A stretch of DNA of 43,990 bases from Kaiparowitsia implicata GSE-PSE-MK54-09C (lineage in GTDB: Bacteria > Cyanobacteriota > Cyanobacteriia > Elainellales > Elainellaceae): the NCBI GenBank assembly GCA_019359435.1, contig JAHHHI010000010.1, forward strand, positions 1 through 43,990. Reading direction: 5' to 3'. The position numbers and the translations under genes are program-made. Under the pieces are notes generated by a model. The model saw only the letters and a list, made by a program, of their open reading frames with translations, was not told the origin of the DNA and did no database searches. Below, piece after piece: positions 1 through 43,990 of the stretch (the stretch's first letter is position 1; the number at the start of each line of letters is the position of its first letter).

Positions 1-111
1 TTTCTCGTCAACCTGGTCTCGGGCCTGATTGCCTACGCCTACCACCCCGACAAGCCATCGTTGGGCATCCCAGATGATGAGCTTAAAGCCCTGCCACAAG
101 CCGCTTTTTAA
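1..111 (+). CDS. C-terminal end of a truncated gene, possibly a transposase
   Basis: An open frame enters from the left edge and stops with TAA at 109-111, giving 36 residues. The hydrophobic segment VNLVSGLIAYAYHPDKPSL resembles the tail of cyanobacterial DDE transposases, which often end in a similar NLxxGLIAYxxxPKKPSL pattern. That resemblance is from memory and the family cannot be fixed from so short a tail. The next gene converges on it from the minus strand only 37 bases away. Confidence 0.4.
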   Translation, partial: FLVNLVSGLIAYAYHPDKPSLGIPDDELKALPQAAF

Positions 112-148
112 CGGTCGAACTCAGGTTATGCCAACAAATCCTAAAATC

Positions 149-3100
149 CTAAAAGCCCGGCAACCCAATCACCGCATAAACCCCCGCAGTCGCCGCTAGC
201 ACCCCTGATGTTAGGGTCGTAAAAAAGAGCCACCAAGCGGCGATCGCCGCAACTCGACGGGCGTTATCGGCCTGGGTTTGTACGTGCCGACGCGTCTGAT
301 CAACCTGGGTTTGCACCTGCTCTTGCACTTGCTCTAAGCGGTTTAGCAACTGGTCGCGCGTCGATTCAATTTGGTGCACTAAGCCAGTGGATATCGTATC
401 CGAGAGGTCGTCGCGGAAGTGGGCCACTCGGTCAAGGGCCTCTTGACTCGTGCGTTGCAGGCGATCGCGCACTTCATCAAACGACACCGCATCCACCGCC
501 GACTGAGAGGCCGATTGCAACAGGCTACTGAGGGCATCTTGCAGACTATCCAGGCTGGCAAAGGGAGCCTGCAGGCGATCGCCAATGTCTTTTTGGACGC
601 GATCTATATCGATATCAGTAGCCTGCAGGCGATCGAGCTGTGGCTGGGCGGCATCTTGCAAAGAACCAAGGGTTGAGCTAGCCTGATGTCCCAAATCTTG
701 AGCTTGTGTAGAGAGTGATTGCCAAGCCGTCTGGACATGCTGAGCCGCAGACATCACTTCTGCCTGAGTTAAATCGCGACGGGATTCGAGCCACTGCACA
801 ATGTCTGATGGATGCACAGGAAACGACTCAGCCACCCTGCTGATTTGGTGGGTGGCATCGTGTTTTTCTGCATCCTGCTCTCCCTCATCTGGCGCGGTCG
901 GGTCTGGTTTTCCTTGATTTTGATGCATGTCGTCAGAATCAGCGTGATTCCTGCTTTCAGAATCGTCGGCAGACTTAGGAGCTTTTGTAGCCTGAAACGG
1001 CAGAGATGCAGACGGGAGCGCCGCGATTAGGTGGCGCAGATCCTGCTGAATGGCGCTCGGAGTGAGTTTATCCTTGGCCTGATGCTGCAAATAACGGTGC
1101 AGTCGGGTTGAAAGATCAGGGCGGTGACGGCGCAGCCAGCGGCGCGGCAGCCCAGTTGCTCGGTAAAGCCGCTGCTGAAGCTGATGCATGATCTGGCTAA
1201 CCTGATCGTCGCTCAACTGGTGAGATTGCAGACGCTGAATCACGGGTGACCAGTCCACCGTGGAGAGGTGGCGGCTGAGGGACTGCACCCCGCCTTGAGG
1301 GTGGGCGATCGCCGCTAGCAATTCCTGCTTCGCGTCTTCTAACGTAATACCTGACCAGTCGATGTCTTGCAGCACATCTGTAACCGTGCGGCTGAGGATC
1401 ACCTGAAGCGACTGAAGCGACTCAGGTTCTGCACTGAGTGCCTGCCGAGATTCCGGTGGCCGAGCAACCCGGTTCCAAGTTTGAGTGAGCTGAGCGAGCA
1501 AAGCCTTTTTGTGCGCTTCGCCTAGCCCTTGGCGGCGACTCAGCACCTGCTCAAGGCGAGGACAATCGAGCGCAGACGGCGGTGCCGCATCCGCCGGAAT
1601 TTCACAGTCCTCGAGCAGACTGTGCAGCTTTTGTTCAATACCGTCTGCCGTCAGCTTGTCGAGGTTGGTGTAGCGCAGGTAGGATTCGAGCTTGTCGTGG
1701 AGGAGGGCGATCGCCCCATCGAGCACCGCTGGCACCGCTGTCACTGTAGTCGAGTCCGGTGCCACGTCCACAGCAGGGGTCTGGGCAGCCGTGGCAGCCG
1801 CTTCTACCTGATGCTGCACCGTCGTTTGAATCGCCATCAACTGGTCGGCAATCTGGTCAATCTGTTTCGGCTCTAAATCCTGCCGCTGTTGCAACTGCTG
1901 GACATAAAACGAGCGATCAAGCGCCGCTAGCCACGGCAGAATATGGTGTGGTGCGGCGTCAGGATCATACAAAACCTCCGCAAACTCTGTTTGAAGAATG
2001 TCAGGCTGAAGCTCCCAAGGCTGGGCATGCCGCAGGTAGGTTTCTGCATCTAGCCGAATCAGGTTAAACGCGGGTAGCGCATTGGATGCATTGGACGCGT
2101 CAGGATCGCTGGAGTTGTCGTCCGACGAGGATGCCTGAATCTGGTGCCATACCCGTTCTAAATCCCACTCCGACAGATCAACCTGGTCAAGCGCTTGCTG
2201 CAAAGCCCACTGCGCAGCCTGGGACACATCCACTTGCGGCAACAGCGATCGCAGTTGACCGCCCAAGCTACTCAACAGCGACGAGGGCTCAAAACCAGCC
2301 ATCGCTGTTGCTTCCGTTGTGAGGGGTTGGCGGTTAGGGGGCGCTGAGGTGAACCGTCGGGTCGATTGCCCGTTTGCTAGCGCTTTGGGGGTTGATCGAG
2401 GGGGGTTGGGGCGAGTCAGGGCCACATCTGATGGGAAATCGGGGTTCGCGCCCTCTGATAAAGACGATACAGGCGAAGACGATACAGGCGAAGACGATAC
2501 AGGCGAAGATGTTGCTAACGTCGCGAGATAGTCATCTAAAGGCTGACGCAGATCCATCGCGGCCAGTGCAGCATCGACCTGCTGGCGCACGGTTTCAGTC
2601 ACATCCTGGGACAAGGGAGACGAGGGGAGGGGCGTCGTGCTCTCTCGATTGAGTAGGGTTCGAACTGCAGACAGCAATTGGCGGAACCCTGTGGTTACAG
2701 AACTGAGCGCCGTATCCACCACCGAGCCAACGGCGACAGAACTAACCCACGTCAGTAGTAGCACGTAGGCTGCCCAGATAAGAATACCGAGAATGCCGCC
2801 CACCACGGGATCGGGTGTAAGGCTCAGTCGCACGGCTAAAAAGCAGGCGATCGCCAACACTCCGCTGATGGTTAGCAAAATGCTCAGCCCCGTCGCAATG
2901 CCCACCGCCTGCAAGATGACGCGAGACGATGGGCCGGACTCATCAGGCTTTGCATCAGACTCATCCTCAGATGACTCATCCTCAGATGACAACGCTTCGG
3001 CGGTGTGAGCTGTAATGGGCTTCGGGCGAAAGCTGACAACCGTTATCCCCAGCGCGATCCCTAAGTTGGTCAGCAAAAACTGGAAGGCGATCGCCATCAG

Positions 3101-3172
3101 CAACCCTGCCAGGATGGTGACAACCACCTGTCCTCCAGACAACGGTAATGCAGTGGCTTGATTCAGTTCCAT
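149..3172 (-). CDS. Large membrane-anchored coiled-coil protein, function unknown
   Basis: The best start is the ATG at 3172 (1007 residues). It is followed at once by a hydrophobic segment (VVVTILAGLLMAIAFQFLLT) and has a GGGAA-type ribosome site upstream; the longer frame to 3280 adds a tail without such features. The N-terminus holds about four membrane helices within 200 residues, split by an acidic Ser-Glu-Asp stretch. A long, mostly helical Gln/Leu/Asp-rich region follows, with heptad-like and apolipoprotein-like stretches near the end (repeated VQ.QV, LDRL, VDQTRR). One last hydrophobic helix closes the C-terminus. The middle carries low-complexity inserts encoded by 15-bp tandem repeats. 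I recognise no enzymatic motif. The architecture suggests an envelope or thylakoid-membrane scaffold, which is inference. It converges on the partial gene at the left edge. Confidence 0.75.
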   Translation of the reverse strand: MELNQATALPLSGGQVVVTILAGLLMAIAFQFLLTNLGIALGITVVSFRPKPITAHTAEALSSEDESSEDESDAKPDESGPSSRVILQAVGIATGLSILLTISGVLAIACFLAVRLSLTPDPVVGGILGILIWAAYVLLLTWVSSVAVGSVVDTALSSVTTGFRQLLSAVRTLLNRESTTPLPSSPLSQDVTETVRQQVDAALAAMDLRQPLDDYLATLATSSPVSSSPVSSSPVSSLSEGANPDFPSDVALTRPNPPRSTPKALANGQSTRRFTSAPPNRQPLTTEATAMAGFEPSSLLSSLGGQLRSLLPQVDVSQAAQWALQQALDQVDLSEWDLERVWHQIQASSSDDNSSDPDASNASNALPAFNLIRLDAETYLRHAQPWELQPDILQTEFAEVLYDPDAAPHHILPWLAALDRSFYVQQLQQRQDLEPKQIDQIADQLMAIQTTVQHQVEAAATAAQTPAVDVAPDSTTVTAVPAVLDGAIALLHDKLESYLRYTNLDKLTADGIEQKLHSLLEDCEIPADAAPPSALDCPRLEQVLSRRQGLGEAHKKALLAQLTQTWNRVARPPESRQALSAEPESLQSLQVILSRTVTDVLQDIDWSGITLEDAKQELLAAIAHPQGGVQSLSRHLSTVDWSPVIQRLQSHQLSDDQVSQIMHQLQQRLYRATGLPRRWLRRHRPDLSTRLHRYLQHQAKDKLTPSAIQQDLRHLIAALPSASLPFQATKAPKSADDSESRNHADSDDMHQNQGKPDPTAPDEGEQDAEKHDATHQISRVAESFPVHPSDIVQWLESRRDLTQAEVMSAAQHVQTAWQSLSTQAQDLGHQASSTLGSLQDAAQPQLDRLQATDIDIDRVQKDIGDRLQAPFASLDSLQDALSSLLQSASQSAVDAVSFDEVRDRLQRTSQEALDRVAHFRDDLSDTISTGLVHQIESTRDQLLNRLEQVQEQVQTQVDQTRRHVQTQADNARRVAAIAAWWLFFTTLTSGVLAATAGVYAVIGLPGF
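2463..2507. repeat. 15-bp tandem repeat, three units, inside the coiled-coil gene
   Basis: The unit gacgatacaggcgaa occurs three times head to tail, followed by a partial fourth. Read on the minus strand it encodes a repeated SSPVS. Being a multiple of three, copy changes keep the frame, so this is a likely site of length variation between strains. Confidence 0.9.
2959..2988. repeat. 15-bp tandem repeat, two units, inside the coiled-coil gene
   Basis: The unit actcatcctcagatg occurs twice in tandem and encodes the acidic SSEDE repeat between membrane helices near the N-terminus. Its length equals that of the independent repeat at 2463-2507. Confidence 0.85.
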
Positions 3173-3338
3173 AGATTCCCAGTCAAGTGATGGCAGGGCG
3201 ATCGCAGCTCTACCCCCCCGACAGAATTGAGTTGAGATTGAGTTAAGACGGTTGGGGCCGTGGTTTGCGATGGGCCGCAACTACAGTTCCACCGCTGCCC
3301 TATCTCTATTGTGGGATACGGCGATCGCCCTTTTGGTC

Positions 3339-4313
3339 TTACTCAGGGGGGAGATCGGGCGTGGGCGGGTTGTCACTATCGATTTGGGTCTGCAATTGCT
3401 GCAGCCGCTGCTGAAAAAACTGCTGTAGCGGCGCTTCATCAATCGGCACTGAGCCCGTCGCTCCAAACCACTGGTCGTAGAGGGTGCTATAGGGTGGAGT
3501 GCGGGTGACAACGCCTTCCATTAGCCTATACAGCGTTTCGTTAACTAGACGGCGAAATTCAAAATCGCCCTCTGGCAGCACACAGCCATACTCTTCGCGG
3601 CTATAGGGCTGGTTTGGAAATACCTCAAAATCATTGGGATTGGAGAGCGATCGCCGCAGACCTTCTAGCAAAATGCCATCGCCCGCCAATGCATCAATCT
3701 CTCCCGCCCGCAGCGCTTCTAACCCCGCCCGGCGACCGCGCACCGGCACAAACCTCAAAATGGGCAACCGAGCCCGGGCCACGCTGGCGTTGGTCGTGTT
3801 TGGCACCACGCCAACCCGCAAAAGACCGCTGCTGCGATTATCACGCTTCACCAAAAACTGCGTGCCGGTTAAGAAATAGCCCACCGAAAAATCAATAAAT
3901 GCCTGCCGACTAGAGGTAATGCTCACGGTGCTACAGACCAGATCTACGCGGTCGGTTTGAACCGCTTGGGTCGCATTACGACCTGCCATATCCACAATTT
4001 GCAGCATGACCTCACGCCCCACCTCACGCTCTACGTTTTGGTGAATGAGACGCAGCACCTCGACGGAGTAGCCCGTCCAGTTGCCGCCGTCATCGATGGC
4101 ACTGAGCGGTGTGGCATCAGACTGGCTGCCTGCCGTCAGCACTCCGGTGCGCGCCACCCGCTCCAATACCGTTTCCGGTTCTAGCTCTGGGGCGTCAGTC
4201 GGCGCATTCGCGGGCTCTCTGCTAGGCACTTGGGCTGCACCGGGGGCAGCAATGGGCAGGCTCGCGAGAAGGACAACAATAGTCAGGCTGGCGTTAACGA
4301 TTCGACCGTACAT
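3339..4313 (-). CDS. Periplasmic amino-acid-type substrate-binding protein (SBP family 3)
   Basis: The 324-residue product starts with a clear Sec signal peptide (positive MYGRIVN, hydrophobic core, cleavage near residue 27). The body matches extracellular solute-binding proteins family 3: a VLERVARTGVLTAGS opening strand, a GYSVEVLRLI helix, the VDLVCSTVSITSSRQAFIDFS signature near residues 125-145, and a second-lobe hinge. The usual role is delivery of amino acids or related solutes to an ABC importer. No permease or ATPase gene is adjacent, so it is an orphan receptor, as is common in cyanobacteria. The C-terminus has a Gln-rich helix and a Pro-rich tail that may be accessory. Ligand cannot be deduced. 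Confidence 0.85.
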   Translation of the reverse strand: MYGRIVNASLTIVVLLASLPIAAPGAAQVPSREPANAPTDAPELEPETVLERVARTGVLTAGSQSDATPLSAIDDGGNWTGYSVEVLRLIHQNVEREVGREVMLQIVDMAGRNATQAVQTDRVDLVCSTVSITSSRQAFIDFSVGYFLTGTQFLVKRDNRSSGLLRVGVVPNTTNASVARARLPILRFVPVRGRRAGLEALRAGEIDALAGDGILLEGLRRSLSNPNDFEVFPNQPYSREEYGCVLPEGDFEFRRLVNETLYRLMEGVVTRTPPYSTLYDQWFGATGSVPIDEAPLQQFFQQRLQQLQTQIDSDNPPTPDLPPE

Positions 4314-4375
4314 TTAGGTTCGTGGGGGGATGGCGTGAGGTAACCAGTCGGCTACCTCAATCTTGCACGATGATC

Positions 4376-6109
4376 TTAGCTCTTGGGATCGGGCAGGGAT
4401 CGAATGACGAGAGTTCTAAGGCGATTGATAGCGGCGGCCAGTTCTGCGGGACGAAACTGAGCCAAATCGCCTTGAGGATAGGGCGTCAGGGCATCCAATC
4501 CAGCGGCATCAAGATCGGCCTGAAGCTGGGCAAGCAGAGCTGAGAGGGCCCAGGGGCGATCGCCATACTGCTGTTGCAAGTAAGCGATCGCCGCCCCAAT
4601 GGCGCGCACTTGATTCACCTCAACCAATTGCTCTACGGCAGATAGGTCAATGGTTTCATCGCCAAACACCAGCTCATCCACATCGCGCACTTTAAGCTTG
4701 GGCGATCGCACCTCTGCGGGATCACGTCGCGAGGGCTGGCGGGGAATGTGGGGAATGCGAGGCGTGATATCGCCAAACTGGCTGCCGCCCTCTGCCGTGC
4801 GGTGTGTGGCCAGTTGGCGGGCGATCGCCCGAGCCTGAGCGGTGACATCCTGCGGTGCATAGTCGCCCATGGCGATCACTGTATCGGCTACATCAAAATA
4901 GTCGCCGCTGCCGCCCATGACCAACACCGTAGACACGCCATAGTCTGTGTAGAGCTGGCGAACTTTGTCCACAAACGGGGTAATGGGTTCGCGATCCTTA
5001 GCAATTAGCGCCTGCATCCGGCGATCGCGAATCATAAAATTCGTCGCAGACGTGTCTTCATCCACCAGCAGCACCTGCGCTCCCACCTCTAGCGCTTCGA
5101 TGATGCTCGCAGCTTGGGACGTGCTGCCGCTGGCATTGGGGGTAGAAAAATGCGTGGTAGAACGTCCCTGAGGCAGGTTGTTGATGAAGGGCGAAATGTT
5201 CACACTGGCGATCGCCCGGCCATCCTCCGCCCGAATTTTGACAGCCGCAGGATGCGTCACCACCTGCTCTCGCCCGTCCCCCGGACGATGATTATAAATG
5301 CCCAGGGCGATCGCCCGCAGCAGCGTCGATTTACCGTGATACCCCCCGCCCACAATCAACGTCACCCCCACCGGAATGCCCAGCCCCGAAATGAGGCCCT
5401 GGTGGGGACGATCAAACGTCACCTGAAGCGACGGCGGCGACTGAAACGGCAGCGCACCGTCGCTCAGCGGCGCATCATCCACCCCGCTCTGGCGCGGCAA
5501 AATCGCCCCATTGGGGATGAAGGCCACGAGCGATCGCCCAGCCAGTTGATTCCGCAGCCAGTCGGCATCCTCGACCACTTGCACCTGCTGCTGCACTGCC
5601 GCCGCATCCAGCGCGCTATACAGGAGCGATCGCCTCACAATGTCCGGCAAATCCTCACAGAGCAACTCCGCCGCCTGCCGTCCCAAAATGCTGCGCCCCC
5701 GCGCCGGAAGCCCCACCACAAACCGGGCTTCCACCTGTTGACTGTCGATCCATAGCGCCGACCGTTCCAGAATTTGCTGGCCCGTGGGGGCGATCGCAAT
5801 CAGCCCGCTCTTGCCGCTGCCGCGCTGCTCTGAGTGCGATCGCGCCGCTGCCGCAAACTCCCGCGTCAGATAGTCCCGTAGCGCCACCGCCCGACTGGGC
5901 GTGGCGTAATACTCTGCCGGAAACTCCGCCACCGACTGCGGCACTACCACCCGCAGCCGACTGGGCGCCGCAAAGGGGTCTCCCTGCACAGAGTCCACAT
6001 GCAGCCCAAACTGCGGAAATTGGTAGTGGCCGCGAATCTCTTTATACGCCTTGTAGCTGCGACCGTCGAGCGATCGCAGCAGAGTTTGCAGTTCGGTTGC
6101 AGTCGTCAT
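4376..6109 (-). CDS. ABC-class predicted ATPase (COG3044/DUF2791-like family)
   Basis: The 577-residue protein has a P-loop GGGYHGKST (residues 254-262) and a Walker B strand VLLVDED (residues 346-352), followed by TSATNFMIRD. These are typical of the stand-alone ABC-class ATPases of COG3044. No membrane helices or permease partner are visible, so transport is unlikely. Known members have no settled cellular role. The N-terminal ~230 residues form the family's own domain (LDGRSYKAYKEIRG at the start). The C-terminal ~100 residues contain a region rich in alpha-helical Gln/Ala/Leu. It stands as a single minus-strand gene about 60 bases upstream of the substrate-binding gene, which could be co-transcribed with it. 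Family assignment is firm; function is open. Confidence 0.85.
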   Translation of the reverse strand: MTTATELQTLLRSLDGRSYKAYKEIRGHYQFPQFGLHVDSVQGDPFAAPSRLRVVVPQSVAEFPAEYYATPSRAVALRDYLTREFAAAARSHSEQRGSGKSGLIAIAPTGQQILERSALWIDSQQVEARFVVGLPARGRSILGRQAAELLCEDLPDIVRRSLLYSALDAAAVQQQVQVVEDADWLRNQLAGRSLVAFIPNGAILPRQSGVDDAPLSDGALPFQSPPSLQVTFDRPHQGLISGLGIPVGVTLIVGGGYHGKSTLLRAIALGIYNHRPGDGREQVVTHPAAVKIRAEDGRAIASVNISPFINNLPQGRSTTHFSTPNASGSTSQAASIIEALEVGAQVLLVDEDTSATNFMIRDRRMQALIAKDREPITPFVDKVRQLYTDYGVSTVLVMGGSGDYFDVADTVIAMGDYAPQDVTAQARAIARQLATHRTAEGGSQFGDITPRIPHIPRQPSRRDPAEVRSPKLKVRDVDELVFGDETIDLSAVEQLVEVNQVRAIGAAIAYLQQQYGDRPWALSALLAQLQADLDAAGLDALTPYPQGDLAQFRPAELAAAINRLRTLVIRSLPDPKS

Positions 6110-6138
6110 AGCACCGTCATCCCACGTTATTACACTCA

Positions 6139-6192
6139 GGACTTACGCACTTCGGGCAGCGTCCTAGGAATCTCGGACGATTTCGTAAGTCC
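6139..6192. repeat. Small terminal-inverted-repeat remnant
   Basis: GGACTTACG at 6139-6147 is mirrored by CGTAAGTCC at 6184-6192. Ends of this kind (GGACTTACGCA) are familiar from cyanobacterial insertion sequences, so this could be a solo or collapsed element. No coding remnant is visible between them. Confidence 0.4.
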
Positions 6193-6274
6193 CAACACGG
6201 CTGGATGGGCAGGTCGCGCGAGCGTTCGGCTAACATCCTACCGCTCTGGGACTCTGCGAGCGATGTCGGAATCC

Positions 6275-6306
6275 TTGACCCTCCAGTAAACTGGAGAGGG
6301 TAACGT
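6275..6306 (+). promoter_or_regulatory. MerR-type operator/promoter ahead of merR
   Basis: A -35 box TTGACC (6275-6280) and a weaker -10 TAACGT (6301-6306) are separated by 20 bp. The spacer is filled by the dyad CCTCCAGT-AA-ACTGGAGAGG. Elongated 19-20 bp spacers holding a dyad of this shape are the hallmark of promoters activated by MerR-family regulators through DNA untwisting. It sits 45 bases before the merR start, so autoregulation and control of the downstream cluster are likely. Confidence 0.75.
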
Positions 6307-6350
6307 CATAATGGGTGCAAATCGCGCCGTAATCTCGCAAGTCACTCACA

Positions 6351-6776
6351 ATGCTTACTCAATCTCCGCCAAAACTCATCGGCACAGTCGCTAAAGAAAG
6401 CGGCATTCCCATTAAAACGATTCGCTATTACGAAGAACTGGGGCTGCTAAAAGCCGTAGGGCGCACTGAGGGGGGCTATCGGCTGTTTGGAGATGAGGTG
6501 GGCGATCGCCTTCACTTCATCAAGCGCGCTCAGAGTCTAGGGCTAAGCTTGGCCGAAATCCGCGAATTTCTTATGATTCACGATCAGGGAGAATTGCCCT
6601 GTGACCAAGTCAAAGCATGTCTAAAAGATAAGCTAGAGGATATTGATCAGCAGATTAAGGATTTACAATTGCTAAAGCATCAGCTGCAGCAACTGCTTTC
6701 CAAAAAAAGTAATTTGCTGAATGGAATGGATGCCACAATTTGCCCCATCATTGAGCAAGATTCAGCTATAAATTGA
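6351..6776 (+). CDS. MerR-family metal-responsive transcriptional regulator
   Basis: The 141-residue protein has the MerR winged helix-turn-helix (IGTVAKESGIPIKTIRYYEELGLL, RTEGGYRLF) at residues 10-46, a long dimerisation helix, and a C-terminal metal-site region. Cysteines occur at 84, 90 and 131. C84 aligns with the N-terminal metal ligand of ZntR (C79) and MerR (C82), and C131 in a CPII motif with the distal ligand. The middle Cys of the usual loop is absent (SKKSNL instead of a Cys-Gly loop). A Cys rather than Ser at position 84 fits sensors of divalent ions more than CueR-type sensors of monovalent ions. The following genes on the same strand (methyltransferase, DUF305 lipoprotein) are its probable targets. 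Effector unknown. Confidence 0.9.
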   Translation: MLTQSPPKLIGTVAKESGIPIKTIRYYEELGLLKAVGRTEGGYRLFGDEVGDRLHFIKRAQSLGLSLAEIREFLMIHDQGELPCDQVKACLKDKLEDIDQQIKDLQLLKHQLQQLLSKKSNLLNGMDATICPIIEQDSAIN

Positions 6777-6874
6777 GATTAGGATTAGTCAGTCCTGACC
6801 AAATCTAACTGCAGTCTGATTGCAGTAGCATGTTTTATATGCATCAAATACTCTGACAATTACTATCGATCATT

Positions 6875-7504
6875 ATGGGATTTTATTCACGCCAAATCTT
6901 GCCCTATCTACTAGATTGGTCAATGTCGAACAAAACCCTAGGACGATATCGCCGTGAGGTGTTGGCAAGCGTTCAGGGTGATGTATTAGAAATCGGGTTT
7001 GGCACAGGGTTAAACCTGTCCTATTATCCAGATCATCTAGAAAAACTGGTGGCAATTGACGCAAACCCTGGCGTGAGTCGGCTAGCCCAAAAACGCATCG
7101 ACACTGCTTCTATTACGGTAGATCATCGCGTCTTAAATGGGGAACATCTACCCATGCCTGATGCCTCATTCGATACCGTGGTCAGCACCTGGACGCTGTG
7201 CAGCATTGCCGATGTCGATCAAGCATTACAAGAAATTTATCGAGTGCTCAAGCCTGATGGAACATTCGTGTTTATTGAGCATGGCCTTAGCGCCGAGCCC
7301 CACATTCAAGTGTGGCAAAATCGCCTAACGCCGATTCAAAAAGTTGTCGGCGATGGTTGTCATCTCAATCGCCAGATTCGAGAGCTCGTAAGCCGCTATT
7401 TCCCTCAGATTGCGGTTGAAGAGTTCTATGGAGAAAACCTGCCGAAAATTGCAGGCTATTTCTACAAAGGGGTTGCTCAAAAATCCACAACAGCAACCGT
7501 TTAA
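6875..7504 (+). CDS. Class I SAM-dependent methyltransferase, METTL7-like
   Basis: The 209-residue protein has SAM-binding motif I LEIGFGTG (residues 38-45), the acidic motif II VAIDANP (59-65), and the post-motif VVSTWTLCSIADVDQALQEIYRVLKPDGTF region. After the core it has HGLS and then VGDGCHLNR (158-166). That layout (TLVLCSV, VLRPGG, EH, FDGCNLTR) recalls the METTL7/TMT1 family, known to methylate small thiols, and also UbiE/PmtA-like enzymes. Start ATG at 6875 lies 98 bases after merR, with an AT-rich leader that includes a CTGCA...TGCAG dyad. It is placed between a metal sensor and a probable metal-binding lipoprotein, so a thiol, metal or metalloid substrate is an inference worth testing. 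It lacks a membrane anchor. Confidence 0.85.
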   Translation: MGFYSRQILPYLLDWSMSNKTLGRYRREVLASVQGDVLEIGFGTGLNLSYYPDHLEKLVAIDANPGVSRLAQKRIDTASITVDHRVLNGEHLPMPDASFDTVVSTWTLCSIADVDQALQEIYRVLKPDGTFVFIEHGLSAEPHIQVWQNRLTPIQKVVGDGCHLNRQIRELVSRYFPQIAVEEFYGENLPKIAGYFYKGVAQKSTTATV

Positions 7505-7575
7505 GTTCCTCACCTTTTATTTATTCAGTGCACAGCAAAAGTGCATAACCAGTGCATTACCAAGGAGTTAACCGC

Positions 7576-8244
7576 ATGAAAATTCAACGTAAGTCGCTTT
7601 CAATTTTGGTCATGGCTGCGCTATCCGCTGTCGTTGTAGGCTGCACTCATTCCGCAGAAACGACAAGTGAGTCGGCCACAACAGACCATAGCGAGATGGG
7701 GCATGGCAGTGCGGATGTGAATGGGATGGATCACGCTTCAATGGATTTGGGGCCTGCAGATGCAACCTTTGACCTACGATTTCTGGATGCGATGATGTTG
7801 CACCATGAAGGGGCAGTCGTGATGGCAGAAGAAGCCTTAGAGAAGTCGAGTCGCGATGAGATTTTGACACTGTCGCAAGACATTATTGCAGCGCAGCAAG
7901 CTGAAATTGCTCAGATGCAGGAGTGGCGGCAGGCTTGGTACCCGACTGCAGGCGATGAGCTTGTGATGTATCACGCCGAGATGAATCACGACATGCCAAT
8001 GTCGGCTGAAATGGCCTCAATGATGCGGATGGATATGCCCTTGGGGGCCGCAGATGCAGAGGTTGATCTGCGTTTTATTAATGGCATGATCCCCCATCAT
8101 GAGGGGGCGCTGGAGATGGCTCAAGAGGTGCTGGAGAAGAGCGATCGCCCAGAACTACAGGCGCTGGCTGAGGAGATCTTGGCCGTGCAGCAGGAAGAAA
8201 TTGACCAGATGGAAACTTGGCGAAAGGAGTGGTACGGCCAATAA
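7576..8244 (+). CDS. Tandem DUF305 lipoprotein, Met/His-rich, CopM-like
   Basis: The ATG at 7576 follows an AAGGAG ribosome site (7562-7567), so the 222-residue form is preferred over the frame from 7552. It opens with a lipoprotein signal ending in VVVGC (Cys23). Two DUF305 four-helix units follow, near residues 65-122 (DLRFLDAMMLHHEGAVVMAEEAL) and 164-221 (DLRFINGMIPHHEGALEMA). Each has the conserved HHEGA and a closing WRxxWY. Linkers are rich in Met and His (HSEMGHG, MNHDMPMSAEMASMMRMDMP), a pattern seen in periplasmic copper or silver binding. The cyanobacterial DUF305 protein CopM binds copper. It sits third in a MerR-headed cluster, which supports a role in metal resistance at the envelope. 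Metal identity is inference. Confidence 0.88.
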   Translation: MKIQRKSLSILVMAALSAVVVGCTHSAETTSESATTDHSEMGHGSADVNGMDHASMDLGPADATFDLRFLDAMMLHHEGAVVMAEEALEKSSRDEILTLSQDIIAAQQAEIAQMQEWRQAWYPTAGDELVMYHAEMNHDMPMSAEMASMMRMDMPLGAADAEVDLRFINGMIPHHEGALEMAQEVLEKSDRPELQALAEEILAVQQEEIDQMETWRKEWYGQ

Positions 8245-8259
8245 CCTAGCCAATCCCCT

Positions 8260-9198
8260 ATGAGCACTGAATCCATTCGGCCAACTCAGTCAGACCCGCA
8301 CTTAAACCCAGACTTTCTGCTGTTTGCCCAACATGGCTGGCACGACACGAATAAGGCCATGACTGCACTAGCGAGGCAGTTGGTAGGGGCCAACATCCCT
8401 GTGGTTGCCCCAAGGTTGGGACTGGTGCAAACCTGGCTACGAATTGAGCCGCTGATTCAAAAACTGGAGGCGATCGCTCACCAAGCGATCGCCCACTATC
8501 CCCATACGCCGCTGCGGATTGTCGGGCACTCAATGGGTGGCCTGATGTGGTTAGAGCTACTGCATCGCCATCCCGAATGGCAAGCGCAGGTGCATTCGCT
8601 TGTGCTGGTGGGTTCGCCCGTGGGCGGGGCAGACTTGGGGCGGTTGATTGACCCCTTTAGCTTTGGCATTGGGATTGCGGCTGATTTAGGCAAAAACCGT
8701 CGAGCCATGGCAGAGGCGATCGCCCAAAGCATTCCCATTCTGGTGATTGCTGGCGACGTAGACGACGGCAGCGATGGCACCGTGCCCCTTACCTGCACCC
8801 AGGTTGCCCACGCCCAGTTCGTAAAGCTAACGGGCATTCGCCATGCCAGCCTCAAGGCACATCCGCGGGTAGCCGCCACAATTCTCGATTTTTGGCAGGA
8901 TTTCCAAACTGGCGAGTCAATTCTAGTCAATGACCTCATTCAACACCTACGCGCCATTCCAGGCATGACCGATGGGCATCCTCGCGGCATTAAACGATCT
9001 CGGGTCGTGGCGCAGTTCCCCAACGGCAGCAGCCTGCGAACCTGGCGCAACTCAGTAGGAATCAACCACGTATTTTTGGAATCAGCCACCGGTCAATGTT
9101 TGTACGCTGGGTTTGTGGGATGGCCGCATGCAGATGATCTACGACGTGAGTTAGAAGCGCTGTGCCAAACGGTGCAGCCTACAGAGCAGCCGTTTTAA
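8260..9198 (+). CDS. Alpha/beta hydrolase (lipase/esterase-like)
   Basis: The 312-residue protein has an alpha/beta-hydrolase core: FAQHGWHD oxyanion-side strand, the nucleophile elbow GHSMGGL near residue 90, and an acid position in VIAGDVDDGSDGTVP. A His in GIRHASLKAHP completes a plausible Ser-Asp-His triad. About 90 further residues (from DDLIQHLRAIPGM) form a separate C-terminal piece of unknown role. No signal peptide or membrane segment is visible, so it is cytoplasmic. Substrate cannot be told. It begins 15 bases after the DUF305 stop on the same strand and may be co-transcribed, though no strong ribosome site precedes the ATG. Confidence 0.8.
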   Translation: MSTESIRPTQSDPHLNPDFLLFAQHGWHDTNKAMTALARQLVGANIPVVAPRLGLVQTWLRIEPLIQKLEAIAHQAIAHYPHTPLRIVGHSMGGLMWLELLHRHPEWQAQVHSLVLVGSPVGGADLGRLIDPFSFGIGIAADLGKNRRAMAEAIAQSIPILVIAGDVDDGSDGTVPLTCTQVAHAQFVKLTGIRHASLKAHPRVAATILDFWQDFQTGESILVNDLIQHLRAIPGMTDGHPRGIKRSRVVAQFPNGSSLRTWRNSVGINHVFLESATGQCLYAGFVGWPHADDLRRELEALCQTVQPTEQPF

Positions 9199-9545
9199 CT
9201 AGAATTCAGGCTTCGCTCCCCAAATGCGGCCCAGCCGAACGTATAGAGATTAGTAGAGATTAGGCTTTCTCCAGAGTTTCTGGTTGGGGTTCGTCGGCCT
9301 ACAGGCAAACAGCCTCCCTATTGCCTGCGATCGCGCCACAGATTTGGCTATAGCCGCTTGAATATGCCCCAATCCAGACCTGAACAGGATGATTGATTCG
9401 GCATTCTTTCTCGAATTTACCCTCAAAAGCCATCCCCATTGTTGAATCTAGGCAAGTCTAATTGTGCTGGAAACAAAATGCCGTGTTTAGATATTAAGCA
9501 GACCTAGGGAATACAAAGAAGACGAGAGTGCATTGAAACCGCTGC
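9199..9545. other. Intergenic stretch, no gene seen
   Basis: A short direct repeat TAGAGATTAG occurs twice near 9243-9262. No intrinsic terminator or strong promoter stands out. It must carry the 5' region of the next gene. Confidence 0.5.
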
Positions 9546-12500
9546 ATGGAACTGAAACAATGGTCTGCGATTCAACCCAATCAACGCCCCAAGCAACCGT
9601 CAAAGCGATGGTTGCTGGATTGGCTCAACCTGCGCCCTGAAGAAAGCGAACGAACCTTTTTAATGTTCGCTTATTACACCGTCACCTCAATCGGCATTTT
9701 GTGGCTTGAGGTGAGTGTGGCGGCGCTGTTTTTAGACGAGTATGGCGCAGAATCGCTCCCTTGGATTTATATCGTCAGCGCCGGGATTGGGACGATGCTG
9801 GGATCGTTCTACTCTCTGCTGCAAAAGTTTTTGCCCCTGCGCCGGGTGATTGTGATCATTGCGGTGTTGATGGCGCTGCCACTACCCTTGTTTCGCCTTG
9901 GGCTTGGCTCTGTGGTTCTGTTGGGGCTCACCGTCTTTTTGATGCGGCTGTGGCTAGAGGCCATCTATGTGCTCAATGAGCTGAATACCTCGATCACAGC
10001 TAACCAACTGTTCAACATTCGCGAAATCAAGCGCACCTTTCCGCTAGTGAGCAGCGGCGTGCTAGCAGCAGATGTAGTCAGTGGATTGTCGCTGCCATTT
10101 TTGCGGCAGTTGATGGGGCTGCCCAATGTCATTTTGATGGCCTGCATTCTGCTGTTTTGTGGCGCCTGCATTCTGTATTACCTCAGCCAAAGCTATCAGC
10201 AGTTTTTCCCTGATTCGTCTAAACGGCGGCTGCAAGAGAGCCAACCCGACTTCACGACGCGGCGGCTCAAAGGCCCAATGAAGCGCTATGTGCTCTTGCT
10301 AGTGGCGTTTTTTGTGATGGCGCAGGTACTGTGGCTGCTGCTAGATTTCCAATACCTGGCGCAAATTGAGCAGCGGCTAAATGTGGAAAATATTGCTGAT
10401 TTCTTGGCGCTATTTAGTGCAGTGCTGGGGGCATTTGAGTTGACTTTGCAGTGGTTTGTATCAAGCCGCATGATTGAGCGATTGGGGGTGTTCATTGTCA
10501 CTATGACTTCGCCTGCCATGATTTTTGTAGTAAGCGCGCTATCCCTCGGTGGCGTAGTCAGCATTTTTGTGGGGATGATTACGCTACGGTTTGTGGATGA
10601 GTTGTTCCGCTATACGCTGCTGGCTAGCACTGGGCCGGTCTTGTTTCAGCCCATTCCCGATGCAAACCGCAGTCGCATTCAATCCTTCGTGCGTGGCATT
10701 GTAGAACCCATTTCGTCAGGCGGCATTGGGGTGGTGATGCTGGGGGTGATCTGGTTTTCTCGCTGGTGGCTGGGTACCGATGAGCCTGAGATGGTTCAGC
10801 AGGGGCAAAGTCTCATCTTTTTAGGCATCATTGCCCTCTGCAGTTTGGCTTGGCTATTTACGGTGTGGCGGCTGCGATCGCGCTACTTAAATTTGCTGGT
10901 GCTCACGGCAGACCGGGGTGATTTGAGCCTCTCAGAGGTGGATTTACGCGAGTTTAAACGCGGCATTACCGAGGCCATGCAAGAGCGGGGCGATGAGGTC
11001 AAGAAGGCCTGTATTGAGCTGTTAACCCATCTCGATCCAGAAAACGTGACCGCAACACTAGCGCCAATGCTGGCGCAGATGTCTCCTGAACTGCAACGCA
11101 TGAGCTTAAAGGCCATGAACGAGCATCCTAAGGCAGAGTATGTAGAACCTGTGCGATCGCTCATGCAGCAGCCGCTGCCGCCGGATGTGCTGGCGCTGTC
11201 ACTGCGGTATGTCTGGCTCACCGACACCTACCCCGATGTCAACAAACTGCGACCCTACCTGAATCCGGCATGGGATGCTGAGGTGCGGGGCACGGCAGCG
11301 GCTCTGATGCTGCGATTGGGCGATTCACAACAGCGCATTGATGCAAGCGAAACCCTACGGCATATGTTAATGCATCCGCGCGAGCGCGAGCGGGTGATGG
11401 GTTGTCGGGCGTTGGGCGAAGCGAAGTATCTAGAGCGCTTGCGGCTGCTGATTGATGACCTCCTGCGAGACGATTCGCTGCGGGTGCGCTGCGCCATGCT
11501 AGAAGCGATCGCCGCGACCCAACTGCACGAGTATTACCCCACGCTGCTGCAAGCATTGAGCTATAAAAACACCCGCGAGGCCGCGATGGAAGCGTTGGTG
11601 CGGTTGGGAGATGAGGCCATTCCATCGCTGGTAACGCTAGGATCAGACAGCTATAAGCTAGATTTGCTACGCGTGTGCGCCTGGAAAACCCTCGGGCTGA
11701 TCGGCAGTCCCCCCGCCGTAAACGCCCTGCTGGCCCACATGGCAACCTCTTGGGGGGCGATGCGGCGTGCCGTCATGCGGACGCTGCTCAAGCTGCCGGA
11801 GGAGCGCGGCATTAATGCCGTTGAGGACTATTTTGGCCGCGATGGCATTGAAACCTTGATCAATCAAGAACTCTTTTTTATGGGTCAGCTTTATGCCTGC
11901 CAGCTGGATTTTACCCCTACTGCTGTGGCGGGGCGAGAAGGAGACCTGATGCGGCGCGCCCTGGATGATTTGCTGGACGATGCCCAACAGCGGATCTTTT
12001 TACTGATGCGCTTTCTATATTCTGCAGGCGCAATTCAGGCGGCGGCATTTAATTTGCAGTCGGCCTCGACCGAGAGCAACGCTCGGGGTCTAGAAATTCT
12101 AGACAATACGCTCGATATTCGCAGCAAACAGGCGGTGCTCTGTGTGCTCGAGCCAGGGAAACCCCGCAGCAAACTACGGGAACTGTCAGAGTTTGTTGAC
12201 TATCAGCCCCTGCCGCCCAGCGAGCGGCTGCGGACGCTGCTAGAGCTGCGCCATTTCCTCTCAGACTGGGCACTGGCCTGCTGCTTTCACCTAGCAACGC
12301 GGCATCGTTGGAGCGTTACGCCAGAGCAAGCGCTGGCGAGCTTGCGCCATCCTACGGGGTTTGTGCGAGAGGCGGTATTGACATACCTAAAGGTGGCCTC
12401 GCCACGGACTGTGCAGGATTTGCTGCCGCTGCTGAAGGCTGATCCCGACCCGCTAGTGCGATCGCTCCGACAGCAGGTGGTCTCAGAGTCGGAGGGGGCG

Positions 12501-12575
12501 ATCGCATCCCCAGCGTCTTCCGCTCACAACCGCACTGACCGTCGCCCTTGGACGCCCCAACTTGACCCGACCTAG
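9546..12575 (+). CDS. MFS/ATP-ADP-translocase-like membrane protein with C-terminal HEAT repeats
   Basis: The 1009-residue protein has about a dozen hydrophobic helices in residues 40-435. They include WLEVSVAALFLDEYGAESLPWIY, FLMRLWLEAIYVLNELN and FVDELFRYTLLAS, a layout like that of the nucleotide-transporter (Npt/AAA antiporter) and MFS folds. From about residue 460 a soluble domain follows, made of HEAT-like helical pairs (VKKACIELLTHLDPENV, VRCAMLEAIAATQLHEYYPTLLQALS, REAAMEALVRLGDEAIPSLV, VREAVLTYLKVASP). HEAT domains are protein-interaction scaffolds. The same-strand neighbour encodes a cNMP-binding protein 63 bases downstream, a pairing that suggests ligand-gated control of the transporter. 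The transported substrate cannot be inferred. The start lacks an obvious ribosome site, but the reading frame is unambiguous. Confidence 0.85.
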   Translation: MELKQWSAIQPNQRPKQPSKRWLLDWLNLRPEESERTFLMFAYYTVTSIGILWLEVSVAALFLDEYGAESLPWIYIVSAGIGTMLGSFYSLLQKFLPLRRVIVIIAVLMALPLPLFRLGLGSVVLLGLTVFLMRLWLEAIYVLNELNTSITANQLFNIREIKRTFPLVSSGVLAADVVSGLSLPFLRQLMGLPNVILMACILLFCGACILYYLSQSYQQFFPDSSKRRLQESQPDFTTRRLKGPMKRYVLLLVAFFVMAQVLWLLLDFQYLAQIEQRLNVENIADFLALFSAVLGAFELTLQWFVSSRMIERLGVFIVTMTSPAMIFVVSALSLGGVVSIFVGMITLRFVDELFRYTLLASTGPVLFQPIPDANRSRIQSFVRGIVEPISSGGIGVVMLGVIWFSRWWLGTDEPEMVQQGQSLIFLGIIALCSLAWLFTVWRLRSRYLNLLVLTADRGDLSLSEVDLREFKRGITEAMQERGDEVKKACIELLTHLDPENVTATLAPMLAQMSPELQRMSLKAMNEHPKAEYVEPVRSLMQQPLPPDVLALSLRYVWLTDTYPDVNKLRPYLNPAWDAEVRGTAAALMLRLGDSQQRIDASETLRHMLMHPRERERVMGCRALGEAKYLERLRLLIDDLLRDDSLRVRCAMLEAIAATQLHEYYPTLLQALSYKNTREAAMEALVRLGDEAIPSLVTLGSDSYKLDLLRVCAWKTLGLIGSPPAVNALLAHMATSWGAMRRAVMRTLLKLPEERGINAVEDYFGRDGIETLINQELFFMGQLYACQLDFTPTAVAGREGDLMRRALDDLLDDAQQRIFLLMRFLYSAGAIQAAAFNLQSASTESNARGLEILDNTLDIRSKQAVLCVLEPGKPRSKLRELSEFVDYQPLPPSERLRTLLELRHFLSDWALACCFHLATRHRWSVTPEQALASLRHPTGFVREAVLTYLKVASPRTVQDLLPLLKADPDPLVRSLRQQVVSESEGAIASPASSAHNRTDRRPWTPQLDPT

Positions 12576-12638
12576 CGATGTTAGCGACTAGATCTTCTTG
12601 GCGACTCCATCCGATCCCTATCCCTTTGTCTAGACGAT

Positions 12639-13136
12639 ATGCTGACAAGCGTTGATCGATTACTGTTTGTGCGTGGCGTTCCTGTCTTTGAAGAACTACG
12701 GGATGATTTTTTAGTGCGTTTGGCCGCCATCATGGATGAGCTATCGTTTCCGGCCAAGCACACCATCTTCACTGAAGGGCAAGAGGGGCGATCGCTCTAC
12801 ATTTTGGTGTCGGGCGCGGTTCGCGTTCACTTGGGCGATCGCGAATTGGTGCGCTTGCAGGAAGGGGCGTGCTTTGGCGAAATGGCAGTGTTCGACGCGG
12901 AGCCCCGGTCTGCCTCGGTCACCACACTAGAGCCCTGCGAGTGCCTAATGCTGACCCAGCAGCAGCTCTACGAAGCGATCGAAGAAACGCCTGGCATTGC
13001 GGTGAACATCATTCGCCTGCTCTCACGCCGCATCCGCACCCAAAACGCCAAAATTCGTGAATTGCAAGACGATGGTGGGCCGCAGTTCGTCCTCAATCAG
13101 CCCGAAAAAATCTCAGGCAGAATATCAAGATTTTGA
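12639..13136 (+). CDS. Stand-alone cyclic-nucleotide-binding-domain protein
   Basis: The 165-residue product is a single Crp-type beta-roll: LFVRGVPVFEELRDDFLVRLAA, then IFTEGQEGRSLYILVSGAVRV, the phosphate-binding cassette FGEMAVFDAEPRSASV (residues ~84-99), and a C-terminal helix ending in ISRF. The conserved Glu and Arg of the cassette are both present, so binding of cAMP or cGMP is plausible. There is no helix-turn-helix domain, so it is not a complete transcription factor. It follows the HEAT-transporter gene and probably acts with it, as an adaptor or regulatory subunit; this is inference from position. Confidence 0.88.
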   Translation: MLTSVDRLLFVRGVPVFEELRDDFLVRLAAIMDELSFPAKHTIFTEGQEGRSLYILVSGAVRVHLGDRELVRLQEGACFGEMAVFDAEPRSASVTTLEPCECLMLTQQQLYEAIEETPGIAVNIIRLLSRRIRTQNAKIRELQDDGGPQFVLNQPEKISGRISRF

Positions 13137-13706
13137 CAGGGGTCCGCTAGAGATGAAGGAATATCCCTCCGCTCGAGTCAGGATCTCCGCCCTAATGTTT
13201 GATTCTTAAGCACATGGGCGATCGCCACGATAGATCAAATCTTGAATCCCTTTGATCTCCTCTGGGTAATTTTGTAGTCAGCGCCTCCATGAGCTATCTA
13301 CAGCACATCTTCAACGCTAGCGGAACAGATGCTCCTGCTTGTCAGACCCTTTGAGGCTCGAAGTTAAAGTTTTTTCACATCTTTTCATAACCATGCCGTT
13401 AGGCTCCCATCACCAGGGATAATAGTTCTAAGGAAAAGGTTTAGGGATATTCTCCGCAGCTGTTTTTAAAAACTCTGTAGGCCTTGCAGAGAGTTGGGTT
13501 GAGTACTGACTGCTATACGGGAGCATCAGCCTCAAGGCAGCCTAAAGCCCGTTACAAGTTTTAACAATCGGTGGGATGCAGCCTATGGCATTCTGCTGAA
13601 GGGAGCCTTTTTCGTCATCATCAATTTAGTTGATCTGAACGAGTTGAAGCGGGGCTACCTGCCCACACAGCTAATGTTTTTGGTGCTTACAGGAGCGATC
13701 ACAAGA
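13137..13706. other. Long leader region before the amphipathic-helix gene
   Basis: A long untranslated leader or a second transcript could lie here. Around 13400-13560 there are short dyads, such as CTCTG...CAGAG near 13470-13490, but no recognised riboswitch. A possible -10 (GATAAT, near 13418) follows an AT-rich tract. Nothing more can be supported. Confidence 0.35.
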
Positions 13707-14207
13707 ATGGGGTTTATTAAAAAGCTACTCGGTGGACTGTTCGCCTTCTTGGGCGGCCTAGCTAAACTGCTTGGGCTGGGTAAAAAGTCTGAATATTTTT
13801 TAGAAGCAGAGCCAATTGAGTCGATCAAAGATGCAGCACAATCAGCAGTAAAAACCGTCATGGATGCGGCTGAAGAAACCACACCACCTGCAAAGGCTCC
13901 GGCTCCTAAGGTGACTGCAGCAGAGGATTCAGAGGCGTCAGTGGTGCAGGCTGTGGCGGCTGATCTGACCGACGATCTGAATGGCAGCAAATCGTCGAAG
14001 ACGGCAGCGGCAGCAGCAGCAGCGTCTAAATCGGTAGTTAAAGAGTCTTCAGTTGCCACAGTCAAGTCATCACCAGAAACTGCGCTAGATAACACCTTTG
14101 CGCCGAAGTTTCTGATTTCCAGCAATACTCTCTCTAGTCGCCGTCGCCCAGGGCCTAGCCTCAGTCCTTTCTTGGATATGGCTAAGCAAATGAAGCCTCA
14201 GGGCTAG
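13707..14207 (+). CDS. Small cyanobacterial protein with N-terminal amphipathic/hydrophobic helix
   Basis: The preferred start is ATG 13707, with AGGAG upstream at about 13690; the longer frame uses a TTG at 13644. The 166-residue product begins MGFIKKLLGGLFAFLGGLAKLLGLGKK, a Gly/Leu-rich stretch with lysines at both ends that could lie in a membrane surface. A conserved-looking SEYFLE follows, then a low-complexity Ala/Ser/Thr/Val region. It ends in a basic-Pro motif (RRRPGPSLSPFLDMAKQMKPQG). I recall similar N-termini in cyanobacterial hypothetical proteins but know no function. A MITE-like repeat begins 13 bases after the stop. Confidence 0.75.
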   Translation: MGFIKKLLGGLFAFLGGLAKLLGLGKKSEYFLEAEPIESIKDAAQSAVKTVMDAAEETTPPAKAPAPKVTAAEDSEASVVQAVAADLTDDLNGSKSSKTAAAAAAASKSVVKESSVATVKSSPETALDNTFAPKFLISSNTLSSRRRPGPSLSPFLDMAKQMKPQG

Positions 14208-14220
14208 TTATCGCAGGGCT

Positions 14221-14349
14221 TAGGGCGTGTCATTAATTCTGACTAAAAGCCTTGGTGCTATGGACATTGCCACGCCCGGCTCAAAAACAGGCTAGGGGCT
14301 GTGACTATTGATTTTTGAGCCATCAACGGCTGATTGATGACAGCTCCTA
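14221..14349 (+). mobile_element. MITE-like repeat, copy 1
   Basis: This is a 129-bp element bounded by TA, with imperfect terminal inverted repeats (TAGGGCGTGTCATTAAT at the left; the right end reads ATTGATGACAGCTCCTA). Its right half is itself nearly palindromic, and GGCTCAAAAA pairs with TTTTTGAGCC inside. Related copies lie at 23084 and 28801 in the same orientation. No coding capacity. TA at both ends is consistent with an element moved by an IS630/Tc1-type transposase, which is inference. Confidence 0.85.
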
Positions 14350-14591
14350 GGGTTGCCGACCTTAGTCTATGGGCATGCGTCAGCAGCAAAGCACTATCAC
14401 GGCTGGAGCGCGATAGCTGAAATATCCTGAATTTGGACACTGCGCGTTGCGTGGTGCCCCAAATTCTCTATATACCAAGATTTTCTATTTCGATCTGCCT
14501 GTCAACACGATTACAGGCATTTGCGGAACTGACGTGAGATGAGGTTGCAAAAAAACGATCGGGCTGGCGCTACGAGTGGCTTAACGACGGT
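14350..14591. other. Intergenic between MITE copy 1 and rsmE
   Basis: No gene is seen. An AT-rich tract and the hairpin described at 14496-14519 are the only features. Confidence 0.5.
14496..14519 (-). terminator. Possible weak terminator of rsmE
   Basis: TGCCTGT and ACAGGCA form a 7-bp stem with a 10-base loop about 75 bases beyond the rsmE stop. On the minus strand it is followed by an AT-rich run rather than a clean U-tract. Confidence 0.4.
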
Positions 14592-15350
14592 TTACATTAG
14601 ATCAGGGCTGACTTCTAGAGCCGCGATCGCCACACTAGTCGCTACCACAGGAGCCGTTACCGCCCGAAGAATCGTGCGCCCCAGCGATGCAGGCTGAAAG
14701 CCTAGAGTCTCTGCCTGCTGAATTTCGGCTTCTGTCCAGCCACCCTCTGGCCCTGTAGCGATTGCCACAGTTCTGCCTTCAAACACCCGCTCACCAGCCT
14801 GCATCAAATAGGTGAGCAAATGCGGCGCATCGCCTCGTGCCACGCAAATATAGCCCTGGGTGCCCTGCATCTGCTGAAGTGCGATGGCCCAAGGCACTGG
14901 GTTCCAAATTTCGGGAATAATCGCTCGCTCTGATTGCTCAGTGGCTTCTTGAGCTATGCGCCGCCACCGTTCGAGCTTTTGGGGACTGGGGTGCAGCAGG
15001 GTGCGATCGCTCACAACAGGCACCAGGGTCGTCACGCCAAGTTCTGTTGTCTGCCGCACAATATCATCCATGCCGCTGCCCTTGGGCATTGCCACCAGCA
15101 GCGTTAGGGAAAGGGTCGGTGGTGGTGGCAGGGCGATCGCTTCTACCACCATGGCGATCGCTCGATCGGCAGTGAGCGCCATCACCCAGCATTGTCCGTC
15201 GTGACCCAATGCAATAAAGCGATCGCCCGCCGTCAGCCGAAGCACCCGCGTCAGGTAATGGTGCTGAGCCGAGTTCAGGTGGAGTTGGGGAGTAATGGGT
15301 TGATCGGGAGCGATCGCTATCCGCTGCAGCGATCGCTGAGAGAATGCCAT
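14592..15350 (-). CDS. rsmE: 16S rRNA m3U1498 methyltransferase RsmE
   Basis: The ATG at 15350 (252 residues) is two bases after the ftsY stop and starts MAFSQRSLQ; a TTG-initiated frame two codons longer is less likely. RsmE hallmarks are present: an N-terminal PUA-like part (HYLTRVLRLTAGDRFIAL) and a SPOUT methyltransferase part with PKGSGMDDIVRQTTELGV. The C-terminal trefoil knot shows VAIATGPEGGWTEAEIQQAETLGFQPASLGRTILRAVTAP. RsmE methylates U1498 of 16S rRNA using SAM. The near-overlap with ftsY implies a shared transcript with translational coupling. Confidence 0.93.
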   Translation of the reverse strand: MAFSQRSLQRIAIAPDQPITPQLHLNSAQHHYLTRVLRLTAGDRFIALGHDGQCWVMALTADRAIAMVVEAIALPPPPTLSLTLLVAMPKGSGMDDIVRQTTELGVTTLVPVVSDRTLLHPSPQKLERWRRIAQEATEQSERAIIPEIWNPVPWAIALQQMQGTQGYICVARGDAPHLLTYLMQAGERVFEGRTVAIATGPEGGWTEAEIQQAETLGFQPASLGRTILRAVTAPVVATSVAIAALEVSPDLM

Positions 15351-15352
15351 GC

Positions 15353-17146
15353 TCAACCACTCAACAACGCTTCAATAAATTCATAGCTAGAAAAGGGGCG
15401 CAAATCCTCAATGCCTTCGCCCGCACCAATAAAGCGAATGGGCAAGCCCAACTGCTGCACCACGGCTAGAGCAATGCCGCCCTTGGCGGTGCCATCGAGT
15501 TTCGTCAGCACTACGCCGCTAATCTGAGCCGCCTCAGCAAACACTTCTGCTTGCCGCAATCCATTTTGCCCCAGCGTCGCATCCAGCACCAGCAGCGATT
15601 CAACATTGGCATCCGGCGCTTTCTTATCAATAATGCGGCGCACCTTCGCCAGTTCATCCATTAGGTTTTTCTTGTTCTGCAACCGCCCTGCTGTGTCAAT
15701 TAGCAGCAGCTCTGTGTTTCGAGCATGGGCTGCCGTAATCGCGTCAAACACCACCGCAGCGGGGTCAGTGTTTTTGCCAGGATTGGCGATCACCTCCACC
15801 TGACTGCGATCGCCCCAAACTTTGACCTGCTGCACCGCCGCCGCCCGAAAGGTATCAGCAGCCCCAATCAGCGTGCGATAGCCAGACTGCGTAGCGATAT
15901 GAGCGATCTTGCCAATGGTAGTGGTTTTGCCCGCTCCGTTGACTCCCGTCATCAACCAAATATTGAGGGTGTCTTTTTCGGGAGCAAAGGTGGGGTCGTA
16001 GGGCTTGCCGCCGGGATTGTCTAGCAGCTCCCGCAGAATTTTTTTCAAGTAGGCGATCGCCTCTTCGGGGGGCAGCGCCTCTTCGCGCAGCTTGGCTTGC
16101 AGCGCGTCAATAATGGTGTCGGTGGCATCCACCCCCACATCGGCCTGCAGCAGCAGCGCCTCAATCTCCATTACCGCTTCTTGATTAAGCGGCCCCTGCC
16201 CAACAATAGACTTGAGCTGGTTGATGAGCGATCGCCGGGTTTTGTCAAGGCCCTGCCGCAGCCGCTTCAACCAGGTGATTTCTTCAACATTAACCTCATC
16301 CGGTCGGCGTCCCTGAGCAGCCAACACCCGCGCCGACCAGAGGAAGCTCTCGTCCAATTCCTCCTCAGGTGCCACATCGGCAGAAACAGGTTCTGGCGCA
16401 ACGGGTTCAGCGGCTTCGGCCTCGGCCTTCAGCCGCTCTAGCCGCTCTTGTCGCTCGGCCTCAGCTCGGGCCCACAGCGGCAGAACCGGCTCAGCCTCAG
16501 CAGCCTCACTAGCAGCAGGCAGGGGTTCAGGTGCGTCTGTCGGAGCAGATGATCCAGCAGGCGCTGCCCCCGACGACCCTGATTCCGCAACTGGCGGCGA
16601 AGCGAGTTCTACTACAGACGGTTCAGCCGACATGGCTTCATCGACATCTGAGGCTAGGGTTGACTCTGGTGATGTTGTGGATAACGGCTGAGGCTTAGAG
16701 GAGGGAAGCGTCTCAGTGGGCGGCACATCTGACGGCGTTGCCGTCATGGGTTGAGGGTCTACCTCTTGGGGGTCTACCTCTTGAAGTTGAGGCGTTTCCA
16801 CCACGATTGTCGGAGAACTGGTTGTCAGAGAACTGGTTGACGCGGAGCTTAATGCGGGGTCGGCGATGGGTTCGGTTGAAACGTCTGCCGAAACATCAGG
16901 TTCAGCCTCGAGTTGAATGCCAACCGTGGGTTCGGGAGCAGTTTCGGCCGCAGTGGCGGACACCTTCTGCTTCTGAATATTTTGGTAGGCAGCTTTCGCC
17001 CAGGTGAGATAGTCCTCAGGGGTTGCGATCGCCGCGTCATCGGCCTTGTCTGCTGAATCTGCTGCTTTAGATTGCTCAGCCTCTTTAGCCGCCTGCTTGG
17101 CAGCGTCGTCATCCGCAGCTTGGCGATTAAACCAGTTAAACGTCAT
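15353..17146 (-). CDS. ftsY: Signal recognition particle receptor FtsY
   Basis: The C-terminal ~300 residues form the SRP-type NG domain: helical N domain (LRQGLDKTRRSLINQLKSIVGQGPL), P-loop TGVNGAGKTTTIGKIA, DTFRAAAVQQ, LLIDTAGRLQNKKNLMDELAKV, TKLDGTAKGG and GEGIEDLRPF. It is a GTPase that docks ribosome-SRP complexes at the plasma or thylakoid membrane. The first ~290 residues are a long acidic, Pro/Ser/Glu-rich A domain typical of membrane-associated FtsY, with several degenerate repeats (for instance QEVDPQEVDPQ). With 597 residues it is long compared with E. coli FtsY (about 500) because of this region. It lies in the nusB-ftsY-rsmE minus-strand run. Confidence 0.96.
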   Translation of the reverse strand: MTFNWFNRQAADDDAAKQAAKEAEQSKAADSADKADDAAIATPEDYLTWAKAAYQNIQKQKVSATAAETAPEPTVGIQLEAEPDVSADVSTEPIADPALSSASTSSLTTSSPTIVVETPQLQEVDPQEVDPQPMTATPSDVPPTETLPSSKPQPLSTTSPESTLASDVDEAMSAEPSVVELASPPVAESGSSGAAPAGSSAPTDAPEPLPAASEAAEAEPVLPLWARAEAERQERLERLKAEAEAAEPVAPEPVSADVAPEEELDESFLWSARVLAAQGRRPDEVNVEEITWLKRLRQGLDKTRRSLINQLKSIVGQGPLNQEAVMEIEALLLQADVGVDATDTIIDALQAKLREEALPPEEAIAYLKKILRELLDNPGGKPYDPTFAPEKDTLNIWLMTGVNGAGKTTTIGKIAHIATQSGYRTLIGAADTFRAAAVQQVKVWGDRSQVEVIANPGKNTDPAAVVFDAITAAHARNTELLLIDTAGRLQNKKNLMDELAKVRRIIDKKAPDANVESLLVLDATLGQNGLRQAEVFAEAAQISGVVLTKLDGTAKGGIALAVVQQLGLPIRFIGAGEGIEDLRPFSSYEFIEALLSG

Positions 17147-17217
17147 TAGTCGTGTGGGCGTATGGGAACAGAATGGGGAGATCTGCAGAAAGGGCCAGAA
17201 GACCGGCTCTAGAAGTT

Positions 17218-17865
17218 CTATGCAAGGGGCGCGTGAGACTTCGTATCTCGAGTATTTTTGCCTGCATCATTAACGCGGCGCAATACGCCGTTGATAAAGC
17301 GGTGCCCTTCCTCACCGCTGTATTTTTTCGCCAATTCCACCGCTTCGTTGATGGCGACTCTATCAGGAATACCCATCATCAGAATTTCGGTCAAGGCAAT
17401 ACGAAGAATATCTTGATCAATTTTGGCAAGGCGATGCAGTTGCCAATCCACCATGTGAGCAGACAGGGTTTGATCCACTTCAGCATGATTGGCCAAGGCA
17501 GTTTTGAGCAAGGCCATCGTGTAATCACGCACTTCTTGCTGGTTGGCAAGCTGAATCAGCTCAGGCAGTTCTAACGCGGTACCCACCCCATTAACTGCTG
17601 ATCGACCTAGGGCGATCGCGTCTTCCACCATGACGCGGGCACTCTGCAAATCGGGCGCATTCGTTTCGCTTTTTAGCAGGCGCTCGGTCGCGCGCTCTAG
17701 CTCTGCAGCCGCAGTTTCAAGACTGTCATGCACCTCTACCGTCAGCGCTCGAATCGCCGCCAGCACCACTGTCTGCAATTGCCCATCGTCTAACAACCGC
17801 TGTTGCCCCCGCAGCTGACTCAGGCTCAACAGAGCCAGTTCACGCGCAATTCGTCTAGCCTGCAT
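17218..17865 (-). CDS. nusB: Transcription antitermination factor NusB
   Basis: The ATG at 17865 has a GGAGG site eight bases upstream and gives 215 residues; the frame from 17895 lacks one. The N-terminal arginine-rich helix QARRIARELALLSLSQ is the RNA-binding start. The C-terminal half (KIDQDILRIALTEILMMGIPDRVAINEAVELAKKYSGEEGHRFINGVLRRV) is the diagnostic NusB fold. NusB binds boxA RNA with S10 during rRNA transcription. It is longer than the ~140-residue E. coli protein because of an inserted helical part after residue 30, usual in cyanobacteria. It is 71 bases upstream of ftsY on the same strand. Confidence 0.93.
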   Translation of the reverse strand: MQARRIARELALLSLSQLRGQQRLLDDGQLQTVVLAAIRALTVEVHDSLETAAAELERATERLLKSETNAPDLQSARVMVEDAIALGRSAVNGVGTALELPELIQLANQQEVRDYTMALLKTALANHAEVDQTLSAHMVDWQLHRLAKIDQDILRIALTEILMMGIPDRVAINEAVELAKKYSGEEGHRFINGVLRRVNDAGKNTRDTKSHAPLA

Positions 17866-17947
17866 GGCGATCGCCTCCGCTTCACAGCAAATCAATCTCT
17901 AGTGTAGTGGGGAGTGGAGCGTGTCGCCGGATCAATCCCACAATACC

Positions 17948-17989
17948 TAGGTCAGATTCAGATCTGATCTGGGCCGGAGACCTGACCTA
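17948..17989. repeat. Inverted repeat between DUF502 gene and nusB
   Basis: TAGGTCAG (17948-17955) pairs with CTGACCTA (17982-17989), and an inner AGATC-type dyad sits between. It lies about 80 bases upstream of the nusB start, where an operator or attenuator could act. There is no T-run to make it a clear terminator. Confidence 0.45.
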
Positions 17990-18012
17990 ACGACAGTTCG
18001 GAAAATATCTAC

Positions 18013-18045
18013 AACCGTGCCGCCTGCATCGTGGGCAGCACGGTT
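18013..18045 (-). terminator. Hairpin downstream of the DUF502 gene (shared element, copy A)
   Basis: AACCGTGCCGCC and GGCAGCACGGTT form a 12-bp stem (one mismatch/wobble) with a 9-base loop, 93 bases beyond the DUF502 stop on the minus strand. The reverse complement is homologous, including its flank, to the hairpin at 41300-41328. Termination or processing is the likely role. Confidence 0.55.
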
Positions 18046-18085
18046 TAGCATTGTTTCAATCCCACAACACAGAGCGGAAACAATG

Positions 18086-18115
18086 CCATCGAGCTTACGG
18101 CCATCGAGCTTACGG
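18086..18115. repeat. 15-bp direct tandem repeat
   Basis: The unit ccatcgagcttacgg occurs twice in tandem just beyond the DUF502 stop codon. Confidence 0.8.
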
Positions 18116-18137
18116 TGAACTGAGTGTTCAGGCTGGG

Positions 18138-18872
18138 TTACTCGTCATCTTTCAGAATGGAGTAAGGCTGGCGCTTGAGGTCAACAACAGGCGTATCTAA
18201 TCGCAACAAGTCTGGCCCAGAGGCAGGCAGGGCACTGTTGATGCTAGGCCCCACAATGCCACCCGATACGATCACCTTAAATGCATCCTCAACGGACATT
18301 GACAGCGCAATCACTTCCTTCTCGGGCACAATGGCATACCAGCCGGTCGTGGGGTTGGGCGTAGTTGGGATAAACAAATTCAGCATTTGCCCTGCCAGGT
18401 CGGGCGTAGCGCTTGCCGTGAATGCCCCCGTTACAAACCCCACTGACCACAGTCCTTTACGGGGATATTCTACCAGCACCACCCGCCGAAACCGACCGCT
18501 AGAGTCGCGCAGCACTGTTTCGAGAAGTTGCTTCAAGGTTTTATAGACCGCACCCGCTAGGGGAATAGCCTGCAGCACCCGCTCGCCTACATCAAGCAGC
18601 CAGCGGCCTGCGATGTTGCGAGCCATTAGGCCCATAATCAAAATCAACGTTAAGGGAACGGCCAAGCCAGCCGCCAGATTCAGCAGCCCCCCCAAGAAAG
18701 GGTTGAGGTCGTTGAACGGATTAACCTGCTTGGGAATACGCGTCAAGAAATTAATGACCCAACTGGAGACGGTGTAGGTCAGCCAAATCGTAGTTGCCAA
18801 GGGAATGATGACCAGCAACCCCGCGATTAGGTCATTCTTGAAGTCTTGCTTAAGCCGTTGAATCAAAGACAC
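18138..18872 (-). CDS. DUF502 family membrane protein
   Basis: The 244-residue protein matches DUF502: LKQDFKNDLIAGLLVIIPLATTIWLTY at the start and a second membrane helix near residues 60-85 (LAAGLAVPLTLILIMGLM). It then has the family motifs VLVEYPRKGLWSVGFVTG and FIPTTPNPTTGWYAIVPEKEV, and a C-terminal SGGIVGPS. Molecular role is unknown. In cyanobacteria this gene often stands just upstream of nusB and ftsY, as here, so conserved order supports the call. The 270-base gap with hairpins before nusB suggests separate transcripts or an attenuated operon. Confidence 0.92.
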   Translation of the reverse strand: MSLIQRLKQDFKNDLIAGLLVIIPLATTIWLTYTVSSWVINFLTRIPKQVNPFNDLNPFLGGLLNLAAGLAVPLTLILIMGLMARNIAGRWLLDVGERVLQAIPLAGAVYKTLKQLLETVLRDSSGRFRRVVLVEYPRKGLWSVGFVTGAFTASATPDLAGQMLNLFIPTTPNPTTGWYAIVPEKEVIALSMSVEDAFKVIVSGGIVGPSINSALPASGPDLLRLDTPVVDLKRQPYSILKDDE

Positions 18873-19493
18873 CCTAACTCACCTGCCTAGTACCGATTCG
18901 TTGTGTTGATTCCACCGAAATGCTGATTGAATGTATCCGCTAGTGATTAGCTATAAATCGAGCCTGCTCTGAAAACGATCGCTCCCCACACCTATCGCTC
19001 TACGTATCCGTCACTCTGTTCAGCCTCTGCATGTCTATTGAAGACGGGCGATCGCCCTATCCGTAATGCTTAGTCAGCCCACATGTATGCATTGTGCCAT
19101 GCTGCAAACTCTAGACAGAGGGCGGATTTCACCCTATCCGTACCTGAAATGCACCTGTGCGCGATGACCAGCACACAACTCAACCGACAAAAATTTATTA
19201 AGAAATGTTTCAATTATAGCGGGTTTTCAGAACCACTGAAGGAGAGTGCTGCCCGCCCGACCCAGCCATGCGACCCAGGCTTACTGGTTTTATCTATTTT
19301 TATGTATACATTTCTGCGAGAGGGTTAGCAGAAAATTGATTGGAGTTTCAGCCAATTAGGCCTAGATCGCTACGCAAAAGCGCTTAGCATTACTTAGCAT
19401 TACAGAGGCTCTAACCGCGTAAGAGAATTAACCTGCTGTCACCGATCGGCCAAAGGCCGTGCCTCCGTCTGGAATTAAACGTAGCTTAGGTAA

Positions 19494-19519
19494 CATTTTG
19501 CCCTAACTAGGGCAAAATG
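19494..19519. promoter_or_regulatory. Perfect 26-bp palindrome
   Basis: CATTTTGCCCTA and TAGGGCAAAATG are exact inverted repeats separated by two bases. The near-zero loop fits a dimeric protein's operator better than an RNA hairpin. It lies about 90 bases beyond the HpsJ-like stop and about 620 bases from the DUF502 start. Confidence 0.6.
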
Positions 19520-19571
19520 CATCGGTGGGATTCAATGCAACCTGTCGGATTCGTCTGATGAAGATGAAATA

Positions 19572-19589
19572 AGAGGGCGCGATCGCCCT
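19572..19589 (-). terminator. Intrinsic terminator of the HpsJ-like gene
   Basis: On the minus strand, GAGGGCG, a 4-base loop and CGCCCTC are followed by TTATTT. It starts 17 bases after the stop codon. The stem contains a HIP1-like core. Confidence 0.7.
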
Positions 19590-19605
19590 CCTAACTAACT
19601 AACAC

Positions 19606-20391
19606 TCAACTGCTGCCCATCAGGCGCAGCGCCGTCCACCCAATGGTGATATAGCCTATAGCCAGCAGCAAACTGCCAATTCCAACCCGCAGACCCGACT
19701 TTAATGTGTCAATTTGGGCCGCATTTTGCGCTAGCTCTTGCCGTTGTTGGATTTCTTCTTCAGCTTGGGCTCTGCCCGCTTGCACCTGCTGCTGCAAGAA
19801 TGGGTCTAATGCATCGGGATTCTCGCGAAAGTCGCGCACCAAATTAACCTGCTCTTGGGTAATCAGGTTAGCCTGCACAGCCTGATCCAAATCTTCGTCG
19901 GGGGCAGCTATGAGCTGTTCAATCTGAGCCCGTTGCCGCTGCACTTCTACAGTAAACTGCTGCTCCAATTGGGCTTGGGTTTGTTCAACTTCTTCAGCCA
20001 AGCGCAGTTGAGCCGCTTCGTTGTTGGCCCGCACATTGTTTAAGTGAAGGGGAAACAAGACGATGTAGAGCAGCCCTAGCAGGCTCGCAAGCACCGCAGC
20101 CCAAAATCGCGCGGTGGCCAACGGTGGTCGAGGCAGACGACCCGGTTCTACCTGGGTATCGATCCAGTGCCCAGTAAACAGCATTCCTAGCCCCACTAAG
20201 GGCACTAGCCCCCGATCAATCACCTGAGCCGCAAAGGCAATTTGCCAGGTGCGATCGCCCCATTGATAGGGAATAGGCTGGATAATCATATCCACCAGAG
20301 CAAATAGAAAGATCACGATACCGCCCACAATCAAGGCACGGGAGGCTATGTAGGCGGCTGTGGGATGGGTCGTAGGCTTTGGAGAAACCAT
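19606..20391 (-). CDS. HpsJ-like membrane protein
   Basis: The ATG at 20391 gives 261 residues (MVSPKPTTHP...); the frame from 20418 opens with a TTG. Three hydrophobic helices occupy the first 120 residues (ALIVGGIVIFLFALVDMII, GLVPLVGLGMLFTGHWID, FWAAVLASLLGLLYIVLFPLHL). A coiled coil of Glu/Gln/Arg comes next, and a last membrane helix (VGIGSLLLAIGYITIGWTALRLM) closes it. This layout, with the PLHLNN motif after helix 3, is that of cyanobacterial HpsJ-family proteins, linked to hormogonium polysaccharide secretion and gliding. Here the gene is alone, without other hps genes, so a polysaccharide role is only an expectation. Confidence 0.75.
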   Translation of the reverse strand: MVSPKPTTHPTAAYIASRALIVGGIVIFLFALVDMIIQPIPYQWGDRTWQIAFAAQVIDRGLVPLVGLGMLFTGHWIDTQVEPGRLPRPPLATARFWAAVLASLLGLLYIVLFPLHLNNVRANNEAAQLRLAEEVEQTQAQLEQQFTVEVQRQRAQIEQLIAAPDEDLDQAVQANLITQEQVNLVRDFRENPDALDPFLQQQVQAGRAQAEEEIQQRQELAQNAAQIDTLKSGLRVGIGSLLLAIGYITIGWTALRLMGSS

Positions 20392-20456
20392 GGCAATGTA
20401 CGTAGTTAGCTTAAGCAAAAATACAAGTCATTGAGAAGTCAATTTTGGAGAAGTCA

Positions 20457-20481
20457 ATTTGGGGCGCTGGGAGCCCCAAAT
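20457..20481. promoter_or_regulatory. Perfect 9-bp hairpin upstream of the HpsJ-like gene
   Basis: ATTTGGGGC and GCCCCAAAT flank a 7-base loop, between divergently oriented genes. A 13-base direct repeat (GAGAAGTCAATTT, twice in 20432-20460) abuts it. This looks like a regulatory patch for one or both genes. Confidence 0.45.
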
Positions 20482-20716
20482 CGGCGACCGGGGTCAATAC
20501 TATAACAGGTGAGAGTTCTCGGTTCTTGGGGGTATGGTCATTAGGCGAAGACCGCCGTCATACGAAGTTGTTAGGAAAAAGTTAGAGTCTGGCGATCGCA
20601 TTGCCATACCATCCTACAGTTCTGATCAGCCACCCTGCAGGATGCCGTTGCCATCATATAGCACCCGCACCCGCAACCTACAGAACTGATAAAACTGCAA
20701 AGGAGATGAATTTAAG
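20482..20716. other. Divergent promoter region of HpsJ-like gene and pgl
   Basis: The gap between the two starts is about 325 bases including the hairpin. A good AAAGGAGAT ribosome site stands immediately before pgl. No other gene is seen. Confidence 0.5.
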
Positions 20717-21448
20717 ATGAAACGCCAAGTCGAAATTCTGCCAGATGTGGACGCTATTGTGGCGCGATCGCTGGAACTCATAGTGTCGCGCATTCATACA
20801 GCCGTTGAGCAGCGGGGACAGTTCACCATTGCGTTGGCTGGCGGCAGCACTCCTAAGCCTCTTTATGGGGCGATCGCCCAGCAAGACCTCCCATGGGACA
20901 AGCTGCATATTTTCTGGGGAGATGAGCGCTACGTGCCTGCCGACCATCCCGATAGCAATGAAGGGATGGCACGCCGCGCCTGGTTAGACCAAGTTCCCAT
21001 TCCAGCTGATCACATTCATCCTATGCCCACGGCAGCAGCAGACCCCGCTGAGTCTGCTGCTGCCTACGAGCAAACGCTCCAACGCGTGTTCCAGGTAACG
21101 GATGGCGAAGTGCCAGCGCTGGATGTTGTGCTGCTGGGCATGGGTGACGACGGCCATACCGCCTCGCTGTTCCCCCATACCCCGGCCCTCACCGTGGGCG
21201 ATCGCCTGATTACAGTCGGCAATAAGGATGGGCAACCCCGCCTCACCTTTACAGCCCCGTTGATCAACCAGACGCGCTGCATTCTCTTTCTCGTGGCCGG
21301 GGCAAACAAGCAAACCGCCCTTACCCAAGTGTTTGCCGAGACCGCAGACGACGCTCACTATCCCGCCCGCCTGATTCGCCCAGAGGGCGAGTTGTGGTGG
21401 TTGCTAGATGCCGCCGCCGGTGCCGCACTGAACTCCCCATCTTCTTAG
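20717..21448 (+). CDS. pgl: 6-phosphogluconolactonase
   Basis: The 243-residue protein carries the DevB/NagB-type signatures LAGGSTPKPLYGAI, WGDERYVPADHPDSNEGMA and LLGMGDDGHTASLFPHTPAL. It ends in FLVAGANKQTALTQVF and a LIRPEGELWWLLDAAA tail. It hydrolyses 6-phosphogluconolactone in the oxidative pentose phosphate pathway, the main route of NADPH production in cyanobacteria in the dark. The start has a strong AAAGGAGA site. It is a single gene here; zwf is not in the window. Confidence 0.95.
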   Translation: MKRQVEILPDVDAIVARSLELIVSRIHTAVEQRGQFTIALAGGSTPKPLYGAIAQQDLPWDKLHIFWGDERYVPADHPDSNEGMARRAWLDQVPIPADHIHPMPTAAADPAESAAAYEQTLQRVFQVTDGEVPALDVVLLGMGDDGHTASLFPHTPALTVGDRLITVGNKDGQPRLTFTAPLINQTRCILFLVAGANKQTALTQVFAETADDAHYPARLIRPEGELWWLLDAAAGAALNSPSS

Positions 21449-22178
21449 CCAAGCGTGTCAGCCAAACATGGCACTTTCCTCAAATGTCCTATTGTCAGAG
21501 CGACAGAGCTCTTAAATCAGGGCAAAAAATACGATAAAACTAATTCAAAAGTATGCAGGCCAATCCAGCTTAAAGTCCCAATAGGACACCTCAATTAATT
21601 GCCCTTGCGGCGGTTGTGGGAGGCTGAAACCCCTGAAAACACGTTGCTACTCCCAGGAAAATCTGGATTTTTCGAGGTTCCCAATATTTAGGTGCACCAC
21701 TTTAGCAGATGGATAAAGGAATTGTTTTTTTGTCCTGGACATAGGATGGAGGGATAGAATTAGATACTTACGATCGTTCAGCTCCGTTCAATAGTGCTCC
21801 ATGGGAATGCCCGATCGTAGATTCTTCATCGGTCCATGCTAAGTGAGAAATTTAGGAACAGACACTAGACGGCTTAAGCTTTACCAGCACCCTCTAGAAA
21901 CTTTCTAGAAAAATGTCTACAAAATGCTGCACTTAGGCATTACGAGATTAAAAACCGAGTATGTTTTAGTGAAGAAATTGACAGCGAGCGGAAAAACAGT
22001 GAGCGGAGAAATTGACCTTGAGCATGCAGCCGAATGGGTTCTAATTCTTACTCTGTGTTTTTTACTCTCTGGATATGAATTCTCTCTGAATATTCCCGTT
22101 CCAATTGCCGATCTACCTTTCCTGAACTGACTCTCTTAGATTGATAGAGCGCACCCTTGGCCTACACGATGCAACCCT
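21449..22178. other. Long AT-richer intergenic region with dyads
   Basis: No convincing gene. The 68-codon frame at 21924 lacks a ribosome site. Features seen are an inverted pair TGTCCTATTG (21485-21494) and CAATAGGACA (21579-21588), and a near-perfect palindrome TCTAGAAA-C-TTTCTAGA at 21893-21909. Either could serve the upstream or downstream transcript; a non-coding RNA cannot be excluded. Confidence 0.45.
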
Positions 22179-23018
22179 ATGATTGTTTGCCCTAACTGCA
22201 ATCACCAAAATCCAGAAGGCGCGGTGCAGTGCGAAGCGTGCTACACGCCTTTGCCCAGCATGGCGACCTGTCCCAACTGTGGTGCAAAAGTGCAGGCAGA
22301 CGCCAGCTTTTGTGGACAATGCGGCTTCAACCTTCAAGCAGCGTCTGCCCCGAGCAAGGCTCCTGTTGTTGAGCCCGATGAGGCATCTGTGCCAACACTA
22401 GCTCCCGACTTCAGCATTCCAGACCTGCCTCCGCTGGAGCCGCTGGAGCCGCTGATGCCATTAAAGCCTGCTGCGACAGAAGCAACCTCCCCCGCGTCTG
22501 CAGATCCTGAACCCATTTCCTCCGCATCTGCCGCACCCGAGATGGGCGCGACACCCGACGAGGACACTCCTGAAACCGTCGCCTACGAATCAGCCGCTGA
22601 GCCTGCTGCTGGCAGTTCGGGGGGGGCACCACTCAGCACTGGCTCTGGGGCAGGGTTTTCGGCCCCGGTGCAGCCGACCCAAATTCAAATGCAGGCGGCG
22701 CAATTGATGCATGTGCAAACCGATACGATGATTGAATTGCCCCCCCATCTTTCGGTGATCCACATTGGTAAGCCTAATGACCGCATTCCCCCAGATGTAG
22801 ATGTCTCGGGCTTTCCCCATTCCGAAATCGTATCGCGCATTCATGCTGACATTCGCGTGGAAGGCAATGCCTTTTATTTAGAAGATGTGGGCAGTTCTAA
22901 TGGAACCTATGTCAACAACCTGCCGTTGACTAAGGGCAATCGCCATTGCCTAAGAGCGGGCGATCGCATTTCTCTGGGCAAGGGCGACAAGGTGACGTTC
23001 TTATTTCAGCAACGATAA
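22179..23018 (+). CDS. Zinc-ribbon plus FHA-domain protein
   Basis: The 279-residue protein begins with two CxxC zinc ribbons (CPNCNHQNPEGAVQCEAC and CPNCGAKVQADASFCGQC, residues 4-49). A flexible Pro/Ala/Glu/Ser linker of about 110 residues follows. The C-terminal FHA domain shows IHIGKPNDRIPPDVDVSGF, VSRIHADIRVEG and EDVGSSNGTYVNN. The HIGKxxD, SRxH and NGTxVN motifs are those that bind phosphothreonine. It is a cytosolic reader of Thr phosphorylation. The next gene also has an FHA domain and a degenerate kinase. Spacing to that gene is 656 bases with a MITE between, so co-transcription is not assured. Confidence 0.9.
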   Translation: MIVCPNCNHQNPEGAVQCEACYTPLPSMATCPNCGAKVQADASFCGQCGFNLQAASAPSKAPVVEPDEASVPTLAPDFSIPDLPPLEPLEPLMPLKPAATEATSPASADPEPISSASAAPEMGATPDEDTPETVAYESAAEPAAGSSGGAPLSTGSGAGFSAPVQPTQIQMQAAQLMHVQTDTMIELPPHLSVIHIGKPNDRIPPDVDVSGFPHSEIVSRIHADIRVEGNAFYLEDVGSSNGTYVNNLPLTKGNRHCLRAGDRISLGKGDKVTFLFQQR

Positions 23019-23674
23019 TTGCCCCAATCTCTCTGGGTCGATCGCGGCTGAATTGTGGGCAGCCTAACGGCTGAATCTTACGCTAGGGCGTGTCATCAAT
23101 TCCGACCAAAAGCCTTGTGCTATGAGCGTTGCCACGCCCGATCCAAAAAACAGGCTAGGGGTTGTGATCGTTCATTTTTGGGCCATTAGCGGCTAATTGA
23201 TGACAGCCCCTAGAGCTGAGTTGACTCTATCGTTAGCTTAGGAAGTTTCAACAGGCGAAATGCTGAGCTAGTCTATTGACGGGGTGGTTGGCTTCTGACG
23301 ATGATCTGGGCTCAGACGCAATAGCTAGAAGGTCGCTAGGGTTCTTTAACGCCAACCTAAGATGCTCAGGCACTCAGGCACTCAGCCGTAGAGGGGCATG
23401 CGCAAGGTGTGAGAAGGAGTACCAACCTGTTGAGTTATCGGTTTGTTTATGCGGCTTTTTCCTGCGGCGTCATTCAACCATGTGGTGGGATAAGCAGACC
23501 CCAGTTAGCTCAACCGCTTCCCTTAATCTGTGGTGCTAGTTTAATTGCCCTGACAGCATGGTTTTGTTTTGGATAAACCATTCTAGGATGGGACATATCT
23601 ACTCTGGCGATCGCGCCGTTATCACTACCTAGTTCAGTTTTGCGATTTCAGTTCTCTACAGTTCGCTCAATCGT
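23019..23674. other. Intergenic between the two FHA genes
   Basis: It holds a MITE copy (23084-23212) and otherwise nothing gene-like. The 87-codon frame at 23276 lacks protein-like composition. A HIP1 site and an AT-rich patch precede the GTG start of the next gene. Confidence 0.5.
23084..23212 (+). mobile_element. MITE-like repeat, copy 2
   Basis: This is 129 bp, bounded by TA, with the same terminal inverted repeats as the copies at 14221 and 28801 but more internal substitutions (for example the GATCCAAAAA arm). It appears the oldest of the three. It begins 66 bases after the stop of the zinc-ribbon FHA gene. Confidence 0.85.
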
Positions 23675-25108
23675 GTGATTACCCTATCCCTGCTGCATCC
23701 AATAAAACAAACGCCTGTTCAGGTGTGGACGTTTGAGAACGAATCGGTGATTCGGATCGGACGCTCTACTGATAACCACGTGATTCTTTACAGCGCGGTT
23801 GTGTCCCGGCACCACGTAGAACTGCGGCGGGTGGGAGCCGACTGGGAAATTGTTAACCTGGGCACGAACGGCACTTATCTCGATGGCAAGCGAATTGACC
23901 AAGTTACAGTGAACGATGGGGCGGTGTTTCGGCTAGCGCGCTCTGGCCCCAATGTCCGTATTCGGCTCAATTCTGAAATCGAAACCAATCTTCCCACTGA
24001 TGTTGAAAAAGCATCGCTGTCACGATCGCCCGATCCATCCCGGTTTCCGACAGAGGTGACTGATCGGCGATCGCCACCGCCGAGCGGCGAATCCGCCCCA
24101 CCCGATGCCCTCGATGCTGAGTTGTTGCGGATGCACCAGGGTGTGATTCCCGTGCCACCCCACTTGCGGCTGGATGATACTGAAGCAGAGGGCTTGCACC
24201 ACGTATCAACATTGCCTCAGTTGTCCTCTAGCCAAGCGGTTAACTGTCGGCATGAGCGGGGCGGGGATGTGTTTTGTGTGGAATGCGGGCAGCCCATCCA
24301 CTCGCTAGGACAGGTGGGCGGGTATCAGCTGTTGCAAGCTTTAGGGACGAGTCGCGTTGGGACGACGTATCAAGCCTGGCAGGGAGGCGACTTGGTCGTC
24401 GTTAAAACCCTGAATCCGCCTTGGCGCGATCGCCCAGAAGCCCAGGCCGCCCTAGAGTTTGAGGCTGATACCCTGCGGCAGCTCAGCCATTCCCAAGTTC
24501 CGAGATTGATCGATTTTTTTTTCGAGCAGGCGGTGCCCTACCTGGTGATGGAGTTGATGCGGGGGCAAGACCTAGCCAGCTACATTCGAGTGCTGGGGGC
24601 AGTATCGATAGAGCGGGCGATCGCCTGGATTATGGAAACCTGCACCCTATTGGATTATCTGCACCGCTTCATGCCACCGATTTTGCATCGCAACCTCCAG
24701 CCCGAGCATCTGATCTATCAGCCAGATGCCCCGCCCCATCAAACCTTAAGCCTGGTCGGGTTTGGTGCAATGAAGCAGGTTGTATTAGAGCCGTCATCCG
24801 GAAAGCCACCGCTAGGCTCTGAACGAGATGTGGCCTATGATGCGCCCGAAGTGCTCTCCCTTGAGGCCACGCCCGCTGCAGATCTCTACGCCATCGCGCC
24901 ATTATTTACGTTTCTTGTGACGGGGCAAAACCCCGTCTATTTTTATGGCGATCGCGGGGATGGAAACCGCTTCTGGGCTGAGCGAGTGCCTAGCCTTCAC
25001 CCCCAACTCATGGCTATTTTAGACAAGCTGACTGACCCCCGGCCTGCGGCACGTTATCAGTCGGCACGGGCTGTGGCCGCGGCCTTTCAGTATTTTGCCG
25101 AGGGTTAA
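23675..25108 (+). CDS. FHA-domain protein with degenerate kinase domain (predicted pseudokinase)
   Basis: The start is GTG at 23675. The 477-residue product has an FHA domain at residues 1-95 (VIRIGRSTDNHVIL, VVSRHHVELRR, NLGTNGTYLDGKRI), a linker, and a four-Cys/His cluster (CRHERGGDVFCVECGQPI). A protein-kinase fold follows (residues ~215-475). The Gly loop is altered (LGTSRVGTT), but the beta-3 Lys (VVVKTL) and an alpha-C Glu remain. The catalytic loop reads HRNLQPEHLI, with Asp replaced by Asn. The magnesium loop reads VGFGA, with Asp replaced by Gly. Both catalytic Asp are absent, though APE is kept. It should therefore bind rather than transfer phosphate, and probably acts as a phospho-reader or allosteric partner. 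The M50-like gene follows 88 bases on. Confidence 0.88.
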   Translation: MITLSLLHPIKQTPVQVWTFENESVIRIGRSTDNHVILYSAVVSRHHVELRRVGADWEIVNLGTNGTYLDGKRIDQVTVNDGAVFRLARSGPNVRIRLNSEIETNLPTDVEKASLSRSPDPSRFPTEVTDRRSPPPSGESAPPDALDAELLRMHQGVIPVPPHLRLDDTEAEGLHHVSTLPQLSSSQAVNCRHERGGDVFCVECGQPIHSLGQVGGYQLLQALGTSRVGTTYQAWQGGDLVVVKTLNPPWRDRPEAQAALEFEADTLRQLSHSQVPRLIDFFFEQAVPYLVMELMRGQDLASYIRVLGAVSIERAIAWIMETCTLLDYLHRFMPPILHRNLQPEHLIYQPDAPPHQTLSLVGFGAMKQVVLEPSSGKPPLGSERDVAYDAPEVLSLEATPAADLYAIAPLFTFLVTGQNPVYFYGDRGDGNRFWAERVPSLHPQLMAILDKLTDPRPAARYQSARAVAAAFQYFAEG

Positions 25109-25196
25109 GCTCGCCATTGCTAGCTGACAGCCGTTAGAGTTGAGATGACTCGATGGACAACCGTTCCTTAATATTCTCCCTCGATTGAAACCGACT

Positions 25197-25940
25197 ATGA
25201 GCAACCGTTGGCAGGATGATGACTTGGGCCTAAGTCCCAAATCGCGCGATCGCATTGGGCTACGCTGGCTGGCGATCGCGGCGATCGCCACGATTGTGCT
25301 CTGGCAGGTGCCTATTGGCAACTATCTTTTGTATCCCTTCAGCATTTTGGCCACTTGGTTTCACGAAATGGGGCATGGGGTCACGGCTATGCTGCTCGGG
25401 GGCACCTTTCGTCAGCTGCAAATTTTTCCCAGTGGGTCGGGCTTGGCGGTGCATAGCGGTGTCCAGTTTTTTGGCCCGGTGGGACGGGCGCTGGTCGCCA
25501 TGGGCGGGCCAATGGGGCCACCTATGGCGGGCGCAGCATTGATTTTGGCCTCGCGCAGCCGACGGATGGCAAAAGCCGGACTGCTAGTGCTGGCAGGGCT
25601 GCTGCTGATATCGGCGCTAATTTGGGTGCGATCGCTCTTTGGGCTGGTGGCTATTCCCTTAATTGGGCTAGCGGTGCTGTGGGTCGGCACATCAACCACG
25701 GGGTGGCTGCAGGCGTTTGCGATTCAGTTTTTAGGGCTGCAAGCCTGCATCAGCACTTACCACCAGTTAGATTATCTATTCATGAATCGGGCGGTGATTG
25801 GTGGCCAGCTGATCGTGTCTGACTCGGCTCAGATTGCGCAGAATTTGCTGTTGCCCTACTGGTTTTTGGGGGGGCTGATGGCGATCGCCTCTGCCCTATT
25901 GCTGGTGTGGAGTCTGCGCCTCGCGTATCGCCACGATTAA
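25197..25940 (+). CDS. M50-like membrane zinc metallopeptidase
   Basis: The ATG at 25197 gives 247 residues; the ORF from 25185 uses a TTG. The motif HEMGH (residues 56-60) lies at the end of the second hydrophobic helix. This is the usual arrangement of intramembrane or membrane-bound M50B peptidases, where two His and a later Asp or His hold zinc. Hydrophobic stretches continue through the protein (AGLLVLAGLLLISALIW, LFGLVAIPLIGLAVLW, LLPYWFLGGLMAIASALLLVW), giving about seven segments. No PDZ domain is visible. Substrate and pathway are unknown. It overlaps the rsmI ribosome site by a few bases, so they are likely one transcript. Confidence 0.8.
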   Translation: MSNRWQDDDLGLSPKSRDRIGLRWLAIAAIATIVLWQVPIGNYLLYPFSILATWFHEMGHGVTAMLLGGTFRQLQIFPSGSGLAVHSGVQFFGPVGRALVAMGGPMGPPMAGAALILASRSRRMAKAGLLVLAGLLLISALIWVRSLFGLVAIPLIGLAVLWVGTSTTGWLQAFAIQFLGLQACISTYHQLDYLFMNRAVIGGQLIVSDSAQIAQNLLLPYWFLGGLMAIASALLLVWSLRLAYRHD

Positions 25941-25951
25941 GGAGCACCGCT

Positions 25952-26794
25952 ATGCCGCTCTATATCGTGGCAACCCCCATTGGAAATTTGGAAGATATGA
26001 CCCTGCGGGCGATTCGCACCCTGCAAGAAGCGGATGCGATCGCCGCTGAGGACACCCGGCACACTGGTAAGCTGCTGCACCATTTTCAGATTCGCACACC
26101 TCAGATTAGCTACCACGACCACAACCGCATCTCGCGGCTGGCGGAACTGCTGGATCTATTGCACCAGGGGAAAAATGTAGCGCTGGTGAGCGATGCGGGG
26201 ATGCCAGGCATCTCAGACCCAGGGTATGAGCTGGTTTGCGCTTGCGTAGACGCGAATATCCCGGTGATCCCAATTCCTGGAGCCAGCGCGGTGATTACGG
26301 CCCTGTGCGCCGCCGGATTGCCGACCGATCGATTTGTATTTGAGGGCTTTTTGCCGGCCAAGGCCAAGGAGCGGCGCGATCGCCTGACACCCCTGCAATC
26401 AGAATCCCGCACGCTGGTATTTTATGAGTCGCCCCATCGGTTGACCCAAACCCTACAGGATATGGCCGCTATTTTTGGGGCAACGCGGTCGATTGTGCTG
26501 GCGCGCGAACTCACCAAACTGCATGAAGAATTTTGGCGGGGCACGGTAGGAGGTGCGATCGCCCACTATCAACAGCGCCAGCCTCAGGGAGAATATACCC
26601 TAGTCGTAGCGGGAGCCGTGACCACTCAGCCTCACCTTTCTGATGTAGCTCTGCGAGCAGAGCTAACGCAGCTGCTGCATGATGGGATGTCACGCTCTGA
26701 AGCAAGCCGCCATCTGGCAACCCACACCAATCTGCCCCGTCGCCAAATTTATCAGCTCGCCCTCAGCTTGCCCGATGTCTTGCCAAACGGCTAG
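25952..26794 (+). CDS. rsmI: 16S rRNA 2'-O-ribose C1402 methyltransferase RsmI
   Basis: The ATG at 25952 follows AAGGAG (25939-25944); the frame from 25907 extends into the upstream gene. The 280-residue protein has the RsmI pattern MPLYIVATPIGNLEDMTLRAIRTLQEADAIAAEDTRHT, VALVSDAGMPGISDPG, the SAM-binding PIPGASAVITAL and FEGFLPAKAKER. A C-terminal helix-turn-helix-like tail (GMSRSEASRHLATHTNLPRRQIYQLAL) closes it. It methylates the 2'-O of C1402 in 16S rRNA. Confidence 0.95.
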   Translation: MPLYIVATPIGNLEDMTLRAIRTLQEADAIAAEDTRHTGKLLHHFQIRTPQISYHDHNRISRLAELLDLLHQGKNVALVSDAGMPGISDPGYELVCACVDANIPVIPIPGASAVITALCAAGLPTDRFVFEGFLPAKAKERRDRLTPLQSESRTLVFYESPHRLTQTLQDMAAIFGATRSIVLARELTKLHEEFWRGTVGGAIAHYQQRQPQGEYTLVVAGAVTTQPHLSDVALRAELTQLLHDGMSRSEASRHLATHTNLPRRQIYQLALSLPDVLPNG

Positions 26795-26909
26795 CCGGAT
26801 AAACCACATGGCGGGATACACGCAAACCCTATTGCGTAGCATGAATACTAGCCGATCGCTGAATGCATGGGTTTAACACAACTTCACACCCTGTAGGGTT
26901 GAGCAATCT

Positions 26910-27848
26910 ATGATTCCTATTTTCTATTCTGATGTGTTCCTAGAGCACGAAACCGGGCAGTTCCATCCCGAAAATGCGGGCCGGCTCCGAGTGGTGGTGA
27001 CGGCGCTGCAGGCAACGCCCTGGGCTAAGCAGTTGGATTGGCGATCGCCCACACCCCTTAATGCGCAGGGCGATCGCCTTCATGCTGCGCTCCATAAGGT
27101 GCATCCTGATGCGTATGTGGGGGCGATCGCTCAGTTGGCCCAGCAGGGAGGGGGGCGCATTGACTCAGATACCATCGTGTCACCTCGCAGCTATGACGCA
27201 GCGCTACTCGCCGTTAGCGCTTGGCTTGATGGCGTCGATCAGGTGGTCGACTCAGGACATGCCGCGTTTGTGTTGGCGCGCCCGCCAGGACATCACGCCC
27301 TGCCCACCCAAGGCATGGGGTTTTGCCTATTTTCGAATGCGGCGATCGCCGCCCACTATGCCCTGCAACAGCCAACAGTGCAGCGTGTGGCCGTGCTCGA
27401 CTGGGATGTGCATCACGGCAATGGCACCCAAGCCATCATCGAGTCCAATCCTAACCTCGCGTTTTGCTCGCTCCACGAGTCCCCCCAGTATCCCTATACC
27501 GGTGCCACAGACGAACAGGGCCCTCACCACAACGTGCTGAATCTACCGATGCTCGCAGGCAGCACCCTAGCCGATTACGAGCCCTTGTTTGTCACTCGAG
27601 TTCTGCCGTTCTTGCAGGCCCACCAGCCCGATCTCCTGATTGTCAGTGCGGGATACGACGCCACCCTGGCCGACCCTATCGGTGGGGTTAGCCTGCACCC
27701 CAGCGACTACGGCACATTCACCCGCTACTGCCAGCAGATTACGCCTCGGATTTTGTTTGGGCTAGAAGGAGGCTATGATTACAATGCGTTAGCCGCATCA
27801 GTAGTGGCAACGCTAGAACCGCTGCTGATGCAGCCTGCTACCGCGTAA
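26910..27848 (+). CDS. Histone-deacetylase-family amidohydrolase
   Basis: The 312-residue protein has the arginase/deacetylase fold with class II HDAC motifs. The active-site His pair is in PPGHHA (H128, H129), zinc ligands are in DWDVHHG (D166, H168) and DPIGG (D255), and the transition-state Tyr is in EGGYDYN (Y289). All catalytic residues are present, so it should be active. Bacterial members deacetylate small molecules, polyamines or acetyl-lysine; which applies here cannot be told. The N-terminus YSDVFLEHETGQFHPENAGRL is the usual start. Single gene with 115 bases before it. Confidence 0.92.
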   Translation: MIPIFYSDVFLEHETGQFHPENAGRLRVVVTALQATPWAKQLDWRSPTPLNAQGDRLHAALHKVHPDAYVGAIAQLAQQGGGRIDSDTIVSPRSYDAALLAVSAWLDGVDQVVDSGHAAFVLARPPGHHALPTQGMGFCLFSNAAIAAHYALQQPTVQRVAVLDWDVHHGNGTQAIIESNPNLAFCSLHESPQYPYTGATDEQGPHHNVLNLPMLAGSTLADYEPLFVTRVLPFLQAHQPDLLIVSAGYDATLADPIGGVSLHPSDYGTFTRYCQQITPRILFGLEGGYDYNALAASVVATLEPLLMQPATA

Positions 27849-27989
27849 CGCTATACCCTGGTCTAGGAGGGATAGCCCTGCCTATAGGGGAAGTTTGGAT
27901 GATGTAGATTTATCTCTCCCATCTAGAGTTCCTCATTTGAGCCCATGATTTGTTGAGTATTGTTTGAGTAGGTTGATTTCGGAGACGCT

Positions 27990-28106
27990 ATGCAAACGGT
28001 TAAAAATGTCGCCAATGTCGTGATTATGCTGGTGCTCATTGCTTTTATCATCAACAGCCTGGTTCGCATCGCGCTGGTGCTGCTTCAGTCCAATGCTGTG
28101 ACTTGA
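27990..28106 (+). CDS. 38-residue single-helix membrane peptide
   Basis: ATG 27990 follows GGAG (27981-27984) and the frame ends at TGA 28104-28106. The product has a short polar start (MQTVKNVAN), one hydrophobic helix (VVIMLVLIAFIINSL), an Arg, and a second hydrophobic patch (IALVLLQ). Length, ribosome site and the position between two genes on the same strand support it. It does not match the small photosystem subunits I can recall, so no function is offered. Confidence 0.6.
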   Translation: MQTVKNVANVVIMLVLIAFIINSLVRIALVLLQSNAVT

Positions 28107-28187
28107 GCGTGGCGATCGATCAATCCTCGCTTCTATACAACCGCTACCTCTAACCCTAAGTTCATATTACGACCCCCATTCAACGCT

Positions 28188-28478
28188 ATGGCTGACATCA
28201 TTACACCTCAGGTGAGCGATCGCATTTGCAAACACATGAACGACGACCACGCCGAAGCAGTGCTGCTCTACGCTAAAGCCTTCGGCAAGGTTGACACCGC
28301 CACAGCTGCCCGACTGCTCACTATTGATCCCGAAGGCATGGTTCTAGAAGTTGATGCCAATGGCACTACAGAGCCAGTCAGAGTGGCCTTTGACCACACT
28401 CTTCAAGATTCTGAAGATGCGCACCAAACCTTAATTGCAATGGTGAAGTCGGCCCGCCAAGGCAGTGCGTCTGCCTAA
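28188..28478 (+). CDS. DUF2470-domain protein
   Basis: The 96-residue protein is one DUF2470 unit: ISDRICKHMNDDHAEAVLLYAKAFG, then LLTIDPEGMVLEV and VRVAFDHTLQDSEDAHQTLIAMVKSAR. DUF2470 is best known as the C-terminal half of HugZ-type haem-handling flavoproteins, and in cyanobacteria it occurs alone. The MNDDH pattern matches the conserved helix of this family. Binding partner unknown. It follows the 38-residue membrane peptide by 81 bases. Confidence 0.88.
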   Translation: MADIITPQVSDRICKHMNDDHAEAVLLYAKAFGKVDTATAARLLTIDPEGMVLEVDANGTTEPVRVAFDHTLQDSEDAHQTLIAMVKSARQGSASA

Positions 28479-28800
28479 CGTGGGAACCGAGGTGCGCAAT
28501 TGCCACCTATGGCAAGTGGAACAGCCGTCTGGAACGACAGTGTTACGTCACGATTGAGCGATCGCGATACTTGATTAACGTCAGTTCGGGTTAAGCAGAA
28601 ACAGGCAAAGCGGTATCAATGAGCAGAGAAGGCTTCTTGGGTTGGTGGCACACCACTGGGTGGCTTTGGCGATCGCATCTTAGATCTAACCTGGCCCCCG
28701 ATGTGAGTCCCGCTGCCCAATTGAGCGTCGGGTGGCACTGACCCCGTCCATATTGAACATGGTTTTGTCTTCATGAAACTGCTAGACCCTTTGATAGCTC

Positions 28801-28928
28801 TAGGGCGTGTCATCAATTCTGACTAAAAGCCTTATGCTATGGGCATTGCCACGCCCGACTCAAAAACAGGCTAGGGGCTGTGACTATTGATTTTTGAGCC
28901 ATCAACGGCTGATTGATGACAGCCCCTA
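28801..28928 (+). mobile_element. MITE-like repeat, copy 3
   Basis: This is 128 bp, bounded by TA, with ends TAGGGCGTGTCATCAAT and ATTGATGACAGCCCCTA. It is very close to copy 1, differing by a one-base deletion and few substitutions. Its right part (28871-28928) is a nearly symmetrical palindrome. Confidence 0.88.
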
Positions 28929-29017
28929 GCGTTTGGAGGCAAACCCTTTTCTCAAACCCTTTTCTTTGGAATTAGTTGCACATCGCGTTACAGGTGTTCC
29001 AAGACCCTGTTCCAAAA

Positions 29018-29058
29018 CTATAAATCACTGCCTGACTATGTCAGGCAGTGATTTATAG
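29018..29058. terminator. Perfect 19-bp hairpin between convergent genes
   Basis: CTATAAATCACTGCCTGAC and its exact complement are separated by only TAT. It lies 53 bases beyond the stop of the barrel-protein gene. Neither strand has a following U-run, so transcript end protection or bidirectional termination is a better description than a classical terminator. Confidence 0.6.
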
Positions 29059-29110
29059 TAGAGTGCTCCTAGCCTCAAGCCCTTATCTGAAAGCGCGATG
29101 CGCTGCCAAT

Positions 29111-30670
29111 TTAGAAGGAATTAAACAGATAGACTAAGCCGATCGATACACCGATATCAAAACTGTCTAGCACTGCAAAATTAACGCCGCTGGTTAGCGC
29201 TAGCGTATTCGTGATAGGGATATCAACCCCAGCAGACAGCAGCAAATCTACATCGGTATCATTGTCAAAGGTGAGCGCAACCCCGGCACCTAGATAGGGC
29301 GCTAGGGTGATGAAATCAGTTGTGAACGGGGCAAAGTCATAGGTAACAGGCAGCAACAACGTTACATCGTCGTTGAACAGCAACCCTGGCCGCACCGACA
29401 CAAAATCAGAAATAGTGAACTTGCTAAAAACACCAAAGGCGCTGTCTGACAATGCGGTGTCGCCACCTAGACCAATGTTGCCGCCTGCCCCAATAAAGCT
29501 GGGGTTAACCGCGCGCCCTGGCGGAATTGCTTGAGCCAAGTCGGTCGCCGCATCAGCCGCTACGTCTTCAGCCGAGCGGGTAATCACCGTGCTCGAATCA
29601 AAGATGTAATTAATGCCAAACACCACTCCCAAGTCAACATCGTCAAAGGGAGCCAGATTGGCAGCCGCAGAAATGGCAATGGTGTCTGAGATTGGCACAT
29701 CAACACCCCCCGTGAGCAGCAGGCCAAAGGTATCGCCATCGCCGGTGTTAATCGCAACGCCACCGCCTAAGAAGGGCGCAAACCCAGCGCCCGGAGCTGC
29801 AATGGGGAAGTCGTAGGTGACAGGCAGCAAGAAGGAGGCTTCATCCTCAATCAACACGCTGGGGCGAAAGGAAAGGTAGGGATTCAGCGCGATTTTGCTA
29901 AGCACACCAAACCCGGTTTCACCAATGGCAGGGCCACCCGTGATGCCTAGGTTTGGGCCAACGCCGATGTAGCTGAAGACGTAGCGCTGCTCGAGCCCAC
30001 CCGGCAGTTGGGCTTGGCTGCTGGGCAGCGTCAGCGCGGGGATAGTGCCATTGGTTGTTGCAGGCTCTAGCCCAGGAGTTTGGGGTGCCACCTGAAGGTC
30101 GGCTGCGGTGCCAGTGGCATCCATTGATTCGGCTGGTTCGGCATCCACATCAATCATGCCGCCTGCGCCAGCCGCATCCTGGGTGAGGTTGGTTTCGCGA
30201 GTTGGCAGTTCGACTTGGGTGGGCAGAAGGTCTGGTTCGTCAGCTGTTTCGGCGATCGCCCCTTCGGCCTCAAGCATGTCAGCCCCAGAGTCCACGGTCT
30301 CAGCGGTGGCGTCTGGGGCTGCATCTGCATTTATGTCGGTACTGAATTCGCTGGTCGAGGGTTCTGTCTCGATGGCTTCCATCGACTCAATTGGGACAGG
30401 CTCAGCGGCAACGGGATCTGACTCCATAGCGGCGGGTTCAACAGCGGTTGGGGCTGCGTCAGCCTCGTCAATGGCTACCGGCATCTCGGTGGCAGGTGCC
30501 TCATCGGCGATCGCCCCGGGGGCCATCTCAGTCACCTCGTCTGCGGTCAGGGTGTTGGTTTCAAGCTCAGTATTCGTTTCTGCTAGAGATGGCAGATGAC
30601 CCACAATTAACGCTGAAATGACAATGCCGCAAGACAGAAGGGTCTGCTTGAGCAGTAGGTTCGGTTTCAC
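29111..30670 (-). CDS. Predicted outer-membrane protein with duplicated beta-barrel domain
   Basis: The best start is GTG at 30670, with GGAGGAG six bases upstream. It gives 519 residues: a short positive start, a signal peptide (TLLSCGIVISALIVGHLPSLAE) and a ~185-residue acidic Ala/Glu/Pro/Thr linker. Two homologous ~128-residue units follow (about 229-357 and 391-519). Each opens SYIGVGPNLGI or SFIGAGGNIGL and runs through SKIALNPYLSFRPS or SKFTISDFVSVRPG. Each contains LLPVTYDF, a GVDVPI or GVDIPI strand, and NYIF or VYLF at the end. Alternating hydrophobic strands and a final aromatic F fit an outer-membrane barrel inserted by BamA. The 33 codons upstream of the GTG lack a ribosome site. 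Function unknown. Confidence 0.8.
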   Translation of the reverse strand: MKPNLLLKQTLLSCGIVISALIVGHLPSLAETNTELETNTLTADEVTEMAPGAIADEAPATEMPVAIDEADAAPTAVEPAAMESDPVAAEPVPIESMEAIETEPSTSEFSTDINADAAPDATAETVDSGADMLEAEGAIAETADEPDLLPTQVELPTRETNLTQDAAGAGGMIDVDAEPAESMDATGTAADLQVAPQTPGLEPATTNGTIPALTLPSSQAQLPGGLEQRYVFSYIGVGPNLGITGGPAIGETGFGVLSKIALNPYLSFRPSVLIEDEASFLLPVTYDFPIAAPGAGFAPFLGGGVAINTGDGDTFGLLLTGGVDVPISDTIAISAAANLAPFDDVDLGVVFGINYIFDSSTVITRSAEDVAADAATDLAQAIPPGRAVNPSFIGAGGNIGLGGDTALSDSAFGVFSKFTISDFVSVRPGLLFNDDVTLLLPVTYDFAPFTTDFITLAPYLGAGVALTFDNDTDVDLLLSAGVDIPITNTLALTSGVNFAVLDSFDIGVSIGLVYLFNSF

Positions 30671-30907
30671 AATCACTCCTCCACATAGGACTGTAATGAT
30701 GATCACAAAATTGCTCCAAGACTGCTCCAAAAGAAGGATATAGAGCCAATTTGTCTCATAATTACGCACACAGCTTAGTGTGGCGCGAGATCTGATAATC
30801 GGTCAAGTTCTAAAAGGAATAGAGCGCGATCGCCCACGACTTTCCCGCATCTCTCTAAAGATAAAAATACCGCCGTTTTTTTTACTCTATGGAAGTATTT
30901 TGCGCGA

Positions 30908-32230
30908 CTACACAACGCGTAACACACTAGGAATCTCAGCCACTTCGTCATAGCTCTGAATCTGCTCTAGCGCAGCCCGAAAGTCTCCTTCACGCACGTC
31001 ATGGGTGACCAGCACAATCTCTGCCAAACCGTCTTGAAACCCAATCTGCACAATAGATTCTAGGCTGACATTGTGGTTGCCAAAGCAGGTGCCAATGCGC
31101 CCAATTACCCCTGGCATATCCCGCGTTAAAAAGCGGGCATAGAAGCGCGTCACCAGTGATTCAATTGGGCTAACGGTGCAGTAATGCTCGTGGATGCAGG
31201 CAAACAGAGGATGCAGCGTCGTAGAGGCTCCCCCATTAGCTTTGAGAATCGCCACAATGTTTTGAATATCTGAGACAACCGCGCTGGCAGTCGGGCCTTT
31301 GCCCGCCCCGCGCCCGAACAGCATGACCTGGCCGATGGGGTCTCCCTCGACCAAAATGGCGTTGTAGACATCGTTGACGTTAGCGAGGGGATGATGCTTG
31401 GGCAGTAGGGTCGGATGAACCCGAACCTGGAGTTGATCGACGCGGTCGTGGGTGGATTGGGCCGATGGATCAGAGTCACGGCGGGCGATCGCCAACAGCT
31501 TGATCACAAACCCCAGTCGATCGGCATAGGCAATATCAGCCTGGCTAATGTGGCGAATGCCTTCACAATACACCTCGTCTATTTTGACACGACCCCCAAA
31601 GGCCAGCGCGGCCAGAATCGCAATCTTATCGGCGGCATCTTGCCCATCTACATCCGCAGAGGGGTCGGCTTCGGCATAGCCCAACCGCTGGGCATCGGCC
31701 AGCACGGCGTCAAAGTCTGCTCCTTCGGTCTGCATCCGCGTCAGGATGTAGTTGGTCGTGCCGTTGACGATGCCCATCACCTGATAGATGTGGTTGACGC
31801 TGAGAGACTGCTTAAGGGGCTGAATCACCGGAATGCCGCCCGCCACCGCCGCTTCGAGCATGACATACACACCCGCCGCATTAGCCGCGTCAAAAATCTC
31901 GCTGCCGTGGCGCGAAATCACTGCTTTGTTGGCGGTGACGATATGCTTGCCGTGGGCGATCGCTTTCAGAATGAGCGATCGCGCCGGTTCAATGCCGCCC
32001 ATCACCTCCACCACCACATCAATGGCCGGGTCGGTCACGATAGCGTCAAGGTCAGTGGTATAGATCTGGCTAGGGAGCGCGACGGAACGGGGCTTATCGA
32101 GCGATCGCACCCCCACCCGCGCAATTTCTACCTCTTGCAACAGCGGATGCCGCATCGCCGGGCTCAGCAAAATCTCCGCCGTGCCCGTGCCCACCGTGCC
32201 CAACCCCAGCAAACCAATTTTAAACGTCAC
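30908..32230 (-). CDS. hom: Homoserine dehydrogenase
   Basis: The 440-residue protein starts MTFKIGLLGLGTVGTGTAEIL, the NAD(P)-binding GxGxxG. It has VVVEVMGGIEPARSLILKA, TANKAVISRHG, the catalytic-domain KIAILAALAFGG, and a C-terminal ACT domain (FYARFLTRDMPGVIGRIGTCFGNHNVSLESIVQIG). It reduces aspartate semialdehyde to homoserine, the branch point to threonine and methionine. The ACT domain suggests feedback by threonine. The 77-residue gene lies 90 bases upstream on the same strand and may share its transcript. Confidence 0.96.
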   Translation of the reverse strand: MTFKIGLLGLGTVGTGTAEILLSPAMRHPLLQEVEIARVGVRSLDKPRSVALPSQIYTTDLDAIVTDPAIDVVVEVMGGIEPARSLILKAIAHGKHIVTANKAVISRHGSEIFDAANAAGVYVMLEAAVAGGIPVIQPLKQSLSVNHIYQVMGIVNGTTNYILTRMQTEGADFDAVLADAQRLGYAEADPSADVDGQDAADKIAILAALAFGGRVKIDEVYCEGIRHISQADIAYADRLGFVIKLLAIARRDSDPSAQSTHDRVDQLQVRVHPTLLPKHHPLANVNDVYNAILVEGDPIGQVMLFGRGAGKGPTASAVVSDIQNIVAILKANGGASTTLHPLFACIHEHYCTVSPIESLVTRFYARFLTRDMPGVIGRIGTCFGNHNVSLESIVQIGFQDGLAEIVLVTHDVREGDFRAALEQIQSYDEVAEIPSVLRVV

Positions 32231-32320
32231 GTCTACAACCCATACGAGAACAGTTCCTCACCAATTTTAGGGCTTTGGCGTCCTGTAATCGTCCTGGAAT
32301 AGGGTAGGCAGCGCCTCCGT

Positions 32321-32554
32321 CTACACCATCCAATACCGCACCAGAATGCGAATGACCTCGCCTTGAAGGGGGGCAGGCAACGCCGGACTCCACTCCCCCG
32401 CGTCGGCAAAGCCTAGCACGTGCAGTTGATGGATGATGTGATTCACGCCAGACGGCACGCCACACACCAAAATCCGAATGGGCTGTCGCCCCGTTGGCGC
32501 ATCGGGAATGGCCGTCCTGAGCAGGTCAGGAACGGTGGTTGCAGTTGATATCAT
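32321..32554 (-). CDS. Small protein of unknown function upstream of hom
   Basis: This is a 77-residue product (MISTATTVPDLLRTAIPDAPTG...). The start follows GAGGTGACCTT, which is ribosome-site-like. It has a short strand-helix pattern (IRILVCGVPSGVNHIIHQLHVLGFADAGEWSP) and a Pro-rich turn, then GEVIRILVRYWMV. I believe this is a widespread cyanobacterial short protein, but know no function. Its start faces a hairpin of two HIP1 sites. Confidence 0.7.
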   Translation of the reverse strand: MISTATTVPDLLRTAIPDAPTGRQPIRILVCGVPSGVNHIIHQLHVLGFADAGEWSPALPAPLQGEVIRILVRYWMV

Positions 32555-32575
32555 AAGGTCACCTCGTCATGGGGT

Positions 32576-32616
32576 GCGATCGCCCCTAAGCTTTTCCAGA
32601 GACCAGGGGCGATCGC
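32576..32616. promoter_or_regulatory. 12-bp inverted repeat made of two HIP1 sites in a divergent promoter
   Basis: GCGATCGCCCCT (32576-32587) and AGGGGCGATCGC (32605-32616) are exact inverted copies around a 17-base loop. They lie 22 bases upstream of the small minus-strand gene and before the xre gene on the plus strand. Confidence 0.55.
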
Positions 32617-32764
32617 GTTTTGCTTGTGCTAAGTATAAACTAACTGCCACCGTTTTGGAACCGCAGCAGTCTATTTTGGACTCGCAACGGCTCCAAAAAC
32701 AACCTCTAAAGCTATGGAATGCTACGCTTGCGTTGCAATGATGCAGAGACATCCAGGCTCTGAA

Positions 32765-32974
32765 ATGGTGATTAATTGGCGGTTGTCAGTTGTGATGGCT
32801 GAGCGCAACATCAGCAACAAAGAATTAGCACACAAGACCGGAATGCACCCGCGCTCGGTTTCCCGGTTGAAAACCCGTCGGCGTCTCACCCGCATCGATG
32901 AAGAAACTCTTGAATCTCTGTGTGAAGCGCTCCAGTGTCAGCCAGGGGATCTAATGATTTATGAGAGAGAGTAG
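32765..32974 (+). CDS. XRE/Cro-family small helix-turn-helix regulator
   Basis: The preferred start is ATG 32765 (69 residues); the frame from 32714 adds 17 residues without HTH features. The five-helix fold is clear: INWRLSVVMAERNISNKELAHKTGMHPRSVSRLKTRRRLTRIDEETLESLCEALQCQPGDLMIYERE. This resembles solitary Cro-like proteins of toxin or mobile-element modules. No antitoxin partner is adjacent. Promoter and target unknown. Confidence 0.85.
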   Translation: MVINWRLSVVMAERNISNKELAHKTGMHPRSVSRLKTRRRLTRIDEETLESLCEALQCQPGDLMIYERE

Positions 32975-32977
32975 TAG

Positions 32978-32994
32978 GGTGGGCAATGCCCACC
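32978..32994. repeat. Hairpin of REP type just after the xre stop
   Basis: GGTGGGC-AAT-GCCCACC, four bases past the stop codon. Sequences like GGTGGGCAATGCCCACC are common dispersed elements in cyanobacterial genomes (from memory). It could end the transcript. Confidence 0.6.
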
Positions 32995-33123
32995 TCTAAT
33001 TGACGAAGCGATTCTAAGTGCTCTTTGTGAACACATCAGCGTCAACCAGGTGATTTAAAAAGATCGTCCGCAGTAGGTACTGTTCACTTTGTCTGTGGAT
33101 TAGTCCTCAAAAGTCTATTGACA

Positions 33124-34380
33124 TCAGCGATTGTTCCCAAAGTCTTCTAGCTGAGGGGATGCTTTGCCCTCTAGGGTTTGCCCATACCACCGCATCAGCG
33201 GGGTCGAGGTAATGCCGTGGAGGATCACTGAGATGGTCACGGTAAGAATGGTTACCCAAGCGATCAGCTCGCTGGTTTCACCCTGGAGCCCTTCTCCGAG
33301 GGCATAGGTTAAGTAGTAAAGCGAGCCAATGCCGCGAATGCCAAACCAGCCAAATAGCCAGCGGGTGGTGGGACGAAGCGGGGCTCCTGCGGTGCTGACC
33401 CAAGCCCCCAGGGGACGAATAATAAAGAGCAAGGAGCCTGCAATTAGCGCTGCCGGAGCGGCAAACCGCAGCATCGGTTCGAGGCGCAACAGCGACCCCA
33501 ACAGCAAAATTGTCCCGACTTCGGTCAGCTTTTCAAGTCGCTCCATAAATTTCAGGCGAGAGGCCGATAGCTCAGGGCTGAGGCATTGGCTGTGCATCAC
33601 CACTCCAGAGACAAAAACAGCTAAAAAGCCGTAGCCGTGCGCTAGCTCAGTGAGCGAATAGCTGAGCAAAATAGTGCTGAGGCCGACAAAATCTTCCATC
33701 AACTCATCGACGGCATGGTGTTTAGCTAATTGATGCTCTAGCCAGCAGACCAGCCAGGACACCCCTACGCCCAAGCCAAAACCGACCGCGATCGCCCACA
33801 CCAGATCTACGGCCACCCATTGCCCAAACCAGTCTTGCCAACTGTCGTTTTCTAGCCAGTGCAACCCAAAATAGACAAACGGAAACGCCAAGGCATCATT
33901 AAGGCCGCCCTCTGAGGTGAGGCCAAAGCGCAATTCGTCGTGGTCGTGGGGATCATCGAGCTGCACCTCTGAGGCCAAGACCGGGTCAGTAGGGGCCAAA
34001 ATTGCCCCCAGCAAAATGCCTTCGCCCCAGTCGAGTCTGAGAAAAAAGTGACCCATAGCGGCGATCGCAAAAATCGAAATCGGCATCAAAAAGCCAATCA
34101 GGCGAATTGTCGAATTCCAGGCCCAGGCCCTAATCGGGCGGTTCATCTTGAGGCCGCAGCTAAACAGAGAAATTAAGACGACAAACTCTGTCAGCCGTTC
34201 TAAAAACCCAGCATCGGGGCGTACCCGAATCAGATTGAAACCGTAGGGACTGAGAATGAACCCAACAACTAGATAAATTAGCGCGTAGGACAGTGGCAAT
34301 TTGCCAATCCAGCTAGACCCCAGGGTCACTGCCATCAGCAGTAGGCCAATAACCAGTAGATCGAGAGTGTAAATATCCAC
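33124..34380 (-). CDS. CPA1-type cation:proton antiporter (Na+/H+ exchanger family)
   Basis: The 418-residue protein has about eleven hydrophobic helices beginning IYTLDLLVIGLLLMAVTLGSSWIG. The diagnostic ion-binding helix reads LLGAILAPTDPVLASEVQ, followed by GLTSEGGLNDALAFPFVYFGL with the two acidic residues of the ND motif. The final loop is cytosolic and short. The nearest known role is Na+ or K+ for H+ exchange across the plasma or thylakoid membrane. No regulatory C-terminal domain. It is alone on the minus strand. Confidence 0.9.
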   Translation of the reverse strand: MDIYTLDLLVIGLLLMAVTLGSSWIGKLPLSYALIYLVVGFILSPYGFNLIRVRPDAGFLERLTEFVVLISLFSCGLKMNRPIRAWAWNSTIRLIGFLMPISIFAIAAMGHFFLRLDWGEGILLGAILAPTDPVLASEVQLDDPHDHDELRFGLTSEGGLNDALAFPFVYFGLHWLENDSWQDWFGQWVAVDLVWAIAVGFGLGVGVSWLVCWLEHQLAKHHAVDELMEDFVGLSTILLSYSLTELAHGYGFLAVFVSGVVMHSQCLSPELSASRLKFMERLEKLTEVGTILLLGSLLRLEPMLRFAAPAALIAGSLLFIIRPLGAWVSTAGAPLRPTTRWLFGWFGIRGIGSLYYLTYALGEGLQGETSELIAWVTILTVTISVILHGITSTPLMRWYGQTLEGKASPQLEDFGNNR

Positions 34381-34540
34381 AGGGGTTTGAGGCCGGAAAA
34401 TGGGGGCAGAAAATTGATCACCCCTTCACTCTAGGGGCTAGATTCACGGCCCTAGCTCAACCTTTGGCAGATCTTTTGGTAATGGTTTAGACTTGCATCT
34501 TGCGACAGAACAGAAAAGTCCTGATACCCACCCTCTGCTT

Positions 34541-34828
34541 ATGGTTCTCGAACCCGTTTGCTGCCCTACTTGTCACACCCCGAATGTCATCAAAAATGGC
34601 AAAAGCAATGAAAGCAAGCAGCGCTATCGCTGTCGCAACATCGAGTGTTCGCGAGCCTCGTTCATTCGCGACTACACTTACCGAGGCTATCTGTCTGAGG
34701 TCAAGCGGCAAATCAGTGACATGGCGATGAATGGCAACGGCATTCGGGATACCGCTCGGGTGCTGAAGGTTAGCCCGACGACGGTGATTGAGGAATTAAA
34801 AAAAACATCGGCATCTGGAGCCAGTTAA
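34541..34828 (+). pseudogene. IS1-family InsA (N-terminal) remnant
   Basis: ATG 34541 begins a 95-residue product with the InsA zinc finger CCPTCHTPNVIKNGK, a second Cys pair (CRNIEC) and the helix-turn-helix GIRDTARVLKVSPTTVIEELKK. It is open, but the InsB partner beyond it is broken, so the element is inactive. Confidence 0.8.
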
Positions 34829-34864
34829 CTGAGCCGTTTTAGAACAGACGCCAACTCCTGCGAC

Positions 34865-35158
34865 TCCAGCCCTGATCGTGCGGGTAGACGACGCGGAAAT
34901 GGACAAGATATGGAGCGTGTGCAATTCAAGGGGTAGCAACGATGGCTCTGGTATGCCATCGACCCTCAAACAGGTATCGACGGTACCGAACGCCGAATCA
35001 ATCGTCCCATAGATAAAACTGACCGCAAGACGTACTACAGCAGCAAGTGCAAGACCGATACGATCAAAAGCCTGGTCATTCCTGAGCGTGGGGGCAAGCA
35101 GCGACGGCTCTCAGCGCCACATCTCGTTATCCACACAGATCACCAAGATGCGCCGTAA
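34865..35158 (+). pseudogene. Broken InsB joined to an IS5-type transposase fragment
   Basis: An InsB-like stretch (LIVRVDDAEMDKIWSV) is followed after a frame change and a TAG by QRWLWYAIDPQTG, both typical of IS1 InsB. The same frame then runs into IDGTERRINRPIDKTDRKTYYSSKCK..., which instead resembles IS5-family (DDE_Tnp_4) transposases (DGTERPIQRPKD...YYSGKKKRH). It stops at 35156-35158. The junction lies near 34975. No terminal repeats or target duplication are visible. Confidence 0.7.
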
Positions 35159-35199
35159 ATGATGGCTGATTAGTAGATATCTGATGTCTAGATGTCTAT

Positions 35200-35664
35200 C
35201 TATAGGTTGAGGTTATTGATATAACGGCTAGAATTTCCGTTGGTCAGTCCGCGGGCCGCGCCGTCTTCTAGCCCATGCTCTAATTCAAACTCAAAGGGGT
35301 TTTCGTCAGCAGCGGCGGGCAGAGCCTCGGGCGCTTCGTCGGGAACGAACTCGACCACTAGCCGCAGGCGAACTTTGCCCGTTTGCCAGTGAGGTGCTCC
35401 CAACTGTAGCATCTCACAGTCCACCCCATCCCGGAACCACGTGCGATCGCCCGGTGCCCAAGCGCGGCTGTAGCGAAACCGTCGCTCTGAGCTAAAGTGC
35501 ATTTTTTGAGTACTTAGGGAATCGGCTAGGGCGTCGGGCACTTTAGAGCTGAGTGCAATGTCAAGGGCTTGCCGAAAGCGGACAAACTTTACAGTTCCAT
35601 CTCGAAATGCCAACACATCTTGGTCACTAAAGTTGGGCACATCAATGTTGTTATTCGTCGCCAT
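35200..35664 (-). CDS. KGK-family cyanobacterial protein
   Basis: The 154-residue protein starts with a NIDVPNFSDQDVLAFRDGTVKFVRFRQALDIAL block, then WFRDGVDCEMLQLGAPHWQTGKVRLRLVVEFVPDEA. This matches the KGK domain found mainly in filamentous cyanobacteria (residues ~10-115). An acidic tail follows. Function unknown. No membrane segment. Divergent from the downstream psbV2 gene across ~830 bases. Confidence 0.78.
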   Translation of the reverse strand: MATNNNIDVPNFSDQDVLAFRDGTVKFVRFRQALDIALSSKVPDALADSLSTQKMHFSSERRFRYSRAWAPGDRTWFRDGVDCEMLQLGAPHWQTGKVRLRLVVEFVPDEAPEALPAAADENPFEFELEHGLEDGAARGLTNGNSSRYINNLNL

Positions 35665-36491
35665 GAGCCAAATTTCCCCGATTTATAGATGTATAACCGT
35701 AGCTGGTTAGCTTAAGACAGTTCGTGTGGTGGGCCTGTGCATAGCAGTTGCCCCGGAAGAGTAAGTGCTAGCGTTGGCTTGGCTGCGTTACAGGAGCAGC
35801 CAAGCCGCGCCAAATCTTTCATCGCAAACCACCTCACTGCGCAAGTCTTAACCCTGAACACCGGCATAGGGTGTCCTGATGTTTCAAAGAGGGCTGAGTA
35901 AGCCCCACCTGCTCAAAAAGCTTCACCTATACAATTCTGATATCGTAAATATCAAGGGTTTGCTGAAGGTGTTGTCTAGGTGAAACCCCCGTGATGTAAC
36001 CATCACAGGCAGTATGGGAATCGGGTTTCTCAACAACATTGAATAACATTGTTAGATCTCTGTGTTTGGTTAACCCATTCCCTTAGCAAGGGCGGCTTTT
36101 GCCAGTAGGCATGTGTTTCAGGGTAAGTAGCGAGCAAAAAAACAGCATTGAAACATGGGGCTTGATTCTCTGCTGGCGATCGCCCAACTTTGATTCCTAC
36201 AGGCGATAGGTCTGAGTCTTTTCTTTCTTACAGTCGGGCGATCGCCTCATCAGGGTATTCCTTGCAGTTGCGGTCTACCATATTTAGCACCTCAATGCGC
36301 CCCACGAGCCTCAAAGCGTATGCAAAGTGCAACGCAACCTGACGCTACACTAACCATCAGAGCGATTGTCGTCTTGATGTCAGGCGGGCGTGTGGGGTGA
36401 CCACCACCCGCAAACTCAGCTGATCTGAGACTCTCCTGATCAGGACGACGCAAATCGTGGGGTTAGATTCATTCGAGATTCAAGGGTTGAC
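35665..36491. other. Long intergenic before psbV2
   Basis: About 830 bases without a gene I can support. It holds a perfect 11-bp hairpin (GGCTTGGCTGC / GCAGCCAAGCC) at 35776-35806 and a smaller GTGATG-TAAC-CATCAC near 35990. Two HIP1 sites and AT-rich leader material before psbV2 are also present. The hairpin stands on the plus strand with no gene before it, so a small RNA is possible. Confidence 0.4.
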
Positions 36492-37148
36492 ATGACTGCA
36501 TTTCTGCTGCTGAGTTTGCTATTAGGTTCTGTATTGACTGTATTGCTACCCATGCGCTTAATCACAGGGGGCACTCGCAGCAGGGCAGCGCTAAAACGAG
36601 GAATCGTGGGGCAGGGGAGTGGCGTTTTGCTTCATCAGTTAACTCTGCCGATTCTGGGTTTCACAGGGGCTGTGCGGCTGGGAAGCATGATGGGGGCGAT
36701 CGCCCTGCTTAGCCTGCCTTTATCAGCTCAGGCCGGTGCAATTGATCCCTATATCGCCCGCTACTTTGACGCGACTGAGCCTGTCACCCTTCCCCTCAAC
36801 AGCAAGGGAGACACTCGCGCCTTCTCGGCTGCCGAGTTTTCTACGGGCAAGCATTTATTCGAAGAAAACTGCATCAACTGCCACGTAGGTGGCATTACCC
36901 TGCCCGACCCAACCGTGTCTCTTTCTCTTGAGGCATTAAAGGGAGCCACACCGCCGCGAGACACGATCGCCAGCCTCGTTGCCTTTATGCGCCAGCCCAT
37001 GGTTTATGACGGCAGTGAAGAAACCATCTGGTGTCGCCAAGTGTCAGAGAATTGGATGACTGATGCGGAACTCCAAACTCTATCGGCATTTCTGCTGCGA
37101 GCGACAGAAAAGGCTCCGGCTTGGGCCAGCGACGATTTATTCCATTAA
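36492..37148 (+). CDS. psbV2: PsbV2-like cytochrome c (c-550-like)
   Basis: This is a 218-residue precursor: a long N-terminus with hydrophobic segments and a second signal-like stretch ending SAQA, then the mature cytochrome. CINCH (residues 127-131) binds haem covalently, followed by VGGITLPDPTVSLSLEALKGATPPRD as in PsbV. At the position of the distal His of PsbV there is Cys181 (TIWCRQVSENWM), 50 residues after the proximal His. That is the His/Cys pattern known for PsbV2 of Thermosynechococcus. Its function is unclear. Petrochemistry-type signal parsing leaves the exact start uncertain; ATG 36492 has AAGGG upstream, while internal GTG and MM starts are possible. petE follows on the same strand. 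Confidence 0.85.
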   Translation: MTAFLLLSLLLGSVLTVLLPMRLITGGTRSRAALKRGIVGQGSGVLLHQLTLPILGFTGAVRLGSMMGAIALLSLPLSAQAGAIDPYIARYFDATEPVTLPLNSKGDTRAFSAAEFSTGKHLFEENCINCHVGGITLPDPTVSLSLEALKGATPPRDTIASLVAFMRQPMVYDGSEETIWCRQVSENWMTDAELQTLSAFLLRATEKAPAWASDDLFH

Positions 37149-37162
37149 ACGCGAGGTCGATA

Positions 37163-37199
37163 GCGTTGTTTCAGCCGCGCGGATGGGCTGAAACAACGC
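37163..37199 (+). terminator. Perfect 14-bp hairpin between psbV2 and petE
   Basis: GCGTTGTTTCAGCC and GGCTGAAACAACGC enclose 9 bases, starting 14 bases after the psbV2 stop. There is no U-run, so it could stabilise or attenuate a shared transcript. Confidence 0.6.
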
Positions 37200-37401
37200 C
37201 AAGCCGTAGCAGTTTCTCCCCTGCGACAGGTGCAGCGCTGATCTCACTCTGGCACCATTAGCATTGGGTACCGGCGCAACTGCAGAGACTAACGCGATTG
37301 TAGGTACTGACATCCACACCCCCAAAACTGCCCGTAAATGGGACTTTCAGGATAAAATTCTGAGTGGGTCAAGAATTGAACTTAAATCTCCCGAGGTAAC
37401 C

Positions 37402-37821
37402 ATGACTTTGACTGCACGTATTTACCGGAGTTTAAGCGTTGCCCTCTGCTCATTGGTGTTGGTGGTTGCCAGCTTCTTGGCAGTGGTTTCCCCCGCTGCT
37501 GCTGAAACCATCACCGTTAAGATGGGTGCTGACAGTGGGATGCTCATGTTTGAGCCTGCCAATGTCACCATCCAATCTGGCGACACCGTGAAGTGGGTCA
37601 ACAATAAACTCCCTCCCCACAACATTGTCTTTGACGACAAAACAATTCCCGCAGGTGGCAAAGAGTTGGCAAGCAAGCTAACGCACGACCAGCTAATGTT
37701 CTCTCCCGGTGAGTCTTACGAGATCACCTTTGGTGGGGATATGCCTGTGGGTACTTACACTTACTACTGTGCGCCTCACCGGGGTGCAGGTATGGTGGGT
37801 AAGATCACCGTCGAAGGTTAG
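37402..37821 (+). CDS. petE: Plastocyanin
   Basis: ATG 37402 with a GAGG site gives a 139-residue precursor; the frame from 37264 includes an untranslated leader. A thylakoid-lumen signal peptide ends at PAAAE (about residue 34). Copper ligands are H73 (PPHN), C123, H126 and M131 ([11 protein letters not shown]), all present. It carries electrons from cytochrome f to photosystem I. A 250-base leader separates it from psbV2, allowing its own copper-controlled promoter. Confidence 0.96.
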
Positions 37822-37927
37822 TTGAAGGCTAATTTTAATCCTGATGAAGGTTCGCTTCTGTGAATCTCTCTCGCTAGTGCTTTAGCTATGATGCCTAGGT
37901 TTAGCGACAGTCAGGGATTATGCCAGA

Positions 37928-37969
37928 AGCCTGCCCACACTGCTTGATGAGTAGTATGGGCAGGCTTTT
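37928..37969 (+). terminator. Intrinsic terminator of petE
   Basis: AGCCTGCCCA and TGGGCAGGCT form a stem with a 19-base loop, followed by TTT, about 107 bases after the stop. Confidence 0.75.
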
Positions 37970-38043
37970 GTGTAGCAGGGTAATCACCAGTTTCTACAGG
38001 CGCAAGGTTCGTCAAGCTGTCATAAATCTGGCATGATGAAGGA

Positions 38044-38850
38044 ATGTTAAGAACTGTTTTGTGCTGGATTTTGGTGGGACTGCTGGGGCTGGGGTTGTCT
38101 GCCCCTGCCAATGCAGCGTTGCTGGCGAAAGAGGACTCGTCTTCTGCAGATACGCTGGGCGAACTGCGGGAAAAGGCGTTTACGGCCACGAATCAGGGCG
38201 ACTTTGCGCTGGCAGAAACCTACTGGACTGAAATCTTGAAGCAGCTTCCCGATAATCCTGCTGTGTGGAGCAATCGGGGCAATGCGCGGGTTAGCCAGAA
38301 TAAATTAGATGGGGCGATCGCCGATTATAATCGCGCTATTGAGCTATCACCCGAGTCTCCCGATCCGTATCTAAATCGGGGGACTGCCTGGGAAGGCTTG
38401 CAGCACTGGGAGCGGGCGATCGCCGACTATAACCACGTGCTAGAACTTGACCCCGATGATGCTGCAGCCTACAACAATCGGGGCAATGCCGAAGCCGGGA
38501 TGGGTCAATGGGAACAGGCGATCGCCGACTATCAGTATGCAGCAGACCTCGCAAAAGACTTTGCGTTTGCTCGCGCCAACCACGCCCTCGCCACCTACGA
38601 AGTCGGGCGAACCAGCGAAGCCCTGCGCGAAATGCGCAACATTGTCCGCAAATATCCTCGCTTTGCCGACATGCGTGCCGCCCTAACAGCTGCTCTCTGG
38701 GCTGAGGGCAAACAGGGTGAAGCCGAAAGCAACTGGTATGCGGCCTTGGGCCTAGATTCTCGCTATCGCAATATCGATTGGGTGATGAAGGTGCGCCGCT
38801 GGCCCCCCGCAATCACCCAAGCCCTCAATAAGTTTCTAAAGCTGCAATAG
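38044..38850 (+). CDS. Secreted/lumenal tetratricopeptide-repeat protein
   Basis: The 268-residue protein begins with a signal peptide (LRTVLCWILVGLLGLGLSAPANA, cleavage near residue 25). TPR units follow, with the canonical NRGNARVSQNKLDGAIADYNRAIELSPESPDPYLNRGTAWEGLQHWERAIADYNHVLELDPDDAAAYNNRGNAEAGMGQWEQAIADY pattern, about four motifs from residue 38 to 178. A further helical region (LREMRNIVRKYPRFADMRAAL) and a basic C-terminus (WVMKVRRWPPAITQALNKFLKL) follow. This resembles lumenal TPR proteins of chloroplasts and cyanobacteria that assist photosystem assembly. It lies just after petE but across a terminator. Confidence 0.85.
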   Translation: MLRTVLCWILVGLLGLGLSAPANAALLAKEDSSSADTLGELREKAFTATNQGDFALAETYWTEILKQLPDNPAVWSNRGNARVSQNKLDGAIADYNRAIELSPESPDPYLNRGTAWEGLQHWERAIADYNHVLELDPDDAAAYNNRGNAEAGMGQWEQAIADYQYAADLAKDFAFARANHALATYEVGRTSEALREMRNIVRKYPRFADMRAALTAALWAEGKQGEAESNWYAALGLDSRYRNIDWVMKVRRWPPAITQALNKFLKLQ

Positions 38851-38868
38851 ACGCTAGCGATCGCTCGC

Positions 38869-39663
38869 TTAACCGTCTGTACTGCGTATAATCACCTGAT
38901 TTATCGGGGGCTTCCCAAACCGCTCCCAAGCGTTGCCGCCTCGCAAAAACAGCTCCATCCAGCGCACTGTGGTGCCATCGGCTTCGACCCAGCCCGAACT
39001 GCCGGGGGCAAAGGCTAACGTTCCTTCAGCCACGCGAAAGCTGCCGTCAGAATAAACCGCATCGCTCACTACGCCACCAATGCGAATCACCACCTTGGTT
39101 TCAGGCTCTAAATTGACAGAGTGGGCTGGAATGGTGGTCTTAATATTGCCATACCCATCCACCCAGGCAATGCGATCGCCCGGCACATCGGGAATACTCT
39201 CCAGCAATAGAGGATCACCCAGGAGGCTAAAGTCACCCTGGGCGATCGCCGCCGCGGCAGCCGGAAACACATCCCGCGAGCGAAACTGCGACCCCCCTCG
39301 TGACACCGCAACGCTGCGCATTACTGTGGCTGATGACTTGATAAACGACAGCGTATACCCTGCATTCACCCCAATCACGGCCACCCCGTTTTGCAGTTGC
39401 GCATAGGTTAGCCCTTCACCTTCGTTATCTCGTCTAGCTTCGGGGTTGTCTTGCCGCGGGGCACAGTTGTGATAGACCAGTCGCTGAGAGGGGCCGATGT
39501 TCAGCCCCAACTGAGCAATCCAAAAGCCGGTAGCGAGGGTACTAAATGCCGGAACAGAAAGCGGATAGACCTGAGCCTGTGGCAGCAAGTGTTGGAGACG
39601 TTGGGCCACCTCTAAGAACGCAGGATCACCTGCGCCATAGTCTGCAATTAAAGAAATCAACAT
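38869..39663 (-). CDS. SAM hydroxide adenosyltransferase-like protein (DUF62)
   Basis: The ATG at 39663 gives 264 residues (MLISLIADYGAGDPAF); the frame to 39735 adds a non-matching stretch. The family fold is shown by LISLIADYG, VAVIGVNAGYTLSFIKSS, and the C-terminal part VDGYGNIKTTIP plus GGNAWERFG. These enzymes hydrolyse SAM with hydroxide to adenosine and methionine. The N-terminal active-site region (DYGAGDPAFLEVAQRL) is shorter and less conserved than usual, so activity should be treated as uncertain. Head-on to the TPR gene, 19 bases apart at their stop ends. Confidence 0.78.
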   Translation of the reverse strand: MLISLIADYGAGDPAFLEVAQRLQHLLPQAQVYPLSVPAFSTLATGFWIAQLGLNIGPSQRLVYHNCAPRQDNPEARRDNEGEGLTYAQLQNGVAVIGVNAGYTLSFIKSSATVMRSVAVSRGGSQFRSRDVFPAAAAAIAQGDFSLLGDPLLLESIPDVPGDRIAWVDGYGNIKTTIPAHSVNLEPETKVVIRIGGVVSDAVYSDGSFRVAEGTLAFAPGSSGWVEADGTTVRWMELFLRGGNAWERFGKPPINQVIIRSTDG

Positions 39664-39790
39664 AAACCAGTGGCGGTGCTTACCTACTAGGGGGATGAGA
39701 TAACAAGTATCAGATATTCGCCATACCCTCACCAAATCATCACATGTTGTGTGCTGACCCCTTCTTAAGCAGCCCCTAAATCCGGGCTAA

Positions 39791-40022
39791 GTTCTGGCTA
39801 ACAAGTCGGTTGCGAAAGCGGATTGGTTTGGCACCGATGAATTTGGCCGCGATCTTTTTCGCCGGTTTGTCTATGGCAGTCGGCTTACCCTAATGATTGG
39901 GGTAAGCGCGGTGGGGATCTTGATGACCGCTGGCGTGCTGATTGGCTTGGTCGCAGGCTATGCCGGAGGCTGGCTTAAAGCGCTGTTGATACATCTCATA
40001 GATGTGCTATTCCCCTTCACCG
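39791..40022 (+). pseudogene. Fragment of a DppC/OppC-type ABC permease
   Basis: A single frame reads [65 protein letters not shown]. That is the conserved GTDxxGRD...RLIYGxRxSLxVG...GVxxGLxAGYxGGWxDxxxMRxxDVxxxFP region of dipeptide/nickel permeases. It breaks off at both ends: a stop precedes it, and homology is lost by about 40022. No neighbouring ABC genes. It appears to be a decayed gene, not part of a working transporter. Confidence 0.75.
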
Positions 40023-40200
40023 AAACACTTAATCCTCAGTGGCGGCGGTCTTGGGGTAGTTTGATTCTCCTGCTTCATCCCTACTCAAACCTCAGTTCAG
40101 ATTGAAACAGGTTTTAGGATATTGCGAGTCGCGCGGTGCCCCAACATCCTTAACCTGCCGTTCAGCGTGTCAAAGGTTTGAGCTGATCCTAAACTCAGGT

Positions 40201-40908
40201 TTACTTAAAGAACATAACTATCTCTTCTACAACTGGGGCGAGGGCTTGAATATGGCTGCTGCTGCTGGAATAGAGCGAATCTCCTAGGACTGCGTTGTAG
40301 TCGGCTTGAGCGACCTCAACTGTTTCGGCTGTTGGGTATGCTCGCAGAATCAACAACCCGCTGTACTGTTCTAGCGCCGTACCTTCTAGTTGCACGGTGC
40401 CTCCATAGTCCCACCCATACCCGTATAGCTCAAAGTCGCCCAATACGGATTGAAGCGTGGAAAACGATGAGTTGATGCCTAGACCCTCTGGAGTAGCCCA
40501 AGCAGTGCCGAAGTCGCGCAGTGATAGCGGTTGGGTGCGCTCGGCATCTTGCCACACTATCGTTACGGTATCTTCAGGACTATCGGGATACACGATGGTT
40601 CCAGGCTCCATAACTCCCTCACCTACATGGATGTCTTGATCTTGTAGGCTATCTTCACTCACCAGCGCTGCCAAGTCGGCGCGGCTGATGGTTTGGCTCA
40701 TGGCTCCGGCGCGATCGCCCGGAATAATCAGGCGATCGCCCAACAAATCTGGCTCTTGAGAACTGTCAGGAGGATTGGCAGGCGCTGCTGTAGGGGGTTC
40801 CTGTGGCGCATCAGCAGAGGGTGAAGGAAGCAAGCGGCTGAGGTCTGCCCCGCAACCAGTTAAAAACAACAGCAGAAGTGGAAAGGCGTGACGATAGGAA
40901 ATGTTCAT
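40201..40908 (-). CDS. Lipoprotein of unknown function
   Basis: ATG 40908 begins a 235-residue product (MNISYRHAFPLLLLFLTGC) with a lipobox at Cys19. A Pro/Ala/Ser linker follows, then a globular part with IIPGDRAGAMSQTISRADLAALV, VIWQDAERTQPLSLRDFGTAWATPEGLGINSSFSTLQSVLGDFELYGYGWDYGGTV and LLILRAYPTA. Such blocks occur in cyanobacterial lipoproteins I cannot name by function. Located in the periplasm or outer-membrane inner leaflet by inference. Confidence 0.75.
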   Translation of the reverse strand: MNISYRHAFPLLLLFLTGCGADLSRLLPSPSADAPQEPPTAAPANPPDSSQEPDLLGDRLIIPGDRAGAMSQTISRADLAALVSEDSLQDQDIHVGEGVMEPGTIVYPDSPEDTVTIVWQDAERTQPLSLRDFGTAWATPEGLGINSSFSTLQSVLGDFELYGYGWDYGGTVQLEGTALEQYSGLLILRAYPTAETVEVAQADYNAVLGDSLYSSSSSHIQALAPVVEEIVMFFK

Positions 40909-41673
40909 GGCTTCAGGAAGAAAAGGCATGACTTATTAAACAAGCGTGCCTTTTGAATGGGTGGAGGTCGATTTTCAGTAGAGTCTCAACTGTGCATCAG
41001 ATCAGCCCTAGCTCAATGATCAGGGGTCGGCACAGCGTTGCGAGCCAAGTCCCCATCGAATCAGTCCTGCTGATGTCACTGAGACTCCATATTATCCAAC
41101 TAAAGTAAAGGGCGCTCCGTGCGCTTTTACCGGCTTCTATGGAATCGCATTCACACAGATAGCGCCATTGCAGTAGAACCCGGACAGCACGAGAGAAGTC
41201 TTGCACCGTAAAGATTTTGCCAGACCAATGTCTTAAACTCAGCGTAAGTTTGATGGCGTTGCTTCAGCTCTGCGCTGCCGGAACTGAAATAATGCTAAGC
41301 TGTGCTGCCCGCGTCGCAGGCAGCACAGTTTTAGGCGCTTGCTGAACTGACGTAACTTAAGCAGTTAGTCACTATTTAGTCACTATGTAGAAGCAAGGTC
41401 AGGGAGATACGGTTCTGCCGCAGTGGAAGGTTCTGCGCCAGTCTCCCCGCTTAGATATCAGGTAGTCCTGAATAAGTCATGATGGGGTAGCGCAAAGGGC
41501 AAATCCTCGCTCTACTCAGTTATGGCTTGAACCCCACCATCAAATATTACTTGAACCAAAGCCTGAATCGTCCCAAAATAGCGTAGCGCGAGGGATCGGG
41601 CAGCAGAATAGTTTGCTCTAGCCGTATTCTAGGAAGTAGTGTCCACTAGCTGGAGAAGTTGTAAGGAGCCCTT
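40909..41673. other. Long intergenic before hisC, with a terminator lacking a gene
   Basis: No gene I can support; the 69-codon minus-strand frame at 40997 is not convincing. A terminator-like hairpin at 41300-41332 on the plus strand has nothing coding ahead of it. A ribosome site AAGGAG stands before hisC. Confidence 0.45.
41300..41332 (+). terminator. Intrinsic-terminator hairpin (shared element, copy B)
   Basis: CTGTGCTGCC and GGCAGCACAG form a perfect 10-bp stem around 9 bases and are followed by TTTT. The sequence and its left flank (AATGCTAAGC) match the reverse complement of 18013-18045, with paired changes in the stem. No plus-strand coding gene precedes it. Confidence 0.7.
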
Positions 41674-42846
41674 ATGCTGCCGTTCATTCGCTCAGACTTG
41701 GCTCAGTTAGTTGCCTATACCCCCCATCCTGGCAGCACCGTGCAGGGTTCTACTCCTTCCGTCCCGGTTCAAGTGGTTGACCGCCTCGACACGAATGAAA
41801 GCCCCTATGATCTACCCCCAGAACTAAAGCAAAAGCTGGCATGGCTCTATCAAAACGAGCTAGAAGCCAATCGCTACCCCGATGGCGGACATCAACAGTT
41901 GAAGCGGGCGATCGCCCACTATGCCAACATCAGCGCCCAGACTTTGTGGGTGCAGCCAGAGAATATCACAGTTGGCAACGGCTCCGACGAGCTTATCCGC
42001 TCGCTACTTATTGCCACATGTCTAGGTGGTGAGGGTTCAATTCTCGTCGCCGATCCAACCTTTTCGATGTATGGCATTACGGCCACTACGTTGGGGGTTT
42101 CCGTTCACAGCGTTGGCCGCGACGAGGGCACATTTGCGATTGATGTGGAAGCGGCCAATCAAATCTTGAACGGAGCGCCACAGCCCGCAGTGCGACTGCT
42201 GTTTGTAGTGCATCCCAACTCCCCAACGGGCAACGCCCTCACTCCAGCAGAAATTGACTGGCTGCGCCACGTGCCTGAGTCTGTGTTGGTAGTCATTGAC
42301 GAAGCCTATTTTGAATTCAGCGGCACATCCTTGCTGACGGAAATGCCCCAGCATCCCAACTGGGTTATCCTACGCACCTTTTCAAAAGCCTTTCGATTGG
42401 CATCGCATCGCGTGGGGTATGCCATCAGCCATCCTGAATTAGTAGCCACGCTCGACAAAATTCGCTTGCCCTACAACTTGCCTAGCCTGTCCCAGTCGGC
42501 AGCACTGCTCGCCCTCGAGCATGCGCCGAATTTGCTGGAGGTGATTGGCACGATTACGGCTGAGCGCGATCGCCTTTACCAAGCATTACAGCAGTGTCCC
42601 AGCCTCCAAGTGTGGCCCAGCGCAGCAAACCTGATATTCGCCCGTCTCACGCCTGAAGCAGTGGCGCAATCTGCACAATCTGCGGAAGAAGCGGCGATCG
42701 CCCTGTTCCAATCTCTCAAGACTCAGGGCACGCTCATTCGGTATATTGCAGGCGGTTTTCGGATTACTGTGGGCACGCCAGAGGAGAACCAGCGCACGCT
42801 CACGCGACTAACAGCAACGCTTCAGCGCCTATCGCTAGCGAAATAA
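41674..42846 (+). CDS. hisC: Histidinol-phosphate aminotransferase
   Basis: The 390-residue protein is a PLP-dependent class I/II aminotransferase with [14 protein letters not shown] at the start, [35 protein letters not shown] and [10 protein letters not shown]. The PLP-Lys motif is [15 protein letters not shown], near residue 235. This set matches HisC, which transaminates imidazole acetol phosphate to histidinol phosphate in histidine synthesis. The AAGGAG site is six to eight bases before ATG. Single gene. Confidence 0.92.
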
Positions 42847-43108
42847 AACAAGCGCAGTTTGGCCGTCAATTCCTGTCTTTACTTGAGTCTTCAATACTGG
42901 GCTGGGGGACAGGAAGGTGCAAAGAAATAAAGGGTCAGACCACCAAGGGCTTCAACGTTACCCATGAAATTTATTTCTTGAGAAATAATATTTAGCCGAT
43001 TCAGAAGGTATGAATCTAAACCTAAACTCCTCGATTTTGATGCGTACGCAGATGCCGAACTTGTCAAAATTGGGGAGTTCGGTATGAGGACTTAATTCTA
43101 AAGAACGG
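42847..43108. other. Convergent intergenic with dyads
   Basis: It holds a near-palindrome AATTTATTTCTtgAGAAATAATATT near 42966-42990. A 7-bp hairpin CCGAACT / AGTTCGG near 43053-43083, just past the stop of the minus-strand zinc-ribbon gene, is a possible terminator. Confidence 0.45.
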
Positions 43109-43300
43109 CTAGCGTGCAAGTGAGATAGGCATGGCAATACCTGGGGCATACGCTTCAATAACTCGCCCTGTTGTGGCACAGGTAACCATGAGGTAGTCGC
43201 AAGCGGCACACTGAGTCCTTATAGTTTGTTGCTCTACCCCATGCATTCGCTCTGCTTTGCTTCCACAATTGGGGCAATGAATCTGTTCTACCACTTGCAT
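43109..43300 (-). CDS. Small zinc-ribbon protein
   Basis: The 63-residue protein has MQVVEQIHCPNCGSKAER and TQCAACDYLMVTC, giving two CxxC pairs that should hold one zinc, then TGRVIEAYAPGI. I recall near-identical short proteins in many cyanobacteria, without known function. It is on the minus strand. Confidence 0.8.
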   Translation of the reverse strand: MQVVEQIHCPNCGSKAERMHGVEQQTIRTQCAACDYLMVTCATTGRVIEAYAPGIAMPISLAR

Positions 43301-43905
43301 GTCTAAACCCTCGATTAATTCTTAAATGGCTGACGCCGCGCACTGCCCACTAATCCACCTTATTCTGAGAATGTCACAATTTTTATCATGCCAGCAACCA
43401 ACTCAAGGCAGATATGATGGTTTCGGTCGATAGTTGGCCTTTGAAATAGTGAAATAAACGATAGCCAAATTTAGATGAAATACTGTCACCAGACCCAATT
43501 GCAAAAATTGGATGTGACTTGGCAAATAAACTACAGCGCTGTTTAACTTAGCTTTATTAATTATGGCATTAATGGTTTGGGGATCAATAAAAAAACCTAT
43601 TAAATTTGCGTGAAGCTACTGAAACAGCCTGATCCCGAACAGAGCCTTATGCTCAGAAATTGGTTTAAGAGTGAGAGCGATCGCCCCAAGACATTATAAA
43701 AATGCCCAATGAGACATGAGAATTCTGAGACTCACAGGATGAATCTTTCGATACACCAGAGCGGAAGAGTCTCAATAGCAGCTTCGACGATGGAGAAGAG
43801 CCGTCAATTGTTCAAAGATGTATGAGTGATGAGGGCGATCGCTCAGATTACGTCAATAGATAATCCGGCGTTGCATAATTAGAAGATGAATTAGGATAAT
43901 CTGCG
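43301..43905. other. AT-rich intergenic with decayed coding traces
   Basis: Richer in A and T than the surroundings. It contains the minus-strand remnant described at 43386-43544 and, near the right end, a GGCGTTGCATAATTA stretch that may be the left end of the following insertion sequence. Confidence 0.45.
43386..43544 (-). pseudogene. Possible decayed gene remnant
   Basis: A 52-codon minus-strand frame without a start reads ...SHPIFAIGSGDSISSKFGYRLFHYFKGQLSTETIISALSWLLA and stops at 43386-43388. An adjacent frame upstream gives plausible protein (GFFIDPQTINAIINKAKLNSAV), as if a frameshift split one gene. No family recognised; low certainty. Confidence 0.35.
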
Positions 43906-43990
43906 ATGCAATGTCCCGAATGCGGAGCCACTCATATCCGTAAGAACGGCAAGAGGAAAGGTAAACAAAACCACATCTGCGTAACCTGCG
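43906..43990 (+). CDS. Start of an IS1-family transposase (InsA), cut by the window edge
   Basis: ATG 43906 opens MQCPECGATHIRKNGKRKGKQNHICVTC, the zinc-finger start of IS1-type InsA (CPxC...KNGxxxGKQ...CxxC). It is different in sequence from the IS1 remnant at 34541, so it belongs to another copy or subgroup. Confidence 0.75.
   Translation, partial: MQCPECGATHIRKNGKRKGKQNHICVTC

Follow-up and report, generated by a model that had tools for sequence, protein, structure and literature searches.

Cyanobacterial proteins that join an FHA domain to a Hanks-type kinase domain have been on record since 2005, when Krupa and Srinivasan listed them; T. elongatus BP-1 has two, and Trichodesmium and Nostoc have several. 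The same survey tabulates, for each genome, the number of kinase-like sequences without the catalytic Asp (PMC1262709). Zhang et al. (2007) described the FHA cluster as an early recruitment. They dropped 17 proteins without the catalytic motifs, and Tery_0088, which has an FHA domain, is among nine deviating proteins (PMC2176072). According to a 2025 review, bacterial pseudokinases are largely unexplored by experiment and five of seven families consist of pseudokinases only; "FHA" and "forkhead" occur once each in its main text, one such passage dealing with MviN and FhaA (PMC12599244). The loss of one catalytic residue can leave ATP binding or activity, as described for HER3 and CASK (PMC4718504). 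In Anabaena, FraH is reported to act in membrane reorganisation, and a fraH null mutant has no honeycomb membranes in its heterocysts (PMC11500504). We found no paper in the open-licence literature on a cyanobacterial FHA-pseudokinase or on recurrent catalytic loss at a FraH-linked locus.

Here we analyze such a locus in Kaiparowitsia implicata GSE-PSE-MK54-09C. The window is the whole stretch of 43,990 nucleotides (contig JAHHHI010000010.1) in which the gene lies, and a preliminary description made from the sequence alone was our starting point.

Sequence features of the FHA-pseudokinase

The reading frame is complete and has no internal stops (Table 1). It aligns over its full length with orthologues, at 41-56% identity in 11 full-length matches, and is therefore not a chance ORF. 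A twelfth full-length match (L028, 34% identity) is a member of the sister family considered below. The FHA domain has the phosphothreonine-binding residues of the GR, SxxH and NG motifs (G29 R30, S44 R45 H47 and N65 G66 T67). The Pfam Pkinase match covers aa 217-423 (E 2e-21, 77 bits against a cut-off of 31.7), and the domain can be aligned to about residue 470.

Table 1. Features of the FraH-linked locus, with positions in the window
Feature	Position	Strand	Basis or remark
pgl (6-phosphogluconolactonase)	20717..21448	+	TIGR01198; next recurrent upstream neighbour (synteny)
FraH-like gene, double zinc ribbon + FHA, 279 aa	22179..23018	+	Pfam DZR and FHA; conserved, upstream
CDS, FHA - Cys/His cluster - pseudokinase	23675..25108	+	477 aa, GTG start; translation, Pfam, full-length orthologues
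FHA domain, aa 26-87	23750..23935	+	Pfam PF00498, E 5e-15
Variable linker with P-V-P-P-H-L motif	23975..24244	+	Alignment; in most pairs dN/dS is higher here than in the FHA and kinase regions
Cys/His cluster, C191-x-H193 ... C201-x2-C204-G	24245..24289	+	Directly before the kinase-like domain
Kinase-fold domain, catalytically degenerate	24323..25084	+	Pfam match 24323-24943; motif states
Beta-3 Lys K244 (VVVK), retained	24404..24406	+	Lys also in 59 of 72 orthologue rows
HRNLQPEH replacing HRDxKPxN	24686..24709	+	Read directly and by alignment
GFG replacing DFG	24758..24766	+	Read directly and by alignment

Two of the residues expected of an active Hanks-type Ser/Thr kinase, the beta-3 Lys (K244) and the alphaC Glu (E263), are present. 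The domain also has an APE motif (390-392) and the alphaF Asp (D403), and its Gly loop reads LGTSRVG. The HRD Asp and the Asn that follows it are replaced (H338-R339-N340 and H345), as is the catalytic-loop Lys (Q342), and the metal-binding Asp of DFG is gone (G362-F-G). Translation, alignment and Pfam confirmed the preliminary description on each of these points: HRN for HRD, GFG for DFG, QPEH with both Lys and Asn replaced, the retained beta-3 Lys and APE, the N-terminal FHA domain and the Cys/His cluster. With a Pkinase domain in which HRD and DFG are lost, the protein is a pseudokinase by sequence definition. Without its catalytic base and both metal-binding residues (Asn and Asp), it should not be an active Hanks kinase, to judge from its sequence.

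A search of solved-structure sequences with the window protein returned ordinary kinases such as StkP and PknA. An AlphaFold2 model of the window protein with five relatives was set aside (mean pLDDT 41.6, pTM 0.35). Rfam at its gathering thresholds gave no match in the window. A promoter and terminator scan of positions 22900-25300 gave four promoter-like sites (1.3 in shuffles) and one terminator-like site (2.5 in shuffles), on which nothing is based.

A Pfam search of the same genome found 17 kinase domains, that of the window and 16 others. All 16 others have the HxD Asp, and DFG was seen in the nine that were aligned; L208 has DLG, and a pattern search of L200 gave no DFG-like triplet. 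Loss of catalytic residues is not usual for the kinases of this genome. Five of the 16 have a four-Cys motif near the N-terminus, and from its sequence the window's Cys/His cluster looks like a variant of this common cyanobacterial kinase element. Cys motifs of this kind may bind zinc or respond to redox. Elsewhere in the genome (G000:C64:116999-119056), a kinase (698-aa frame) lies near an FHA protein (343-aa frame), possibly a pair of writer and reader.

The FraH-linked locus and its orthologues

To define the orthologue group we used similarity of the FHA part and a place downstream of a gene for a zinc ribbon + FHA protein; the window protein has both. The upstream gene (22179-23018) is called FraH-like by its domain make-up, zinc ribbon plus FHA, which we take to be that of FraH. 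The FHA part was matched at E <=1e-22 in 212 of 290 genomes of the cyanobacterial class with a completeness of at least 90%. Among the matches listed (to about E 6e-37) we hand-picked 100 loci (L076-L175), comprising the kinase-length ones and a sample of short ones; 71 have a kinase-length ORF and 29 are short, including L156, whose FHA and kinase parts are in separate frames. Residues were counted in 72 rows, made up of the window protein, L181 and 70 of the fetched loci with 400 aa or more. The sister kinases stayed outside this set, as did the truncated L085 (355 aa), L182 with its broken frame, the partial L183, and L156.

Upstream sequence of at least 1.5 kb was available at 96 loci, of which 78 are preceded by a FraH-like gene in the same orientation; these are 59 of the 67 kinase-bearing loci and 19 of the 29 short ones. 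In most cases that could be tested, forms with and without the kinase are thus orthologues by position. The 18 testable loci without the FraH-like gene (8 kinase, 10 short) include seven of the eight members of one clade of family f16; the eighth, L124, lacks room upstream. Taken as plain distance, the gap between the FraH-like and the FHA gene is at most 586 bp in 76 of the 78 pairs and 2-5 bp in six. The gap in the window is 656 bp, exceeded in only two of 78 relatives, and is partly due to a MITE-like element at 23083-23213 between the two genes. This element has 19-nt imperfect inverted repeats and at least 42 matches in the genome, its own copy included (40 of 205 first-look candidates were scored). 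The zinc Cys and the FHA residues of the FraH-like proteins are conserved over 82 rows.

Further upstream, pgl was found at many relatives' loci. The downstream gene for an M50B peptidase (25185-25940) was rejected as a partner, a downstream match being present at four of 71 kinase loci and one of 29 short loci. Near the locus is also a gene for an HpsJ-type hormogonium polysaccharide protein (19606-20418, minus strand), which is near in several relatives as well. The window codes in addition for a histone-deacetylase-like protein (26910-27848, plus strand) downstream of an rsmI-type gene, and for a 1009-aa HEAT-repeat protein followed by a 165-aa cyclic-nucleotide-binding protein (9546-13136, plus strand). 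Two long ORFs on the minus strand are a 1043-aa frame (149-3280) with no Pfam match at 0.001 and a 552-aa frame (29111-30769) whose only match, below threshold, is to a cyanophage outer-membrane-like beta barrel.

The preliminary description had called the order of FHA domain, zinc cluster and pseudokinase uncommon, which did not hold. The order is common in cyanobacteria, with at least 71 kinase-length FHA loci and a sister family of the same order, and FHA plus kinase proteins of cyanobacteria were on record in 2005 (PMC1262709). The Cys/His pattern is found in 45 of the 72 orthologue rows and in five of five sister kinases, counted with one pattern that misses variants such as that of L095.

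Catalytic residues across the orthologues

Retention over the 72 rows differs from residue to residue: 59 rows have the beta-3 Lys and 51 the catalytic Asn, against 37 with the HRD Asp, 33 with the DFG Asp and 31 with the alphaC Glu. Both Asp are kept in 20 rows and neither in 22; only nine rows have all five catalytic residues. The remaining rows are half-lost, with the HxD Asp kept and the DFG Asp lost in 17 and the reverse in 13. We mapped these states on a tree from which the motif columns had been left out, with five sister kinases as its root. It is a quick tree with 19 of 74 inner branches open and several long rows, so the counts of changes are rough: loss of the Asp pair requires at least six changes, or 13 losses if the pair is never regained, the HRD Asp seven changes or 12 losses, and the DFG Asp eight or 10. 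L146 is the first of the intact forms to branch off, and L144 and L110 have near-basal positions in their groups. The clade of the window protein has 14 members, of which L077 and L080 are intact and the others have HRG or HRN.

Since orthologues with both Asp exist, catalytic loss is lineage-specific and recurrent and not a fixed trait of the family; with 20 such rows, and nine with all five residues, the family is not dead as a whole. The preliminary description had suggested a family alignment to see whether the losses are conserved, and had held that orthologues with intact HRD and DFG would refute its reading. Losses do recur in the family but are not uniform, and intact orthologues do occur, but their existence does not make an active kinase of the window protein.

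The intact relatives raise the question of whether the kinase is really active and its substitutions come from faulty assembly or sequencing. HRN and GFG are each one base from HRD and DFG, two members of the same clade (L077 and L080) are intact, and the state is read from one genome, none of the 60 relatives searched sharing its genus. Against this, N340, H345, G362 and also Q342 are changed without a frameshift, and like changes are present in other genomes (HRG/GFG in L076, HRN/GFG in L104), so that an error is hardly credible.

The half-lost rows bear on whether the protein may retain residual or unusual catalysis, binding ATP and weakly transferring phosphate or another group in the manner of CASK or HER3. 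The window keeps K244 and E263, CASK works metal-free without a DFG Asp and HER3 binds ATP with Asn for the HRD Asp (PMC4718504), and single-Asp orthologues are frequent (17 of 72 with the HxD Asp only, 13 of 72 with the DFG Asp only). The window protein, however, has both changes at once, has no metal-binding Asn and has a Gly loop that is not clean, and we consider its catalysis decidedly unlikely.

Loss of the kinase-like domain and selection on what remains

The 29 short ORFs are 108-174 aa long. The FHA-only protein of L168 (G068) ends in CSHMRRTQDLRSCLDCGAFLQE, the zinc motif without a kinase, and that of L147 ends with the linker motif IPVPPHL; both endings point to loss of the kinase part. 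Because the sister family has the full domain order, loss of the domain is likelier than its gain. In a tree of the FraH-like and FHA proteins (82 rows, read for topology only), the switch between kinase-bearing and FHA-only forms takes 11 changes, and within families taken alone there are four in f1, the window's family, one in f16 and one in f26. A tree of PGL and FraH was poorly supported and nothing is based on it. With many lineages lacking the kinase-like domain, its role is not essential everywhere.

Two loci show other states. At L156 (G042) the FHA ORF is 108 aa and the kinase-like part lies downstream in another frame, by gene fission or a frameshift. L085 (G064), an f26 orthologue, ends at 355 aa inside the kinase-like domain, its close relatives having 471-474 aa.

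The phosphothreonine-binding residues of the FHA domain are invariant in 101 of 101 rows, while the catalytic residues vary. Conserved in the kinase-like part are the HRD His and Pro343 (each 72 of 72), the alphaF Asp (71), a C-lobe Arg (70) and the APE Glu (69). By NG86, dN/dS in 15 pairs was 0-0.09 for the FHA domain (15 calculable), 0.08-0.52 for the linker (13) and 0.03-0.22 for the kinase region (14), with dS saturated in some pairs and all pairs being relatives outside the window's genus, as the window gene has no close relative. In 12 of the pairs both members have lost at least one catalytic Asp, and their kinase regions gave 0.03-0.22 (11 values). As these values are far below 1, the degenerate kinase domains of the relatives are under purifying selection.

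These data are relevant to the possibility that the kinase-like domain is decaying without a job, on its way out with only the FHA domain of importance. Decay would account for the repeated loss of single residues and of the Cys/His pattern, which 27 of the 72 rows did not show, for the loss of the whole domain (11 changes between the two forms on the tree of FraH-like and FHA proteins), and for the FHA domain being the slowest-changing part. It sits poorly with 71 fetched loci that have a kinase-length open frame, of which one (L085) is truncated, with the low dN/dS of the degenerate pairs and with fold residues kept in 69-72 of 72 rows. We give it a small but real chance.

An intact sister FHA-kinase

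A second cyanobacterial family has the same order of FHA, CxH...CxxC and kinase. All five catalytic residues (K, E, D, N, D) are kept in 41 of 41 sister loci read (30 + 11), one of which, L243, has an internal stop; since similarity to an intact query set the ranking, the choice of loci favours intact ones. We searched 73 genomes with kinase-bearing orthologues and found sisters at 350 bits or more in 35, including G203 with an internal stop. The remaining matches reach at most 325 bits and are mostly the FraH-linked copies themselves. A sister is scored as absent if there is no match among up to 25 scored candidates a genome, and some of the genomes are not complete (G186 90%, G032 83%, G020 78%).

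Where the sister is present, both Asp of the FraH-linked copy are kept in none of 34 rows; where it was not found, they are kept in 20 and not in 18. For all five residues the numbers are 0 kept and 34 not with the sister, and 9 and 29 without. A raw Fisher test for both Asp gives 1e-7, but the rows are related. Independent contrasts number only four (starred branches) to six, the traits agreeing in 0-2 and disagreeing in none, and with so few contrasts the association is without significance. No sister was found at this threshold in the window's genome. The window copy is degenerate nonetheless, which shows that absence of the sister need not mean that the copy is intact.

One use for a degenerate copy beside an active FHA-kinase would be as a decoy or dominant inhibitor, competing for the same phospho-clients and dampening the kinase. 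In all 34 rows whose genome has the sister, the copy that coexists with it is degenerate. Yet none of the nine f1 rows, the window included, has a sister at threshold and seven of the nine are degenerate, which leaves the decoy a rather slim prospect.

In none of the 72 cases are the FraH-linked copy and the sister both intact. It is thus possible, though we would put it forward only tentatively and with some doubt, that cyanobacteria have a conserved locus of two readers, a FraH-like protein and an FHA-(pseudo)kinase, where a kinase became a non-catalytic phospho-reader many times in parallel, with at most one of the two FHA-kinase families compared intact in a genome. If so, loss of catalysis in the FraH-linked copy would be favoured in any genome whose sister writes the phosphate, and the locus would amount to a replicated experiment of nature on how a kinase becomes a scaffold.

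Proposed role of the FHA-pseudokinase

We read the window protein as the FraH-linked copy of an old FHA-kinase that has lost phosphotransfer and would now act as a non-catalytic phospho-reader scaffold, most likely with the FraH-like protein as its partner. We put the probability of this reading at about two in three. The preliminary description had likewise proposed a phospho-reader scaffold instead of a kinase, and with the FHA binding residues kept and the catalytic residues lost this is the best reading of the sequence.

The invariant FHA residues and the recurrent FraH-like neighbour suggest that the protein may read phosphothreonine alongside a second reader. Its FHA domain would be the conserved working part, binding phosphothreonine made by another Ser/Thr kinase, for which the genome has 16 candidates. 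The kinase-like domain could serve as a non-catalytic interaction or allosteric module that docks a client or the writing kinase without phosphorylation. Together with the zinc-ribbon + FHA product of the FraH-like gene, the window protein would form a two-reader, phospho-dependent assembly. Extending the membrane role of fraH to the window is a guess by analogy.

At this one conserved locus the kinase domain occurs in every state from intact through half-degenerate and degenerate to deleted, and some of the genomes also have an intact sister. Such a series lets one ask directly which function stays once a kinase no longer phosphorylates, and the answer may tie to FraH and the heterocyst honeycomb membranes of Anabaena (PMC11500504).

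Comparison with known systems

With Pfam, no MurJ/MviN or other membrane domain was found in the window protein, and NCBIfam likewise gave no MurJ/MviN. The MviN-type (ActPs3) pseudokinase is joined to a MurJ/MviN membrane part. In mycobacteria, MviN and FhaA resemble the system proposed here in that a pseudokinase and an FHA reader act together; they differ in that the phosphorylated pseudokinase recruits an FHA domain on another polypeptide, whereas the window has both on one chain (PMC12599244). The CP1 pseudokinases are also cyanobacterial, have no transmembrane region and include active and degenerate members (about 40% pseudokinases), but as described in the review all are linked to a COG3899 ATPase domain (PMC12599244), which Pfam and NCBIfam did not find in the window protein.

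SpkE (Slr1443) of Synechocystis is a Ser/Thr kinase without the HRD Asp for which no activity was found, as cited in PMC2176072. It has no added domain in the table of that paper and is likened to the window protein by description only. HER3 has Asn for the HRD Asp, like N340 of the window, and CASK lacks the DFG Asp, like G362; each is described with one loss (PMC4718504), whereas the window has both and no metal-binding Asn.

The closest described proteins are the cyanobacterial FHA + kinase proteins, in which an FHA domain with GR, SxxH and NG is likewise joined to a Hanks-type kinase domain; the pertinent passages of the two surveys differ from our account in drawing no split into an intact sister and a FraH-linked copy and no recurrent catalytic loss (PMC1262709, PMC2176072). 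Such proteins have been known since 2005; what is new, as far as we found, is the recurrent catalytic loss at the FraH-linked locus.
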